Source of the DNA: Cupriavidus respiraculi
Lineage (GTDB): Bacteria; Pseudomonadota; Gammaproteobacteria; Burkholderiales; Burkholderiaceae
DNA length: 64,000 nt
Assembly (NCBI RefSeq): GCF_914271545.1
Contig: NZ_CAJZAH010000005.1
Span: 62,001-126,000, forward strand
Direction of reading: 5' to 3'
The position numbers were made by a program, and so were the translations under genes. Numbering within the stretch: position 1 is the stretch's first letter; each line of letters opens with the position of its first letter. Under the pieces are notes generated by a model. That model was given only the letters and a program-made list of their open reading frames with translations. It was not told the DNA's origin and searched no databases. Positions 1-64,000 of this stretch are shown here, in pieces.

Positions 1-126
1 CGGGATGGCGGCAGCGGACTCGGTCTCACACTCGCTCAAACCTTCGTGCAGCAGCACGAGGGCTTGATCGAATGCGAGAGCCGGCCGGGCAGTACCGATT
101 TCCGCATCCTGCTGCCGCTGCACTAG
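1..126 (+). CDS. ntrB: NtrB (GlnL) nitrogen sensor kinase, C-terminal end only
   Basis: Only the last 41 codons are in the window, ending in TAG. The visible part has the G2-box glycines of a GHKL kinase ATP-binding domain (GGSGLGL, about residues 3-9 of the fragment) and a typical closing strand (FRILLPL). It lies 84 bp upstream of ntrC on the same strand, the usual ntrBC arrangement. NtrB autophosphorylates and passes phosphate to NtrC under PII control. The identity rests mainly on the neighbour, because the fragment alone would fit many histidine kinases. Confidence 0.8.
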   Translation, partial: RDGGSGLGLTLAQTFVQQHEGLIECESRPGSTDFRILLPLH

Positions 127-210
127 CCGGCGCGACGTCGCATCCATCGCGGCGCCGTGCGGCGGGCGGCAGCGCGGAACACCCCTACACCGAGCAGACA
201 AGCGACGCAC

Positions 211-1788
211 ATGAAGCCGATCTGGATAGTCGACGACGATCAATCAATCCGCTGGGTCCTCGAGAAGGCCCTCGCCCGCGAAAGCCTGCTGTCACGCAGC
301 TTCACCAACGTGCGCGACGTGCTGGCGGCGCTCGAGGACGACGAACCCCAGGTGCTGATCTCCGATATCCGCATGCCGGGCGGCTCGGGCCTGGACCTGC
401 TGCAGGCGATCAAGACGCGCCATCCCGGCCTGCCGGTCATCGTGATGACCGCGTACTCGGATCTGGACAGCGCGGTCGCCGCGTTCCAGGGCGGCGCCTT
501 CGAATATCTCGCCAAGCCCTTCGATGTGGACAAGGCCGTCGAGCTGATCCGGCGCGCGCTGGAGGAAAGCCTGCGCGAGGAGGAGATGGACGCCCAGCTG
601 GTCGACGCCCCCGAGATCCTCGGCCAGGCGCCCGCGATGCAGGACGTGTTCCGCGCCATCGGCCGGCTGTCGCAGTCCAATGTCACGGTGATGATCACCG
701 GCGAGTCGGGCACCGGCAAGGAACTCGTCGCGCGCGCGCTGCACAAGCACAGCCCGCGCGCCAACGGACCCTTCATCGCCCTCAATACCGCGGCCATTCC
801 GAAGGACCTGCTCGAGTCCGAACTGTTCGGCCACGAGCGGGGCGCCTTCACCGGCGCGCAGACCATGCGGCGCGGACGCTTCGAGCAGGCCGAGGGCGGC
901 ACGCTGTTCCTCGACGAAATCGGCGACATGCCGTTCGACCTGCAGACGCGCCTGCTGCGCGTGCTCTCCGACGGCAACTTCTATCGGGTGGGCGGCCACA
1001 ACCCGCTGCGCGCCAATGTGCGCGTCATCGCCGCCACCCACCAGAACCTGGAGGCGCGCGTCAAGGAAGGGCTGTTCCGCGAGGACTTGTTCCACCGCCT
1101 GAACGTCATCCGGCTGCGCCTGCCGCCGCTGCGCGAGCGTCCCGAGGACATCACGCTGCTGGCGCGGCATTTCCTGCAGAAGAGCGCCAAGGAACTGGGC
1201 GTCGAGCCCAAGCGCATGTCCGACGAAGCGCTGGCCTATGTCAGCACGCTGCCGTTCCCCGGCAACGTGCGGCAGCTCGAGAACCTGTGCAACTGGCTGA
1301 CCGTGATGGCGCCCGCGCAAACCATCGAGGTCAAGGACCTGCCGCGCGAGATGATCGGCACCGGCGTGTCCAACGGCCACGCGCATGCGCCGCGCATCGC
1401 CGAGCGGATGACGGAGGGCGCGCTGGCGACCGAAGGCGTCGAGACGATGGCAAGCGCCGAGTACGGCGGCGTTGTGGCGATGGCCCCGGAGGTCGACACG
1501 CTGGCCTATGCCACGCGCGCGGCCGTGGTCGGCGCCCATGCGATGGCCACCGCCAACGCGGCACAGGGGCTCGGCGCGAGCTGGGAAAGTCTGCTTGCCG
1601 GCGAGGCGCGCTCCATGCTGGAGGCGGGCCAGACCGAGGTCATGGACGCGCTCACGCGGCGCTTCGAGAAGGCCGTGCTGGAAGCCGCGCTGGGCGTCAC
1701 GCGCGGCCGCCGCGTGGAGGCCGCCACCCGGCTGGGCATCGGCCGCAATACGATCACGCGCAAGCTGCAGGAGTTGGGCTTCGATTGA
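211..1788 (+). CDS. ntrC: NtrC (GlnG) nitrogen regulation response regulator, sigma-54 activator
   Basis: 525 aa. The receiver domain is at about 1-120 with acidic pocket D8-D10, phosphoacceptor D52 and the conserved K in AKPFD near 102. The AAA+ sigma-54 activator domain is at about 140-380, with Walker A GESGTGKE at 164-171 and the sigma-54 contact loop GAFTGA at 211-216. A Fis-type helix-turn-helix ends the protein (RLGIGRNTITRKLQELG). When phosphorylated by NtrB it activates sigma-54 promoters for nitrogen assimilation. The ATG giving MKPIWIVDDD is chosen because it begins directly at the receiver fold. An alanine-rich stretch of roughly 60 residues between the AAA+ and HTH domains makes the protein longer than enteric NtrC (about 470 aa). 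Confidence 0.95.
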   Translation: MKPIWIVDDDQSIRWVLEKALARESLLSRSFTNVRDVLAALEDDEPQVLISDIRMPGGSGLDLLQAIKTRHPGLPVIVMTAYSDLDSAVAAFQGGAFEYLAKPFDVDKAVELIRRALEESLREEEMDAQLVDAPEILGQAPAMQDVFRAIGRLSQSNVTVMITGESGTGKELVARALHKHSPRANGPFIALNTAAIPKDLLESELFGHERGAFTGAQTMRRGRFEQAEGGTLFLDEIGDMPFDLQTRLLRVLSDGNFYRVGGHNPLRANVRVIAATHQNLEARVKEGLFREDLFHRLNVIRLRLPPLRERPEDITLLARHFLQKSAKELGVEPKRMSDEALAYVSTLPFPGNVRQLENLCNWLTVMAPAQTIEVKDLPREMIGTGVSNGHAHAPRIAERMTEGALATEGVETMASAEYGGVVAMAPEVDTLAYATRAAVVGAHAMATANAAQGLGASWESLLAGEARSMLEAGQTEVMDALTRRFEKAVLEAALGVTRGRRVEAATRLGIGRNTITRKLQELGFD

Positions 1789-1826
1789 GCCACCGAAGCG
1801 CGGCCCACACTGGTGCGATCCACTGC

Positions 1827-1866
1827 AACACCCCGATCGTCGACGGACGATCGGGGTGTTTTTTTT
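1827..1866 (+). terminator. Intrinsic terminator after ntrC
   Basis: A perfect 15-bp stem (1827-1841 with 1846-1860), a 4-base loop and a T run from 1859 to 1866. It lies 38 bp after the ntrC stop and closes the ntrBC operon. Confidence 0.95.
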
Positions 1867-2029
1867 GATGTCGCTCTGGCCGTAGTCCGGGCCGCAAGTC
1901 AGACAATTTTCGGTAATTGCGGTCGCATGCGGTTCTGTTCACAGACGTGCGTTTGCAGTGCGGCTTGCCTATGGCTCCGTGCGTTGTCGCGGAGTACGAT
2001 CGGCCCGGCATGTTTCGTGGGGGAACAAC

Positions 2030-2332
2030 ATGGTCGGAAAAATCAGTGGTGAAGGGTCGAAGCGTGCGACCGGCAGGTCGGGCATGTCGGCAGCAGGGGG
2101 TTCGAAGGCAAGCGAAAAGGGCCGCAAGCCCCGGGCGACTGAGAACGATGACCTCGCCGCGCGGCTGATCAGGTGTCTGGCAAACGTTGGCGGTGTCCGC
2201 CTGAAGTTCAAGAAGACGATACCGATCTACTATGCCGACGCGAAGCGACCCTGGCTGGTGGTGCGTGAGCTTGGCAAGCGAAAGGAAACAGGCCGGATCA
2301 CGAAAAAGGGCCGCTTCGTCAAGGTCCCGTGA
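2030..2332 (+). CDS. Small basic protein of unknown function, upstream partner of zeta-like kinase
   Basis: 100 aa, strongly basic. The N-terminal 45 residues are Ser/Gly/Lys-rich and probably disordered. A more structured C-terminal half (about 46-100) contains YYADAKRPWLVV and ends in a Lys/Arg-rich tail. I do not recognise the family. The ATG follows a GGGGG stretch about 8 bases upstream. Its stop codon overlaps the start of the kinase gene by one base (TGATG), so the two are probably translationally coupled. By position and size it could be the antitoxin or regulator of the downstream kinase, but nothing in the protein itself shows this. Base composition is lower in GC than the neighbours, which suggests transfer. 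Confidence 0.6.
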   Translation: MVGKISGEGSKRATGRSGMSAAGGSKASEKGRKPRATENDDLAARLIRCLANVGGVRLKFKKTIPIYYADAKRPWLVVRELGKRKETGRITKKGRFVKVP

Positions 2333-3060
2333 TGGCCCGGTCCATCGGTACGGCGCTCGCCGCCGCGCTGGGGGCGCGAAACGCGCCGTTTTCCATCATC
2401 CTTGCCGGTCACAACGGAGCGGGCAAATCGACGCTGTGGCACGAGCATCTTGCCGATCATGTGCAAGTCCCGCTGGTCAACGCCGATCGCGTGATGCTGG
2501 CCCTTCTGCCGGAGCCGGATCCGGCGCAGGGTTTGCGGCGCTGGGCAAGGGAGCTGCGCGATACCAACGCATCCTGGATGCAGGTGGCGAGAAGGGCGGT
2601 CATGGCATTGGTAGCCGAGGCCGCCGGTACCGAGGTCTCGTTCGCGATGGAAACCGTCTTCTCTCATTGGCCGCCGCAGCCTGACGGCACCGTGCGCAGC
2701 AAGGTTGACTTGATCCGCAAGCTTCAACGGTCGGGCTACTTCGTGTTGCTGATCTTCGTCGGCATGGCGAACCAGGGCCTGTCGATCGTCCGTGTGCGAA
2801 ACCGCGTCATGCAAGGCGGACACGCAGTTGCCCTCGACAAGCTGGTCCATCGTTTCCAGCGGACACAGCAGGCGGTACGCGAGGCGCTGGATGTTGCGGA
2901 CGCTTCGGTACTGTTCGACAACAGCCTGTCCAGGGCAAGTGCCTTTACCCCGGTACACGTGCGCAGGCGCGGCACAGTGCTGTTCGATGTTCGGCAGTCC
3001 AGCAACACAGTGCCGGAGACCATCACGGCTTGGCTGGACATCGTCGCGCCACGGCGATGA
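2332..3060 (+). CDS. Zeta-toxin-like P-loop kinase (COG4185-type)
   Basis: 242 aa. Walker A is GHNGAGKST at 26-34. A substrate-site Asp follows in NADRV (D52), a catalytic-type Glu sits in FAMET (E107), and the RVRNRVMQGGHAV segment carries arginines typical of the zeta/COG4185 group, ending with a FDNS motif. Relatives are AAA-type kinases; true zeta/PezT toxins phosphorylate UDP-N-acetylglucosamine, while COG4185 members are mostly uncharacterised. The start is the ATG at 2332, which overlaps the upstream stop; a GTG one codon earlier is possible. One 60-base line counted inside the gene (2701-2760) is about 52% GC against about 73% in a line of the dehydratase gene, so the pair looks acquired. 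A toxin role is inference. Confidence 0.75.
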   Translation: MARSIGTALAAALGARNAPFSIILAGHNGAGKSTLWHEHLADHVQVPLVNADRVMLALLPEPDPAQGLRRWARELRDTNASWMQVARRAVMALVAEAAGTEVSFAMETVFSHWPPQPDGTVRSKVDLIRKLQRSGYFVLLIFVGMANQGLSIVRVRNRVMQGGHAVALDKLVHRFQRTQQAVREALDVADASVLFDNSLSRASAFTPVHVRRRGTVLFDVRQSSNTVPETITAWLDIVAPRR

Positions 3061-3102
3061 GCGGTCCGGGCGCCGTGCCAAACGGCGCGGCGCCCGCGCC
3101 GG

Positions 3103-3804
3103 TCAACCCTGGCGCTGTCCCATCGTAAAGGCGATATCCGCCAGTCCCGCGACCCCGCCGGTCACCTTGTCGCCCGGCTCGATCCTGCCCACGCCGGCCG
3201 GCGTGCCGGTGAAGATCAGGTCGCCCGGGGCGAGCGCCACGCTCTGCGAGATATAGGCGATGACATCGGCCACGGGCCAGATCAGTTCGTTCAGGTCGCC
3301 TTCCTGGCGCACCTCGCCGTTGACCGCGAGCCAGATCCGGCCCTGGGCCGGATGGCCGACCGCCGACACCGGATGCAGCGGGCCGCACGGGCCCGAGGCG
3401 TCGAAGGCCTTGGACCAGTCCCACGGCCGGCTCATCTTCTTGGCGACATCCTGCAGGTCGCGGCGGGTCAGGTCGACGCCGACGCCATAGCCCCATACAT
3501 GCTCCAGCGCGCCGCCCACGGCGATATCGCTGCCGCCCTTGCCGATGGCCACCACCATTTCGATCTCGTGGTGCAGGTTGTCGGTCAGCGGCGGATAGGC
3601 GACCGTGCCTTCGGCCGGCACGACCGCGTCGGCCGGCTTGGTGAAGAAGAAGGGCGGCTCGCGGTCGGGATCCTTGCCCATCTCGCGCGCATGCGCGGCA
3701 TAGTTGCGTCCCACGCAGAACACGCGGCGGATCGGAAAGCGGGCGGTGCCGCCGGCCACGGCGACGCTGGCTTGCGGGGCGGGCTGGATGACGAATTCGG
3801 TCAT
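3103..3804 (-). CDS. Fumarylacetoacetate hydrolase family protein, fumarylpyruvate hydrolase-like
   Basis: 233 aa. It has the FAH-family opening (RRVFCVGRNYAAHAREMG), the metal-binding E-x-E motif (HHEIEMVV) and the C-terminal LIFTGTPAGVG signature. The family hydrolyses or decarboxylates beta-diketo or 2-oxo acids with a bound divalent metal. The sequence most resembles fumarylpyruvate hydrolases of gentisate degradation (NagK type), although no gentisate dioxygenase is in view, so the substrate is open. The ATG is supported by length and by a 41-bp gap from the upstream VOC gene, with which it should form an operon. Confidence 0.85.
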   Translation of the reverse strand: MTEFVIQPAPQASVAVAGGTARFPIRRVFCVGRNYAAHAREMGKDPDREPPFFFTKPADAVVPAEGTVAYPPLTDNLHHEIEMVVAIGKGGSDIAVGGALEHVWGYGVGVDLTRRDLQDVAKKMSRPWDWSKAFDASGPCGPLHPVSAVGHPAQGRIWLAVNGEVRQEGDLNELIWPVADVIAYISQSVALAPGDLIFTGTPAGVGRIEPGDKVTGGVAGLADIAFTMGQRQG

Positions 3805-3845
3805 GGAAGGTATCGGTTGGGTTCCGGGAGGGGCCGCGTGCGGCC

Positions 3846-4268
3846 TTACTTGGCGAAGACCTGGCTCATGTCGCCGAAGGCCTTGAATTCCAGCGCGTTG
3901 CCCGACGGGTCCAGGAAGAACATGGTGGCCTGTTCGCCGACCTGGCCCTTGAAGCGCACGTGCGGCTCGATCACGAACTTCGTGCCGGCCTGGCGCAGCT
4001 TCTCGGCCAGCGATTCCCATTCCTGCATCGGCAGGATCGCGCCGAAATGGCGCACCGGCACGTCGTCGCCGTCCACCGCGCTGGTGGCGCGATGGCCGCA
4101 TTCCTCGGGCGCCAGGTGAGCGACGACCTGGTGGCCATAGAAGTTGAAATCGATCCAGGCATCCGAGCTGCGGCCTTCCGGACAGCCCAGCAGGCCGCCG
4201 TAGAAGCGGCGCGCCTCGGCGAGGTCGTTGACGGGGAAGGCGAGGTGGAACAGCGGAATGGCGCTCAT
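3846..4268 (-). CDS. VOC family (glyoxalase/dioxygenase-like) protein
   Basis: 140 aa, a single vicinal-oxygen-chelate unit pair. It shows the family pattern of an early His ([10 protein letters not shown]), a central segment around HFGAIL and the closing [13 protein letters not shown] with a metal-ligand Glu. VOC proteins bind a divalent metal and act as dioxygenases, isomerases or lyases; the substrate cannot be told here. It is the first gene of a minus-strand pair with the FAH hydrolase and is divergent from the LysR regulator at 4410, which probably controls it. Confidence 0.85.
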
Positions 4269-4339
4269 GGGGGGCGGTCCTTGGTGGGGTTTGTGGTGGT
4301 TGGCGTCGGCGCGGCCCGCGGGCCGGCGCGCCCGGTCGT

Positions 4340-4351
4340 TGATTGTAATCA
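4340..4351. promoter_or_regulatory. Candidate LysR operator between VOC gene and lysR
   Basis: The inverted repeat TGATT-GT-AATCA lies in the 141-bp divergent gap. The surrounding sequence is AT-rich (TCGTAATATGAAACGAATCA follows) in otherwise GC-rich DNA, as expected for a shared promoter region. That the LysR protein binds here is inferred from position. Confidence 0.4.
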
Positions 4352-4409
4352 GCAAGACTCGTAATATGAAACGAATCATTTTTGCCCTGAGCATCAAAAC
4401 TTTCGATAG

Positions 4410-5369
4410 ATGATCCGCTACTTCCAGACGTTCATCGTGGCGGCGGAGACTGCCTCGTTCTCGGCCGCCGGCGCGCGGCTCGGGCTGACGCAGTCCGCCG
4501 TCAGCACGCAAATCCGGCGGCTGGAGGAAGACCTCGGCTGCTCGCTCTTCGACCGCGCCGGCAAGTCCGTCGCGTTGAGCGAGGAGGGCCGCAAGCTGCT
4601 GCCCGAGGCGCTGCGCTTCGTGGCGCTTTACCAGGGCATGAAGGGGCTGGCGCAGGCGCAGCCGCAGGCGGACATGGCGCCGCTGGACCTGGGCGCCGTG
4701 TCGACGGTGCAGGCCACGCTGCTGCCCAAGGCCATGCAGCGCTTCCGCGCCGCCTATCCGGCCACCTACGTGAACATCGTTCCCGGCATGTCGAACCAGC
4801 TGCTGACGCAGGTGGATGCCCGCGAGCTCGATATCGCGGTGATGATCCGTCCGCGGCTGGGCCTGTCGGCCGAGCTCAAATGGGTGCCGCTGATGCAGGA
4901 GCGCTTCGTCTGCGTCGCCCCGGCAGGGGCCCCCACGGAGATGAAGGCGGTGCTCGCGGCGCTGCCGTTCATCCGCTACAACCGCCATTCGATGGGCGGC
5001 CAGCTGGTGGACCGCTATCTGAAGGGCCACCGGCTGTGGGTCAACGAGGGCATGGAGCTGGACGAGCCGGCGGTCATGCTGCAGATGGTGGAAGAGGGGC
5101 TGGGCTGCGCCATCATCCCGTCCGAACTGGTGCCGCTGCGCGAGACGCCCAACGTGCAGGCGGTGCCGATGCCGGGGCCGCCGATTCACCGCGAGATCGG
5201 CGTGCTGGTGCGCGCGGCCGCGCTCAAGCGGCCGTCCACCGAGGCGTTGATCGAGGCGTTCGTGGCGGAAAGCCGGCGCTGGGAAGCGAGGAACCGGAGC
5301 GCCGGCAAGGCCGCGAAGGCTCGCCGGCCGACGAAATCCGCCGCCGCCCGCGCCGCCAAACCAAAATAA
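4410..5369 (+). CDS. LysR family transcriptional regulator
   Basis: 319 aa. The N-terminal winged helix-turn-helix is at about 1-60 ([21 protein letters not shown]), followed by an effector-binding domain of two alpha/beta lobes. The C-terminal 30 residues are Lys/Arg/Ala-rich and unusual in the family. It is divergent from the VOC-FAH pair and 126 bp upstream of a Bug-type binding protein gene, so it may regulate either or both. No strong ribosome site precedes the ATG. Effector unknown. Confidence 0.92.
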
Positions 5370-5396
5370 AATTTTGGTTAATCGGTTTGTTAATCG
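5361..5396 (+). promoter_or_regulatory. AT-rich hairpin plus GTTAATCG direct repeat ahead of the Bug gene
   Basis: CCAAAAT-AAA-ATTTTGG (5361-5377) forms a 7-bp hairpin over the lysR stop codon. GTTAATCG then occurs twice, at 5377-5384 and 5389-5396, 12 bp apart. Two same-face repeats just upstream of a catabolic gene suggest a regulator binding site. No experimental support. Confidence 0.4.
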
Positions 5397-5495
5397 CTTT
5401 TTCTTGCTTCCCAAGGTCTCCACACTGGCGGTCACGGCGCGCCCATGCCTTTGCATGCGGACATGGCGCCGGCGATAACAAGACCAGGAGACCTC

Positions 5496-6509
5496 ATGAC
5501 CACCCCACTGCAACGCGCATCCCGCCGCCACTGGCTCGGCGCCGGCCTGCTGACGCTGGCGACGATGCTCGCACCGGTTCCCTTCGCCGCGGCCCAGGCC
5601 ACGTATCCGGACAAGCCGGTGCGGCTGGTGATTCCGTATCCGCCGGGCGGCGCCACCGACGTGATCGGCCGCATCGTGGCGGCGCGGCTGGGCGATGCGC
5701 TCGGCCAGCAGGTGGTGGTGGAGAACCGCGGTGGGGCGGGCGGCAATATCGGCGCGGAGGTGGTCGCCAAGAGCGCGCCGGATGGCTATACGCTGCTGAT
5801 GGGCGCGCTGACCTCGCATTCGACCATGGCCACCCTGGAGAAGGGCCGGCTGCGCTATGACATCATCAAGGACTTCTCGCCGGTGATGGTGGTGGGTTCC
5901 GTTCCGCTGGTGGTGGTGGTCAATCCCAAGCTGCCGGTCAATACGCTGGACGAGCTGATCAAGTACGGCAAGGCCAATCCGGGCAAGCTGAACTACGCGT
6001 CCTCGGGCGCGGGCGCGCCGCAGCGGATGGCCGCCGAGATCTTCCGCAAGGAGGCCGGCATCGATATGGTCCACGTGCCGTACAAGGGCAGCGGTCCCGC
6101 CATGACCGACCTGGTCGCGGGCCAGGTCAACATGATGGTCGAGACGGTGCCGGCGGCGCAGCCCTTCATCAAGAGCGGGCAACTGCGGCCGGTGGCCGTC
6201 GCGGCCGCCAAGCGCATTTCGATGCTGCCGGACGTGCCGGCCGCGGGCGAGGCGGGCATGCCGTCGCTGGATGTCAGTTCCACCTTCGGCGTGCTGGCCC
6301 CGGCCGGCACGCCGGCACCGGTGATCCAGCGCCTGAACGGCGCGCTGGCAAAGATCCTGGAGATGCCCGACGTGAAGGCGCAGTTCCTGCAGCAGGGCGT
6401 CTATGCCGCGCAGGCCACCACGCCGGACAAGGCCGCCGAGCGCCTGCGCGACGAGGTCTCGCGCTGGCAGAAGGTGATCACCGATGCCAAGATCCAGTCC
6501 GACAGCTGA
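5496..6509 (+). CDS. Bug family (TctC) periplasmic substrate-binding protein
   Basis: 337 aa. The N-terminus has twin arginines ([10 protein letters not shown]), a hydrophobic stretch and an Ala-rich cleavage region before ATYPDKP, so a signal peptide of about 30 residues is likely. The mature part has the Bug signature [16 protein letters not shown] and the VPYKGSGPA segment. Bug proteins bind carboxylates in the periplasm, classically for TctAB tripartite transporters, but no tctA or tctB is nearby; such orphan copies are abundant in Burkholderiales. AGGAG lies 6 bases before the ATG. Grouped with the sugar-acid dehydratase just downstream (74 bp). Confidence 0.92.
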
Positions 6510-6583
6510 AGCCGCGCGACCGGCGGCCGTATCGCGGTACATGCAACACGCAACGCATTCAAACCGAGTCCCACGTATCCACG

Positions 6584-8347
6584 ATGAGCACTACCCCGAA
6601 GACGCCGGCCGCTGCCGGCGATGACACCACGCAGGGCGACACCGGCCTGCGCAAGGGCCTGACCAACTACGGCGACCGCGGGTTCTCGCTGTTCCTGCGC
6701 AAGGCCTTTATCAAGGGATCGGGCTATACCGATTCCGCGCTGGACCGGCCCGTGATCGGCATCGCCGACACCGGCAGCGCCTTCAACCCCTGCCACGGCA
6801 ACATGCCGCAGCTGATCGAGGCGGTCAAGCGCGGCATCATGCTCGCCGGCGGGCTGCCGATGGCGTTTCCGACCATCTCCATCCACGAGAGCTTTGCCGC
6901 GCCGACCAGCATGTATCTGCGCAACCTGATGTCGATGGACACCGAGGAGATGATCCGCGCGCAGCCCATGGACGCGGTGGTGCTGATCGGCGGCTGCGAC
7001 AAGACCGTGCCCGCGCAGCTGATGGGCGCGGCCTCGGCCGGCGTGCCCGCGATCCAGCTGGTGACCGGCGCCATGCTGACCGGCTCGCACCGCAGCGAGC
7101 GCGTGGGCGCCTGCACCGACTGCCGCCGCTACTGGGGCAAGTTCCGCGCGGGCGAGATCGATGCGGAGGAAACCTCGCAGGTCAACGACCAGCTCGTCGC
7201 CAGCGTGGGCACCTGCTCGGTGATGGGCACGGCAAGCACCATGGCATGCCTGACCGAGGCGATGGGCATGAGCCTGCCGGGCGCGGCCACGCCGCCGGCG
7301 GTCACCGCCGACCGCATTCGCATCGCCGAGCAGACCGGCGCGCGTGCGGTGGCGATGGCGCGCGAGCGGCTGACCATCGACTGCGTGCTGACGCCGGCCG
7401 CCTTCGAGAACGCCATGCGCGTGCTGCTGGCCATCGGCGGCTCCACCAACGGCATCGTGCACCTGGCCGCCATCGCGGGGCGCATGGGCCTGGACATCGA
7501 CATGCAGGCGCTGGACCGCATGGGGCGCGAGACGCCGGTGCTGCTGGACCTGAAGCCCAGCGGCCAGCACTACATGGAGGACTTCCACAAGGCCGGCGGC
7601 ATGGCGACGCTGATGCGCGAACTGCGGCCGCTGCTGCGCCTCGATGCGATGACGGTCACCGGCCGCACGCTCGGCGAGGAACTGGACGCCGCCGGCCCGG
7701 GCTTTGCGCAGGACGTGGTGCGCACCATGGCCGATCCGATCTATCCGCAGGGCGGCATCGCGGTGCTGGTCGGCAATCTGGCGCCGGGCGGGGCCATCAT
7801 CAAGCAGTCGGCCGCCGATGCGAAGCTGATGGAGCACGAGGGCCGCGCCGTGGTCTTCGAGAACTCGCAGGACCTGGTCGAGCGCATCGACAGCGACGAT
7901 CTCGACGTCAATGCGGACGACATCCTGGTGCTGAAGAACATCGGGCCCAAGGGCGCGCCGGGCATGCCGGAGGCGGGCTATATCCCGATCCCGCGCAAGC
8001 TCGCGCGTGCCGGCGTCAAGGACATGGTGCGCATCTCGGACGGGCGCATGAGCGGCACGGCCTTCGGCTCGGTGGTGCTGCACGTCACGCCCGAGGCGGC
8101 GGTGGGCGGGCCGCTCGCCTATGTGCGCACGGGCGACCGCATCCGGCTCAGCGTCAGCCGGCGCGAACTGAGCCTGCTGGTGTCCGACGAAGAGCTCGAG
8201 CAGCGGCGCGCGGCGCAACCCGTGGTCGAGCCCAGCGCGCCGCGCGGGTACATGAAGCTGTTCCTGCAGACCGTGACGCAGGCGGACCAGGGCGTGGACT
8301 TCGACTTCCTGCGCGGGGCGAAGCACATGGGCAAGACGCCGGAGTAG
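6584..8347 (+). CDS. IlvD/Edd family dehydratase, probable sugar-acid (arabonate/xylonate-type) dehydratase
   Basis: 587 aa, full length for the family. Likely Fe-S ligand cysteines are in FNPCHGN, GGCDKT and [10 protein letters not shown]. The C-terminal [15 protein letters not shown] and [11 protein letters not shown] motifs are typical. Family members are dihydroxy-acid dehydratase (valine/isoleucine synthesis), phosphogluconate dehydratase and sugar-acid dehydratases. The setting with Bug proteins, a DapA-type lyase and a UxaA-type dehydratase favours dehydration of an aldonate to a 2-keto-3-deoxy acid rather than IlvD. The exact substrate is not visible. Confidence 0.88.
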
Positions 8348-8358
8348 GCTCTGGCGCC

Positions 8359-8396
8359 GGTTCCTCCCTCTCCCGTCAGCGGGAGAGGGAGGAACC
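8359..8396. repeat. 17-bp perfect palindrome between convergent genes, REP-like core
   Basis: A 17-bp stem (8359-8375 with 8380-8396) with loop TCAG lies between the dehydratase stop and the convergent lysR stop. Its core CTCTCCCGTCAGCGGGAGAG is a one-base variant of the element at 28003 and 28148. There is no T run, but it could still stop transcription in both directions. Confidence 0.8.
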
Positions 8397-9263
8397 ATCG
8401 TCGGCGTTGGTTGCGTGTTCCAGCAGCGTGCGCGACAGCGCGCCGTGCGCGGCATGCGGCGACCACAGCAGGCCCACCTGCCGCACCGGCGCGCGGCCCG
8501 GCAGGGGGACGCGCGCCACGCGGATGCCCTCGGGCCACGGCGGCGTCCAGTCCGGCACCAGCGAGACGCCGATGCCCTGGTGCACCATGCTGGCGATGGC
8601 GTTCAGCGCATCGATCTCGAGCCGCTCCTGCGGCACGATGTTGTGTTCTTGCAGATAGCGGTCGGCCACCATGCCGCCCCACATCCCGCGGTCGTAGCGG
8701 ATAAACGGCTCGGTCGCCAGCAGATCGTGCGCGCCGCGATGGGCCATCGCTTCGGGCGCCAGCACGATGAACGGCTCGGTGACCAGCACGTGCCATTCGA
8801 ACGCCTTCGGGATGGTGAACTGCGGCGCCACGATGATGCCGGCATCGAGATCGCCGCCCACGATGCGCCGGTACAGGTGCGACGACGAACCCGGCTCGAC
8901 GAATATCTTCAGGCGCGGATGGGCGGCGTAGAGGCGCCTGAGGATGGGCGGCAGCAGGCCGGTCAGCGCCGATGTCGATACGCCCAGCCGCAATTCCCCC
9001 AGCAGGCTGTCGTCATGCGCCACCGCGTTCAGGTCGCGCACGTCGCGGACCACGGCGCGCGCCTTGGGCAGGATGCGCAGACCGCCTTGCGTCGGCACCA
9101 CGGTGCGGCCGGCGCGCTGTACCAGGGGCGTGTCCAGCGATTCTTCCAGCGCCTTGACGCGCGCGGCGATGGCGGCGGGCGTCAGGCCGAGCCGGCGCGC
9201 GGCCTCGGCGAAGGAGCCGTGTTCGACGACGGCGACGAAGCTTTGGAGGTAGCGGATGTCCAC
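8376..9263 (-). CDS. LysR family regulator, copy 1 of a tandem paralogous pair
   Basis: 295 aa. The HTH is at about 1-60 (EAARRLGLTPAAIAARVKALE), followed by a LysR substrate-binding domain. It shares long stretches with the next LysR at 9459-10370, including the LTPAAIAAR HTH core, the FIRY block, ADRYL, and a similar C-terminal LPGRAPVRQVGL, so the two are paralogs. It is convergent with the sugar-acid dehydratase. The last codons lie in the REP-like palindrome. Probably regulates sugar-acid genes here. Confidence 0.92.
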   Translation of the reverse strand: MDIRYLQSFVAVVEHGSFAEAARRLGLTPAAIAARVKALEESLDTPLVQRAGRTVVPTQGGLRILPKARAVVRDVRDLNAVAHDDSLLGELRLGVSTSALTGLLPPILRRLYAAHPRLKIFVEPGSSSHLYRRIVGGDLDAGIIVAPQFTIPKAFEWHVLVTEPFIVLAPEAMAHRGAHDLLATEPFIRYDRGMWGGMVADRYLQEHNIVPQERLEIDALNAIASMVHQGIGVSLVPDWTPPWPEGIRVARVPLPGRAPVRQVGLLWSPHAAHGALSRTLLEHATNADDGSSLSR

Positions 9264-9316
9264 GGCTGGGGTTTGGGGTTGTTGTGGTTGTCGTTATGTT
9301 GGGGCTCTTGGCCGGC

Positions 9317-9440
9317 GGTCACCCTCACCCCGCCCATCTCGCCGGCGGGAGACGGGAGACGGGAGAGCACCGCCGCCGCATGAAGCCCTGTCGGTTTGCT
9401 CCCCCCGCACGCGGGAGAGAGGCCGGGGGTGAGGGTGACC
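9317..9440. repeat. BIME-like inverted pair of repetitive elements
   Basis: Two facing elements fill the 195-bp gap between the two lysR genes. The outer arms GGTCACCCTCACCCC (9317-9331) and GGGGTGAGGGTGACC (9426-9440) are exact reverse complements. The inner parts carry degenerate GGCGGGAGACGGGAGAC and CGCGGGAGAGAGG cores. The GGGTGAGGGTGA arm recurs at 28030. No gene is seen in the gap. Confidence 0.75.
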
Positions 9441-9458
9441 GACCCCGCGAAGTCCGGC

Positions 9459-10370
9459 TCACCGTCGCCGCGTCCGCCCCGTCTTCTGCGCGGCAGAAGG
9501 CTTCCCGAACAGCGCGATGGCCTCCGCCAGCAGCGCCTCGGCCAGCGATGCGCGCGGCCCCTGGGTCGCCCAGATCAGGCCGACGCGGCGCACGGGCGCC
9601 CGCGCGGGCAACGGACGCCGTGCGATGCGCAGGCCGCTCTTCCACATGGGTGCCCAGTCGGGCACCAGCGCCACGCCGAGCCCCTCGGAGACCAGCGTCG
9701 CGATCGCCATTAGCCCGTCCACCTCCAGCCGCTGGTGCGGATGGATGCCGTGATCGCGCAGATAGCGGTCGGCCAGCTGGCCGCCGAGCACCGAGCGTTC
9801 GTAGCGGATAAACGGCTCGTTGGCCAGCAGCTCATGCGGATCGCGCGTCGCCATCGACTTCGGCGCCACCACCACCAGCGGCTCCTCCAGGATCTGCGCC
9901 CAGCGGTAGCCCTTGGCGACGGCGAACTGCGGCTCGACCACGAGCGCCGCATCGAGCTCGCCATTGGTCACGCTGTGACACAACTCCACGGAGCCGCCGG
10001 GCTTGACGAAGAAGCTGACGTCCGGGTGCTGGCGGTACAGGCGTGCCAGCACCGGCGGCATGATGCCGGTCATCGCGGAGACGAACACGCCGAGGCGGAA
10101 TTCGCCCAGCGCGGCGCCCGCACTTGCCACCGCGCTCATGTCGCGCACGTCGCGCAGCACCTGCCGCGCGCGGTCCAGGATCCGCATGCCGGCTTCGGTC
10201 GGCAGCACCGAGCGGCCGGCGCGCTTGACCAGCGGCGCGCCCAGCTGCTCCTCCAGCGAATGCAGGCGTGCCGCGATCGCGGCCGGCGTGAGGTCCAGGC
10301 GGCGGGCGGCCTCGGCAAGCGAGCCGACGTCGACCACGGTCACGAAGCTTTGAAGGAATCTGACATCCAT
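9459..10370 (-). CDS. LysR family regulator, copy 2 of a tandem paralogous pair
   Basis: 303 aa. The HTH is at about 1-60 (EAARRLDLTPAAIAARLHSLE), with a periplasmic-binding-like effector domain. It is divergent from the DapA-family gene at 10514 with a 143-bp AT-rich gap, which is the classic LysR/target arrangement, so it most likely controls the DapA-Bug-UxaA genes. Close paralog of 8376-9263. Confidence 0.92.
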   Translation of the reverse strand: MDVRFLQSFVTVVDVGSLAEAARRLDLTPAAIAARLHSLEEQLGAPLVKRAGRSVLPTEAGMRILDRARQVLRDVRDMSAVASAGAALGEFRLGVFVSAMTGIMPPVLARLYRQHPDVSFFVKPGGSVELCHSVTNGELDAALVVEPQFAVAKGYRWAQILEEPLVVVAPKSMATRDPHELLANEPFIRYERSVLGGQLADRYLRDHGIHPHQRLEVDGLMAIATLVSEGLGVALVPDWAPMWKSGLRIARRPLPARAPVRRVGLIWATQGPRASLAEALLAEAIALFGKPSAAQKTGRTRRR

Positions 10371-10513
10371 CAGGAAATGTTAGCAAAGCATCGGTGGGAA
10401 GATAGTTTTTTTATTGATCGCCGGCGCCGGATCTTTGCCATCCGGCCGCGGCTTTGGCCGATACTGTTCGCCGCCGCCGCGCATGACGGCCCGCCAACAC
10501 CGCAGGAGACACG

Positions 10514-11467
10514 ATGCCAGCCAACACGCCACTGACCGCGGACGCCCGCGGCGTCTTCCCGATCGCCCCCACGCCGTTCTTCGAGGACGGCACCATCGAC
10601 GTCGATTCGATCGACCGCATCACCGATTTCTACCTGGCCTGCGGCGCCACCGGCGTGACCGTGCTCGGCCAGCTCGGCGAGGCGCCCAAGCTCGAACACG
10701 CGGAGTCGGTGGACGTGGCCGAGCGCATGATCCGCCGCGCCGGCAGGCTGCCGGTAGTGGTGGGCGTCTCCGCCCCCGGCTTTGCCGCCATGCGCGCGCT
10801 GACCCGCGAGGTCATGGACCGCGGCGCCGCCGGCGTGATGATCGCGCCGCCGAACACGCTGCGCACCGACGACCAGATCGTCGGCTACTACCGCCAGGCC
10901 GTCGAGGCCATCGGCGCCGACGTGCCGTTCGTGCTGCAGGACTATCCGCTGACGTTCTCGGTGCAGATGACGCCCGGCGTGATCCGCCGCATCGTGCAGG
11001 AGTTGCCCTCGTGCGTCATGCTCAAGCACGAGGACTGGCCCGGACTGGAGAAGATCTCGGCGCTGCGCGGCTTCGAGCGCGACGGCTCGATGCGGCATAT
11101 CTCCATCCTGTGCGGCAACAACGGCCTGTTCCTGGACTACGAGGTGGAGCGGGGCGCCGATGGCGCCAATACCGGCTACGCGTTTCCCGACATGCTGTGC
11201 GACGTGGTGCGGCTGCAGGCCGAGGGCCGCCGCGAGGAGGCGCATGACCTGTTCGACGCCCACCTGCCGCTGCTGCGCTACGAGCAGCAGCCCGGCGTGG
11301 GACTGGCCGTGCGCAAGTACGTGCTGATGCGCCGCGGCCTGCTGAGCTCGGCGGCGCAGCGCAAGCCGGCGGCGGCCATGTCGGCGCAGGCGCGCGCCGA
11401 GGTCGACCACCTGCTGTCGCGGCTCGCGCGGCACGACCCGCGCGCGGCGGGGCTCGCCTCGGCGTGA
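10514..11467 (+). CDS. Dihydrodipicolinate synthase (DapA) family lyase
   Basis: 317 aa TIM-barrel aldolase. The Schiff-base Lys lies in CVMLKHEDW and the catalytic Tyr in LQDYPLTFS; the opening GVFPIAPTPFFEDG and GQLGEAPKL are family landmarks. A real lysine-pathway DapA is unlikely here. In this context it is probably a 2-keto-3-deoxy sugar-acid aldolase or dehydratase, such as 5-keto-4-deoxyglucarate dehydratase. The ATG follows a GGAG at a normal distance. It is divergent from the LysR at 9459 and is followed by a Bug protein after 125 bp. Confidence 0.88.
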   Translation: MPANTPLTADARGVFPIAPTPFFEDGTIDVDSIDRITDFYLACGATGVTVLGQLGEAPKLEHAESVDVAERMIRRAGRLPVVVGVSAPGFAAMRALTREVMDRGAAGVMIAPPNTLRTDDQIVGYYRQAVEAIGADVPFVLQDYPLTFSVQMTPGVIRRIVQELPSCVMLKHEDWPGLEKISALRGFERDGSMRHISILCGNNGLFLDYEVERGADGANTGYAFPDMLCDVVRLQAEGRREEAHDLFDAHLPLLRYEQQPGVGLAVRKYVLMRRGLLSSAAQRKPAAAMSAQARAEVDHLLSRLARHDPRAAGLASA

Positions 11468-11483
11468 TGGCGCGCGGTGGCAG

Positions 11484-11502
11484 ACGAAAAAATATTTATC
11501 GT
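11484..11502. promoter_or_regulatory. AT-rich inverted repeat before the second Bug gene
   Basis: ACGA-N11-TCGT with an AT-only centre stands out in the GC-rich gap. Its length fits a LysR-type T-N11-A operator. It may give the Bug and UxaA genes their own regulated promoter. Binding is inferred only. Confidence 0.4.
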
Positions 11503-11592
11503 TTGAAGCAGCCGCGCGCTGCTGTTTCCGTGGGGCAGCGGTTCCTAGAATTGGGGCCGTCGCAATAACTACAACACCCACAGGAGACCACC

Positions 11593-12612
11593 ATGACGTT
11601 CCCATCCACGCCCGCGCCGCGCCGCGCGGGCTTGCGCCTCGCACTGTGCGCGTCCGTGTCCGCCGTCGCCGGCTTCGCCATTGGCGCTGCGGCGCCGGCG
11701 TCGGCCACCACCGACGGATTTCCCAGCAAGCCCATCCGCATCGTCGTGGGCTTCGCCCCGGGCGGCGGGGCGGATATCGTGGCGCGCCAGCTCGGCGCGC
11801 AACTGTCCAAACAGATGGGGCAGTCGGTGGTGGTCGAGAACCGCCCCGGCGCCACCGGCACCATCGCGGCGACCAATGTCGCGCAGTCGGCGGCGGACGG
11901 CTACTCGATCATGCTGGCGTCGCAGTCCACGATGGTGATCGCGCCCAGCATGTACGGCAAGCTGCCGTTCGATCCGCTGAAGGACTTCCTGCCGGTCACG
12001 CAGGTCGTCTCGATGCCGCTGGTGATGGTGGTCAATCCGTCGGTGCCGGCCAGCACCGTCAAGGAAGTGGGCGAGCTGGTGCGCGCCGGCAAGCTGGCCA
12101 GCTATGCGTCGTCCGGGCCCGGCGGTCCGCAGCACATCGCCGGCGAACTGTTCAACACCATGAGCGGCATCAAGCTGACGCACGTGCCCTACAAGGGCGA
12201 GTCGGCCGCGCTGACCGACGTGATGGCAGGCAACGTGCCGGTGATGTTCGCCAACGTGCCGGTGGCCGCCCCCTTCATCAAGTCCGGCAAGCTGAAGGCG
12301 ATCGCGGTGTCGAGCCTGGCGCGCGCCCCCGGCCTGCCGCAGGTGCCCACGGTCGCCGAAGCCGGCCTGAAGGACTTCGAGGTGCTGACGTGGTACGGCC
12401 TGTTCGTGCCGGCCAGCACGCCGCGACCCGTGGCCGCCCGCATCAGCGACGAGGTCGGGCAGGCGCTGAAGGAGCCGGGGCTGCGCACCAAGTTCGCCGA
12501 GCAGGGCCTGACCATCCTTGGCACCAATCCCGAGCAGTTCGGCAAGTTCATGACCAGCGAAGTGCCCAAGTGGGCCACGGTGGTCAAGTCCGCCAATATC
12601 CGGCCGGAATAG
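11593..12612 (+). CDS. Bug family (TctC) periplasmic substrate-binding protein
   Basis: 339 aa. A signal peptide of about 38 residues (hydrophobic VSAVAGFAIGAAAPASA) precedes the mature start at about FPSKPIRIVVGFAPGG. THVPYKGESAALTDV is the usual ligand-loop region. The ATG is preceded by AGGAGA. This is the second orphan Bug protein of the region, again without tctAB, and is placed between the DapA-family and UxaA-family genes. It probably supplies or senses a carboxylate sugar acid. Confidence 0.92.
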   Translation: MTFPSTPAPRRAGLRLALCASVSAVAGFAIGAAAPASATTDGFPSKPIRIVVGFAPGGGADIVARQLGAQLSKQMGQSVVVENRPGATGTIAATNVAQSAADGYSIMLASQSTMVIAPSMYGKLPFDPLKDFLPVTQVVSMPLVMVVNPSVPASTVKEVGELVRAGKLASYASSGPGGPQHIAGELFNTMSGIKLTHVPYKGESAALTDVMAGNVPVMFANVPVAAPFIKSGKLKAIAVSSLARAPGLPQVPTVAEAGLKDFEVLTWYGLFVPASTPRPVAARISDEVGQALKEPGLRTKFAEQGLTILGTNPEQFGKFMTSEVPKWATVVKSANIRPE

Positions 12613-12681
12613 CCCGCCGGGCCAGGCAGTACGGCGCCCCTCGCGCGCCGATATCAATCCCCACGCACCACGGAAGGCTGT

Positions 12682-14229
12682 ATGGAAACCCGCCACGAAA
12701 AAAGCATCATCGGACCCTGCATCCGGCTGCATCCGGCCGACAACGTGCTGGTCGCCCGCATCAACGTCGGCATCGGCGCGCAGGTGCCGGGCCAGACCTG
12801 GACCACGCGCGGCCAGGTGCCGGCCGGGCACAAGATCGCCGCGCGCGCCATTCGCGCCGGCGAGCCGATCGTCAAGTACAACGTCTGCATCGGCTTTGCC
12901 GCCACCGATATTCCGGCGGGCAGCTACGTGCATTCGCACAACGTCAGCTTCCAGGAGTACGAGCGCGACTACGCACATGCCCGTGACTACGTGCCCGTCG
13001 AGCCGGTGCCCGCCGCGCGGCAGGCGACCTTCGACGGCATCGTGCGGGCGGATGGCCGCGTGGCGACGCGCAACTACGTGGGCATCCTGTCCACCGTGAA
13101 CTGCTCGGCCACCGTGGTGCGCAAGATCGCCGACTGGTTTACGCCCGAGCGGCTGGCGGACTTCCCTAACGTGGACGGCGTGGTGGCGTTCAGCCATTCG
13201 CTGGGCTGCGGCATGGAAATGACCGGCGAGCCGATGGACCTGCTGCGCAGGACCATGGCCGGCTACGCGCGCCATGCGAACCTTGGCGGCACGCTGATCG
13301 TGGGGCTGGGCTGTGAGCGCAACCAGCTCAAGGGGCTGCTGGAGACCCAGTCGCTGGAGGACGGCCCCTTGCTGCGCACGTTCGTGATGCAGGACACCGG
13401 CGGCACGCGCAAGACCATCGAGGCGGGCATCGCGGCGGTGATGGAACTGCTGCCCGAGGCCAACCGCGTCGAGCGCCGGCCGGTGCCGGCCAGCCATCTG
13501 ACCGTGGGCCTGCAATGCGGCGGTTCGGACGGGTTCTCGTCGATCACCGCCAATCCGGCGCTGGGCGCGGCGGTGGACCTGCTGGTGCGCCATGGCGGCA
13601 CCGCCATCCTGTCGGAGACGCCCGAGATCTACGGCGTCGAGCACACGCTGACGCGCCGGGCCGCGAGCCGGGCGGTCGGCGAGAAGCTGCTCGAGCGGGT
13701 GCGCTGGTGGAAGGAGGAGTATTCGGTCGGCCGCGACGTGCAGATCAACGGCCAGGTCAGTCCGGGCAACCAGATGGGCGGGCTGGCCAATATCTTCGAG
13801 AAGTCGCTGGGCTCGTCGATGAAGGGCGGCACGGGGCCGCTGATGGAGGTCTACCGCTATGCCGAGCCGGTGACGCAGAAGGGCCTGGTCTTCATGGATA
13901 CGCCGGGCTACGACCCGGTGTCGGCCACCGGCCAGATCGCTGGCGGCGCCAACCTGATCGCCTTCACCACGGGGCGCGGCTCGATGTTCGGCGCCAAGCC
14001 GGTGCCGAGCCTGAAGCTGGCCACCAACTCGCCGATGTACCGGCGGCTGGAGGAGGACATGGACATCAACTGCGGCACCATCCTCGACGGCGAGAAGACC
14101 ATCGAGCAGGTGGGCGAGGAGATCTTCCAGCTGATGCTGCGCACCGCCTCCGGGCAGCCGTCCAAGAGCGAAATGCTGGGGCTGGGCGACAACGAGTTCG
14201 TGCCCTGGCATATCGGCATCATGAGCTGA
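12682..14229 (+). CDS. UxaA family dehydratase (altronate/galactarate dehydratase type)
   Basis: 515 aa. An N-terminal SAF domain (about 1-95, PADNVLVARINVG) is fused to the large UxaA catalytic domain, with TRNYVGILSTVNCSATV, the GLGCERNQ region and QCGGSDGFSS. Family members (altronate dehydratase UxaA, galactarate dehydratase GarD) remove water from hexonic or hexaric acids using iron. With the IlvD-type and DapA-type genes it suggests an aldarate pathway toward 2-oxoglutarate. Substrate undecided. It ends 33 bp from the convergent Hsp70-like gene. Confidence 0.88.
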   Translation: METRHEKSIIGPCIRLHPADNVLVARINVGIGAQVPGQTWTTRGQVPAGHKIAARAIRAGEPIVKYNVCIGFAATDIPAGSYVHSHNVSFQEYERDYAHARDYVPVEPVPAARQATFDGIVRADGRVATRNYVGILSTVNCSATVVRKIADWFTPERLADFPNVDGVVAFSHSLGCGMEMTGEPMDLLRRTMAGYARHANLGGTLIVGLGCERNQLKGLLETQSLEDGPLLRTFVMQDTGGTRKTIEAGIAAVMELLPEANRVERRPVPASHLTVGLQCGGSDGFSSITANPALGAAVDLLVRHGGTAILSETPEIYGVEHTLTRRAASRAVGEKLLERVRWWKEEYSVGRDVQINGQVSPGNQMGGLANIFEKSLGSSMKGGTGPLMEVYRYAEPVTQKGLVFMDTPGYDPVSATGQIAGGANLIAFTTGRGSMFGAKPVPSLKLATNSPMYRRLEEDMDINCGTILDGEKTIEQVGEEIFQLMLRTASGQPSKSEMLGLGDNEFVPWHIGIMS

Positions 14230-14262
14230 TGCCGCGCCGGGGACGCGGGCCCCGGGCTTGCC

Positions 14263-15513
14263 TCAGGCGAACTTGCGGCGCGCGTCCAGCGCGAGGCCGG
14301 AGCCGATGCCGCCGAAACGGTCGCCCTCGATGTTCTTGGCCGCGGGCAGCAGCGCGGCCAGGCGCTGGCGCAGCACCGGCACGCTGCTGGAGCCGCCGGT
14401 AAACAGGATGGTATCCACCGCGTCCGCACCGATGCCGGCCGTGCGCAGCAGCCCCTGGACCGTGGTTTCGATCTTCGTCACCAGCTTGCCGATGGCGTCG
14501 TCGAACTGCGGGCGCGTGATCTCCAGCGATTCCCCAGGTGCGATGCGGCCCATGTCGACGGCCGTGGCGTCCTGCGTGGACAGCGCGATCTTGGCGTCTT
14601 CCACCTGCATCGCCAGCCAGTGTCCGGCGCGTTCCTTGATCAGCCGGACCAGCCGGTCCAGCGGCACGGTGTCCGCGGCATCGCGGTAGTTGTCCATCAC
14701 GTGCGCCCACGCCTTGCGCGTGTAGATCAGATTGATGGTGTGCCAGCTTGCCAGGTCGAAGTAGTAGCCCGACGGCATGGCCTTGCCGTTCTTGAGCGAA
14801 CTGCCCAGTCCGAGATACGGCATGGCGCTGGCCAGGCTCAGGTACTTGTCGAAGTCCGTGCCGCCGATATGCACGCCGCCATTGGCCAGGATGTCCTCGC
14901 GCCGGTCGGTCTTCGCCGCGCGCTCGGGCGACAGGCGCACCAGCGAGAAGTCCGAGGTGCCGCCGCCGATATCGGCCACCAGCACCAGTTCCTCGCGCGT
15001 CATCGTGGCCTCGTAGTCGAACGCCGCGGCGATCGGCTCGAACTGGAATTCCACGTCCTTGAAGCCTGCGGCCGCCGCGATCTCGCGCAGGGTGTCTTCG
15101 GCCAGGCGGTCGGCCTGCGGGTCGTCGTCGATGAAGTACACCGGGCGGCCCAGCACGGCGCGGTCGAAGGCGGTGCCCGCGGCGCGCTCGGCGCGCGCCT
15201 TCAACTCACCGATGAAGTGGGCGAGCAGGGTGCGGAACGGCATGGGCCGGCCCATCACCTCGGTGCTGTCGTCCATCATCGAGGTGCCGAGCAGGCTCTT
15301 CAGCGAACGCATCATCCGGCCTTCATAGCCGGCCAGATAGTCGGTCAGCGCCGCGCGGCCATAGCTGACCAGCGGGTCGTCGGCGTGGAAGAAGATCACC
15401 GAGGGCAACGTGTCCTTGCCATCCTCGAGCGGCAACAGGGTCGGGTGCGCCGGCCGGATCCATCCGACGGTGGAATTGGACGTGCCGAAGTCGACGCCGC
15501 ACGCGTTAGACAT
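14263..15513 (-). CDS. Hsp70-like ATPase (YegD type)
   Basis: 416 aa. The actin/Hsp70 ATPase fold is recognised by phosphate-1 CGVDFGTSNSTVGW near the N-terminus, phosphate-2 VADIGGGTSDFSLV and the adenosine motif LFTGGSSSVPVL. The protein stops after the nucleotide-binding domain, so the peptide-binding beta-sandwich and lid of DnaK are absent. It resembles E. coli YegD (about 450 aa), whose role is unclear. The start ATG gives MSNACGVDFGTSNS; the open frame runs further upstream but loses similarity. It is downstream of a HAD phosphatase gene on the same strand (140-bp gap). Confidence 0.88.
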   Translation of the reverse strand: MSNACGVDFGTSNSTVGWIRPAHPTLLPLEDGKDTLPSVIFFHADDPLVSYGRAALTDYLAGYEGRMMRSLKSLLGTSMMDDSTEVMGRPMPFRTLLAHFIGELKARAERAAGTAFDRAVLGRPVYFIDDDPQADRLAEDTLREIAAAAGFKDVEFQFEPIAAAFDYEATMTREELVLVADIGGGTSDFSLVRLSPERAAKTDRREDILANGGVHIGGTDFDKYLSLASAMPYLGLGSSLKNGKAMPSGYYFDLASWHTINLIYTRKAWAHVMDNYRDAADTVPLDRLVRLIKERAGHWLAMQVEDAKIALSTQDATAVDMGRIAPGESLEITRPQFDDAIGKLVTKIETTVQGLLRTAGIGADAVDTILFTGGSSSVPVLRQRLAALLPAAKNIEGDRFGGIGSGLALDARRKFA

Positions 15514-15653
15514 CAGGGGGCTCCTGCAGGAAGGGGGAACGGAAGAGCAAAGGAGGGGCCGCGCCCGGACAGGGTCGGGGCGCGGCAGCCGGGCATGATA
15601 GCAAGACGCGGCCGGCCCGCCCAGCGGCGCGCCGGCCGGGGCTTCCGGCGAGG

Positions 15654-16448
15654 TCAGGCGTTGCGCGCGGCCAGCAGCCGGTCGGCCATCTCGGCGAAGC
15701 CTTCGCCGCAGGCCGCTTCGGTGACGTAGGCGGGCGGGCTGGGCAGCAGCGGCAGGATCTCCCGCACATTGGCCACGCCGACCGACAGCGGGAAATGCGC
15801 GAACATCGCCGCATCGTTGGCCGAGTCGCCGATAAACAGCCACTCGTCGCGCGCGGCATCGACGTCCGCGCCCAGCAGTTCGGCCGCGCACAGCCGGCTC
15901 ATGGTCAGCTTGTCGTGGTCGCCGAACCAGCCGTTGACATGGATGGAGCTCACCGTGGCCGTCATGCCGGCTTCGCGCATCAGCGCCACGATGCGGTCCA
16001 CGCTGGCCGGCGGCAGCGGCGCCACGTCCTCGGCATGGTCGATGGCGAGGTCGGCGGCATGCCAGGCCTGGTCCGAGGCCAGCGCGCAGCCGGGCACCTC
16101 GCGCACGATGCGCTCGCCGAGCGCGTGGATGCGGGCCAGGTTGTCGGCCCGGGTCGCCGCGTCGTCCAGATAGCGCGTGACCAGCTTGCCGTCGCGCAGA
16201 TACGAATAGAAGGCGCCGTTTTCGCCGATGATCGCGTCCACGGGCCATAGCCGCGTCAGGATTTCGGCCCACGCGATGCAGCGGCCGGTGACCGGTATCA
16301 CGTGCAGGCCGGCCTGCTTGAGGCGGTCCAGCGCCATGTAGGTCGAGGCCGGCAGCCGGCCGTCGGTGGTGAGGGTGCCGTCGATATCGGTCAGGACGCC
16401 GCGCACCTTGCGCAGGGCGGCGGGGGAGAGGGTGCTCAGTGCTTGCAT
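15654..16448 (-). CDS. HAD-IIB (Cof-like) phosphatase
   Basis: 264 aa. HAD motif I is VLTDIDGTL (nucleophile D and acid/base D), motif II is around VIPVTGR, and motif IV is [16 protein letters not shown]. The C2-type cap insertion between motifs II and III marks the IIB subclass, which dephosphorylates sugar phosphates and similar metabolites. Substrate unknown. It is divergent from the ugp operon, and sugar-phosphate work beside ugp would make sense but is not shown. Confidence 0.85.
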
Positions 16449-16586
16449 GGCGGCGGATTGTACCGGCCGGCCCGCCGTTTTGGCGATGTCACCGTGCGGT
16501 CATATCCCATTCGGACCCCGCCAGGGGGGAAAACATTGGGGGAAATGCTCGGATTTCCATTTATCCCTTGGCGATGTAACATCCGG

Positions 16587-16604
16587 CTGTCACAAAAAGT
16601 ACAT
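16587..16604 (+). promoter_or_regulatory. Possible Pho box before ugpB
   Basis: CTGTCAC-AAAA-AGTACAT has a good first half-site and spacer for a PhoB box (CTGTCAT-A4-CTGTCAT), but only 3 of 7 matches in the second half. It lies 53 bp upstream of ugpB. The ugp operon of E. coli is PhoB-controlled. Weak match, so low confidence. Confidence 0.35.
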
Positions 16605-16656
16605 AGATTCGGGTCCGTTGGATCCGAATGAAGCAATAAGAAAAGGAGTGAAGTCG

Positions 16657-17973
16657 ATGTCCGTCAAACGTAATGCACTCAAGCTCGCCGCCATCGCGCT
16701 GATGGCCGGTGCGGGTCAGGCGCAGGCCGCCGTGGAAATCCAGTGGTGGCACGCCATGCAGGGCGCGCTGAACGACAAGGTGAACGAGATCGCCAACAAG
16801 TTCAACGCCAGCCAGTCCGACTACAAGGTCGTCCCGGTCAACAAGGGCAACTACGACGAAACCATGGCCGCCGGCATCGCGGCCTTCCGCGCGGGCGGCT
16901 CGCCCGCGATCCTGCAGGTATTCGAAGTGGGCACCGCGACCATGATGAGCGCCAAGGGCGCCATCAAGCCGGTCTCCACCGTGATGAAGGAAGCCGGCGA
17001 ATCGTTCGACCAGAAGCGCTACATCCCGGCCGTCGCGGGCTACTACACGTCGGCCAAGGGCGAGATGCTGTCGTTCCCGTTCAACAGCTCGACCACGGTG
17101 TTCTATTACAACAAGGACGCCTTCAAGAAGGCCGGCCTGGATCCGAACAAGCCGCCCAAGACCTGGCCCGAGGTAATGCAGTATTCGGCCAAGATCAAGG
17201 CCTCGGGCGGCAACTGCGCCTACACCACCGACTGGCAGGGCTGGGTGCACCTGGAGAGCTTCTCGGCCTGGCATAACACGCTGTTCGCCAGCAAGAACAA
17301 CGGCTTCGGCGGCACCGATACGCGCCTGGCCTTCAACTCCCCGCTGCACGTCAAGCACATCGGCAATCTGCAGGACATGGTCAAGAAGGGGTATTTCAGC
17401 TACGGCGGCCGCAAGGCGGAATCGCAGGGCAAGTTCTACAACGGCGAATGCGCGATGTTCACCGGTTCGTCGGCGACGCTCGCCAACGTCCGCAAGAACG
17501 CCAAGTTCGCGTTCGGCGTGTCGCAGCTGCCGTACTATCCGGATGTCGAGGGCGCGCCGCAGAACACCATCATCGGCGGCGCTTCGCTGTGGGTGATGGG
17601 TGGCAAGAAGCCGGAGGAGTACAAGGGCGTAGCCAAGTTCTTTACCTTCCTGTCGCGCCCGGAGATCCAGGCGGACTGGCATCAGGCCACCGGCTACCTG
17701 CCGGTCACGATGGAAGCCTATGAGCTGACCAAGAAGTCCGGCTACTACGACAAGAACCCCGGTGCCGACGTGTCGGTGCAACAGATGGTCGTCAAGACCA
17801 CCGACAAGTCGCGCGGCGTGCGCCTCGGCAACATGGTGCAGGTCCGTACCGTGGTCGACGAGGAACTGGAAGCCGTGTGGGCCGGCAAGAAGGAGCCGAA
17901 GGAAGCGCTGGATACCGCGGTCAAGCGCGGCAACGAGCTGCTGGAGCGTTTCCAGAAGACCGCGCGCGAATAA
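16657..17973 (+). CDS. ugpB: UgpB, glycerol-3-phosphate ABC transporter binding protein
   Basis: 438 aa. The signal peptide is about 1-23 ([16 protein letters not shown]), and the mature protein opens [15 protein letters not shown], characteristic of UgpB. It binds sn-glycerol-3-phosphate or glycerophosphodiesters in the periplasm and delivers them to UgpAE. The ATG is preceded by AAAAGGAGTG at ideal spacing, which sets this start over longer upstream open frame. First gene of ugpB-A-E-C-Q. A hairpin and a terminator-like structure follow, before ugpA. Confidence 0.95.
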
Positions 17974-17995
17974 GCGCGGCGGTCAGCCGGAATGG

Positions 17996-18055
17996 CCGCC
18001 CCCCTCCACAGGGGTGGCGGTGCGACGGGCGGTGGATCACACTACCGCCCGTTTT
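17996..18055 (+). terminator. Tandem hairpins between ugpB and ugpA, second one terminator-like
   Basis: The first hairpin is at 17996-18020, with a 10-bp stem, one bulged T and loop CCAC. The second is at 18025-18052, with a 9-bp perfect stem ACGGGCGGT/ACCGCCCGT and a 10-base loop, followed by TTTT. The 186-bp gap holds no gene. In binding-protein operons such structures protect the binding-protein mRNA and lower expression of the membrane genes. Confidence 0.7.
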
Positions 18056-18159
18056 GCTTGCCGGGTTCCGCCCGGCGGCGACAAGACAAGCATAAGGGCG
18101 CGCTGGCGCCCGATCTGATTCGGCGCCGCAGCCCTGGCGCCCATTCACACTGATAGCGC

Positions 18160-19041
18160 ATGGAAAAACGGGTCGTGTTCCGTTCTCGATGGCTGCCGTA
18201 TCTGCTGGTGCTGCCGCAGATCGCCATCACGCTGATTTTCTTCTTCTGGCCCGCGGGCCAGGCCCTGTACCAGTCCGTGCTGCAGCAGGACGCCTTCGGC
18301 ATCAGCCTGGAGTTCGTCGGCCTGGACAACTTCCGCACGCTGTGGAACGACCCGCTCTACCTGGAGTCGTTCCGCATCACGGCCGTGTTCGCCGCCGGCG
18401 TGGCGCTGCTGGGCATGTCGTTCGCGCTGCTGTTGGCCTACTTCGCGGATCGCGTGCTGCGCGGGGCGATGGCCTACAAGACGCTGCTGATCTGGCCGTA
18501 TGCGGTCGCGCCGGCCGTGGCCGGCGTGCTGTGGATGTTCCTGTTCAACCCCACGCTGGGCGTGGTGGCGTACGCGCTGCGCAAGGGCGGCGTCGAGTGG
18601 AACTTCCTGCTCAATGGCAACCAGGCGCTGCTGCTGGTGATCATCGCGGCGGCATGGAAGCAGGTCAGCTACAACTTCCTGTTCTTCCTCGCGGGATTGC
18701 AGAGCATCCCGAAGTCGCTGATCGAGGCCTCGGCCATCGACGGCGCTGGCCCGTGGCGCCGTTTCTGGTCCATCGTGTTCCCGCTGCTGTCGCCGACCAC
18801 CTTCTTCCTGCTGGTGATCAACGTGGTGTACGCGTTCTTTGACACCTTCGCGATCATCGACGCGGTGACCCACGGCGGTCCTTTCAACTCGACCAATACG
18901 CTGGTGTACAAGGTGTTCCACGACGGCTTCCGCGGCATGGACATCGGTGGCTCCGCGGCGCAGTCGGTGGTGCTGATGGTGATCGTGATCGCGCTGACCG
19001 TGGTGCAGTTCCGCTACGTGGAGCGCAAGGTCCAGTATTGA
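18160..19041 (+). CDS. ugpA: UgpA, glycerol-3-phosphate ABC transporter permease
   Basis: 293 aa, six predicted membrane helices, the first at about 12-32. The EAA loop that docks the ATPase is [21 protein letters not shown] at about residues 191-211. Pairs with UgpE to form the membrane channel for glycerol-3-phosphate uptake. The ATG gives [16 protein letters not shown], matching the usual short cytoplasmic lead. Confidence 0.94.
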
Positions 19042-19095
19042 ACGGACGCCCCCGCGGCGGCGCTCCGATAGCCTGACGAACATGGCCAAGCAAAC

Positions 19096-19947
19096 ATGGT
19101 AGAACGACGACCTTTTCTGGATTTCCTGACCCACCTGGTGCTGATCATCGGCATCGTGATCGTGGCGTTCCCGGTCTATGTGACCTTCGTCGCCTCGACG
19201 CTGACCGCCGAGGAGGTGCTGGACGCGCCGATGACGCTGATCCCGGGCAGCCACTTCCTGTCCAACTACGCGACTGTGCTGTTCAAGGGCGGGACGGGCG
19301 TGGCGGCCGCGCCGGTGTCCACGATGCTGATGAACAGCATGATCATGGCGCTGGGCATCGCGCTCGGGAAGATCGCCATCTCGATCATCTCGGCTTTCGC
19401 GGTGGTGTATTTCAAGTTTCCGCTGCGCAAGACCTTCTTCTGGATGATCTTCATCACGCTGATGCTGCCGGTGGAAGTGCGCATCCTGCCGACCTACAAG
19501 GTGGTGTCGGACCTGGGCATGCTCAACAGCTACTTCGGGCTGACGGTGCCGATCATCGCCTCGGCGACGGCCACCTTCCTGTTCCGGCAGTTCTTCCTGA
19601 CCATCCCCGACGAACTGGCCGAGGCCGCGCGCATCGACGGCGCCGGTCCGATCCGCTTCTTCCGCGACGTGCTGCTGCCGCTGTCCAAGACCAGCATCGC
19701 GGCGCTGTTCGTGATCCAGTTCATCTACGGCTGGAACCAGTACCTGTGGCCGCTCCTGATCACCACGGAAAAGTCGATGACGCCGGTGGTGGTGGGCGTC
19801 ACCCAGATGATCTCGCGCTCCGGCGATGCCACGACCGATTGGAATCTGGTGATGGCCACCGTGATGCTGGCCATGATCCCGCCCGCGGTGGTGGTGATCC
19901 TGATGCAGAAATGGTTCGTCAAGGGCCTGGTCGAAACCGAGAAATAA
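19096..19947 (+). CDS. ugpE: UgpE, glycerol-3-phosphate ABC transporter permease
   Basis: 283 aa, six membrane helices, with EAA loop [20 protein letters not shown]. The N-terminus [19 protein letters not shown] is typical of UgpE. It lies 54 bp after ugpA and 13 bp before ugpC in the same operon. Second channel subunit of the UgpBAEC importer. Confidence 0.94.
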
Positions 19948-19960
19948 CAAAGAATCAGAC

Positions 19961-21064
19961 ATGGCAAAACTGTCGCTTCGTAACGTACAGAAGACCTACG
20001 CCGGCAACGTCGCCGTCGTGCACGGCATCGACATGGAAATCGCCGACGGCGAATTCATCGTGATCGTGGGCCCCTCCGGCTGCGGCAAGTCCACGCTGCT
20101 GCGCATGGTCGCGGGGCTGGAAACGATCACCGGCGGCGAGGTCCATATCGGCGACCGCGTCGTCAACCAGCTGGAACCGGCCGAGCGCGATATCGCGATG
20201 GTGTTCCAGAACTACGCGCTCTATCCGCACATGAGCGTGTACGACAACATGGCCTACGGCCTGAAGATCCGCGGCATGGCCAAGGCCGAGATCGACCAGC
20301 GCGTGCGCCACGCCGCCGGCATCCTCGAACTGGGTCCGCTGCTGGAGCGCAAGCCGCGCCAGCTCTCCGGCGGCCAGCGCCAGCGCGTGGCCATGGGCCG
20401 CGCCATCGTGCGCGAGCCGGCGGTGTTCCTGTTCGACGAACCGCTGTCGAACCTGGACGCCAAGCTGCGCGTGCAGATGCGCCTGGAGCTGAAGGAGCTG
20501 CACCGCCGGCTGCGCACCACCAGCCTCTATGTCACCCACGACCAGGTCGAGGCGATGACGCTGGCCGACCGCATGATGGTGCTCAACGGGGGCAGGGTGG
20601 AGCAGATCGGCACGCCGCTGGAGGTCTACAGCAAGCCAGCCAGCACCTTCGTCGCCAGCTTCATCGGCTCGCCGCCGATGAACCTGGTGCCGGTGGCCCG
20701 CAACGACGCCGGCCAGCGCGACGAGGTGGCGATGCGCGTGACCGGCGCCGACGGCGCGGTGACCGACGCCACGCTGGGCCATCTGCCGATGGGCCTGCAT
20801 CTGCCCGAGCGCGCGCTGCTGGGCCTGCGCCCGGAACACATCGAGCCGTGCGCGAGCGAGCAGGCCATCGCCCATATCGATGTGCGCGTGGTCGAGGCGC
20901 TGGGCGCCGACTCGTTCGCCTACGGCACGCTGGGCGGCCAGCCGGTCGTGGTGCGGCTCGAGAGCCATCAGCGGGTGGCCTCGGGCGACCGCCTGCCGGT
21001 CACCGCGTCGGCCGACCATCTGCACTTCTTCGACGTAACCACCGGCAAGCGCATCGAGGCCTGA
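19961..21064 (+). CDS. ugpC: UgpC, glycerol-3-phosphate ABC transporter ATPase
   Basis: 367 aa. Walker A is GPSGCGKST at 37-45, the signature is LSGGQRQR, Walker B is FLFDEP, and the switch His is in YVTHDQ. A C-terminal TOBE-type domain (about 240-367) is as in MalK/UgpC. It powers UgpAE. Its stop is 2 bases before the ugpQ ATG. Confidence 0.95.
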
Positions 21065-21066
21065 GC

Positions 21067-21849
21067 ATGAGCGCGTCCAACCCGTCCTCTTCCGCGCCGG
21101 CCGCCGCATCGCTGGCCCCGTGGCCGTATCCGCGGCATATCGCCCACCGCGGCGCGGGCAAGCTGGCGCCGGAAAACACCCTGGCGGCGATGCGCCACGG
21201 GGCGTCGTTCGGTTACCGGATGTTCGAGTTCGACGTGAAGCTCTCGGGCGACGGGCGGGCGATGCTGCTGCACGACGCGACGCTGGACCGCACCACGAGC
21301 GGCCGCGGCCGCATGGACACGCTTACCTTCGCCGAACTGGCGCAGCTGGACGCCGGCGGCTGGCACAGCCCCGCCTATGCCGGCGAGCCGATGCCCACGC
21401 TGGCAGCGGTGGCGCGCTATACCCGCGCCAACGGCCTGCACGTCAATATCGAGATCAAGCCCGTGCCGGGCACCGAGGCGCGCACCGGCGCGGCGGTGGC
21501 GCTCGATGCGCTGTCGCTGTGGGCCGGCGCCGAGGTGCCGCCGCTGCTGTCCTCGTTCTCGGAGGTGGCGCTGGAGGCGGCCCGCGCCGTGGCGCCGGAC
21601 CTGCCGCGCGCCTTGCTGCTGGACCGGCTGCCGGCCGACTGGCTGGAGCGGCTGCGCCGGCTGGAGTGCGTGGCGCTGGACGCCAATCACCGCGAGCTGA
21701 ATGCACAAGTCATCGCCGCCGCGCATGAAGCGGGGTTTCGCGTGGCCTGCTATACGGTCAACGACCCGGCCCGCGCGGCGCAACTGCTGGATTGGGGGCT
21801 GGATGGGCTGATTACCGACGCGGTGGATTTGATTCCCCCGTCGGCCTGA
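21067..21849 (+). CDS. ugpQ: UgpQ, glycerophosphodiester phosphodiesterase
   Basis: 260 aa. GDPD motifs are HIAHRGAGKLAPENT (catalytic His and Glu), FEFDVKLS and LLHDATLDRTT. It hydrolyses glycerophosphodiesters brought in by Ugp to glycerol-3-phosphate plus an alcohol. It begins 2 bases after ugpC and is the last gene of the operon. The N-terminal 17 residues are Ser/Ala/Pro-rich and not part of the fold. Confidence 0.93.
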   Translation: MSASNPSSSAPAAASLAPWPYPRHIAHRGAGKLAPENTLAAMRHGASFGYRMFEFDVKLSGDGRAMLLHDATLDRTTSGRGRMDTLTFAELAQLDAGGWHSPAYAGEPMPTLAAVARYTRANGLHVNIEIKPVPGTEARTGAAVALDALSLWAGAEVPPLLSSFSEVALEAARAVAPDLPRALLLDRLPADWLERLRRLECVALDANHRELNAQVIAAAHEAGFRVACYTVNDPARAAQLLDWGLDGLITDAVDLIPPSA

Positions 21850-21894
21850 ATCCCGGCGCGTGTTGCAAAATCGTTCCGTATCACGAAAAGGTGC

Positions 21895-21921
21895 TGGACA
21901 TTTGTGCAAACGTGCTATTCT
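21895..21921 (+). promoter_or_regulatory. Candidate odhA promoter with extended -10
   Basis: TGC-TATTCT (21913-21921) is an extended -10. TGGACA 15 bp upstream (21895-21900) could be a short-spaced -35. It lies in an AT-richer patch about 210 bp before odhA, giving a long leader. Confidence 0.45.
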
Positions 21922-21939
21922 TACGCGCAGTGAAGACTT

Positions 21940-22129
21940 AGGTCCTTCCCCGCACAACTTGCCCTTTCGGGCCTCCTGCTTAGCGTGTTTCCGGCACCCG
22001 TGTTGGTGCCGTTTGCATAATGGGGCGGCCTCCAAGAGTTGTTTGCAATCCGCTAACCGGTCAAGCCGTGTCGCGGAAGGTTGATAAACCCGCTGAACTC
22101 CGGCATTCCCGGAGAATAGTGAGCGCCCC
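21940..22129 (+). ncRNA. Structured odhA (sucA) leader, candidate sucA RNA motif
   Basis: The leader holds a GGCACC/GGTGCC hairpin (about 21991-22010) and a CTCCGG-CATTC-CCGGAG hairpin (22098-22114) whose right arm contains the only GGAG near the start codon, so folding could hide the ribosome site. A conserved sucA RNA motif is known upstream of sucA in Burkholderiales, and the position matches. I could not align to the family model, so the exact borders are approximate. Confidence 0.5.
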
Positions 22130-24985
22130 ATGATGCAGCAGTACCAGAGCAATTCGTACCTCTTCGGCGGTAACGCCCCGTATGTGGAAGAGCTGTACGA
22201 GGCTTATCTCCAGAATCCCTCCTCGGTCCCCGACAACTGGCGCGCGTATTTCGACGCGATGCAGAACGTGCCGGCCGTCGACGGTTCCAATTCCCCCGAT
22301 ATTCCCCACGCCCCGATCGTCGCTTCGTTCGCCGAGCGCGCCAAGCAGGGCCCGATCCGCACCATCGTCGCCTCCGCCGATGCGGACATGGGCCGCAAGC
22401 GCGTGGCCGCGACGCAGCTGATCGCCGCCTACCGCAATATCGGTTCGCACTGGGCCAATCTCGATCCGCTGCAGCGCCAGGAGCGTCCGCCCCTGCCTGA
22501 CCTGGATCCGGCCTTCTACGGTTTCTCCGAAAGCGATCTCGATATCGTTTTCAACGCCAGCAATACCTATTTCGGCAAGGAAACGATGAGCCTGCGCGAG
22601 CTGCTCAACAACCTGCGCGAAACGTATTGCAGCAGCATCGGCGCCGAATTCATGTACATCAGCGACCAGGCGCAGAAGCGCTGGTGGCAGGAGCGCCTGG
22701 AAACCACGCGTTCCAAGCCGGTGTTCACCGCTGACAAGAAGAAGCACATTCTCGAGCGCCTGACCGCCGCCGAGGGCCTGGAGCGTTTCCTCCATACCAA
22801 GTACGTCGGCCAGAAGCGCTTCTCGCTGGAAGGTGGCGACGTCTTTATCGCCGCGATGGATGAACTGATCCAGCACAGCGGCAGCAAGGGCGTGCAGGAA
22901 ATCGTCATCGGCATGGCCCACCGCGGCCGCCTGAACGTGCTGGTCAACACGCTGGGCAAGATGCCGGCGGACCTGTTCGCCGAGTTCGAAGGCAAGCACG
23001 TCGACGACCTGCCGGCCGGCGACGTCAAGTACCACAAGGGCTTCTCCAGCGATGTGTCGACCCCGGGCGGCCCGGTGCACCTGTCGCTGGCGTTCAACCC
23101 GTCGCACCTGGAAATCGTCAACCCGGTGGTGGAAGGCTCGGTCAAGGCCCGCCAGGAACGCCGCGGCGAAGACGCCGGCCATCGCGAAGTGCTGCCCGTG
23201 CAGGTGCACGGCGACGCGGCCTTCGCCGGCCAGGGCGTGGTGATGGAGACGCTGAACCTGGCGCAGACCCGCGGCTACGGCACGGGCGGCACCATGCACA
23301 TCGTCATCAACAACCAGATCGGCTTCACCACCTCCGATCCGCGCGACTCGCGTTCGACGCTGTATTGCACGGACGTGGTCAAGATGATCGAGGCTCCGGT
23401 GCTGCACGTGAACGGCGACGATCCCGAAGCCGTGGTGTTCGCGATGCAGCTGGCGGTGGACTTCCGCATGGAGTTCAAGAAGGATGTCGTGGTCGACATC
23501 ATCTGCTACCGCAAGCTGGGCCACAACGAGCAGGACACCCCGGCGGTCACGCAGCCGCTGATGTACAAGAAGATCGCCCAGCATCCGGGCACGCGCAAGC
23601 TGTACGCCGACAAGCTGGCCACGCAGAACGTGGTGCCGGCCGAGTTCGGCGACGAGCTGGTCAAGGAATACCGCGCGGCCATGGACGCGGGCAAGCATAC
23701 GGTCGACCCGGTGCTGTCGAACTTCAAGAACAAGTTCGCCGTGGACTGGATGCCGTTCCTGAACCGCAAGTGGACGGACGCCGCCGACACCGCCGTGCCG
23801 GTGACCGAACTGAAGCGCCTGGCCGAGCGGATCACCACGATCCCCGAGCACCTGAAGCTGCATCCGCTGGTGGAGCGCGTGGTCAAGGACCGCGCCAACA
23901 TGGGCCGTGGCGACCAGCCGCTGGACTGGGGCATGGGCGAGCATCTGGCCTTCGCCTCGCTGGTGGCATCGGGCTACCCGGTGCGCATCACCGGCCAGGA
24001 CGCCGGCCGCGGCACCTTCACCCACCGCCATGCCGTGCTGCACGACCAGAACCGCGAGCGTTGGGATGCCGGCACCTATGTGCCGCTGCAGAACGTCTCC
24101 GAAGGCCAGGCGCCGTTCACGGTGATCGACTCGGTGCTGTCGGAAGAGGCCGTGCTCGGCTTCGAATACGGCTACTCGACGGCCGAGCCGAACGCGCTGG
24201 TCATCTGGGAAGCCCAGTTCGGCGACTTCGTCAACGGTGCGCAGGTCGTGATCGACCAGTTCATCTCGTCGGGCGAAGTGAAGTGGGGCCGCGCCTCGGG
24301 CCTGACGCTGATGCTGCCGCACGGCTACGAAGGCCAGGGTCCGGAACACAGCTCCGCCCGTATCGAGCGTTTCCTGCAGCTTTGCGCGGACCACAACATG
24401 CAGGTCTGCCAGCCGACCACGCCGGCCCAGATCTTCCACCTGCTGCGCCGCCAGATGATCCGTCTGTTCCGCAAGCCGCTGGTGATCATGACGCCGAAGT
24501 CGCTGCTGCGTAACAAGGATGCGGTCTCGTCGCTCTCGGAACTGGCCAACGGCCACTTCCAGACCGTGATTCCGGAGCACGAGGAACTGAACGCGGCCAA
24601 GGTCAAGCGCCTGATCATGTGCTCGGGCAAGGTGTACTACGACCTGGTTGCCACCCGCAAGGAACGCGGCGCCAACGACGTGGCCATCATCCGCATGGAA
24701 CAGCTCTATCCGTTCCCGCACAAGGCGCTGGCCGCCGAGCTCAAGAAGTATCCGAACGTCACCGAAATCGTGTGGTGCCAGGACGAGCCGCAGAACCAGG
24801 GCGCCTGGTTCTTCGTCCAGCACTACATCATGGAAAACATGACGGAAGGCCAGAAGCTCGGCTACGCCGGTCGTCCCGCCTCGGCCTCGCCGGCGGTGGG
24901 CTACTACGCCAAGCACAACGAGCAGCAGAAGGCGCTGCTGGATGCGGCCTTTGCCAAGCTGAAGGGCTTCGTACTGTCCAAATGA
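22130..24985 (+). CDS. odhA: 2-oxoglutarate dehydrogenase E1 component
   Basis: 951 aa, full length. The N-terminal MMQQYQSNSYLFGGNAPYVE matches the E1o lead. The thiamine diphosphate-binding core includes GMAHRGRLNVLVN near 262, and later GHNEQDTPAVTQP and the AQFGDFVNGAQVVIDQFI transketolase segment. It decarboxylates 2-oxoglutarate and transfers succinyl to the lipoyl group of OdhB in the TCA cycle. Two adjacent ATGs (22130 and 22133) are possible starts. It is followed by an intrinsic terminator, so odhB and lpdA may be transcribed by read-through. Confidence 0.96.
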   Translation: MMQQYQSNSYLFGGNAPYVEELYEAYLQNPSSVPDNWRAYFDAMQNVPAVDGSNSPDIPHAPIVASFAERAKQGPIRTIVASADADMGRKRVAATQLIAAYRNIGSHWANLDPLQRQERPPLPDLDPAFYGFSESDLDIVFNASNTYFGKETMSLRELLNNLRETYCSSIGAEFMYISDQAQKRWWQERLETTRSKPVFTADKKKHILERLTAAEGLERFLHTKYVGQKRFSLEGGDVFIAAMDELIQHSGSKGVQEIVIGMAHRGRLNVLVNTLGKMPADLFAEFEGKHVDDLPAGDVKYHKGFSSDVSTPGGPVHLSLAFNPSHLEIVNPVVEGSVKARQERRGEDAGHREVLPVQVHGDAAFAGQGVVMETLNLAQTRGYGTGGTMHIVINNQIGFTTSDPRDSRSTLYCTDVVKMIEAPVLHVNGDDPEAVVFAMQLAVDFRMEFKKDVVVDIICYRKLGHNEQDTPAVTQPLMYKKIAQHPGTRKLYADKLATQNVVPAEFGDELVKEYRAAMDAGKHTVDPVLSNFKNKFAVDWMPFLNRKWTDAADTAVPVTELKRLAERITTIPEHLKLHPLVERVVKDRANMGRGDQPLDWGMGEHLAFASLVASGYPVRITGQDAGRGTFTHRHAVLHDQNRERWDAGTYVPLQNVSEGQAPFTVIDSVLSEEAVLGFEYGYSTAEPNALVIWEAQFGDFVNGAQVVIDQFISSGEVKWGRASGLTLMLPHGYEGQGPEHSSARIERFLQLCADHNMQVCQPTTPAQIFHLLRRQMIRLFRKPLVIMTPKSLLRNKDAVSSLSELANGHFQTVIPEHEELNAAKVKRLIMCSGKVYYDLVATRKERGANDVAIIRMEQLYPFPHKALAAELKKYPNVTEIVWCQDEPQNQGAWFFVQHYIMENMTEGQKLGYAGRPASASPAVGYYAKHNEQQKALLDAAFAKLKGFVLSK

Positions 24986-24994
24986 CCGGGATGA

Positions 24995-25035
24995 ACATGG
25001 CGGCATGCGCCGAGGGCGCGCCGCCATGTTTTTTT
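24995..25035 (+). terminator. Strong intrinsic terminator between odhA and odhB
   Basis: The outer stem ACATGGCGGC/GCCGCCATGT is at 24995-25004 with 25020-25029, the inner stem GCGCC/GGCGC is at 25007-25019, and the T run is 25029-25035. It sits in the 96-bp gap inside what is normally one operon. Confidence 0.9.
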
Positions 25036-25081
25036 GCTGCCCGCCCCAAGATCACACGCATACAACAAGGAAATACCAACC

Positions 25082-26353
25082 ATGGCTATTGTTGACGTCA
25101 AGGTTCCGCAACTGTCCGAATCGGTCGCCGAAGCGACCATGCTGAACTGGAAGAAGAAGCCTGGCGAAGCTGTCGCCCAGGACGAAATCCTGATCGAGAT
25201 CGAGACCGACAAGGTCGTGCTCGAAGTGCCGGCGCCGTCCGCCGGCGTGCTGTCGCAGATCATCAGGAATGACGGCGATACCGTGGTTGCCGACGAGATC
25301 ATCGCGAAGATCGATACCGAAGCCACCGCTGGCGCCGCGGCTCCCGCCGCTGCCGCTCCGGCTCCGGCCGCCGCCGACGCCGCCAAGCCGGTCGCCGGCT
25401 CGACGGCCGCCGCCCCGGCCCCGGCAGCCGCCGGTGGCGTGGCCATGCCCTCGGCCGCCAAGCTGATGGCTGAAGCCAACCTGCAGCCGGGCCAGGTCGC
25501 CGGCACCGGCAAGGATGGCCGCATCACCAAGGGCGACGTGCTCGCCGCCGGTTCGGCCCCGGCCGCCAAGGCCGCGCCCGCGCCGGCTCCGGCCGCCGCC
25601 AAGCCGGCGCTGCAGCAGGTGTCGACCCCGGTGGACTTCGCCGCGCTGGGCGACCGCCCGGAAGAGCGCGTGCCGATGAGCCGCCTGCGCGCCCGTATCG
25701 CCGAGCGCCTGATCCAGTCGCAATCGACCAACGCCATCCTCACCACCTTCAATGAAGTGAACATGAAGCCGGTGATGGACCTGCGCGCCAAGTACAAGGA
25801 CCGCTTCGAGAAGGAACACGGCGTCAAGCTCGGCTTCATGTCGTTCTTCGTGAAGGCCGCGGTCCACGCGCTGAAGAAGTACCCGATCATCAACGCCTCG
25901 GTCGACGGCAACGACATCCTGTACCACGGCTACTTCGACATCGGTATCGCCGTGGGCTCGCCGCGTGGCCTGGTGGTGCCGATCCTGCGCAACGCCGACC
26001 AGATGAGCCTGGCCGACATCGAGAAGAAGATCGCCGAGTTCGGCGCCAAGGCCCGCGACGGCAAGCTGTCGCTGGAAGAGCTGACCGGCGGCACGTTCTC
26101 GATCTCGAACGGCGGCACCTTCGGTTCGATGCTGTCGACCCCGATCATCAACCCGCCGCAATCGGCCATCCTTGGCGTGCACGCGACCAAGGACCGCGCC
26201 GTGGTGGAAGACGGCCAGATCGTGATCCGTCCGATGAACTACCTCGCCATGTCCTACGACCACCGCATCATCGACGGCCGCGAAGCCGTCCTCGGCCTGG
26301 TGGCCATGAAGGAAGCGCTGGAAGATCCGGCACGCCTGCTGCTGGACCTGTAA
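25082..26353 (+). CDS. odhB: 2-oxoglutarate dehydrogenase E2 (dihydrolipoamide succinyltransferase)
   Basis: 423 aa. One lipoyl domain is at about 1-76 with lipoyl Lys44 in EIETDKVV. An Ala/Pro-rich linker follows (about 80-115), then the E3/E1-binding domain at about 118-155, a second Ala/Pro linker, and the catalytic domain with H394 and D398 in SYDHRIIDG. It transfers succinyl from the lipoyl arm to CoA and forms the core of the complex. The repetitive Ala/Pro linkers are normal for E2. Confidence 0.96.
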
Positions 26354-26440
26354 GGGCAGAACGCGCGGTCGCGCCACCGCCACGAGCCGGCCCGGTGCCG
26401 GCCGCGGCGGCGGCGCGCGAGACTCGACTTAGGAATTCCC

Positions 26441-27877
26441 ATGAGCAAACAATTCGATGTGCTGGTGATCGGCGCCGGCCCCGGCGGCTACATCGCCGCG
26501 ATCCGCGCCGGCCAGCTGGGCCTGAACGTGGCCTGCTGCGAAGACAACCCCTATGACGATCCCAAGGGCGAACCGCGCCTGGGCGGCACCTGCCTGAACG
26601 TGGGCTGCATCCCGTCCAAGGCGCTGCTGGCCTCGTCGGAAGAGTACGAGAACGTCCAGCACCACCTGGGCGCGCACGGCATCACCGTGGGCGACGTCAA
26701 GGTCGATATCGCCAAGATGCTCAAGCGCAAGGACGATATCGTCGGCAAGATGACCAAGGGCATCGAGTTCCTGTTCCGCAAGAACAAGGTCGCGCTGCTC
26801 AAGGGCCACGGCTCGTTCGTCGGCAAGAACGCCGACGGCTTCCAGGTGGAAGTGGCCGGCAAGGACGGCACCGAAGTCGTGACGGCCAAGCAGGTCATCA
26901 TCGCCACCGGCTCCAAGGCGCGCCATCTGCCGGGCATTCCGGTCGACAACGTGCTGATCGCCGATAACGAGGGCGCGCTGAAGTTCGCCGAGGTGCCGAA
27001 GAAGCTGGGCGTGATCGGCGCCGGCGTGATCGGCCTGGAGCTGGGCTCGGTGTGGCGCCGCCTCGGTGCGGACGTGACCGTGCTGGAAGCGCTGCCGACG
27101 TTCCTGGGCGCCGCCGACGAAGGCGTGGCCAAGGAAGGCCAGAAGCTGCTGACCAAGCAGGGCCTGAAGTTCAACTTCGGCGTCAAGGTCAACGAAGTCA
27201 AGACCGGCAAGAACAACGTCACCGTCAGCTATACCGACAAGGACGGCGCCGCGCAGACGCTGGAAGTCGACCGCCTGATCGTGTCGGTCGGCCGCGTGCC
27301 CAACACCGACAAGCTGGGCCTGGACAAGGTCGGCCTCGGTACCGACGAGCGCGGTTTCATTCCGGTGGACGACCACTGCGCCACCAGCGTGCCGGGCCTG
27401 TGGGCCATCGGCGACGTGGTGCGCGGCCCGATGCTGGCGCACAAGGCGGAAGACGAGGGCGTGGCCGTGGCCGAGCGCATCGTCGGCCAGAAGCCGCACA
27501 TCGACTACAACTGCGTGCCCTGGGTGATCTACACCTACCCGGAAATCGCCTGGGTCGGCAAGACCGAGCAGCAGCTCAAGGCCGAAGGCCGCGAGTACAA
27601 GTCGGGCCAGTTCCCGTTCATGGCCAACGGCCGTGCGCTGGGCATGGGCGCTTCGGACGGCTTCGTCAAGATGCTGGCCGACGCCAAGACCGACGAGATC
27701 CTCGGCGTGCATATCGTCGCGGCCAACGCCTCCGACCTGGTGGCCGAAGCCGTGGTGGCGATGGAATTCAAGGCCGCGAGCGAAGATATCGGCCGCGTCT
27801 GCCATCCGCACCCGTCGATGTCCGAAGTCATGCGCGAAGCCGCGCTGGCCGTGGACAAGCGTCAGCTCAATATGTAA
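26441..27877 (+). CDS. lpdA: Dihydrolipoamide dehydrogenase (E3)
   Basis: 478 aa. The FAD site is VIGAGPGGY (9-17), the redox disulfide is C51/C56 in GGTCLNVGC, a second NAD site [10 protein letters not shown] follows, and the C-terminal HPHPSMSEV holds the catalytic His. It reoxidises the lipoyl group of OdhB with NAD+. It may also serve other 2-oxo acid complexes. It is 87 bp after odhB and is followed by a terminator. Confidence 0.95.
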
Positions 27878-27919
27878 GACGGCGCGCGCCGGGGAGGCGT
27901 GCTTCCCTTGCGCGCGACG

Positions 27920-27949
27920 GCGCGTCGCATCCGCGGCGCGCTTTTTTTT
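27920..27949 (+). terminator. Intrinsic terminator after lpdA
   Basis: The stem GCGCGTCGC/GCGGCGCGC is 9 bp with one G-T pair and loop ATCC, followed by eight T (27942-27949). It ends the odh operon. Confidence 0.9.
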
Positions 27950-27951
27950 GC

Positions 27952-28172
27952 TTTGCTCCGCTCTCCCGCCAGCGGGGCCAGGTGAGTTTTCGCTTTGCTC
28001 CCCTCTCCCGCCAGCGGGAGAGGGGCCGGGGTGAGGGTGAACGCCGGATGCGATGGGTTTGGTGCTCGCGCGGACCGCAATCAGACCTGCCGCCAGGTAA
28101 ACCGAACACCATCGGCCCTGGTACACCGTCACCCTCAGCCCCAACCCCTCTCCCGCCAGCGGGAGAGGGAAG
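27952..28172. repeat. Cluster of three REP-like elements between lpdA and zapE
   Basis: Element A (27952-27988) is partial. Element B (27994-28040) is TTTGCTCCC, a CTCTCCCGCCAGCGGGAGAG palindrome, then GGGTGAGGGTGA. Element C (28128-28172) is the same unit inverted, TCACCCTCAG then the palindrome and GGGAAGC. B and C face each other around 88 bp of unique sequence. No gene is seen in 27950-28219. Confidence 0.85.
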
Positions 28173-28219
28173 CACACCAGCGTGTATTTGTACGCCCGAC
28201 GATTGACCCATTTCACCCC

Positions 28220-29317
28220 ATGAACGTCACCGAGTACTACCACAACGAACTCAGGCAGCGCGGCTACCAGCCCGACGAGGCGCAGTTGCAGGCCGTCGCC
28301 CGCCTGCAGCGTTGCTATGACGAATGGGTGGAATACAAGAGCCGCCGCAGCAGCACGCTGAAGAAGTGGCTGGTGCGACCGGAGGTGCCGAAGGGCGTGT
28401 ACCTGTGGGGCGGGGTGGGGCGCGGCAAGTCCTTCCTGATGGACAGCTTTTTCCATTGCGTGCCGGTGGTGCGCAAGACGCGGCTGCATTTCCACGAGTT
28501 CATGCGCGAGGTGCATCGCCAGCTCGAAGAGCTGCGCGGCCGTCCCGATCCGCTCGACGAGCTGGCCAAACGGGTCGCGCGCAAATACCGCCTGATCTGC
28601 TTCGACGAATTCCATATCAGCGACGTGGCCGACGCGATGATCATGCACCGGCTGCTGGACCAGCTGTTCGTCAACGGCGTGCAGTTCGTCATGACGTCGA
28701 ACTACCGTCCCGACCTGCTCTATACCGACGGCCTGCACCGCGACCGCGTGCTGCCCGCCATCGCGCTGCTGCAGCAGAAGCTGGACGTGCTGAACGTGGA
28801 CGCCGGCATCGACTACCGCAAGCGGGCGCTGGAACAGGTGCAGGCGTACCACACGCCGTTGGGGCAGGAGGCCAGCGCGGCGCTGCGGGCCGCCTTCACC
28901 ACCATCGCGGGCGTCGCCGACGAGTCGCCGCTGCTGCATATCGAGCACCGCGAGCTGCAGGCGCTGCGCAAGGCCGATGGGGTGGTGTGGTTCGACTTCG
29001 CGACGCTGTGCGGCGGCCCGCGCTCGCAGAACGACTACCTGGAGCTGGCGTCGCGCTTTCACACGGTGATCCTGTCGGACGTGCCGAAGATGACGCCGCG
29101 CATGTCGTCGGAGGCGCGCCGCTTCACCTGGCTGATCGACGTGTTCTACGACCACAAGGTCAAGCTGCTGATGTCGGCCGAGGTGCCGGCCGACGAGCTG
29201 TATGTCGAGGGGCAGATGGCCAACGAATTCCACCGCACCGTGTCGCGCATCATCGAGATGCAGTCCCGCGAGTACGTCGAGGCGCCCCGGCGCACGGTGG
29301 ATACCGCGCTGGCCTGA
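28220..29317 (+). CDS. zapE: ZapE (AFG1-like) cell-division ATPase
   Basis: 365 aa. The AFG1-family P-loop is LWGGVGRGKSFLMD at about 63-76, Walker B is LICFDEFHISDVADAMI and TSNYRPDLLY is sensor-like. ZapE is a Z-ring-associated ATPase, needed in E. coli for division under stress. Gene order after odhA-odhB-lpdA is common in the family. The ATG at 28220 gives MNVTEYYHNELRQRGY; the upstream in-frame extension runs through the repeats and is rejected. Confidence 0.92.
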   Translation: MNVTEYYHNELRQRGYQPDEAQLQAVARLQRCYDEWVEYKSRRSSTLKKWLVRPEVPKGVYLWGGVGRGKSFLMDSFFHCVPVVRKTRLHFHEFMREVHRQLEELRGRPDPLDELAKRVARKYRLICFDEFHISDVADAMIMHRLLDQLFVNGVQFVMTSNYRPDLLYTDGLHRDRVLPAIALLQQKLDVLNVDAGIDYRKRALEQVQAYHTPLGQEASAALRAAFTTIAGVADESPLLHIEHRELQALRKADGVVWFDFATLCGGPRSQNDYLELASRFHTVILSDVPKMTPRMSSEARRFTWLIDVFYDHKVKLLMSAEVPADELYVEGQMANEFHRTVSRIIEMQSREYVEAPRRTVDTALA

Positions 29318-29334
29318 GCGGCCGGCACCGGTAC

Positions 29335-29376
29335 TTGATCTGCATCAAGGCGGCTGGACCGCCCGGGCGCTACGAT
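29335..29376 (+). promoter_or_regulatory. FNR box and -10 of the ccoI promoter
   Basis: A perfect FNR site TTGAT-CTGC-ATCAA is at 29335-29348. TACGAT at 29371-29376 is the -10, which puts the site centre 41.5 bp before the inferred start (about 29383), as in class II FNR-activated promoters. Confidence 0.88.
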
Positions 29377-29399
29377 GCGCCGGGTAAAAAAGGGTCTCG

Positions 29400-31931
29400 A
29401 TGCCGCCATCCCATTCTCTGTTCGCTTCCGTTGCTCCCTTGCCGCTGGTGCCCGCGGCGGGCACCTGTGCGCCCGTCGCGTGCTGCTTCCATTGCGGACA
29501 GCCGGCGGGCAAGGCGCCGCTGCGCGCCGCGGTCGACGGCGCCGAACGGACCTTTTGCTGCGGCGGCTGCCAGTCGCTGGCGCTGACGCTGCACGACGCC
29601 GGCTTCGGCCATCTCTACGACGGCGAGGCGCGCTTCTCGCGCCCGCTCGACGGCGCCGCGCGCGACGAGGCCGCGGCGCTGTGGCCGGCCTACGATACCG
29701 AGGAGCTGCACGCGCAGTTCGTGCGTCCGCTGGAGGGCGGCCGCGCCGAAATCACGCTGGCGCCCGAAGGCATCCGCTGCGCCGCCTGCGCCTGGCTGAT
29801 CGAGCAGCAGCTCTCGCGCCTGCCCGGCGTGGAATCGGTGGTCGCCAACGTCGCGACCCGGCGTGTGCTGGTGCGCTGGCGCGCGGCCGAGCAGCCGGTA
29901 TCGGCGCTGCTGGCGGCGCTGGCGGACATCGGCTACCTGGCGTGGCCCTTCGAGGTATCGCGCACCGACCGGCACGAGAAGGCCCAGCGCCGCGGCCTGC
30001 TGATGCGGATGGCGGTGGCGATGCTGGGCATGATGCAGGTCATGATGTACGCGTGGCCGGTCTACACCCATGAGGGCACCATCGACGCCGGGCACCTGCA
30101 GCTGATGCGCTGGGCCAGCTTCGCGCTGACGCTGCCGGTGATGTTCTACTCGGCCTCGCCGATTTTTGCCGGCGCCTGGCGCAGCGTGCGCCGGCGCCAT
30201 GTCGGCATGGACGTGCCGGTGGCCCTGGGCCTGGCGGCGGCGTTCGCGGCCAGCGCGGTGGCCACGCTGCGCGGCAGCGGCGAGGTGTACTTCGATTCCG
30301 TGACGATGTTCGTGGCGCTGCTGCTGCTCGCGCGCTATCTGGAGCTACGCGTGCGGCAGGCCTCGCGCAGCGGCGCCGAGATGCTGGCGCGCCAGTTGCC
30401 GGCGACCTGCGAACGCCTGGGGCCGGACGGGCAGGCCGAGCGCGTGCCGGTGGCGCGGCTGCGCGCGGGCGAGCGCATCCGCGTGCGGGCCGGCGAAATC
30501 GTGCCGGTGGACGGCGAGGTGCTCACCGGCCGCAGCGAACTGGACGAATCGATGCTGACCGGCGAGAGCCGCCCGGTGCCGCGCGGCGTCGGCGACGCGG
30601 TGCTGGCCGGCTGCTTCAACGCCGCCAGCCCGCTGGAGATCCGTGTCGACAGGCTCGGCGCCGGCACGCGGCTGGCGGAGATCGTCGCGGTGCTGGACCG
30701 CGCGCTCGCCGAAAAGCCACGGCTGGCCGCGCTGGCCGACCGCGTGGCCGGCTGGTTCGTGGCGGCGCTGCTGCTGCTGGCCGCGGCGACCGCGCTGGCG
30801 TGGTGGTGGATCGATCCGTCCCGGGTGCTGCCGGTCACCGTGGCGGTCCTGGTGGTCAGCTGTCCGTGCGCGCTGTCGCTGGCCACGCCGGCGGCGCTGG
30901 CCGCGGCCGGCGCCGCGCTGTCGCGCCGGGGCCTGCTGCTCACGCGCGGCCACACGCTCGAGACGCTGGCGCGCGTGACCGACGTGGTGCTGGACAAGAC
31001 CGGCACGCTGACCGAAGGCCGCTTCGCCGTGGCCGGCATCTTTGCCGTGGGCGGGGCCGACGAGCGGCAGTGCCTGACGCTGGCGTGCGCCCTGGAGCAA
31101 AGCGGCGAGCACCCCATTGCGCGGGCCATTGTCGAGGCGGGGCGGCGCCGGGGCGTCGAGCCCGTGGCGGCGCCGGCCGCGGGCCTGCGAAACGTGCCCG
31201 GGCAGGGCATCGAAGCCAGGGTCGACGGCCGCCTGGTGCGGCTGGGCAGCAAGGAATTCGTCGGCGGCCTGTGTCCCGGCGCGGCGCCGCCCAACGACGG
31301 CCAGTTCGCCGCCAGCCTGCACCACGGCGCCACGCCGGTGTGGCTGGGCGATGCGCACGGCTGGCTGGCGCTGTTCGTGCTGGCCGATGTGGAGCGCCGC
31401 GCCACGGGACGGCTGCTCGCGCGGCTGCGCCGGCAGGGCGTGACGTGCCATCTGGTGTCGGGCGACAGCGCCCCGACCGTGCGCTGGTGGGCCACGCATT
31501 TCGGCATCGAGCGCCAGCACGGGCAGGTCGGCCCCGAAGGCAAGCGCGACTACGTGGCCGCGCTGCAGCGGCAGGGCGCCATCGTGCTGGCGGTGGGCGA
31601 CGGCATCAACGACGCGCCGGTGCTGGCCCAGGCGCAGGTGGCCATCGCCATCGGCAGCGGCGCGCCGCTGGCGCAGGCCGGGGCGGACGCGGTGCTGACC
31701 CACGACGGCATCGACGAGATCGCACACGCGCTGGCGGTGGCGCGCGCCACGCGCCGCGTGGTGCGGCAGAACCTGGGCTGGGCCTTCGCCTACAACGTGG
31801 TCGCGATTCCGCTGGCCGCCGGCGGACATGTCAGCGCGTGGATGGCGGGCGTGGGCATGTCGCTGTCCTCGCTGCTGGTGGTCGCCAACGCCTGGCGGCT
31901 GCTGCGCGCCGGTGCGGCCCGGGAGAACTGA
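29400..31931 (+). CDS. ccoI: CcoI (FixI) copper-transporting P1B ATPase for cbb3 oxidase assembly
   Basis: 843 aa. A Cys-rich N-terminal segment (CCFHCGQ and CCGGCQS) is followed by a metal-binding domain with C127/C130 (CAAC). Eight membrane helices are expected. The ion motif is CPC at 488-490, the phosphorylation site is DKTGT beginning at D532, and the hinge is GDGINDAP. CcoI exports or delivers copper for the CcoN binuclear centre. It lies 17 bp after the inferred FNR-dependent start site and 4 bp before ccoS. The Cys-rich lead distinguishes this class from general copper-detoxifying CopA. Confidence 0.93.
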   Translation: MPPSHSLFASVAPLPLVPAAGTCAPVACCFHCGQPAGKAPLRAAVDGAERTFCCGGCQSLALTLHDAGFGHLYDGEARFSRPLDGAARDEAAALWPAYDTEELHAQFVRPLEGGRAEITLAPEGIRCAACAWLIEQQLSRLPGVESVVANVATRRVLVRWRAAEQPVSALLAALADIGYLAWPFEVSRTDRHEKAQRRGLLMRMAVAMLGMMQVMMYAWPVYTHEGTIDAGHLQLMRWASFALTLPVMFYSASPIFAGAWRSVRRRHVGMDVPVALGLAAAFAASAVATLRGSGEVYFDSVTMFVALLLLARYLELRVRQASRSGAEMLARQLPATCERLGPDGQAERVPVARLRAGERIRVRAGEIVPVDGEVLTGRSELDESMLTGESRPVPRGVGDAVLAGCFNAASPLEIRVDRLGAGTRLAEIVAVLDRALAEKPRLAALADRVAGWFVAALLLLAAATALAWWWIDPSRVLPVTVAVLVVSCPCALSLATPAALAAAGAALSRRGLLLTRGHTLETLARVTDVVLDKTGTLTEGRFAVAGIFAVGGADERQCLTLACALEQSGEHPIARAIVEAGRRRGVEPVAAPAAGLRNVPGQGIEARVDGRLVRLGSKEFVGGLCPGAAPPNDGQFAASLHHGATPVWLGDAHGWLALFVLADVERRATGRLLARLRRQGVTCHLVSGDSAPTVRWWATHFGIERQHGQVGPEGKRDYVAALQRQGAIVLAVGDGINDAPVLAQAQVAIAIGSGAPLAQAGADAVLTHDGIDEIAHALAVARATRRVVRQNLGWAFAYNVVAIPLAAGGHVSAWMAGVGMSLSSLLVVANAWRLLRAGAAREN

Positions 31932-31935
31932 ACGC

Positions 31936-32082
31936 ATGGAAACGCTCTATCTGCTGGTGCCCATGAGCCTGGTGCTGGTCGGCGCGATCGCCGGCGCGCT
32001 GTGGTGGGCCGTGCATGCGGGCCAGTACGACGACCTCGACCGCCCGGCCGAGGCCATCCTGCTCGACAACGACAAGCCCTGA
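31936..32082 (+). CDS. ccoS: CcoS, small cbb3 oxidase maturation protein
   Basis: 48 aa. One membrane helix (about 4-24) is followed by the family motif GQYDDLDRPAEAILLD. CcoS is needed for cofactor insertion into CcoN. It starts 4 bp after the ccoI stop and is cotranscribed. Confidence 0.92.
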   Translation: METLYLLVPMSLVLVGAIAGALWWAVHAGQYDDLDRPAEAILLDNDKP

Positions 32083-32167
32083 GCGCGGGCCGCTGTTGCG
32101 GCCGCGCATCGCGCGCAGGCCGCTTCTCGCCGCGCTTTTCCCCGGGTTCCCTTCCTCTCGCGGCCGC

Positions 32168-32209
32168 TTGATGCAGATCAACGCGGCCGCTTCCCCAAGT
32201 TCCTAAAGT
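32168..32209 (+). promoter_or_regulatory. FNR box and -10 of the ccoNOQP promoter
   Basis: A perfect FNR site TTGAT-GCAG-ATCAA is at 32168-32181. TAAAGT at 32204-32209 fits a -10, which again gives a -41.5 centre. The layout is the same as at ccoI. Confidence 0.88.
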
Positions 32210-32253
32210 GGCGTCATCGCATCGATGTTCACTATCAACTCGGGGGTCTTTTC

Positions 32254-33741
32254 ATGGATGTCACAGCCGCGGGCTCGCACGCGGGCACCTTCAGCGGGGC
32301 GCAAGCTCCCGCGCGCGCGGAAACCTTCAACTACGGGGTGGTGCGGCAGTTCGCCGTCATGACCGTGGTATGGGGCATCGTCGGCATGGCCGTCGGTGTC
32401 CTGCTGGCCGCGCAACTGATCTGGCCCGAACTCAACTTCAATACGCCGTGGCTGTCGTTCGGCCGCCTGCGTCCCTTGCATACCAACGCGGTGATCTTCG
32501 CCTTCGGCGGCTGCGCGCTGTTCGCCACGTCGTACTACGTGGTGCAGCGTACCTGCCAGGCGCGGCTGTTCTGCGCGCCGCTGGCGGCCTTCACCTTCTG
32601 GGGCTGGCAGCTGGTCATCGTGGCCGCGGCCATCACGCTGCCGATGGGCATCACCACGTCGAAGGAGTACGCGGAACTGGAGTGGCCCATCGACCTGCTG
32701 ATCACGGCGGTCTGGGTGGCCTACGCCATCGTCTTCTTCGGCACCATCATCAAGCGCAAGACGCGGCATATCTACGTCGCGAACTGGTTCTTCGGCGCGT
32801 ACATCCTGACCATCGCGATCCTGCATATCGTCAACAACATCGAGATGCCGGCCTCGATGTGGAAGTCCTACTCCGCGTATGCGGGCGTGCAGGACGCGAT
32901 GATCCAGTGGTGGTACGGCCATAACGCCGTGGGCTTCTTCCTCACGACCAGCTTCCTCGGGATGATGTACTACTTCATCCCCAAGCAGGCCGGCCGCCCG
33001 ATCTACTCGTACCGCCTGTCGATCGTCCACTTCTGGGCCCTGAACTTCACCTACATGTGGGCCGGCCCCCACCACCTGCAGTACACCGCGCTGCCCGACT
33101 GGGCGCAGTCGCTGGGCATGGTGTTCTCGCTGATCCTGCTGGCGCCGTCCTGGGGCGGCATGATCAACGGCATCATGACCATGTCCGGTGCCTGGCACAA
33201 GCTGCGCACCGATCCCATCCTCAAGTTCCTGGTGGTGGCGCTGTCCTTCTACGGCATGTCGACCTTCGAGGGTTCGATGATGTCGATCAAGACCGTCAAC
33301 TCGCTGTCCCACTACACGGACTGGACCATCGGCCACGTGCACTCCGGCGCGCTGGGCTGGGTCGCGATGATCTCCATCGGCTCGCTGTACTACCTGGTGC
33401 CGCGCCTGTTCGGCCAGCAGCGCATGTACAGCATGCGCATGGTGGAGTGGCACTTCTGGGTCGCCACCATCGGCGTGGTGCTCTATATCGCCTCGATGTG
33501 GATCGCCGGCGTGATGGAGGGGCTCATGTGGCGCGCCACGCAGCCGGACGGCACGCTCACCTATGCCTTCGTGGAAGCGGTCAAGGCCAAGTACCCGTTC
33601 TACCTGATCCGCCTGCTCGGTGGCCTGTGCTTCCTCGCCGGCATGCTGATGATGGCGTGGAACGTGGCCAAGACCATCGCCGGCAAGCCCGCCTTCGACG
33701 CGCCGGTTCCCACGGGCCTTGCCGCCAACGTGGCTCACTGA
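32254..33741 (+). CDS. ccoN: CcoN, cbb3-type cytochrome c oxidase subunit I
   Basis: 495 aa, about 12 membrane helices. Heme and CuB ligand histidines are in [30 protein letters not shown] and HVHSGALGW. Catalytic subunit that reduces oxygen with high affinity and pumps protons under low oxygen. First gene of ccoNOQP, 44 bp after the inferred -10. Confidence 0.96.
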
Positions 33742-33760
33742 ATATCCAGGAAGAAAAACG

Positions 33761-34426
33761 ATGTCAGAAAATCGACGCTTCTTCACGCACGAGACGCTGG
33801 AGAAGAATATCGGCTGGCTGATCGTCTGCACCATCCTCGTGGTCAGCATCGCCGGGCTCGTGCAGATTGTCCCGCTGTTTTTCCAGCACTCCACCACCAA
33901 GCCCGAGGCCGGCATCACGCCGTATTCGCCGCTGCGCCTGATGGGCCGGGACATCTATATCCGCGAAGGCTGCGTGGGCTGCCATTCGCAGCAGGTGCGC
34001 ACGCTGCAGGCCGAGGTGGAACGCTACGGCCACTACTCGACGGCCGGCGAGGCGGTATACGACCACCCCTTCCTGTGGGGCTCCAAGCGGACCGGCCCCG
34101 ACCTGGCCCGCGTGGGCGGCCGCTACTCCGATGACTGGCAGCGCGTCCACCTGCGCAATCCGCGCGACCTGGTGCCGGAATCGGTGATGCCGTCGTACCC
34201 GTGGCTGGAGCGCACGGCGCTGCGCACCGACGATATCGCCGCCCGCATGCAGGCGCTGCGCCGGCTCGGCGTGCCGTACTCCGACGCCGAGATCGCCGAC
34301 GCGCCCGAGCAGCTCGCGGGCAAGACCGAAGAGGACGCGCTGGTCGCGTACCTGCAGGGCCTTGGCATCAACAAGCGCAATGTGCGCGCCGACGTGGCCG
34401 CCGCGGCCGCGCTCGCGAAGGAGTAA
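33761..34426 (+). CDS. ccoO: CcoO, cbb3 oxidase mono-heme cytochrome c subunit
   Basis: 221 aa. An N-terminal membrane anchor is at about 17-40, and one heme c site C71-V-G-C74-H75 is followed by SQQVRTL. It passes electrons from CcoP toward CcoN. AGGAAG precedes the ATG. It is 19 bp after ccoN and 3 bp before ccoQ. Confidence 0.96.
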
Positions 34427-34429
34427 GCG

Positions 34430-34618
34430 ATGGCCATGCTTGCCGCCATCTCCACGGTGGTGTCGTTCGCCGCCTTCATCGGCATCTGCTGGTGGGCCTG
34501 GTCGTCCGGACGCCAGCGCGCCAACCGCGAATCCGCGATGCTGCCGTTCGCCTTGCCCGATGAGGGCCCCGCCGGCACCGTCGCGACCAACCCATCCAGC
34601 AGGAACAACCTGTCATGA
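34430..34618 (+). CDS. ccoQ: CcoQ, small cbb3 oxidase subunit
   Basis: 62 aa with one membrane helix (about 4-24) and a hydrophilic tail. CcoQ stabilises the complex and is poorly conserved, so the identity rests on position between ccoO and ccoP, size and topology. Its stop overlaps the ccoP start (ATGA). Confidence 0.88.
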   Translation: MAMLAAISTVVSFAAFIGICWWAWSSGRQRANRESAMLPFALPDEGPAGTVATNPSSRNNLS

Positions 34619-35526
34619 GTGATTTCTTTTCCGACTTCTGGAGCTACTACATCGCCGCCATCGCGCTGGCCGGCATCGGCTGGTGCGTGTGGCTGCTGTT
34701 CTCCCAGCGCACCATGGCGGGCGACGGACCCGCCGACGACACCGGCCACGTGTGGGACGGCGACCTGCGCGAACTGAACAATCCGCTGCCGCGCTGGTGG
34801 GCGTGGATGTTCCTGCTGGCCTGCGTGTTCGGCCTGTCGTACCTGCTGCTGTATCCGGGCCTGGGCTCGTATCCGGGCATGCTCGAGACCTCGTCGCGCG
34901 TGGAGCTCGCCGAGCATCGCAAGGCCGCGGAAGCGCGCCAGAACGAGGTCTACGCCAAGTACCTGTCGATGGACATCAAGCAGGTGGCGGCCGACCCGCA
35001 GGCGCGCGAGATCGGGCAGCGCCTGTTCCTGAACACCTGCGCGCAGTGCCACGGCTCGGACGCGCGGGGCAGCCGCGGCTATCCGAACCTGAGCGACACC
35101 GACTGGCTCTACGGGGGCGATCCGGACACCATCGCGCAGACCATCGCCAAGGGCCGCCACGGCATGATGCCGTCGTTCGCGGGCGCGGTGGATGCGAAGC
35201 AGGCCGGCGACGTGGCGCAGTACGTGCGCTCGCTGTCGGGCCTGGCCAGCGATCCGATCCGCGTGGCGCGCGGCGAGCCGGTCTTCAAGACCACCTGCGC
35301 CGCCTGCCATGGCGCCAGCGGCAAGGGCAACGCCGCGCTGGGCGCGCCCAACCTGAGCGACAAGGTCTGGCTGTACGGCAGCTCGGAGGCCAGCATCGTC
35401 GAGGCCATCCTGAAGGGCCGCGACAACCGCATGCCGGCGCACGAGGACATCCTGACGCCCGAGCGCATCCGCATGCTGACGGCCTACGTGTGGGGTCTGT
35501 CCAATACGTCGGGAGCGCGGCAATGA
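34615..35526 (+). CDS. ccoP: CcoP, cbb3 oxidase di-heme cytochrome c subunit
   Basis: 303 aa. There are two N-terminal membrane helices, then two cytochrome c domains with heme sites C142-AQ-CH and C228-AA-CH. It is the entry point for electrons from cytochrome bc1 or soluble cytochromes. The start overlaps ccoQ by 4 bases, and the stop overlaps a tiny ORF that leads to ccoG. Confidence 0.96.
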   Translation: MSDFFSDFWSYYIAAIALAGIGWCVWLLFSQRTMAGDGPADDTGHVWDGDLRELNNPLPRWWAWMFLLACVFGLSYLLLYPGLGSYPGMLETSSRVELAEHRKAAEARQNEVYAKYLSMDIKQVAADPQAREIGQRLFLNTCAQCHGSDARGSRGYPNLSDTDWLYGGDPDTIAQTIAKGRHGMMPSFAGAVDAKQAGDVAQYVRSLSGLASDPIRVARGEPVFKTTCAACHGASGKGNAALGAPNLSDKVWLYGSSEASIVEAILKGRDNRMPAHEDILTPERIRMLTAYVWGLSNTSGARQ

Positions 35527-35579
35527 GCGACGCCCCCGGATCCGGAACGCCGGCGCGCGGGAAGGGCGGTCAGCGATGA
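35523..35579 (+). CDS. 18-codon mini-ORF linking ccoP to ccoG
   Basis: The ATG overlaps the ccoP stop (ATGA at 35523-35526), and the TGA overlaps the ccoG start (ATGA at 35576-35579). The 18-residue product is Gly/Pro/basic and matches nothing I know. It may work only as a translational relay that keeps ribosomes moving from ccoP to ccoG. It could also be chance in high-GC DNA. Confidence 0.35.
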   Translation: MSDAPGSGTPARGKGGQR

Positions 35580-37027
35580 ACGCCCCCGACTGGCGGCCTC
35601 TGCGCCCGGCCTCGGGCGCGGACGAGCCCACCGAAACCTCGCTGTACGAGGTCCGCCGCAAGATCTATCCCCGCTCGGTCACCGGCGCGTTCTCGCGCTG
35701 GCGGGTGTGGATGGTGATCCTGACGCAGCTGGTGTTCTACGGCATGCCGTGGCTGCAGTGGAACGGCCGCCAGGCCGTGCTGTTCGACCTGGGGGCGCGC
35801 AAGTTCTACCTGTTCGGCCTGGTCATGTGGCCGCAGGACGTGATCTATCTCGCGGTGCTGCTGGTGATCTCCGCGCTGGCGCTGTTCCTCTTTACCGCCA
35901 TTGCCGGGCGCCTGTTCTGCGGCTATGCCTGTCCGCAGACGGTCTACACCGAGATCTTCATGTGGATCGAGCGCAGGGTCGAGGGCGACCGCATCGCCCG
36001 CATCCGGCTCGACGGCGATGCGTGGAGCCTGCGCAAGCTGCGCCTGAAGGCGGCCAAGCACGGCGCGTGGGTGGCGATCGCGCTGTGGACCGGCTTTACC
36101 TTCGTCGGCTACTTTTCGCCGGTGCGCGAGCTCGGCGGCGCGGTGCTGCACTTCTCGCTGGGGCCGTGGGAAGGCTTCTGGATGCTGTTCTACGCCTTCG
36201 CCACCTGGGGCAACGCGGGCTTCATGCGCGAGCAGGTGTGCAAGTACATGTGTCCCTACGCGCGCTTCCAGAGCGTCATGGTGGACAAGGACACCTTCGT
36301 CGTGACCTACGACGAGGGCCGCGGCGAAGCGCGCGGCGGCCGCTCGCGCAAGGCCGATCCGCGGCAGCTTGGCCTGGGCGACTGCGTGGACTGCAGCATC
36401 TGCGTGCAGGTCTGCCCCACCGGCATCGACATCCGCGACGGGCTGCAGTACGAGTGCATCGGCTGCGGCGCCTGCATCGATGCATGCGACCAGGTGATGG
36501 ACAAGATGGCGTACCCGCGCGGACTGATCCGCTACACGTCGGAGAACGCCATGCGCCAGGGGCTGTCGGCCAGCGCGGCGCGCAGGCGGCTGCTGCGTCC
36601 GCGCACGATGCTGTATGCCGCGCTGTGGCTTGCGCTGATCGCCGGCTTCCTGGTGTCGCTGGCGATGCGCAGCCCACTGAAGGTCGACATCATCCGCGAC
36701 CGCGGCACGCTGGGGCGCGAGGTGGACGGGCGCTGGATCGAGAACGTCTACCGCCTGCAGCTGATCAACACGACCGAGGCGCCGATGCGCATTGCGATTA
36801 GCGCGGACAGCGACGCGCTGCCCGGCATCGCCATCGAGTACGACGACGCGGCGGCGCGGCTCGAGCCGGTCTCCAACCGCCTGCTGCCGGTACGGGTCAG
36901 GGTGCCGATCGAGAACGCCTCGCGCGGCACGCACAAGATCGAGGTGAGCGTGGTCGGCGAGACCGCCGGCGGGCAGCGGCCCGAGATCCGCGAGGCGACC
37001 AGCTTCATCGTCCCGCGCAATCCATGA
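35576..37027 (+). CDS. ccoG: CcoG (RdxA/FixG), membrane iron-sulfur protein for cbb3 assembly
   Basis: 483 aa. There are about five membrane helices. GRLFCGYACPQTVYTE and EQVCKYMCPYARFQ are followed by two ferredoxin-like 4Fe-4S clusters (CVDCSICVQVCPTG and CIGCGACIDACDQ at about 265-305) and a C-terminal periplasmic Ig-like domain. CcoG reduces Cu(II) to Cu(I) in cbb3 assembly. It follows ccoP by 49 bp. Confidence 0.95.
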   Translation: MNAPDWRPLRPASGADEPTETSLYEVRRKIYPRSVTGAFSRWRVWMVILTQLVFYGMPWLQWNGRQAVLFDLGARKFYLFGLVMWPQDVIYLAVLLVISALALFLFTAIAGRLFCGYACPQTVYTEIFMWIERRVEGDRIARIRLDGDAWSLRKLRLKAAKHGAWVAIALWTGFTFVGYFSPVRELGGAVLHFSLGPWEGFWMLFYAFATWGNAGFMREQVCKYMCPYARFQSVMVDKDTFVVTYDEGRGEARGGRSRKADPRQLGLGDCVDCSICVQVCPTGIDIRDGLQYECIGCGACIDACDQVMDKMAYPRGLIRYTSENAMRQGLSASAARRRLLRPRTMLYAALWLALIAGFLVSLAMRSPLKVDIIRDRGTLGREVDGRWIENVYRLQLINTTEAPMRIAISADSDALPGIAIEYDDAAARLEPVSNRLLPVRVRVPIENASRGTHKIEVSVVGETAGGQRPEIREATSFIVPRNP

Positions 37028-37056
37028 ACCTCATCGCCCGACAACAAGGAGCGGCA

Positions 37057-37299
37057 ATGCAGATCGAACAAACGGACAGTGGCAGGCCCTGGTGGAAGGA
37101 GCCGTGGCCGTGGCTGCTGATGAGCGGCCCGCTGGTGGCGATGGCCGGCTGCGCCGTCACCATCTGGCTGGCCATGCAGCACGCGGATACGCCCATCGTG
37201 GACGGCGTGCAGCGGCGCGGACTGGTGATCGAGCAGGCCGGCCGCGCGTCCGGCGCGCAGGCGCCGGCGGCGGACACGCGGACGGCGGGGCGGCCATGA
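37057..37299 (+). CDS. FixH family protein (CcoH-like), short form
   Basis: 80 aa. FixH-type opening PWWKEPWPWLLMSGPL, a membrane helix at about 17-42, then VDGVQRRGLVIEQ. The start at 37057 is preferred because AAGGAG lies 5 bases upstream. An ATG at 37024 that overlaps the ccoG stop would add 11 residues. The usual periplasmic beta-domain after the helix is missing, so the protein is about half the length of typical FixH. Its role is likely cbb3 assembly by context. Confidence 0.8.
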   Translation: MQIEQTDSGRPWWKEPWPWLLMSGPLVAMAGCAVTIWLAMQHADTPIVDGVQRRGLVIEQAGRASGAQAPAADTRTAGRP

Positions 37300-37541
37300 G
37301 GTGGCGCTGGCTGATGTGGGTGCTGTGGCCCGGCTTTCTCGCCGCGGGCGTGGCATGCGCGGTGGTCTTCGCCGTGGTGGACCCGGGCGACGTGCACGTG
37401 CTCGGGCAGCCGGTGCAGGCCTCCCGCGAGGCGGTCTATACGGTGGGATTCCTGCTCGCGTGGGCGCTGTGCGCGATCTCGAGCGGGCTGACGCTGTTCA
37501 CGCTGCCCGCGAGCCTGCGGGACACGGACGAACTGGAGTGA
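37296..37541 (+). CDS. Small two-helix membrane protein of the cco cluster
   Basis: 81 aa. Hydrophobic helices are at about 5-27 and 47-69. The family is not known to me by name, but such a protein often follows fixH in Cupriavidus and Ralstonia. Its start overlaps the FixH-like stop (ATGA), so the two are coupled. A role in oxidase assembly is a guess from context. Confidence 0.75.
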   Translation: MRWRWLMWVLWPGFLAAGVACAVVFAVVDPGDVHVLGQPVQASREAVYTVGFLLAWALCAISSGLTLFTLPASLRDTDELE

Positions 37542-37593
37542 TGCGGCGATGGCGGCAATGACGGCCCGGGCCGCGGCGTGCGCGGGGAACGCT

Positions 37594-38319
37594 TCAGCAG
37601 GACTTGCCGACGAGCTGCTTGATGCCGTCCATGTCCACCAGCTTCACGTGGCGCTGGCGGATCTGGATCAGGCCCGCCTCGGCAAAGCGCGAGAACAGGC
37701 GGCTGACGGTCTCCAGCTTCAGGCCCAGGTAGCTGCCGATCTCCTCGCGGCTCATGCGCAGCACGAACTCGGAAGGGGAGTAGCCGCGCGCCCGCAGGCG
37801 TTCGGACAGGTTGACCAGGAAGCCGGCCAGCCGCTCCTCGGCGCGCATGGAACCCAGCGTGATCAGCATGACCTGGTCCTGCGTGATCTCCTTGCTCATC
37901 AGCCGCATGAACTGGTGCTGCAGCGAGGGCAGGGATGCGGACAGCGTCTGCATCTCGTCGTAGCGGACCACGCAGACCTCGGTGTCCTCCAGCGCGGTCG
38001 CGTCCGAGGCATGCTGCATCTCGGCGAAGCCGTCGAGCCCCACCACCTCGCCGGGCAGGTAGAAGCCCGTGACCTGGGAGCGGCCGTCTTCCATCGTCAC
38101 GTGCGTCTTCAGCGTGCCGAAGCGCACCGCGTACACCGCGGTCAGCGGCTCGCCCAGGCGGTACAGCGTCTCGCCCTTGCGCACGCGGATGCGGTCCTGC
38201 ACCAGCGCATCCATTTTCTGCAGATCCTGCGCCGTCATGCCGACCGGCAGGCAGAGCTGTCCGAGCGAGCAGGTGGAGCAGCGCGGCGAATGTTCGGAAA
38301 CCGGAATGGAAGTCAGCAA
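37594..38319 (-). CDS. fnr: FNR, oxygen-sensing Crp family regulator
   Basis: 241 aa if started at TTG 38319. The sensor cysteines are C14, C17 and C23 (CSTCSLGQLC) plus C116, the expected four 4Fe-4S ligands. A cyclic-nucleotide-like fold is followed by a C-terminal HTH with the FNR recognition helix (ETVSRLFSRF, the E-x2-SR pattern). A later ATG (MTAQDL) would lose three cysteines, and longer frames have no ATG near the family start, so TTG is chosen. It activates the ccoI and ccoN promoters here when oxygen is low. Confidence 0.92.
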   Translation of the reverse strand: MLTSIPVSEHSPRCSTCSLGQLCLPVGMTAQDLQKMDALVQDRIRVRKGETLYRLGEPLTAVYAVRFGTLKTHVTMEDGRSQVTGFYLPGEVVGLDGFAEMQHASDATALEDTEVCVVRYDEMQTLSASLPSLQHQFMRLMSKEITQDQVMLITLGSMRAEERLAGFLVNLSERLRARGYSPSEFVLRMSREEIGSYLGLKLETVSRLFSRFAEAGLIQIRQRHVKLVDMDGIKQLVGKSC

Positions 38320-38465
38320 GGTGGACCTGTAATGGAAAACGGTGCAGGCAGCCCTGCGATCGACGGTGCGGCCAACGCCGATGGCGCGGACACGGCATGC
38401 GCCATGCGCCCGGGCGGGCAATACCGCGATTCTAACTTGCCATGTGACGCCGATGGGGGCACACC

Positions 38466-39227
38466 GTGACCGCGGCCGTCCTCTCCAGCGTATTTTTGAT
38501 GGCACTGTTGGGCGGTGTCCACTGCGCCGCCATGTGCGGCGGCATCGCGCTGGCGGCCGAATCCGGCGCCCGGGGCGCTGTCACCGTGGTGCCGGCGGTC
38601 GTGCGGCGGCGGCCGCGCGACTGGCTCGTGGAGCAGCTCGCCATGCACGCCGGCCGCCTGCTGACCTATATGGTGCTGGGCGCGGCGCTGGGCGCGCTGG
38701 GCGCCGCCGCGTGGAAGACCCAGTATCTGCCGGTGCAGCGCTGGCTGTTCGGGGCGGGCAGCGCGATGCTGCTGGTGTCGGGCCTCGCCATGCTGGGCAC
38801 CGGCGTGCCCGGCTCCGGACTGGCCGAGCGCCTGCTCGGGCGGATGGGCCGCCGCACCGGCGCGCTGTCCATGGCGTTCCGCAGGGCATCCGGCGGCACG
38901 GGGAACCACGTGCTGGCACGCCGATTCGGCATCGGCCTGGCCTGGGGACTGGTCCCCTGCGGCATGGTGTACGGGGCGCTGGCGCTGGCGCTGCTGGCCG
39001 GCAGCGCCCCGTCGGGCGCACTTGTGATGGGGGTGTTCGGGCTCGGCACGCTGCCCAATCTGCTGATGCTGTCCGGGCTGTCCGGCTATCTGCGGCGCCT
39101 GTCGCGCCGCCCGGCGTTCCGGCTCGGTGCCGGCGCCGCCATCGCGATATTCGGCGCCGCCGGCGTGGTGCGGGCCGCCACGCTGCCCGACACGCTTGCC
39201 GCACACGGCTTCTGCCTGGTGTTCTGA
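38466..39227 (+). CDS. Sulfite exporter TauE/SafE-like membrane protein (COG2836)
   Basis: 253 aa, about six membrane helices. The opening LLGGVHCAAMCGG and the later GLAWGLVPCGMVYG with paired Cys are hallmarks of this group, which is often linked to cbb3 oxidase genes and may take part in copper or redox handling. It starts at GTG 38466. Divergent from fnr with a 146-bp gap. The function is not proven in the family. Confidence 0.85.
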   Translation: MTAAVLSSVFLMALLGGVHCAAMCGGIALAAESGARGAVTVVPAVVRRRPRDWLVEQLAMHAGRLLTYMVLGAALGALGAAAWKTQYLPVQRWLFGAGSAMLLVSGLAMLGTGVPGSGLAERLLGRMGRRTGALSMAFRRASGGTGNHVLARRFGIGLAWGLVPCGMVYGALALALLAGSAPSGALVMGVFGLGTLPNLLMLSGLSGYLRRLSRRPAFRLGAGAAIAIFGAAGVVRAATLPDTLAAHGFCLVF

Positions 39228-39274
39228 GGCGGACGCGGGCGCCGCGCCCGCGCGAGCCCCGGCAAGCAAATCGG

Positions 39275-39304
39275 TTGCGGCGGCGCCCGTGTATGCCATA
39301 CAAT
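39275..39304 (+). promoter_or_regulatory. Sigma-70-like promoter in the scpB upstream region
   Basis: TTGCGG - 18 bp - TACAAT. It lies 647 bp before scpB, so any transcript that reached scpB would have a very long leader. Confidence 0.5.
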
Positions 39305-39950
39305 CCCGGGAACAGCGATAACGCGCCACGCCTTTCATCGTGGCATCGCCAGGCGGCACCGGTTTCCAGAGGTGCCTGCCCAAGGGTCCGGTGGCTTTCG
39401 AACGACTCATCGATTGAAGACCGACCGATTGAACGACCGACCCTATCCCCGCGCATCCGGGTTCCACACGGCAGTTCCAGGCACCATCCGGTCCACCATG
39501 TCTTCCTTGCCTTCCGGCTCCAGCGATCCGGCGAGGCGGTCGAGGGCGACAGGCGGGCGGCGGTGCGGACGCCGCGATCGGTAATCACGGCACCAGCCGG
39601 CGGGCGGCGAAGCGAATCGCGCAGGAACGATATCCGTTTTTATTCTTGCTGACCGGGCGGTCGAGGTCGCCCCGGACATGTCCGCCAATAGGGGAGAGGC
39701 GCGACGCAAGAGGTTCTGCAGCCGGCAAATAGCGCGAGCAATATCGCAGGCAGCGCCGGCGGCCGAACGATTCTCCTGCCGGACCGAACCGGCATTCGAA
39801 GCAAAACAAACAGGCGCTCGCGCCCGATGCCTTGCATCAGGGCTCGCTCCGCGATGAATGGCGGCGGCATTCCAGACCGCTGGATCCGAAAATCTCCGGT
39901 GCGCCCGGCTACCCGGGCGCAGGTGCAAAGACAGGCTGCACACAATCAAT
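39305..39950. other. 646-bp stretch without a supported gene
   Basis: It follows the SafE-like gene and leads to scpB. Only short frames are present, none with convincing protein features. GC is lower in the second half. Repeated GACCGA motifs occur near 39419-39442. It could be a long leader, a small-RNA locus or an eroded gene. Confidence 0.6.
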
Positions 39951-40796
39951 ATGAATACCCAAGAGGCGAAAATCGTCCTCGAGACCGCGCTGATCTGCGC
40001 GCAGGAGCCGTTGCGCGTCAGTGACCTGCGGCGCTTGTTTGCCGACGATCTGGGCGCCGACACGATCCGTGTCCTGCTGGACGAGCTGCGGCGGGACTGG
40101 GAGCCGCGGGGCGTCGAACTGGTGGCGCTGGCCAGCGGCTGGCGCTTCCAGAGCCGGCCCGCGATGCGGGAATACCTGGACCGCCTGAATCCGGAAAAGC
40201 CGCCGAAGTATTCGCGCGCCGTCATGGAGACGCTGGCCATCATCGCCTATCGCCAGCCCGTGACCCGGGGCGATATCGAGGAAATCCGGGGCGTCACGGT
40301 CAGCACCGAAGTCGTCAAGAAGCTGGAGGACCGCGGCTGGATCGAGGTCATCGGCCATCGGGACGTGCCGGGCAAGCCGGCGCTCTACGCCACCACCAAG
40401 GCCTTCCTGGACGACCTCGGGCTGCGCACGCTGGACGAGCTGCCGCCGCTGGAGGATCCGCAGGCCCAGGCCCAGGCGGCGCTGCTGAACCAGCAGGCCA
40501 TCGACTTCGAGGCGGTCGCCACGGCCGCCGGCGCGGACGAGGAAACCTTCGCCGCGCCGCTGAACGGCCATGCCAGCGAGACGCTGGCCGAGGCCGACGG
40601 CGCGGCCCAGCACCCGGCGGCAGCGGAGGCGGCGACCGAAGCGGCGCCCGCCGGCACCGAACACAACGAACCGGTTGCGACAGCCAACGGCTTCCCCACG
40701 GAAGGCACGTCGGGCGATTCGCTTGCCGAAGACGAGGCCGCTCCCACGGCCACTCCGTCGCACCCCAGCGAGCACGACGAGCGCGTGTCCAACTGA
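39951..40796 (+). CDS. scpB: ScpB, segregation and condensation protein B
   Basis: 281 aa. The twin winged-helix core is at about 1-180 ([29 protein letters not shown] is the family block). ScpB joins SMC and ScpA in the bacterial condensin. The last 90 or so residues are acidic and Ala/Glu/Thr-rich, probably disordered. scpA is not beside it. rluB starts 5 bp later. The ATG gives [14 protein letters not shown], matching known starts. Confidence 0.93.
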
Positions 40797-40801
40797 CTTT
40801 C

Positions 40802-42667
40802 ATGCAACAACCGACAGTGAACAATTTGTCCGACAACATCGACCAAGAGGTCCGCCAGGCAGACGCGCCCGGCAAAGCGGGTGCCGACGGCGCCGACTCC
40901 GGCGCGGCCGCCGACGGCGCGCCGCGCCGCAAGGGGCTGCGCCGCGGTCTGCGGAATCTGGTCGCATCGCGTCGGCAGGCCTCGCAGGACCGCGAAGCCG
41001 GCCGCGACGACAGCGGCGGCGAGTCCGCGTCCGAGGCCGGCGCCGGCAACGGCGCCAACGGCCCGCAAGGCGCCGCTCCCGCGCCGCGTGGCGATGCCGG
41101 CCGTGGCGCACCGCGCGGCCGCGGCAAGCGCAAGCCCGCCGCCGAGGGCGACGCCCCGCGCGAAGGCGCGCCGCGCCGCCGCCAGCAGGGCGGCCAGCGT
41201 GGCGAAGGCCAGCAGCGTGCCGAGGGCGGCAACGGCCAGGGCGGCCAGGGCAACCCCCGCGGCCAGGCCCGCAAGGGCGGGGCGGGCAAGGGTGGTGGCG
41301 CCGGCAAGGCCCGCGCACCGCAGGCCGCCGCGCCGGCGGACAAGGGCGGCGCCTCGGGCGAGGACCTGTTCCGCTTCGTCATCTCGGGCCAGTACGATGC
41401 CGACGGCGGCGCCGTGCCGCGCGGCAAGGCCAAGCCGGTGCGGGAGCTCTCGGCCGACGACGATGCGCCTAAGCTGCACAAGGTGCTGGCCGAAGGCGGC
41501 CTGGGCTCGCGCCGCGAGATGGAAGAGCTGATCCTGCAGGGCCGCGTCTCGGTCAATGGCCTGCCCGCGCATATCGGCCAGCGCATCCTGCCGACCGACC
41601 AGGTTCGCGTGAACGGCAAGCTGATCCACCGCAAGGTCAGCAGCAAGCCGCCGCGCGTGCTCCTGTATCACAAGCCGGCCGGCGAGATCGTCAGCCAGTC
41701 GGACCCGGAAGGCCGTCCCACGGTGTTCGACAGCCTGCCGCGCATCAAGGCGGGCAAGTGGGTGGCGGTGGGCCGGCTGGACTTCAATACCGAGGGCCTG
41801 CTGATCTTCACCACCTCGGGCGATATCGCGAACCGCTTCATGCATCCGCGCTACGGCGTGGAGCGCGAATATGCGGTGCGCACGCTGGGCGAGCTGGCCG
41901 AGGCCGATCGCCAGCGCCTGCTGCACGGCATCAAGCTCGATGACGGCGAGGCGAACTTCCTGCGCATCGCCGACGGCGGCGGCGAAGGCGTCAACCAGTG
42001 GTACCACGTGGCGCTGACCGAGGGCCGCAACCGCGAAGTGCGCCGCATGTTCGAGGCCGTCGGCCTGACCGTCTCGCGCCTGATCCGCACCCGCTATGGC
42101 CAGTTCCTGCTGCCGCGCGGCCTCAAGCGCGGCCGCTGGCAGGAGCTGGAGGCCGACGACGTGCGTGCGCTGATGGGCACCATCGGCCTGAAGGCACCGG
42201 CCAAGAACGGTGCCGGCAAGGGCGGTGGGGCCACCAAGGTGGGCGGCCGCAAGGCGCGCGCGCAGGCGGCCATCGACGGCATGCCGATGCATACCGGCAT
42301 GGACGGCCTGCCGCGCTTCAACAAGGAAGCGCCGCGTGGCGGCGGCGCCGCGCGCGGCCAGCCGGATCCGATGCAGACCTCGATGGGCTATATCAACGGC
42401 CCGACGCTGCTGACCTCGCACTCGGCCAAGTTCGGCGGTGGCATGGGCGGATTGCCCGGCATGGGCGGGCTCGGCGGCGGCGCGGGCGGTGGCAAGGGCG
42501 GCCAGCGCGGCCCCCGTGGTGTGCGCGGTCAGGCGCAGCCCCAGGGGCAGGCGCAGCCACGTGGCCGTGCCCCACGACGGGGCGGCGAGGCCAACGGCAA
42601 TGTGGCCCCCAAGGCTGCCAAGCCCGGCGGCAACCGGCGCCCCCGCACGCGGGACGGCAATCGCTGA
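40802..42667 (+). CDS. rluB: RluB, 23S rRNA pseudouridine synthase (U2605)
   Basis: 621 aa, much longer than the usual 280-300 for E. coli RluB. The S4 RNA-binding domain starts near 223 ([21 protein letters not shown]) and is followed by the RsuA/RluB catalytic domain with Asp327 in [11 protein letters not shown]. The first 220 residues are Arg/Gly/Ala/Gln-rich and basic; the last 150 or so are Gly-rich with RG-like repeats. These low-complexity arms are typical of Burkholderiales and probably bind RNA. Confidence 0.93.
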
Positions 42668-42684
42668 ATTTGTCCGCGGCGGCG

Positions 42685-42699
42685 CCGGCATATTGCCGG
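42685..42699. repeat. Short hairpin after rluB
   Basis: CCGGCA-TAT-TGCCGG, 6-bp stem. No T run follows directly. It may mark the rluB mRNA end. Confidence 0.4.
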
Positions 42700-42715
42700 A
42701 ATGCCGCCAGTTGCT

Positions 42716-42744
42716 TTGCCTTTTGGGGATTGTCCGCGTATAAT
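42716..42744 (+). promoter_or_regulatory. Sigma-70 promoter of the rimP-nusA-infB operon
   Basis: TTGCCT - 17 bp - TATAAT, the best -10 in the window. The start is expected near 42751, about 300 bp before rimP. Confidence 0.85.
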
Positions 42745-42788
42745 CCCCATCTATTCAAAAAGTCATCCTCCAAAGGGGTGGGCGAATG

Positions 42789-42813
42789 ATGGGCATTGCG
42801 CCCATTTTTTTTT
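42789..42813 (+). terminator. Leader terminator (attenuator) ahead of rimP
   Basis: Stem ATGGGC/GCCCAT (42789-42794 with 42800-42805), loop ATTGC, then nine T (42805-42813). It lies about 40 bp after the promoter start. TGGGCG at 42779-42784 can pair with the same right arm (CGCCCA at 42799-42804) in an alternative fold, which suggests attenuation. Confidence 0.75.
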
Positions 42814-43053
42814 GGTTCGCCCGTTTTGTTTTCCCCTGGCGTCCCCATCGTGGTGCGGGAGGAAGCAGGCAGGCAGACCGCGGATGGTTCGCGGTGTTCG
42901 CCGCCGGTTTATCGTGGATGGTGGCGCGAATGCGCCGCCGATATGTCGCGGTCCCGGCGCGGACCCGGCGGTCCGCAAGGATACGCGGCGGCCTCGTCGC
43001 AATCATGGCCGCCTCGCCTGTCCCCAGGTTGATGGCCAATTTTCGGAAATACA

Positions 43054-43542
43054 GTGCATCTGGCAGATTTGATCGAAACCACCCTGATTGGCATGGGGTA
43101 CGAGCTGGTTGAGCTCGAACGCGCTCCGCAGGGACTCTTGCGCGTATACATCGATCAGCCTGACACCGGCATTGCCATTGAGGACTGCGAGAAGGTGAGC
43201 CGCCAGCTCACCCACGTGCTGACGGTCGAGAACGTCGACTACGAGCGCCTCGAAGTGTCCTCGCCGGGGCTGGACCGGCCGTTGAAGAAGCTGGCGGACT
43301 ACGTCCGTTTCGCCGGCGAGCAGGCGCGGATCACGCTGCGCCTGCCGGTCAACGGTCAGAAGAACTTCGTCGGCACCCTGCAGGCTCCGACCGGTGAACC
43401 CGGCGCGGAACACATCGGGCTGGAGTTCGAAGGCAAGGACGGCCTGGCGCTGCTGGAATTCGCCGTATCCGATGTCGACAAGGCACGCCTGGTGCCGGTG
43501 ATCGACTTCAAAGGAAATCAAAGAAAAGGGAACAAGCAATGA
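43054..43542 (+). CDS. rimP: RimP, 30S ribosome maturation factor
   Basis: 162 aa. [10 protein letters not shown] and [12 protein letters not shown] are family motifs. The N-terminal alpha/beta domain is followed by a C-terminal SH3-like domain. It assists 30S assembly. It uses a GTG start; no ATG is placed correctly. The end overlaps nusA by 4 bases. First gene of the translation operon. Confidence 0.95.
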
Positions 43543-45014
43543 GCCGCGAAGTTCTGTTGCTCGTCGATGCGCTTGCGCGTGAGAAGAACGTCGACAAGGA
43601 TGTGGTATTCGGTGCGCTGGAAGCGGCTCTCGCTTCGGCCACCAAGAAGCGTTTCGAGGAAGACGTCGATATCCGCGTGGCCATCGACCGCGAGACCGGC
43701 GAACACGAGACCTTCCGTCGCTGGCTGGTCGTTCCCGACGAACAGGGCCTGCAGGAGCCGGACAAGCAGATTCTGCTGTTCGAGGCGCGCGACCAGGATC
43801 CGAACATCAACCTGGAAGATTTCGTCGAGGAGCAGATCGAGTCGGTCGAGTTCGGCCGTATCGGTGCCCAGGCCGCCAAGCAGGTGATCCTGCAGAAGAT
43901 CCGCGACGCCGAGCGCGAGCAGATCCTCAACGATTATCTGGACCGCGGCGAGAAGATCATGACCGGCACGGTCAAGCGTGCCGACAAGAAGGGCCTGATC
44001 GTGGAATCCGGCCGGGTGGAAGCCCTGCTGGCACGGGATCAGATGATTCCGAAGGAAAACCTGCGCACCGGCGACCGCGTCCGCGCCTATATTCTGAATG
44101 TCGACCGCACCGCGCGCGGCCCGCAGATCGAGCTGTCGCGCACGTCGCCGCAGTTCCTGATCAAGCTGTTCGAGAACGAAGTTCCCGAAATGGAGCAGGG
44201 CCTGCTGGAGATCAAGGCGGCGGCGCGCGATCCTGGCGTGCGCGCCAAGATCGCCGTGGTGGCGCATGACAAGCGCATTGACCCGATCGGTACCTGCGTC
44301 GGCGTGCGTGGCACGCGCGTGACCGCGGTGCGCAACGAGATCGGCGGCGAGGCGGTGGACATCGTGCTGTGGTCGGAAGACCCGGCGCAGTTCGTGATCG
44401 GCGCCCTGGCGCCGGCGCAGGTGCAATCGATCGTCGTCGACGAGGAAAAGCACAGCATGGACGTGGTGGTGGACGAGGAAAACCTCGCCGTCTCCATCGG
44501 CCGCAGCGGTCAGAACGTACGCCTGGCGTCCGAGCTGACCGGCTGGCAGATCAACATCATGACGCAGGAAGAATCGGCGCAGAAGCAGGCCGAGGAAAGC
44601 GAAGTGGTGCGCAAGCTGTTCATGGCGAAGCTGGACGTGGATCAGGAGGTTGCCGACATCCTGATCGACGAAGGTTTCTCCTCGCTGGAAGAAGTGGCCT
44701 ATGTGCCCATCAGCGAAATGATGGAGATCGAGGCCTTCGACGAGGACACGGTCAATGAACTGCGCAATCGTGCACGCGATGCGCTGTTGACGATGGAACT
44801 GGCCCGGGAAGAAAAGGTGGAAGCGGTATCGCAGGATCTGCGCTCGCTCGACGGCCTCAACCCGGAACTGATCGGCAAGCTGGCCCAAGGTGATATTCAC
44901 ACGCGCGACGACCTGGCCGAACTGGCCGTCGACGAGCTGGTCGAGATGACCGGCATCAGCGAGGAAGACGCCAAGGCGCTGATCATGAAAGCACGGGAAC
45001 ACTGGTTCAACTGA
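43539..45014 (+). CDS. nusA: NusA, transcription elongation/termination factor
   Basis: 491 aa. The RNA polymerase-binding N-terminal domain is at about 1-125. It is followed by S1 (about 135-200), KH1 and KH2 (about 230-345, with [13 protein letters not shown] and [12 protein letters not shown]) and two C-terminal acidic repeats. It regulates pausing, termination and antitermination. In enteric bacteria NusA feeds back on its own operon leader, which may relate to the terminator at 42789. Confidence 0.96.
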
Positions 45015-45089
45015 GGGACACGTTCGCATAGAGCGCGCTTTCCGCACAAGACTGTCCCGACGTAGAAACCGAGCATTGAAAGGGTTTGA

Positions 45090-47978
45090 ATGGCAAGCAC
45101 AACAGTTGCCCAACTGGCCGCAGAACTAAGTCGCAGCGCAGCTGCCCTGCTGGAACAATTGCAGGCAGCTGGGGTGGGCAAGACGACGTCCGACGACGTC
45201 ATCACCGAATCCGACAAGGCCAAGTTGCTGGATTATCTGAAGCGGTCGCACGGGCAGGCCGATGACGGCTCGCGCAAGAAGATCACGCTGACCAAGCGCG
45301 AGACTTCGGAGATCCGTCAGGCGGACGCTACGGGCAAGACCCGTACCGTCCAGGTCGAGGTGCGGAAGAAGCGCGTGCTGATCAAGCGCGACGAAGCTTC
45401 CGCCGACGCCGGCGCGGATGGCCAGGAGATGGCCGCATCGGTGGTCGACGAAGCGGAAAATGCCCGCCGCGAGGAAGAGGAGCGCCGCCAGGCGGAGCTG
45501 CTGGCTCGCCAGGAAGCCGAGCTGAAGGCGCGGCAGGAAGCCGCCGAACGCGAGGAGGCCGAGCGCCGCGCGCGTCAGGAAGCGCTGGAGGCGGAAGAAC
45601 GCCGCCAGGCCGAACTCGCCGCCCGCAAGGCGGAAGAGGAAGCCGCCGCGCTGCGCGCCGTCAGCGACGCTGCGCAGGACGACGCGTCCCGCAAGAAGGC
45701 CGAGGACGACAAGGTGCGCCTTGCCGCCGAGCGTGAGGCCGCCCAGAAGGCCGCGGACGATGCCAAGGCCGCCGCCGACAAGGTGCGCGCCGAGCAGGAC
45801 GCCGCCCGCAAGCGCCGCGAGGCCGCCGAGGCCGAGGCCCGCGCCATCCAGCAGATGCTGAATGCGCCGGCCCGCGTGCTCAAGGCGCCGTCGGAGCGCA
45901 AGGCCGAGGAAAAGAAGGCCGAGCAGACCGGCACGCTGCACAAGCCGGTGAAGCCGGCCGGCGCGACCGACGCGAAGAAGGACGAGAAGAAGCCGGTGAC
46001 GGCCACGGCAACCACGACGGTCGACAAGAAGACCGGCAAGGTGGTCAAGGGCACGTCGTCGACCTGGCAGGACGAAGGTTCGCGCAAGAAGGGCAGCGGC
46101 CTGAAGACGCGCGGCGACTCGTCGGGCGGCGTGGGCGGCTGGCGCGGTGGTCCGCGCGGCCGCGGCGGCCGTCATCAGCAGGACGACAGCCGCAGCAACT
46201 TCCAGGCGCCGACCGAGCCGGTGGTGCGCGAGGTGCATGTGCCCGAAACCGTGTCTGTCGCCGATCTGGCGCACAAGATGGCGGTCAAGGCCTCCGAGGT
46301 CATCAAGCAGATGATGAAGCTCGGCCAGATGGTGACCATCAACCAGGTGCTGGACCAGGAAACCGCCATGATCGTGGTGGAGGAAATGGGCCACAAGGCG
46401 CTGGCGGCCAAGCTGGACGATCCGGAAGCGCTGCTGGTGGTGGGCGAGGACCATGGCGATGCGGAGCAGTTGCCGCGTCCGCCGGTGGTGACCGTGATGG
46501 GCCACGTCGACCACGGCAAGACCTCGCTGCTCGACTACATCCGCCGCGCCAAGGTGGCGGCGGGCGAAGCGGGCGGCATCACCCAGCATATCGGTGCCTA
46601 CCACGTGGAAACCGAGCGTGGCGTGATCACCTTCCTGGATACCCCGGGCCACGAGGCCTTCACGGCCATGCGTGCCCGCGGTGCCAAGGCGACCGACATC
46701 GTGATTCTGGTGGTGGCCGCGGACGACGGCGTGATGCCGCAGACCAAGGAAGCCATCGCCCACGCGAAGGCGGCCGGCGTGCCGATCGTGGTGGCCATCA
46801 ACAAGATGGACAAGCCCGAGGCCAATCCCGACCGCGTCAAGCAGGAACTGGTGGCCGAGCAGGTGTTGCCGGAAGAGTACGGCGGCGACTCGCCGTTCGT
46901 GCCCGTGTCCGCCAAGACCGGTGCCGGCATCGACGACCTGCTGGAGCAGGTGCTGCTGCAGGCCGAAGTGCTGGAACTGAAGGCGCCGGTCGATGCGCCG
47001 GCCAAGGGCCTGGTGGTGGAAGCCCAGCTCGACAAGGGCAAGGGTCCGATCGCCACCATCCTGGTCACCAGCGGCACGCTCAAGCGTGGCGACGTGGTGC
47101 TGGCCGGCAGCGCCTACGGCCGCGTGCGTGCCATGCTGGACGAGAACAGCAAGCCGACCAAGGAAGCCGGCCCGTCGATCCCGGTCGAAATCCAGGGCCT
47201 GTCCGAGGTTCCGGCCGCGGGCGAGGAAGTGCTGGTGTTGCCGGACGAGCGCAAGGCCCGCGAAATCGCGCTGTTCCGCCAGGGCAAGTTCCGCGACGTG
47301 AAGCTGGCCAAGCAGCAGGCGGCCAAGCTCGAGACGATGCTGGAGCAGATGGCCGAGGGCGAGGTGCAGACGCTGCCGCTGATCGTCAAGGCCGACGTGC
47401 AGGGTTCGCAGGAAGCGCTGGTGCAGTCGCTGCAGAAGCTGTCGACCGACGAAGTGCGCGTGCAGATCGTGCACGCCGCCGTGGGTGGCATCACGGAGTC
47501 CGACGTCAACCTGGCCACGGCATCGAAGGCCGTGATCATCGGCTTCAACGTGCGCGCCGACGCAGGCTCGCGCAAGCTGGCCGAGAACAACGGCATCGAC
47601 ATCCGCTACTACAACATCATTTACGATGCGGTGGACGAGATCAAGGCGGCGATGTCGGGCATGCTGGCGCCGGAGAAGCGCGAGGTCGTGATCGGCCAGG
47701 TCGAGGTGCGCCAGGTATTCCGCGTGCCGAAGATCGGCGCGGTGGCCGGTTGTATGGTCACCGACGGTACGGTCAAGCGCGGTGCCTTCGTGCGCGTGCT
47801 GCGCAACAACGTCGTGCAGTTCTCGGGCGAGCTCGATTCGCTCAAGCGCTTCAAGGACGATGTCAAGGAAGTCAAGCAAGGCTTCGAGTGCGGTCTGTCG
47901 ATCAAGAACTTCAACGACGTTCAGGAAGGCGACCAGCTCGAAGTGTATGAAATCACCGAGGTGGCGCGCTCGCTGTAA
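45090..47978 (+). CDS. infB: Translation initiation factor IF-2
   Basis: 962 aa. The small N-terminal fold (about 1-55) is followed by a long charged coiled-coil or linker region (about 110-370) rich in Glu, Arg, Ala and Lys. The GTPase domain begins near 465, with G1 GHVDHGKT at 471-478, G3 DTPGHE and G4 NKMD. The C-terminal domains bind fMet-tRNA. GTP-dependent positioning of initiator tRNA on the 30S subunit. Full length for Burkholderiales. Confidence 0.96.
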
Positions 47979-48054
47979 GGCGGCGCACGGCGGCGGGTCC
48001 GGTTCACGGGCCCGCCGGCACTACCTCACGGAGCCGACCTCACGGTCGTATTGA

Positions 48055-48423
48055 ATGGCCAAGAAAGGCAATATCTCTTCCCGCAACCTGCGCCTGTCCG
48101 ACCAGATCCAGAAGGACCTGGCCGAGATGATCCAGCGCGAGCTGCGCGACCCCCGCCTGGGGCTCGTCACGCTGCAATCGGTCGCGCTGACCCCGGACTA
48201 TGCGCACGCCAAGGTGTACTTCACCGTGCTGGGCGCGGAGCCCGAGGACGCGGCGGCCATCCTGAACGAGAAATCCGGCTACCTGCATTCGCTGCTGTAC
48301 AAGCGGCTGCATATCCATACCGTGCCGACGCTGCGGTTCTTCCACGATACGTCGGTCGAACACGCGATCAAGATGTCGCAACTGATCAACGAGGCGAATG
48401 CCACGCCGCCGAAGGACGACTGA
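48055..48423 (+). CDS. rbfA: RbfA, ribosome-binding factor A
   Basis: 122 aa. KH-like fold with [22 protein letters not shown] at the N-terminus and the [12 protein letters not shown] motif near the C-terminus. Needed for 16S rRNA 5' end processing and growth in the cold. It lies 76 bp after infB and 94 bp before truB. Confidence 0.95.
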
Positions 48424-48517
48424 ACGCTGTCGTCCGTCCGAGTCGCCAGTCCGGCCCGCCTAGGCGGGCCGTGCTGTTTCTGCGGCATGCGCCTTCGCTC
48501 CCATCCCGTTCCGTTTC

Positions 48518-49477
48518 ATGACCGCTCCCAACGATAACGCCGCACCCCAGCGCCCGCCGCGGCTGCCGCGCCGCGATGTGCACGGCGTGCTGCTGCTCGA
48601 CAAGCCCCTGGGCCTGTCGTCCAACGATGCGCTGGTGCGCGCCAAGCGCCTGCTGCGCGCGCAGAAGGCCGGCCACACCGGTACGCTCGATCCGCTGGCC
48701 AGCGGCCTGCTGCCGCTGTGCTTCGGGGAGGCGACCAAGTTCTCGCAGGACCTGCTGGAGGCAGACAAGACGTACGAGGCCGTGGTGCGGCTGGGCCAGA
48801 AGACCAGCACCGGCGACGCGGAGGGCGAGGTCATCGCCGAGCGGCCGGTGCACTGCGACATCGAGGCGGTGAAGGCCGCGCTGCTCCGGTTCACCGGCGA
48901 GATAGAACAGGTGCCGCCGATGCATTCGGCGCTGAAGAAGGATGGCCGTCCGCTGTACGAGTACGCACGTGCCGGGCAGACGGTCGAGCGCGCGGCGCGT
49001 CGCGTCACCATCCGGGAGATCGCCTTGCTGTCGTCCGGCCTGCCCGGGACGCCGGAGTTCGCCATGCGCGTGACCTGCAGCAAGGGCACCTATATCCGGA
49101 CGCTGGGCGAAGACATTGGCGAGACGCTAGGCTGCGGTGCGCACCTGACCGCGTTGCGGCGTACCGGCGTCGGCGACCTGTCGCTGGCCGGCGCGGTGAC
49201 GCTGGAGCAGCTGGAGGCGGTCTCCGACGAGGAGCGTCCGGCGCTGCTGGCGCCCGTGGACGCGCTGCTGCAGCGCTGTCCCGTGGTGGTGCTCGACGCC
49301 GCGGCGATGACCCGCTTCCTGCAGGGCCAGCGCATCGCCGCGCGCGACCTGCCCGCCGGTGCCGCGCCGGAGGAGGGCGCGCTGGCGCGCGTCTATGGCG
49401 GCGAGCCGCGCCGTCTGCTGGGCGTGGCGCGGATGCGCGAAGGCGCGCTGCGGCCGGAGCGGCTGGTAAAGCTGTAG
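48518..49477 (+). CDS. truB: TruB, tRNA pseudouridine-55 synthase
   Basis: 319 aa. Motif LLDKPLGLSSNDAL is followed by the catalytic Asp in GHTGTLDPLASGLLP, then RVTCSKGTYIRTLGEDIG. It modifies U55 in the T loop of tRNAs. Last gene of the operon, closed by a bidirectional terminator. Confidence 0.95.
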   Translation: MTAPNDNAAPQRPPRLPRRDVHGVLLLDKPLGLSSNDALVRAKRLLRAQKAGHTGTLDPLASGLLPLCFGEATKFSQDLLEADKTYEAVVRLGQKTSTGDAEGEVIAERPVHCDIEAVKAALLRFTGEIEQVPPMHSALKKDGRPLYEYARAGQTVERAARRVTIREIALLSSGLPGTPEFAMRVTCSKGTYIRTLGEDIGETLGCGAHLTALRRTGVGDLSLAGAVTLEQLEAVSDEERPALLAPVDALLQRCPVVVLDAAAMTRFLQGQRIAARDLPAGAAPEEGALARVYGGEPRRLLGVARMREGALRPERLVKL

Positions 49478-49501
49478 ACCGGCGCGCTGGCGTACGAAGC
49501 A

Positions 49502-49533
49502 AAAAAGGGGCGCCCGCATGGGCGCCCCTTTTT
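49502..49533. terminator. Bidirectional terminator between truB and emrB
   Basis: AAAAAGGGGCGCCC (49502-49515), loop GCAT, GGGCGCCCCTTTTT (49520-49533): a 14-bp perfect stem with an A run and a T run, so it serves both convergent operons. Confidence 0.95.
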
Positions 49534-49569
49534 GCTTGCTGCCGATTCCCCTCGTGTCGCGCGTACCGC

Positions 49570-51183
49570 TCAGTGCGCCGCCATCGCGTCCGCCGAACCG
49601 CCGCCTTGCTTCCCGGGCTTCGTCAGCCAGACGAATACGATCAGGAAGAAGAACAGCACGCCGGAGATCCAGAAGATGTCGTTCGCCCCCAGCATGGCGG
49701 CCTGCTGCGAGATGGTGCGCTCGATCACGCCGACGGCCTGCGTCTGGCTCATGCCCAACTGCGTCAGATGGTCGAGCTGCGCGGTATAGGTCGGGTTGTA
49801 CGGATTGACCTGTTCCACCAGCCGCGCATGGTGCAGGGCCGTGCGGTTCTCCCAGATGGTGGTCGAGATCGACGCCCCGATCGCACCGAAGGTGATGCGC
49901 ACGAAGTTCGACAGGCCCGACGCCGCCGGGATCTTGTCCGGCGGCTGGCCGGACAGGATGATCGACGTCAGCGGGATGAAGAACATCGCCATCGCCGCGC
50001 CTTGGATCAGCGTGGGAATCATCAGCGTGGTGGTGTCCACGTCGATGGTGAAGCGCGAGCGCATCAGGCTCACCACGCCGAAGGTGATGAACGCTGCGGT
50101 GGCGACCCAGCGCGCGTCCATCTTCGGCAGGTTGCGGCCGATCACCGGCGACAGCAGGATCGCGAAGATGCCCACCGGCGCCATCACGATGCCCGCGTCC
50201 GTGGCGGTGTAGCCCACGATGGTCTGCAGCCACAGCGGCAGGATCACCAGGTTGCCGAAGAACAGGCCGTAGGCGACCGAGATCGCCACCACGCCCGCGC
50301 TGAAGTTGCGCCCCTTGAACAGGTGGATGTCCACCACCGGGTGCTTCTCGTAGTTCTCCCAGGCCAGGAAGAACAGGAAGCCGACGATGGCGATGACCGT
50401 GAGCGCGACGATCTCGGGCGACTGGAACCAGTCCAGCTCCTTGCCCTTGTCGAGCATCAGCTGCATCGACCCCACCCAGATGACCAGCAGCGCCAGGCCG
50501 ATGCGATCGATCGGCAACTGCTTGGTTGGCGTCTCGCGGTCGCGATAGATGGCCCAGGTCGCATAGGCCGCGAGAATGCCCACCGGGATGTTGATATAGA
50601 AGATCCACGGCCAGGTCATGTTGTCGGAGATCCATCCTCCGAGCAGCGGGCCCATGATCGGCGCCACCAGCGTGGTCATGCCCCAGAGCGCGAGGGCCAT
50701 GGTGCTCTTGTGCGGCGGATAGCTCGACAGCAGCAGCGACTGCGAGAGCGGAATCATCGGGCCGGCCACCGCGCCCTGCAGGATGCGCGCGGCCAGCAGC
50801 ACCTCGAGGTTGGGCGCGATGCCGCACAGCCATGACGAGATCACGAACAGCAGGATCGACGTGATGAACAGCCGCACCTGGCCGAAGCGCGTGGTCAGCC
50901 AGCCGGTGAGCGGCACCGAGATGGCGTTGGCCACCGCGAACGACGTGATGACCCACGTGCCCTGGTTGGGCGCGACGCCGAGATCGCCGGAGATGGCAGG
51001 GATAGAGACGTTGGCGATCGACGAGTCCAGCACGTTCATGAACGTGGCCAGCGACAGCGCGATGGTGCCGATCAGCAGCTTGCCGCCCGTGAGCGGCGCA
51101 TGTACCGCACCGGCCGGCGGCTGGGGCGCGGCCGCGGCGGGAGGGGCCGGCGGCGCGCCGGCGGCGTTGGCGGAGGTAGCCAT
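49570..51183 (-). CDS. emrB: EmrB-type MFS drug efflux transporter (DHA2, 14 TM)
   Basis: 537 aa. Fourteen helices are expected. The DHA2 opening FMNVLDSSIANVSIPAISGDLG and the motif GPLLGGWISDNMTWPWIFYINIPVG are characteristic. It exports hydrophobic drugs with proton exchange through EmrA and an outer-membrane channel. It starts 2 bp after the emrA stop. An Ala/Pro-rich cytoplasmic lead of about 30 residues is present. Confidence 0.94.
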   Translation of the reverse strand: MATSANAAGAPPAPPAAAAPQPPAGAVHAPLTGGKLLIGTIALSLATFMNVLDSSIANVSIPAISGDLGVAPNQGTWVITSFAVANAISVPLTGWLTTRFGQVRLFITSILLFVISSWLCGIAPNLEVLLAARILQGAVAGPMIPLSQSLLLSSYPPHKSTMALALWGMTTLVAPIMGPLLGGWISDNMTWPWIFYINIPVGILAAYATWAIYRDRETPTKQLPIDRIGLALLVIWVGSMQLMLDKGKELDWFQSPEIVALTVIAIVGFLFFLAWENYEKHPVVDIHLFKGRNFSAGVVAISVAYGLFFGNLVILPLWLQTIVGYTATDAGIVMAPVGIFAILLSPVIGRNLPKMDARWVATAAFITFGVVSLMRSRFTIDVDTTTLMIPTLIQGAAMAMFFIPLTSIILSGQPPDKIPAASGLSNFVRITFGAIGASISTTIWENRTALHHARLVEQVNPYNPTYTAQLDHLTQLGMSQTQAVGVIERTISQQAAMLGANDIFWISGVLFFFLIVFVWLTKPGKQGGGSADAMAAH

Positions 51184-51185
51184 GA

Positions 51186-52421
51186 TCAGGTGTGGGCCGG
51201 CTTGGCGCCGCGCGCAACGGCGGGCGCGGCGGCGGGCGCGCCCGTCTGGCGGCCGCCATTGTTGACCGCGATGATGCGCGCGATCAGCTCGTCCGCCTCG
51301 TGGCCCACCTTGTCATAGACGTTGGTCTGCATGGGCGCGACCGCATTGGCCGAAACCAGCGAGGCGCCGTCTTCCTTGCGCACGTCGACGGACACGTTCA
51401 TCGACAGGCCCACGCGCAGCGGATGGTCCTTGAGCTCGCGCGCATCCAGCGCGATGCGCACCGGCAGGCGCTGCACCACCTTGATCCAGTTGCCGGTGGC
51501 GTTCTGCGCCGGCAGCAGCGAGAAGGCCGACCCGGTACCGGCCGAGAAGCCGGCCACCTTGCCGTGGTATTCGACCTTGGAGCCGTAGACGTCGGCTTCC
51601 AGCGTGACCGGCTGGCCCACGCGCATATGGGTGATCTGCACCTCCTTGAAGTTCGCATCGACCCAGACCTGGTCCAGCGGCACCACGGCCATCAGCGGTG
51701 CGCCGGGTGCGACGCGCTGGCCGACCTGCACCGAACGCTTGGCGACATAGCCGGTAACCGGCGCGGGCATCGTCGAACGGGCATAGGCCAGGTAGGCAGC
51801 GCGCAGGTTGGCGGCGGCGCGCTGCACGCTCGGATGCTTCTCCACCGTGGTCTGGTCCGTCAGGGCGCGGTTCGACGCCAGCTGTTCGCGCGCGGCCAGC
51901 AGCGCCGATTCGGCGCCCTTGAGCGTGGTCTGCGCGTGCGACAGTTCCTCGCTCGACACGGCGCCCGAGCCGGCGATCGCCTGGCGGCGCTTGTAGTCCT
52001 CCCGGGCGCGCGCCACGTCGGCCTCGCGCAAGGCGACATTGGCCGCGAGCGAGCCGTTGTTGACGTACAGTGTGCGCACTTCGCGCACGGCCTGCGCGAG
52101 CTGCGCCTCGGCCTGCTCGAGGGCGACCTCGGAGTCGGCGCGGTCCAGCTGGATCAGCGGCTGCCCCGCGGTCACGAGCTGCGTGTCGTCGGCGCCGATG
52201 GAGATCACGGTGCCGCCGACCAGCGGCGTCACCTGGACCACGTTGCCGGCGACATAGGCGTCGTCCGTGCTTTCGAAATGGCGGGCGTAGGCGGCCCAGT
52301 ACGCGCCGTAGGCGAGGCCCGCGACCACCACCGCGGCGGTCAGCGAGAGCAGCAGGCGCTTGCGCTTGCCGTTGTTGTCGGGTGCGGATGCGGCCGTGGC
52401 CGGAGTCTGGTTGGTGCTCAT
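51186..52421 (-). CDS. emrA: EmrA-type membrane fusion protein (HlyD family)
   Basis: 411 aa. An N-terminal helix (about 22-44) is followed by a beta-barrel/lipoyl hairpin (DDAYVAGNVVQVTPLVGGTV), a coiled-coil region at about 100-200 and RSTMPAPVTGYVAKRSV. It bridges EmrB and the outer-membrane NodT-type channel. No clear ribosome site precedes its ATG, and a 9-bp tandem repeat lies just upstream. Confidence 0.94.
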   Translation of the reverse strand: MSTNQTPATAASAPDNNGKRKRLLLSLTAAVVVAGLAYGAYWAAYARHFESTDDAYVAGNVVQVTPLVGGTVISIGADDTQLVTAGQPLIQLDRADSEVALEQAEAQLAQAVREVRTLYVNNGSLAANVALREADVARAREDYKRRQAIAGSGAVSSEELSHAQTTLKGAESALLAAREQLASNRALTDQTTVEKHPSVQRAAANLRAAYLAYARSTMPAPVTGYVAKRSVQVGQRVAPGAPLMAVVPLDQVWVDANFKEVQITHMRVGQPVTLEADVYGSKVEYHGKVAGFSAGTGSAFSLLPAQNATGNWIKVVQRLPVRIALDARELKDHPLRVGLSMNVSVDVRKEDGASLVSANAVAPMQTNVYDKVGHEADELIARIIAVNNGGRQTGAPAAAPAVARGAKPAHT

Positions 52422-52436
52422 GGTGTCGTTGTCAGT

Positions 52437-52472
52437 GTTCTGGATGTTCTGGATGTTCTGGATGTTCTGGAC
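52437..52472. repeat. Four 9-bp tandem repeats in the nodT-emrA gap
   Basis: Four copies of GTTCTGGAT (plus-strand reading; the last ends in AC) lie in the 80-bp gap, 16 bp upstream of the emrA start. Unit number may vary between strains and alter spacing or translation. Confidence 0.9.
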
Positions 52473-52501
52473 GCTTCAAGCCGGATTCGTCGTGGATGGC
52501 G

Positions 52502-54037
52502 TCAGCCCTGCGCGCCCGCGACTGCGCGAGCGCCGTGCGCTGGCGCGGTCGCGGCATGCGCGTGGTCTTCGGCCGGTTCGCGATAGCCGCCGCCCAGCGC
52601 CTTCATCAGGCCCATCTGCAGGTCCAGGCGGCGCGCCTGCAGGTCGGTGGCGAGGCGCCGCTGCTGCAGCACGTTGCTCTCGGCGTTGAGCACGGTGAGC
52701 TGGGTGCCCAGCCCCGCCTTGTAGCGCATCGTGGCGAGCGAGTAGGCGCGCTCGGCCAGGGAGAGCGCCTCGCGCTGGGTCTGGATCTGCGCGTCAACGC
52801 TGCGCAGGCTGGCGACGTTGTCGGCGGTTTCGCGCAGCGCATCGACCAGCGTCTGGTTGTAGTTCGCCACGGCCAGGTCGTACTGCGCGTACTTGCCCTT
52901 CAGGTTGGCGCGCAGGCGCCCGCCCTCGAAGATCGGCAGGTGGATGGCGGGGCCGATGCCGAACGTCCGGCTGATGCCCATCAGCAGGTTCGAGGGTTCC
53001 AGCGACGCGAGCCCGGCGAAGGCGGTCAGGCTGACGGCGGGCAGGAACTCGGCCTTCGCGACATCGATGTCCCGGGACATCGCTTCCACGCGCCAGCGCG
53101 CGGCCACGAGGTCGGGGCGCCGGCCGAGCAGGTCGATCGTCAGGTTGTCCGGCAGCCGCGGCGTGTCGTGCGCGAGCAGGGTGGGGCGCGCGATGGCCAG
53201 GCCGCGGTCGGGGCCCTTGCCCAGCAGCGCCGCGATCTGGTTGCGCGCCAGCGCGATGTCCTCGTCCACGCGTTGCAGCTCGGTCTGCGCCGCGGCCACG
53301 GTGCCGCGCGCCTGCGTGGTCTCGACCTGCGTATCCAGGCCCGCGGTCAGCCGCTGGTGCGACAGCTCGGTGAGGTCGCGGCGCTGCGCGATCGCGCGCT
53401 CGGCCACATCGCGCTGCGCATACAGCGCCGCCAGCCGCGCATAGTTCCGCGCCACGGCGGTGGTCAGGATCAGGCGCGACGCCTGGCTCTCGGCCTCGGC
53501 GGCGCGGTCGTCCGACAGTGCGGCCTCGAGCGCGGCGCGGTTCTTGCCCCAGAAGTCGAAATCGTAGGACAGGCCGGCCTGCAGGCGCGACTGGTTCTGC
53601 CACGAGCCCGCGAGCGGCGTGCCCTCGAACAGATCGGTTTCGGAAAAGCGCTGGCGGGTCAGGCTGGCTTCGAAATCGGCGTGCGGATAGAGCGCGCTGC
53701 GGGTGGCGTCGGCCATGGCGCGCGAGGCCTCGACGCGGGCCAGCGCGGCCTGCAGGTTGGGGCTGTCCTTGACCGCTTCGTCGACGAGGGCGCGCAGCTG
53801 CGCGTCGCCGAACTGGTCCACCCAGTCCTGCGTCGGCCATTGGCCGTGCTCGGAGGGCAGGGTCTGCGCGCTGGCGAGCGCGGCAGGCTTGGTCATGACC
53901 TGGGTGCTGTGGGAATTGCCGAAGGCGGCGCAGCCGGCCAGCGCGGCGGCGGCCAGCGCGGTCAGCGCGAAGGCGCCGGCGCGGCGCAACGGCGCGTATG
54001 CGGGCGTGGCCGGACGGTGGAAGAACGATGGGTTCAT
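52502..54037 (-). CDS. NodT family outer-membrane efflux lipoprotein
   Basis: 511 aa. The signal has a lipobox-like LAGC near residue 32, so it is a probable lipoprotein. Two outer-membrane efflux (OEP) repeats follow, with motifs such as SYDFDFWGKNRAALEAA and RRPDLVAARWRVEA. It forms a TolC-like channel for EmrAB. The ATG at 54037 gives MNPSFFHRPATP; an earlier frame start adds 12 residues with no signal logic. First efflux gene after marR. Confidence 0.93.
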   Translation of the reverse strand: MNPSFFHRPATPAYAPLRRAGAFALTALAAAALAGCAAFGNSHSTQVMTKPAALASAQTLPSEHGQWPTQDWVDQFGDAQLRALVDEAVKDSPNLQAALARVEASRAMADATRSALYPHADFEASLTRQRFSETDLFEGTPLAGSWQNQSRLQAGLSYDFDFWGKNRAALEAALSDDRAAEAESQASRLILTTAVARNYARLAALYAQRDVAERAIAQRRDLTELSHQRLTAGLDTQVETTQARGTVAAAQTELQRVDEDIALARNQIAALLGKGPDRGLAIARPTLLAHDTPRLPDNLTIDLLGRRPDLVAARWRVEAMSRDIDVAKAEFLPAVSLTAFAGLASLEPSNLLMGISRTFGIGPAIHLPIFEGGRLRANLKGKYAQYDLAVANYNQTLVDALRETADNVASLRSVDAQIQTQREALSLAERAYSLATMRYKAGLGTQLTVLNAESNVLQQRRLATDLQARRLDLQMGLMKALGGGYREPAEDHAHAATAPAHGARAVAGAQG

Positions 54038-54110
54038 GGTGATGCTCGACTGCGGTAAGTAGGGTTCAGGCAAACGGCGTTGGCGAAAGTGAGACGACGG
54101 CGTCGTGGCC

Positions 54111-54611
54111 CTATCCGCTGTTGTTGCCGATGATCCGCAGCAGCATGCCGCGAAAGGTCTCGATCTCGTCCCGGGTGAAGTCGCGGAAACGCCGGTTGAG
54201 CACGCGGCAGAAGATCGGCGGCAGGGCGTCGGCCACCGCGTGGCCGGCCGGCGTGATGGACAGGTCGACGATGCGGCGGTCCGCGTCGCTGCGATGGCGC
54301 TCGATGAGCCCGCGCTTTTCCATGCGGCTCAGCAGCCGGGTGATCGATCCCATGTCGCTGTTGAGCAGACGGCCGAGGTCGGTCACGGTGCGCGCGCGCC
54401 CGGTGGCCAGCATCATCAGGCAGGTGCCCTGCGCGTGCGTGATGTCCAGCGCCGCGACTTCCTGCTCCACCTCGTAAGAGAGGGCGTTCTTGGCCTGAGC
54501 CATCAGGTAGCCGACGCTTTCGCCCATGCAGTAGGCGAGAGGGTCGAAGAGCCCGGCATCGGCTTCCTGTTGCCCTTGTGCAGGCTGCGGCACGGCGGGT
54601 TGGTCTGTCAT
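54111..54611 (-). CDS. MarR family regulator of the efflux operon
   Basis: 166 aa. Winged HTH at about 50-125 (TVTDLGRLLNSDMGSITRLLSRMEKRGLIERHRS with the DRRIVDLSIT wing). Members usually repress their own multidrug efflux operons and release DNA when they bind phenolic ligands. It is 73 bp upstream of nodT on the same strand, with a palindrome over its own promoter. Confidence 0.93.
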   Translation of the reverse strand: MTDQPAVPQPAQGQQEADAGLFDPLAYCMGESVGYLMAQAKNALSYEVEQEVAALDITHAQGTCLMMLATGRARTVTDLGRLLNSDMGSITRLLSRMEKRGLIERHRSDADRRIVDLSITPAGHAVADALPPIFCRVLNRRFRDFTRDEIETFRGMLLRIIGNNSG

Positions 54612-54637
54612 TCTCTTGTCCCTGCAATCATTGTCGT

Positions 54638-54670
54638 GGCAAATATATGCCGCACTCGAATGAACGGCAA
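54638..54670 (-). promoter_or_regulatory. marR promoter with candidate MarR operator
   Basis: On the minus strand, TTGCCG (54665-54670) - 17 bp - TATATT (54642-54647). A near-perfect palindrome GGCAAATATATGCC (54638-54651) covers the -10, as expected for autorepression. Confidence 0.7.
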
Positions 54671-54754
54671 GAAGCGCAACTGGTTATTTCGGAATGAGAA
54701 ACAGTGGAGGCGACAGCTTTCGTCAACCGGAAGAAGGGGTTTTGCGCCGCAGCA

Positions 54755-54763
54755 TGCTAGAAT
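54755..54763 (+). promoter_or_regulatory. Extended -10 promoter for typA
   Basis: TGC-TAGAAT, 43 bp upstream of the typA ATG. No good -35 is seen, which is common with an extended -10. Confidence 0.55.
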
Positions 54764-54805
54764 GTCGGGTTACTTTTGATGCTTTGCACTAAGCGAGACG
54801 CCGCA

Positions 54806-56626
<1,821 letters not shown>

Positions 56627-56692
56627 TCGCGTGATCGCGTAAGTCGCCGCGCGGCGCGCTTCGGCGCTTGGCACGCAGCGATCCGCCACGGC

Positions 56693-56723
56693 AAAAAGCC
56701 GCGCCATTCGTGCGCGGCTTTTT
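56693..56723 (+). terminator. Intrinsic terminator after typA
   Basis: AAAAAGCCGCGC (56693-56704), 7-base loop, GCGCGGCTTTTT (56712-56723). A 12-bp stem including the A-T pairs, then T-rich. Confidence 0.92.
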
Positions 56724-56900
56724 GCTTTTCCGGCATCGTCGAATGCGGAACGAGGACGCGAATGTGCGCGGTGCAACGCCCCGCATCTCCTTACTTCGAT
56801 GCACGACAGAGAAACATACCGATCACCGTTAAGGAAGGGCCGGCCCCGCCGTTGATAGCGGGGCGGCGGGAAAAGCCGCCGTCATCAACGGGGAGCCAGT

Positions 56901-58487
56901 ATGTTTCGCAACACCACCATCGGCACCAGGCTGTGGGTCCTGATTGTCGTCACCAATATTCTTCTGCTGATTGTCGGTGCCTTCGGCTGGCTTGGCATGT
57001 CGCGCAGCAACGACGCCACACGGCAGATCTATCAGCAGCAACTGGCGGCCGCGGTGCATCTGTCCGAAGCGCGCGCCAACCAGCTGCTGGTGCGCGTGCT
57101 GCTGGATCAGGCCACCTTCAGCACCGATCCCGCGGAAGCGCAGAAACGCGCGGCCACCGCGGACGGCTTTGCCAAGCAGTCGAACGCGGCCTGGAACGCC
57201 TATCTCGCCTTGCCCCGCTCCGCCGAGGAAAACAAGGTCGCGCAGGAAGTCTCCGCGCGGCGCGAGGCCATGTACACGCAGGGGGTGGCGCCGATGATCG
57301 CCGCGCTGCATGCCGGCGACCGCGAACGGGTGATGGGCCTCGTGCTCGACACCATCCCGAAGCTGGATATCGCCTTCACCACCGTCAACAGCGAGCTGGG
57401 CAAGCTGCAACTCGCTGGCGCGCAGGCCGTCTACGCCGATTCGCAGCAGCGCTATGCGCGGCTGCGCGCGTGGTCGCTGGCGGTGCTGGTGCTGGGCGTC
57501 GTGTTCAGCACGGTGGTGGCCTGGCGCCTGCGCCGCTCGATCGTCGCGCCGCTCGATGCGGCCATCGTCCGCTTCGAGCGCATCGCCGCGGGTGACCTGA
57601 GCGCGGCGGCAAGCGGTCGAGACGCGTCTGCCCGGCACGGCGCCGAGGATGAACTGAACGCGGACCGCAGCGAAACCGGCCGCATGCTGCAGATGCTCAC
57701 GCGCATGGAGGTTTCGCTGGCCGCAATGGTGGGCGAGGTGCGCACCGGCGCCGACGCGATCGCGGCGGCAAGCCGGCAGATCGCGATGGGCAACACCGAC
57801 CTGTCGCAGCGCACCGAGGAACAGGCGGCGTCGCTGGAAGAGACGGCATCGAGCATGGAGCAGCTGACCGGCACGGTCCGGCAGAACGCCGACAACGCGC
57901 GGCAGGCCAGTACGCTGGCCGTGGACGCGAGCGGGCTGGCCGAGCGCGGCGGCGATGCGGTGGGCCGCGTCGTCGACACCATGCAGGCCATCGACGCCAG
58001 CGCCAACAAGATCGTGGACATCATCGACGTGATCGAGAAGATCGCGTTCCAGACCAATATCCTCGCGCTCAACGCCGCGGTGGAAGCGGCGCGCGCCGGC
58101 GAGCATGGCCGCGGTTTTGCCGTGGTGGCGGGCGATGTCCGCGATCTCGCCCAGCGCTGCGCGTCGGCGTCCAAGGAAATCCGCGGCCTGATCGACACCT
58201 CGGTGTCGAACGTGCGTACCGGCAGCGGCATGGTGGACGAGGCTGGCCGCACGATGGAGGACATCGTGGCGGCCGTGCGCAAGGTCACCTCGATCGTGGG
58301 CGGCATCAGCGCGGCCTCGCACGAACAGTCGCAAGGCATCGAGCAGGTGAATCAGGCGGTGACGCAGATGGACAGCATGACGCAGCAGAACGCCGCGCTG
58401 GTGGAGCAGGCCGCGGCCGCCGCCACGTCGCTGGAAGACCAGGCGCAGCGCCTGAACGCGCTGATGTCGCGCTTCCGGCTCGCGTGA
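56901..58487 (+). CDS. Methyl-accepting chemotaxis protein
   Basis: 528 aa. TM1 is at about 11-33, a four-helix-bundle-type periplasmic sensor at about 34-187, TM2 at about 190-210, HAMP at about 211-265, and the signalling domain at about 270-528 with the conserved hairpin tip KIAFQTNILALNAAVEAARAG. There is no C-terminal NWETF-type pentapeptide, so it probably does not bind CheR/CheB strongly. Ligand unknown. The upstream 177-bp gap has several small hairpins but no convincing promoter. Confidence 0.93.
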   Translation: MFRNTTIGTRLWVLIVVTNILLLIVGAFGWLGMSRSNDATRQIYQQQLAAAVHLSEARANQLLVRVLLDQATFSTDPAEAQKRAATADGFAKQSNAAWNAYLALPRSAEENKVAQEVSARREAMYTQGVAPMIAALHAGDRERVMGLVLDTIPKLDIAFTTVNSELGKLQLAGAQAVYADSQQRYARLRAWSLAVLVLGVVFSTVVAWRLRRSIVAPLDAAIVRFERIAAGDLSAAASGRDASARHGAEDELNADRSETGRMLQMLTRMEVSLAAMVGEVRTGADAIAAASRQIAMGNTDLSQRTEEQAASLEETASSMEQLTGTVRQNADNARQASTLAVDASGLAERGGDAVGRVVDTMQAIDASANKIVDIIDVIEKIAFQTNILALNAAVEAARAGEHGRGFAVVAGDVRDLAQRCASASKEIRGLIDTSVSNVRTGSGMVDEAGRTMEDIVAAVRKVTSIVGGISAASHEQSQGIEQVNQAVTQMDSMTQQNAALVEQAAAAATSLEDQAQRLNALMSRFRLA

Positions 58488-58501
58488 GCGCGGCGGCGCA
58501 C

Positions 58502-58533
58502 TGCGCGCGCCGGCCAGGGAATCGGCGCGCGCA
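58502..58533. repeat. Inverted repeat after the chemoreceptor gene
   Basis: TGCGCGCGCCG/CGGCGCGCGCA, 11-bp perfect stem (58502-58512 with 58523-58533) and a 10-base loop. No T run. May stabilise the mRNA end. Confidence 0.6.
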
Positions 58534-58586
58534 AGGCCCGGTGTAAAGTAGCGGATTGATCTTCGCACACGCAGGAATCCGCTGAC

Positions 58587-59663
58587 ATGACCGATTTTGT
58601 CCAGGCCGAGGTCCACGGTGGCATCGGCTATCTGACCCTGAACCGCCCGCAGGCGCTCAATGCGCTGTCGCTCGACATGATCCGCGCGCTCACGCGCACG
58701 CTCGATGCCTGGGAAGGCGCCACCGACGTGGTCGCGGTGGTCATCGCCGGTGCCGGCGGGAAGGCGTTCTGCGCGGGCGGCGATATCCGCTTCTTCCATC
58801 GGGCCGCGCTCGCCGGCGATCCGCTGCTCGACCAGTTCTTCGTCGAGGAATACGCGCTCAACTACCGTATCCATCGCTATGCCAAGCCCTATATCGCGCT
58901 GATGGACGGCGTCGTGATGGGCGGCGGCATGGGCATCTCGCAGGGCGCGCGGCTGCGCCTGGTGACGGACCGCACCAAGATGGCCATGCCCGAGACCAAT
59001 ATCGGCCTGTTCCCCGACGTGGGCGGCGGCTGGTTCCTGTCGCGCACACCCGGTCGTGTCGGCGAATATCTCGGCCTGACCGGCGCCGTGATTCACGCGG
59101 CGGATGCGCTCCATGCCGGCCTGGCGGACGCCTATCTTCCCGCCAACGCGCTGGCCGAACTGCAGGCCGCGATGCGCGCCGCCACGTTCGCCACCGGGGA
59201 CGCCGTACTGGATTTCATCGCCGCGCGCACCGCCCCCCATCGGGCGGCGTGCAATCCGGGCGAGAGCCAGCTCGCGGCTCAGCGCGACGCGATCGACGCC
59301 GATTTCGCCCATGCCACCGTCCCGGCAATCCTGGCCGCGGTCAGCGACCGCGAGGGCGACTGGGCGGCACAGACCGCCGCGATGCTGCGCACCCGTTCTC
59401 CCTCGATGCTGTGCGTCACGCTGGAGCAGATCCGTCGCGCCCGCTCCATGGAACTGGCCGACGAACTGCGGATGGAGCTCGACATGATGCACGGCGTGTT
59501 CCGCCACGGCGACGGCGTGGAAGGCATCCGCGCGCTGGCGGTCGACAAGGACCACAGCCCGAAGTGGCAGCCCGCCCGGCTCGACGAGGTGAGCCGCGAG
59601 CGTGTCCAGGCGTTCTTCGAAAGTCCTTGGTCGCGCGCGGCACATCCATTGGCTTCGCTGTGA
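58587..59663 (+). CDS. Enoyl-CoA hydratase family, 3-hydroxyisobutyryl-CoA hydrolase-like
   Basis: 358 aa, longer than simple enoyl-CoA hydratases (about 260). GGKAFCAGGDIRF and the MGGGMGISQGARLRL oxyanion region are followed by AMPETNIGLFPDVGGGWFLSR, which is characteristic of 3-hydroxyisobutyryl-CoA hydrolases of valine breakdown. Its C-terminal extension (about 250-358) is the ECH_2 part. No other valine-pathway gene is next to it. Confidence 0.85.
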   Translation: MTDFVQAEVHGGIGYLTLNRPQALNALSLDMIRALTRTLDAWEGATDVVAVVIAGAGGKAFCAGGDIRFFHRAALAGDPLLDQFFVEEYALNYRIHRYAKPYIALMDGVVMGGGMGISQGARLRLVTDRTKMAMPETNIGLFPDVGGGWFLSRTPGRVGEYLGLTGAVIHAADALHAGLADAYLPANALAELQAAMRAATFATGDAVLDFIAARTAPHRAACNPGESQLAAQRDAIDADFAHATVPAILAAVSDREGDWAAQTAAMLRTRSPSMLCVTLEQIRRARSMELADELRMELDMMHGVFRHGDGVEGIRALAVDKDHSPKWQPARLDEVSRERVQAFFESPWSRAAHPLASL

Positions 59664-59836
59664 CAGCCACGTGACGTCGAAGCCATACGGAGGGAGGATG
59701 GGAAGCAGGGCCCGGAGTGGGGTAGAGTGACGGTTTGGCCGGGGGCTCATGCCCCGGCGGCGCGACAATCGGCCATGGTGGCGGGTTTGCAGCCCGCGCC
59801 GACCGATCTCTTTCTCAACGAAGCCAAGGAGCCGTG

Positions 59837-60397
59837 ATGAGTACTCCCCGTGATGTGGCCGTGCTGGTGGGCAGCCTTCGCAAGGAATCTTTCAACCGCA
59901 AGATGGCCCTCGCCATGGCCGCTCTGGCCCCGGCAGGCATCAAGCTGGAAATCGTTGAAATCGGTCAGTTGTCGCTCTACAACCAAGACAACGACGACAA
60001 CCCGCCCGCCGAGTGGACCGCCTTCCGCGATCGCATCCGTCGTGCCGACGCCGTGATGTTCGTCACGCCGGAATACAACCGCTCCGTGCCCGCCGCGCTG
60101 AAGAACGCCATCGACATCGGCTCGCGGCCCTACGGATCGAGCGCCTGGGATGGCAAGCCTGGCGCCGTCATCAGCGTGTCGCCCAGCGCGATCGGCGGTT
60201 TCGGCGCCAATCACCATCTGCGCCAGTCCCTGGTGTTTCTGAACGTGCCAGTGATGCAGCAGCCGGAGGCCTATATCGGCGGCGCCGACAAATTGTTCGA
60301 TGAGCAGGGCGGTATCGCCAACGAATCGACGCGCGCCTTCGTGCAGAAGATTCTGACCACCTTCGCCGCGTGGATCGAGCGCAACGCGCCGGCCTGA
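59837..60397 (+). CDS. NADPH-dependent FMN reductase / quinone reductase family
   Basis: 186 aa flavodoxin-like fold. GSLRKESFNRK binds the FMN phosphate, and TPEYNRSVPAALKNAIDI is the family signature. Reduces FMN, quinones or similar acceptors with NADPH. AAGGAG lies 6 bases before the ATG at 59837, which fixes the start. The preceding gap (59664-59836) has a GCCGGGG/CCCCGGC hairpin at 59738-59758. Confidence 0.92.
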   Translation: MSTPRDVAVLVGSLRKESFNRKMALAMAALAPAGIKLEIVEIGQLSLYNQDNDDNPPAEWTAFRDRIRRADAVMFVTPEYNRSVPAALKNAIDIGSRPYGSSAWDGKPGAVISVSPSAIGGFGANHHLRQSLVFLNVPVMQQPEAYIGGADKLFDEQGGIANESTRAFVQKILTTFAAWIERNAPA

Positions 60398-60430
60398 GCC
60401 GGCACTTCAGGCAGGAGCGTCCGACGCGGG

Positions 60431-60448
60431 GGCCGGCATGCCGGCCCT
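60431..60448. repeat. Perfect 18-bp palindrome
   Basis: GGGCCGGCATGCCGGCCC, 30 bp before the small ORF at 60478. Could end the FMN reductase mRNA or bind a dimeric protein. Confidence 0.6.
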
Positions 60449-60477
60449 CAAGCATTGTCCGCCGTTGCCGTTAGGGG

Positions 60478-60801
60478 ATGGATATGGACTCAAGCGATCT
60501 TTTCGGCGAAGGCGCCGCCAATGCCGAACGCGTCGGCTGGGCCGCGGCCTCTCCGCAGGTCATCGCCACGGTGCTCAACAGCGCCATCGATGCCGAGGAT
60601 CTGTCCGGGTTCGCCGCGCTGCTTTCCGACATCGCGCGCGACCGCGGGCTCAAGGGCGCGCGCGACGCGCACCAGTCGATCTACGACATGCCGTATGCCA
60701 GCCTGCTGCCGCGCCAGCAGCACCTGCTGGCCGACGCCTTCGATCTGCTGATCCGCCTCGGGCTGGAATTGAAGCCGCGCGGGCCGAGGGCCGTGGACTG
60801 A
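60478..60801 (+). CDS. Conserved hypothetical protein, 107 aa
   Basis: Mostly helical, mildly acidic. No signal peptide or membrane helix, and no motif I can name. A second in-frame ATG is two codons later (60484), and GGGG just before favours the first. It is in the same direction as the FMN reductase and dusA, but is separated by a palindrome. The codon pattern is like its neighbours, which supports it being real. Confidence 0.7.
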   Translation: MDMDSSDLFGEGAANAERVGWAAASPQVIATVLNSAIDAEDLSGFAALLSDIARDRGLKGARDAHQSIYDMPYASLLPRQQHLLADAFDLLIRLGLELKPRGPRAVD

Positions 60802-60997
60802 CCGTCGGGACGGCTGGTGCCCGTGGCATCCCGGCCCCGTTCTCCCGTCCGGTGGTAAACTCGCGGCCATCCTGAGTTTCCGATCGCCACCCGGCCCTGC
60901 CGGCGTGCGCCGATCCAACCCGCTCGGCATACCGCCGCGACCACGGTCGCGACCAAGGCCCTTCGGCCACTGCGGCAAGCCGACCTCCACGCCCGAA

Positions 60998-62044
60998 ATG
61001 CCCGATCACCCCGCCGAAGCGGCCGCTATCAATCCCCGCCGGATCTCGGTTGCTCCCATGATGGACTGGACCGACCGGCACTGCCGCATGTTCCATCGCC
61101 AACTCAGCCGCCATACCTGGCTCTACACCGAGATGGTGACCACCGGCGCGCTGCTGCATGGCGACGTCGCGCGGCATCTCGATTTCGATGCGGCCGAGCA
61201 GCCCGTGGCCCTGCAGCTCGGCGGCAGCGAGCCCGCCGATCTGGCGCAGGCCGCGCGGCTGGGAGAGAAGTGGGGCTATGCCGAGATCAACCTGAACTGC
61301 GGATGCCCGTCCGAGCGCGTCCAGCGCGGCGCCTTTGGCGCCTGCCTGATGGCCGAGCCCGAACTGGTGGCCGATTGCGTGAAGGCGATGCGCGATGTGG
61401 TAGCGGTGCCCGTGACGGTGAAGCACCGCATCGGCATCGACACCATTGAGCACTACGATTTCGTGCGGGATTTCGTCGGCACGGTGGCGGCCGCGGGCTG
61501 CGGCACGTTTATCGTCCACGCGCGCAACGCCATCCTCAAGGGCCTGAGCCCCAAGGAAAACCGCGAGATTCCGCCGCTGCGCTACGAAGTGGCCTACCGC
61601 CTGAAGCAGGAATTCCCCGGTCTGGAGATTCTGATCAATGGCGGTATCACGACGCACGACGAGATCGCCGCCCATCTGAAACATGTCGACGGCGTGATGA
61701 TCGGCCGCGAGGCCTATCACCAGCCCTATGTGCTGGCCGGCGTGGATCCGCGCTTCTATGGTGCCGACATCTGCGCGCCGTCGCGGCTCGAAGTCGAGCT
61801 GGCGATGCAGCGCTATATCGGGGATCTGGTGGAGCGGGGCGGCTACATGGGCGCGGCCACGCGGCATATGCTGGGATTGCACCGCGGCATCCATGGCGGA
61901 CGCGGCTGGCGCCGCGTGCTGTCGGACGCGCGACGGATGCAGGCGATCCGTACCCGTTCCGGCGTCGACGCGCTGTTCGAGGAAGCGCGCGCGCATCTGC
62001 GTCACGAGGCGCCCGAAGCAATGGAGGCGGTGGAGGCGGGCTAG
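60998..62044 (+). CDS. dusA: DusA, tRNA-dihydrouridine(20/20a) synthase
   Basis: 348 aa. The FMN TIM barrel opens with RISVAPMMDWTDRHCRMF. NLNCGCPSERVQRGAFGACLM contains the catalytic Cys and the DusA-type wording, and INGGITTHDE and DGVMIGREAYHQPY are further landmarks. It reduces U20/U20a in the tRNA D loop. The ATG at 60998 gives MPDHPAEAAAINPRR and is preferred over longer frames with no family match. Confidence 0.93.
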   Translation: MPDHPAEAAAINPRRISVAPMMDWTDRHCRMFHRQLSRHTWLYTEMVTTGALLHGDVARHLDFDAAEQPVALQLGGSEPADLAQAARLGEKWGYAEINLNCGCPSERVQRGAFGACLMAEPELVADCVKAMRDVVAVPVTVKHRIGIDTIEHYDFVRDFVGTVAAAGCGTFIVHARNAILKGLSPKENREIPPLRYEVAYRLKQEFPGLEILINGGITTHDEIAAHLKHVDGVMIGREAYHQPYVLAGVDPRFYGADICAPSRLEVELAMQRYIGDLVERGGYMGAATRHMLGLHRGIHGGRGWRRVLSDARRMQAIRTRSGVDALFEEARAHLRHEAPEAMEAVEAG

Positions 62045-62225
62045 GCCGGTCGCGACGGTTGGAGGTATTCCTCTAGAACCGAACCGGCGAATCGTGCCGT
62101 GGACATCTTTCGTTGTGGTCGCGTCACTTTGCGCACGTTTGTGGCGCGTATTGGCCGCGAACCCGCATGTCCAAAGGGAATCCCCTAGATAGCCAAGCGC
62201 GGCTTACCTTTCTTAAACTATGTCG

Positions 62226-62286
62226 GCCCTCCAATACAGGGCTTTCTTCAACTGATTTTTGAGCCCGCTTCATGCGGGCTTTTTTT
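62226..62286 (+). terminator. Hairpin plus intrinsic terminator downstream of dusA
   Basis: A weak GCCCT/AGGGC hairpin (62226-62242) is followed by a strong AGCCCGC-TTCAT-GCGGGCT hairpin (62262-62280) with a seven-T run (62280-62286). It lies 180-240 bp past the dusA stop. Confidence 0.85.
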
Positions 62287-62435
62287 GTGCGCGGCGCAAG
62301 GCAGCGGCGGGTGCGAACTGCGCCTGTTCGGACACCCGGGGACTCATGCGGGTTCCCTCCGTTTACCCGAATGGTGCGGGTCGACAATGACGGCTACATT
62401 GCAAGGGCCTTCAGGGCATTGAGATCGCAAGAGTT
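62287..62435. other. Gap between two terminators, no gene seen
   Basis: No credible ORF or tRNA fold. It may belong to a small RNA ended by the next terminator. Confidence 0.5.
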
Positions 62436-62465
62436 GAGAGTCCGCGTCGCGGGCTCTCTTTTTTT
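62436..62465 (+). terminator. Second intrinsic terminator downstream of dusA
   Basis: GAGAGTCCGC/GCGGGCTCTC with loop GTC and one G-T pair, then seven T (62459-62465). Two strong plus-strand terminators only about 180 bp apart suggest an additional short transcript between them. Confidence 0.85.
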
Positions 62466-62617
62466 GTGCCTGCGATTTGCAAGCCATGAACGAGCGCCAT
62501 GGAAAACGCGCGACGCCACTCGACTGCCGGGCGCTACGAAACGGTACTGCTGCGGGAGGTTGCACTGGAGCGCCGGGGAGCCTCGTCGAAACAAGGGGCG
62601 TCAATGCGAGGGGAAAC

Positions 62618-62693
62618 TGGGGTGGCTGATGGGACTCGAACCCACGACGACAGGAATCACAATCCTGGACTCTACCAACTGAGCTACAGCCAC
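62618..62693 (-). tRNA. tRNA-His (anticodon GTG)
   Basis: The minus strand folds into a full cloverleaf: acceptor GTGGCTG/CAGCCAC, D arm AGCTCAGTTGGTAGAGT, anticodon GTG in loop TTGTGAT, T arm GGGTTCGAGTCCC, and encoded CCA. The base before the acceptor (62694) is a G on the minus strand and the discriminator is C, giving the G-1:C73 pair that identifies tRNA-His. Confidence 0.98.
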
Positions 62694-62815
62694 CGTAGAG
62701 ACTGACCAGCGAGTGCTGAGCAGCGAAGAACGAAATTATACAAACATCGTCTCGCCGTGGCTAGTACTCTGCACAAAAAAATTCAAAGACGTCGGGGCCA
62801 CCCTTTGTCTTCCGC

Positions 62816-62986
62816 TCAGGCGTGCAGCTTCGCCGGCGGATCGAGCTCCAGCATCCGGCAGATGGCCGCCATGCTGCCCACCATGGTGCGGCGCTGCGCG
62901 CCTTGGTAGATGCGTACGCCCTTGGACTGGCGGAACGGCACGGGCTTGACGGGAAGGCGGGCGGGGGAGCGATCGGCTTGCAGCAT
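62816..62986 (-). CDS. Small basic protein downstream of lexA, function unknown
   Basis: 56 aa, basic N-terminal half, with GVRIYQGAQRRTMVGSM and an amphipathic end AAICRMLELDPPAKLHA. The start at 62986 has GAGG 7 bases upstream. It lies 95 bp after lexA in the same direction, so it may be expressed with the SOS response. No family recognised. Could be an artefact, but it has a proper ribosome site. Confidence 0.55.
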   Translation of the reverse strand: MLQADRSPARLPVKPVPFRQSKGVRIYQGAQRRTMVGSMAAICRMLELDPPAKLHA

Positions 62987-63081
62987 GGTTAACCTCATAA
63001 ATTGCGGCAACAACGGGCCCTGGCGCCCGGCGGGCAGCCATGGATGAACCGGCGAAAGGCGGCGGCGCCGCCCTCGCGCCT

Positions 63082-63738
63082 TCAGAAACCGGAGGAGCGG
63101 ATCAGCCCGACGGCGATACCTTCCAGGGAGAACTCTTCGCGCCCGGGTTCGACGATGATGCTGGCAAAGTCCGGGTTCTCGGCGATCAGCTCGATGCTCT
63201 GGCCGCGGCGCTTGAAGCGCTTGACCGTGACGTCATCGCCGAGACGGGCCACCACGATCTTGCCGTTGGTGGCCTCGGAGGCGCGCTTGACGGCGAGCAG
63301 GTCGCCATCGAGGATGCCCGCGTCGCGCATGCTCAGGCCGCGCACGCGCAGCAGATAGTCGGGGCGCTCGTCGAAGACCGAGGCATCGACCTGGTACTGG
63401 CGGTCGATGTGTTCGGCGGCGAGGATGGGGCTGCCGGCCGCGACGCGGCCGACCAGGGGCAGCGTCAGTTGCAGCACGCCGGCCAGCGGCAGCGAGAACT
63501 GGTCCGGCAATTCCGATTCGCTGCGCGATACCTTGAGCCGGATGCCGCGCGACGCGCCCGGCGTCAGTTCGATGACGCCCTTGCGGGCCAGCGCCCGCAG
63601 ATGTTCCTCGGCCGCATTGGGCGACGAGAATCCGAACTCGGACGCGATCTCGGCCCGCGTGGGCGGAATGCCGGTCTGCCGGATGGTGTTGCGGATCAGG
63701 TCGAAGATCTGTTGCTGCCGCGGTGTCAGGGTCGCCAT
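63082..63738 (-). CDS. lexA: LexA, SOS response repressor
   Basis: 218 aa. Winged HTH at about 1-70 ([26 protein letters not shown]). The self-cleavage site is A101-G102, with catalytic Ser136 (GLSMRD) and Lys173 (VTVKRF). RecA filaments trigger its cleavage, which derepresses SOS genes. The ATG at 63738 matches the family start. Two LexA boxes lie upstream, so it represses itself. Confidence 0.97.
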
Positions 63739-63800
63739 GGAGTTGCTGGTTCCTTCGCTGTCGGAGGCTTGGCCGGATTGCCGGGCCGTGCCGTGAGGCA

Positions 63801-63816
63801 CTGTATGCATGAACAG
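63801..63816 (-). promoter_or_regulatory. LexA (SOS) box 1
   Basis: CTG-TATGCATGAA-CAG, matching CTG-N10-CAG. It lies 63 bp before the lexA ATG. Confidence 0.9.
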
Positions 63817-63820
63817 TGTG

Positions 63821-63836
63821 CTGTGATTTTATACAG
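63821..63836 (-). promoter_or_regulatory. LexA (SOS) box 2
   Basis: CTG-TGATTTTATA-CAG. Its centre is 20 bp from box 1, two helical turns, so the two LexA dimers sit on the same face. It overlaps the lexA -10. Confidence 0.92.
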
Positions 63837-63853
63837 TATCGTGTGAAGTGCAA
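63826..63853 (-). promoter_or_regulatory. lexA promoter
   Basis: On the minus strand, TTGCAC (63848-63853) - 16 bp - TAAAAT (63826-63831), inside SOS box 2. Confidence 0.65.
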
Positions 63854-63976
63854 GTGGAATTTGCGATGATGCTCATGGACGACGGTCCATCGTGCGGAGA
63901 CGCGTCAAGGCCGCAGCGGGGCAAGCGCCGGTACAATCTGGCGCTTCGTCATCCCCTGTTTACCTGCGCAGCATTC

Positions 63977-64000
63977 ATGTCCCTCTTGCCTCGCGTCATC
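63977..64000 (+). CDS. Start of a divergent gene, cut by the window edge
   Basis: Eight codons (MSLLPRVI). TACAAT at 63932-63937 could be its -10. It shares the region with lexA but is about 140 bp from the nearest LexA box. Too short to identify. Confidence 0.5.

Follow-up and report, generated by a model that had tools for sequence, protein, structure and literature searches.

What is the role of a pair of overlapping genes that lies between ntrC and a catabolic gene in Cupriavidus respiraculi, and does the pair belong to the genome in which it is found? The pair occupies positions 2030-3060 of the window (the whole stretch of 64,000 nucleotides that was analysed), within a genome assembly of 5.59 Mb in 18 contigs. 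The first gene (2030-2332, + strand, stop codon TGA at 2330-2332) encodes a protein of 100 amino acids, here termed the partner and proposed to be an antitoxin; the second (2332-3060, + strand) encodes a zeta-like P-loop kinase of 242 amino acids from the ATG at 2332, the proposed toxin. An earlier note, made from the sequence alone, had recognized both overlapping genes at these positions and suggested that they form an acquired toxin-antitoxin or defence module whose partner is of a new type. From comparative evidence we consider it probable (roughly four chances in five) that the pair is a type II-like toxin-antitoxin module, in which the kinase would act as toxin and the product of the upstream overlapping gene as antitoxin.

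The pair is an acquired insert

Upstream of the pair is ntrC (TIGR01818, 689 bits), behind which a terminator-like site (1827-1860, + strand) stands close to the insert's left edge; downstream lies a fumarylacetoacetate hydrolase (FAH) family gene, encoded on the opposite strand. The setting between the ntrC terminator and a catabolic gene is therefore as the earlier note described it. A segment extending approximately from 1862 to 3094 is missing from four genomes of the same genus (G019, G031, G033 and G159), where the gap from ntrC to the FAH gene, as given by border matches, is 78-176 bases compared to about 1.3 kb in the window. No kinase of the clade defined below was found elsewhere in these four genomes, G159 having one weak match outside the clade. 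Nucleotide composition agrees with acquisition, third codon positions (GC3) being a clearer sign than overall G+C: GC3 is 74-77% in the pair and 89.5-94.5% in three neighbouring genes, while overall G+C is 63.2% in the pair and 67.7% in the window, an equally low value being reached by 74 of 630 overlapping tiles that have the length of the pair. A figure of 52% had been given for the kinase gene: it is correct for the lowest 60-base line (2701-2760) and true only of that line, so an island of 52% G+C was rejected, and what stands is the smaller deficit of the pair as a whole. Together, the four empty sites and the low GC3 bear out a two-gene insert.

The longest direct repeat at the insert borders is 8 bases. 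A search for an operator upstream of the pair returned two inverted repeats with arms 131 and 106 bases apart; the corresponding search for a promoter gave no sigma-70-like site, and terminator-like sites numbered three against 1.3 in shuffles.

The kinase retains zeta motifs and lacks GTXR

The kinase scores 32.9 bits against the Zeta_toxin family (PF06414; cut-off 22.3). Membership in itself says little, because, of 249 genomes sampled from the phylum, 244 contain a sequence over the cut-off; with matches of any kind in 247 of the 249, the model was too permissive to serve as a sampler of zeta kinases and was dropped for that purpose. A profile built from the clade of the window kinase shows weak similarity to solved zeta toxins: the best PDB chain is PezT (2p5t, E 0.0078), matched mostly through the P-loop.

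Individual positions are more telling when read across 44 intact clade members (the window kinase included). In the P-loop GHNGAGKS (residues 26-33; 2407-2430, + strand), G26, H27, N28, G29, G31, K32 and S33 are present in 44/44 rows, position 30 being the one that varies. The proposed catalytic base, D52, lies within NADR (codon at 2485-2487, + strand) and is Asp in every row; by motif order it corresponds to Asp67 of zeta and Asp66 of PezT, the residues credited with deprotonating the substrate (PMC3062530, available part). ETVFS (E107-S111; 2650-2664, + strand) is likewise invariant and supplies a glutamate of the kind that the available parts of two papers assign to the nucleotide site (PMC3062530, PMC6362051). 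Both the Asp and the Glu were equated with zeta residues by motif order rather than through a full alignment to zeta. The segment RVRNRVMQGGH (residues 154-164; 2791-2823, + strand) has R154, R158, G163 and H164 in 44/44 rows, its other residues varying, and D196-N-S, D219 and R221 are also invariant. The motifs named in the earlier note – P-loop, Asp, Glu and the RVRNRVMQGGH segment – are thus all present, and the PF06414 score is above its cut-off.

One zeta element is missing. The GTXR motif, which binds UDP-N-acetylglucosamine (UNAG, UDP-GlcNAc) according to the available text of PMC6362051, is replaced after E107 by TVFS in all 44 rows. Since the motif for UDP-GlcNAc is absent, the substrate of the kinase may differ.

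Kinase and partner travel as one unit

Relatives are roughly 40-57% identical and are found on chromosomes and on plasmids, Ti plasmids included, in Alpha-, Beta- and Gammaproteobacteria (class assigned by organism name), in Acidobacteriota and in one Hydrogenedentota metagenome-assembled genome (MAG). In a quick tree the kinases with this type of partner form one branch (44 of 66 rows, SH-aLRT 99); other types of partner, labelled HTH and small70 by eye, group with other kinase clades. Close to home the clade is rare: with 60 relatives of the window genome searched, a member was found in just two genomes, the window genome itself and one relative (G004), whose kinase is 51% identical and is on a different contig from its ntrC. 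Nine others of the 60 have more distant kinase matches. Absence from close relatives, a check that the earlier note had proposed, is borne out by the four genomes with the empty site.

Among the 40 plasmids listed (422 matched), eight carry a clade kinase (49.6-56.5% identity, three of them broken). The partner occurs on 11 plasmid records, namely all eight with the kinase plus three more; of these three, two lack a kinase in the flanks that were fetched and the third has a scrap of 40 positions. No third gene accompanies the pair: kinase, partner and antisense shadows aside, no cluster of open reading frames (ORFs) recurs in more than three loci other than those of close relatives, and among 134 neighbour ORFs each Pfam family is seen at most twice. 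A pattern-limited scan of viral contigs gave no kinase relative, and four phage records have a distant kinase match only. Hence it is two overlapping genes that travel together, as one mobile unit, with the motif residues of the kinase intact.

The kinase decays while the partner is kept

If the kinase is a toxin, its loss with retention of the partner is the pattern to expect, and the reverse is not. We scored 61 clade loci: a pattern-limited scan (one genome per species) gave at least 53 loci, to which plasmid and genome loci were added and from which non-clade kinases were removed. All 47 intact kinases have the partner directly upstream. A broken or partial kinase accompanies the partner at 10 loci, the partner stands without a kinase in the fetched flanks at three, and a broken kinase lacks the partner at one; an intact kinase without partner was found at none of the 61. 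The toxin candidate is therefore broken or lost while the antitoxin candidate is kept, and not the other way round. The earlier note had staked its proposal on conservation of the pair, which these counts uphold.

These numbers include re-reading by eye, the script alone having given 45 intact, 12 broken or partial, three partner-alone loci and one broken kinase without partner. The two moved to the intact class (L049 and L053) have full frames of 265 and 277 amino acids, with profile matches over 17-230 and 17-231 of 245 positions. At L055 a gap lies within an open frame, and this kinase may be a shortened working form; at L159 the kinase is a scrap of 40 positions. Sequencing error may account for some of the breaks seen in draft genomes. 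The loci also include near copies, which are not independent: plasmids L154 and L155 are near-identical, and L012 and L160 represent the same Ti plasmid type.

The physical arrangement is conserved as well. Kinase and partner share one relative frame at 42 of 50 loci, 38 with a 4-base and four with a 1-base overlap. Because it chose whichever start lay closest to the stop, CTG included (3 of the 38; at L037 no start was found), the script leans towards overlaps; the shared frame is independent of that choice. The 4-base overlap, the commonest arrangement among relatives, would also arise in the window from the alternative in-frame GTG start of the kinase at 2329, which overlaps the partner stop as GTGA. 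Distances among kinases correlate with distances among partners (r = 0.87; 0 of 2000 permutations as high), although co-inheritance in any operon would give the same correlation.

Two other arrangements of function have to be set against these data. The small protein could be the toxin and the kinase an antitoxin that phosphorylates it, in the manner of type VII-like systems: kinase antitoxins exist, the small protein is basic, and its gene is the first of the two. Yet the partner is retained at 10 loci where the kinase is broken or partial and at three whose flanks hold none, and no intact kinase is found without it; on this asymmetry we rejected the reversal as very improbable. Alternatively the kinase might be a harmless metabolic enzyme served by a dedicated chaperone or regulator, as would suit a family that is also chromosomal and whose neighbours are ordinary genes. 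The patchy distribution, carriage on plasmids, the empty sites and the want of a fixed neighbour all argue the contrary, as does a kinase that is broken or lost while its supposed helper is retained, and we regard this as unlikely, if less so than the reversal.

A role mainly in abortive infection by phage is of a different kind, being a sub-case of the toxin-antitoxin reading and compatible with it. Many toxin-antitoxin pairs act in this way, and on one Sphingomonas plasmid the partner is near an Abi-family gene. Against it, neither kinase nor partner has a PADLOC match, and the pattern-limited viral scan was, as stated, negative for kinase relatives. The neighbourhoods are no defence islands: 11 PADLOC models, AbiEi models accounting for five, have matches at E 1e-10 among the 134 neighbour ORFs, with one protein each, and most neighbours are ordinary genes. 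A defence role thus finds no support here, and as the principal function it seems improbable, though slightly less so than a metabolic one. Of the two functions that the earlier note had left side by side, the toxin-antitoxin module is favoured by the comparative evidence, whereas defence – with no PADLOC match and no recurring third gene – is not.

The partner matches no Pfam or NCBIfam family convincingly

The partner is strongly basic (K+R minus D+E = +18). Of 44 aligned partners, the window protein included, 42 are basic and two acidic (-3 and -10), which means that not every member has a basic head. Single-sequence searches with the window partner returned no family. When 42 homologues (the alignment holds 42 of the 51 partners listed) were compared with Pfam and NCBIfam, scattered weak matches appeared and none was convincing, the strongest of them to ribosomal protein L16 (E 0.0048; two of the 42). 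No epsilon/PezA-type antitoxin was matched in Pfam by the 42, nor did any antitoxin occur among nine PDB chains at E 5; the ribbon-helix-helix domain PF11903 gave no match at E 0.5. The window protein used alone as a tblastn query found nothing in the plasmid collection, where other members were needed as queries, and the partner alignment proved too little conserved to serve as a collection query.

What the relatives share is a middle segment and a C-terminal tail. In the numbering of the window protein, R79, G88 and G94 occur in 43 of 44 rows and F96 in all 44. The head is the variable part, since a consensus segment VxFGxVxV near the N-terminus is missing from the window protein and one relative (L040) has just 83 amino acids.

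The C-terminal tail resembles that of a ParD-like lineage

The tail (2210-2329, + strand), proposed to be the element that locks the kinase, has in most relatives the consensus YxADPxxPxxxIRxLxGxxxxGxxxxGxF. Outside the clade, the partner profile found nothing in a first set of non-clade zeta-like loci. When 28 ParD-like loci and 16 loci of other kinases were scanned at higher sensitivity, it gave a weak match in one lineage, which has two locus numbers (L006/L097, E 0.0015), and scores at chance level elsewhere, both scans covering the non-clade loci other than L136-L147. The match proved to lie in the last ~37 residues of the partner, which resemble the C-terminus of a ribbon-helix-helix ParD-like lineage, A8 (L006 and its relatives, from the same order as the window). 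With hhalign the partner aligns to the single L006 sequence at E 2.1e-6 and 2.5e-6, and to an alignment of 13 A8 members at E 2.9e-6 and 1.3e-6 (probability 88-91%); these are single comparisons, of a pairing picked after the weak profile match. In controls, 60 column shuffles scored at most 16.4 and a reversed alignment 17.5 (38.9 observed), and ParD-like partners (A4) of other zeta-like kinases gave E 0.31. The view that the partner is of no known family is therefore to be qualified: it holds for Pfam and NCBIfam, where the 42 members have no convincing match, and not for the tail, which is kin to that of a ParD-like lineage.

Similar tails are here joined to differing heads and differing kinases. 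PF11903 is matched in 13/13 A8 members (residues 7-45 in the first), and the L006 kinase falls outside the clade in the tree. A zeta-like kinase adjoins the A8 gene in all 13 loci examined out of 17 fetched with strong matches, the count covering those other than L164, L171, L172 and L173, which are on the other strand. No ParD-like partner of the L006 type was found on plasmids. Across 300 genomes of the order, a search with the tail matched five, including the window genome and G537. The remaining three are weak (E 0.003-0.007): the kinase profile finds nothing in them, and the partner profile one weak match (E 0.0014) in an apparently spurious ORF (L151).

This resemblance suggests that the tail is the part of the partner that binds and locks the kinase. 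Such a mode is plausible given the gonococcal pair, in which the antitoxin ng_epsilon1 binds across ng_zeta1 in extended form (PMC5923241, available part).

Relation to known systems

Pairs of a zeta-like kinase and a ParD-like partner are already in print as candidate or tested toxin-antitoxin systems (PMC6504116, PMC5728571, PMC6362051, each in its available part), with toxicity and neutralization reported for such pairs (PMC6362051, PMC5728571). Rv0367c-Rv0366c (a non-canonical PezAT-like pair) and the ParD_like.Zeta_toxin pairs of TASmania resemble the window pair in having a small upstream partner and a downstream zeta-like kinase with P-loop, Asp, Glu and no GTXR. According to the available text of PMC6362051, Rv0366c too is without GTXR, and the growth arrest that it causes – the kinase being bacteriostatic – is rescued by neutralization through the upstream partner. 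In those pairs the partner is a ribbon-helix-helix ParD-like protein (PF11903), whereas the window partner has no convincing match in Pfam or NCBIfam. Epsilon/zeta and PezAT share the P-loop, the catalytic Asp and the nucleotide-site Glu (by motif order, from the available parts of their descriptions); they differ from the window pair in that its kinase lacks GTXR and its partner is not similar to epsilon or PezA in Pfam and PDB profile searches. The Neisseria pair is alike in combining a zeta-like kinase of Gram-negative origin with an antitoxin that is unrelated to epsilon and binds as an extended stretch; ng_zeta1, on the other hand, has two swapped sequence blocks and an OB domain (PMC5923241, available part), and is absent from the 12 PDB chains matched at E 1 by the clade profile. 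Closest in the tail are the A8 antitoxins, which have in common with the window partner a similar stretch of ~37 residues and the adjacent zeta-like kinase and are set apart by the PF11903 head and, for L006, by the kinase clade.

Among the matches listed, openly licensed PMC papers yielded no description of the partner family; those listed under the names TsbT/TsbA were unrelated. Nor was a relevant paper on Ti-plasmid zeta pairs among the matches listed, and the available part of the text of PMC2701414 contains no zeta terms. With ParD-like/zeta pairs already published and the partner family undescribed in the papers searched, the novelty lies in the partner, which is best read as a new family of antitoxins in toxin-antitoxin systems of the zeta type, a kind already known.

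In the mechanism that we propose, a small-molecule kinase of the zeta/PezT superfamily would be toxic when free, and the C-terminal tail of the antitoxin would lie on the kinase and block it, much as ng_epsilon1 does on ng_zeta1. The variable and usually basic N-terminus of the partner may serve in regulation or nucleic-acid binding. Growth would stop once the freed kinase phosphorylates its small-molecule substrate, which is probably a nucleotide, perhaps a nucleotide sugar, and is presumably bound by means other than a UNAG site of the GTXR type. The module may function in maintenance of plasmids or islands. More tentatively, and at somewhat less than even odds, the antitoxin family would be built around a portable kinase-locking tail that stands behind at least two unrelated heads and works with different zeta-like kinase clades, the clade kinases being a separate branch whose substrate is not UDP-GlcNAc.

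Zeta-type kinases are widespread, and few antitoxins and few substrates are known outside epsilon/zeta. The present partner family, which has no Pfam or NCBIfam model, spans three phyla (one through a single MAG) and plasmids including Ti plasmids. Its short conserved tail can be tested directly. Were the tail alone to neutralize the kinase, one could understand why related kinases are guarded by antitoxins that are not themselves related, and the search for the substrates of non-UNAG zeta kinases would be aided.

Related loci

Several further loci are recorded as observations in their own right. In G537 one locus (L153) has a lone partner gene (1303-1680) without kinase, followed by what appears by eye to be a fragment of an IS66-type transposase (1752-2012); an intact pair is present at another locus of this genome (L148). 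In three Novosphingobium genomes (L030, L033, L058) the partner stands behind a DUF6088-type gene with the kinase present, and on plasmid pF2 of Sphingobium yanoikuyae (L158, 1322-2964) it stands behind a homologous gene, next to ParDE, with no kinase: apparently a natural loss of the toxin in one shared setting. The window genome also encodes a PF11903 ParD-like protein (G000:C1:380358-380507, L088), in a locus where no zeta-like kinase was found.

Other zeta-like kinase clades have partners of their own. At L063, L065-L068 and L003 the upstream partner has ~230 amino acids and looks helix-turn-helix-like by eye. A clade found in the genus of the window and in Acidovorax (L005, L016, L146) has an upstream partner of 70-91 amino acids with a basic tail end and no obvious family at sight. 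Lastly, most alphaproteobacterial ParD-like partners (L136-L145, L018) have a conserved C-terminal tail of another kind, approximately GxGVGLDAxGNLV, which is possibly a further kinase-binding element.
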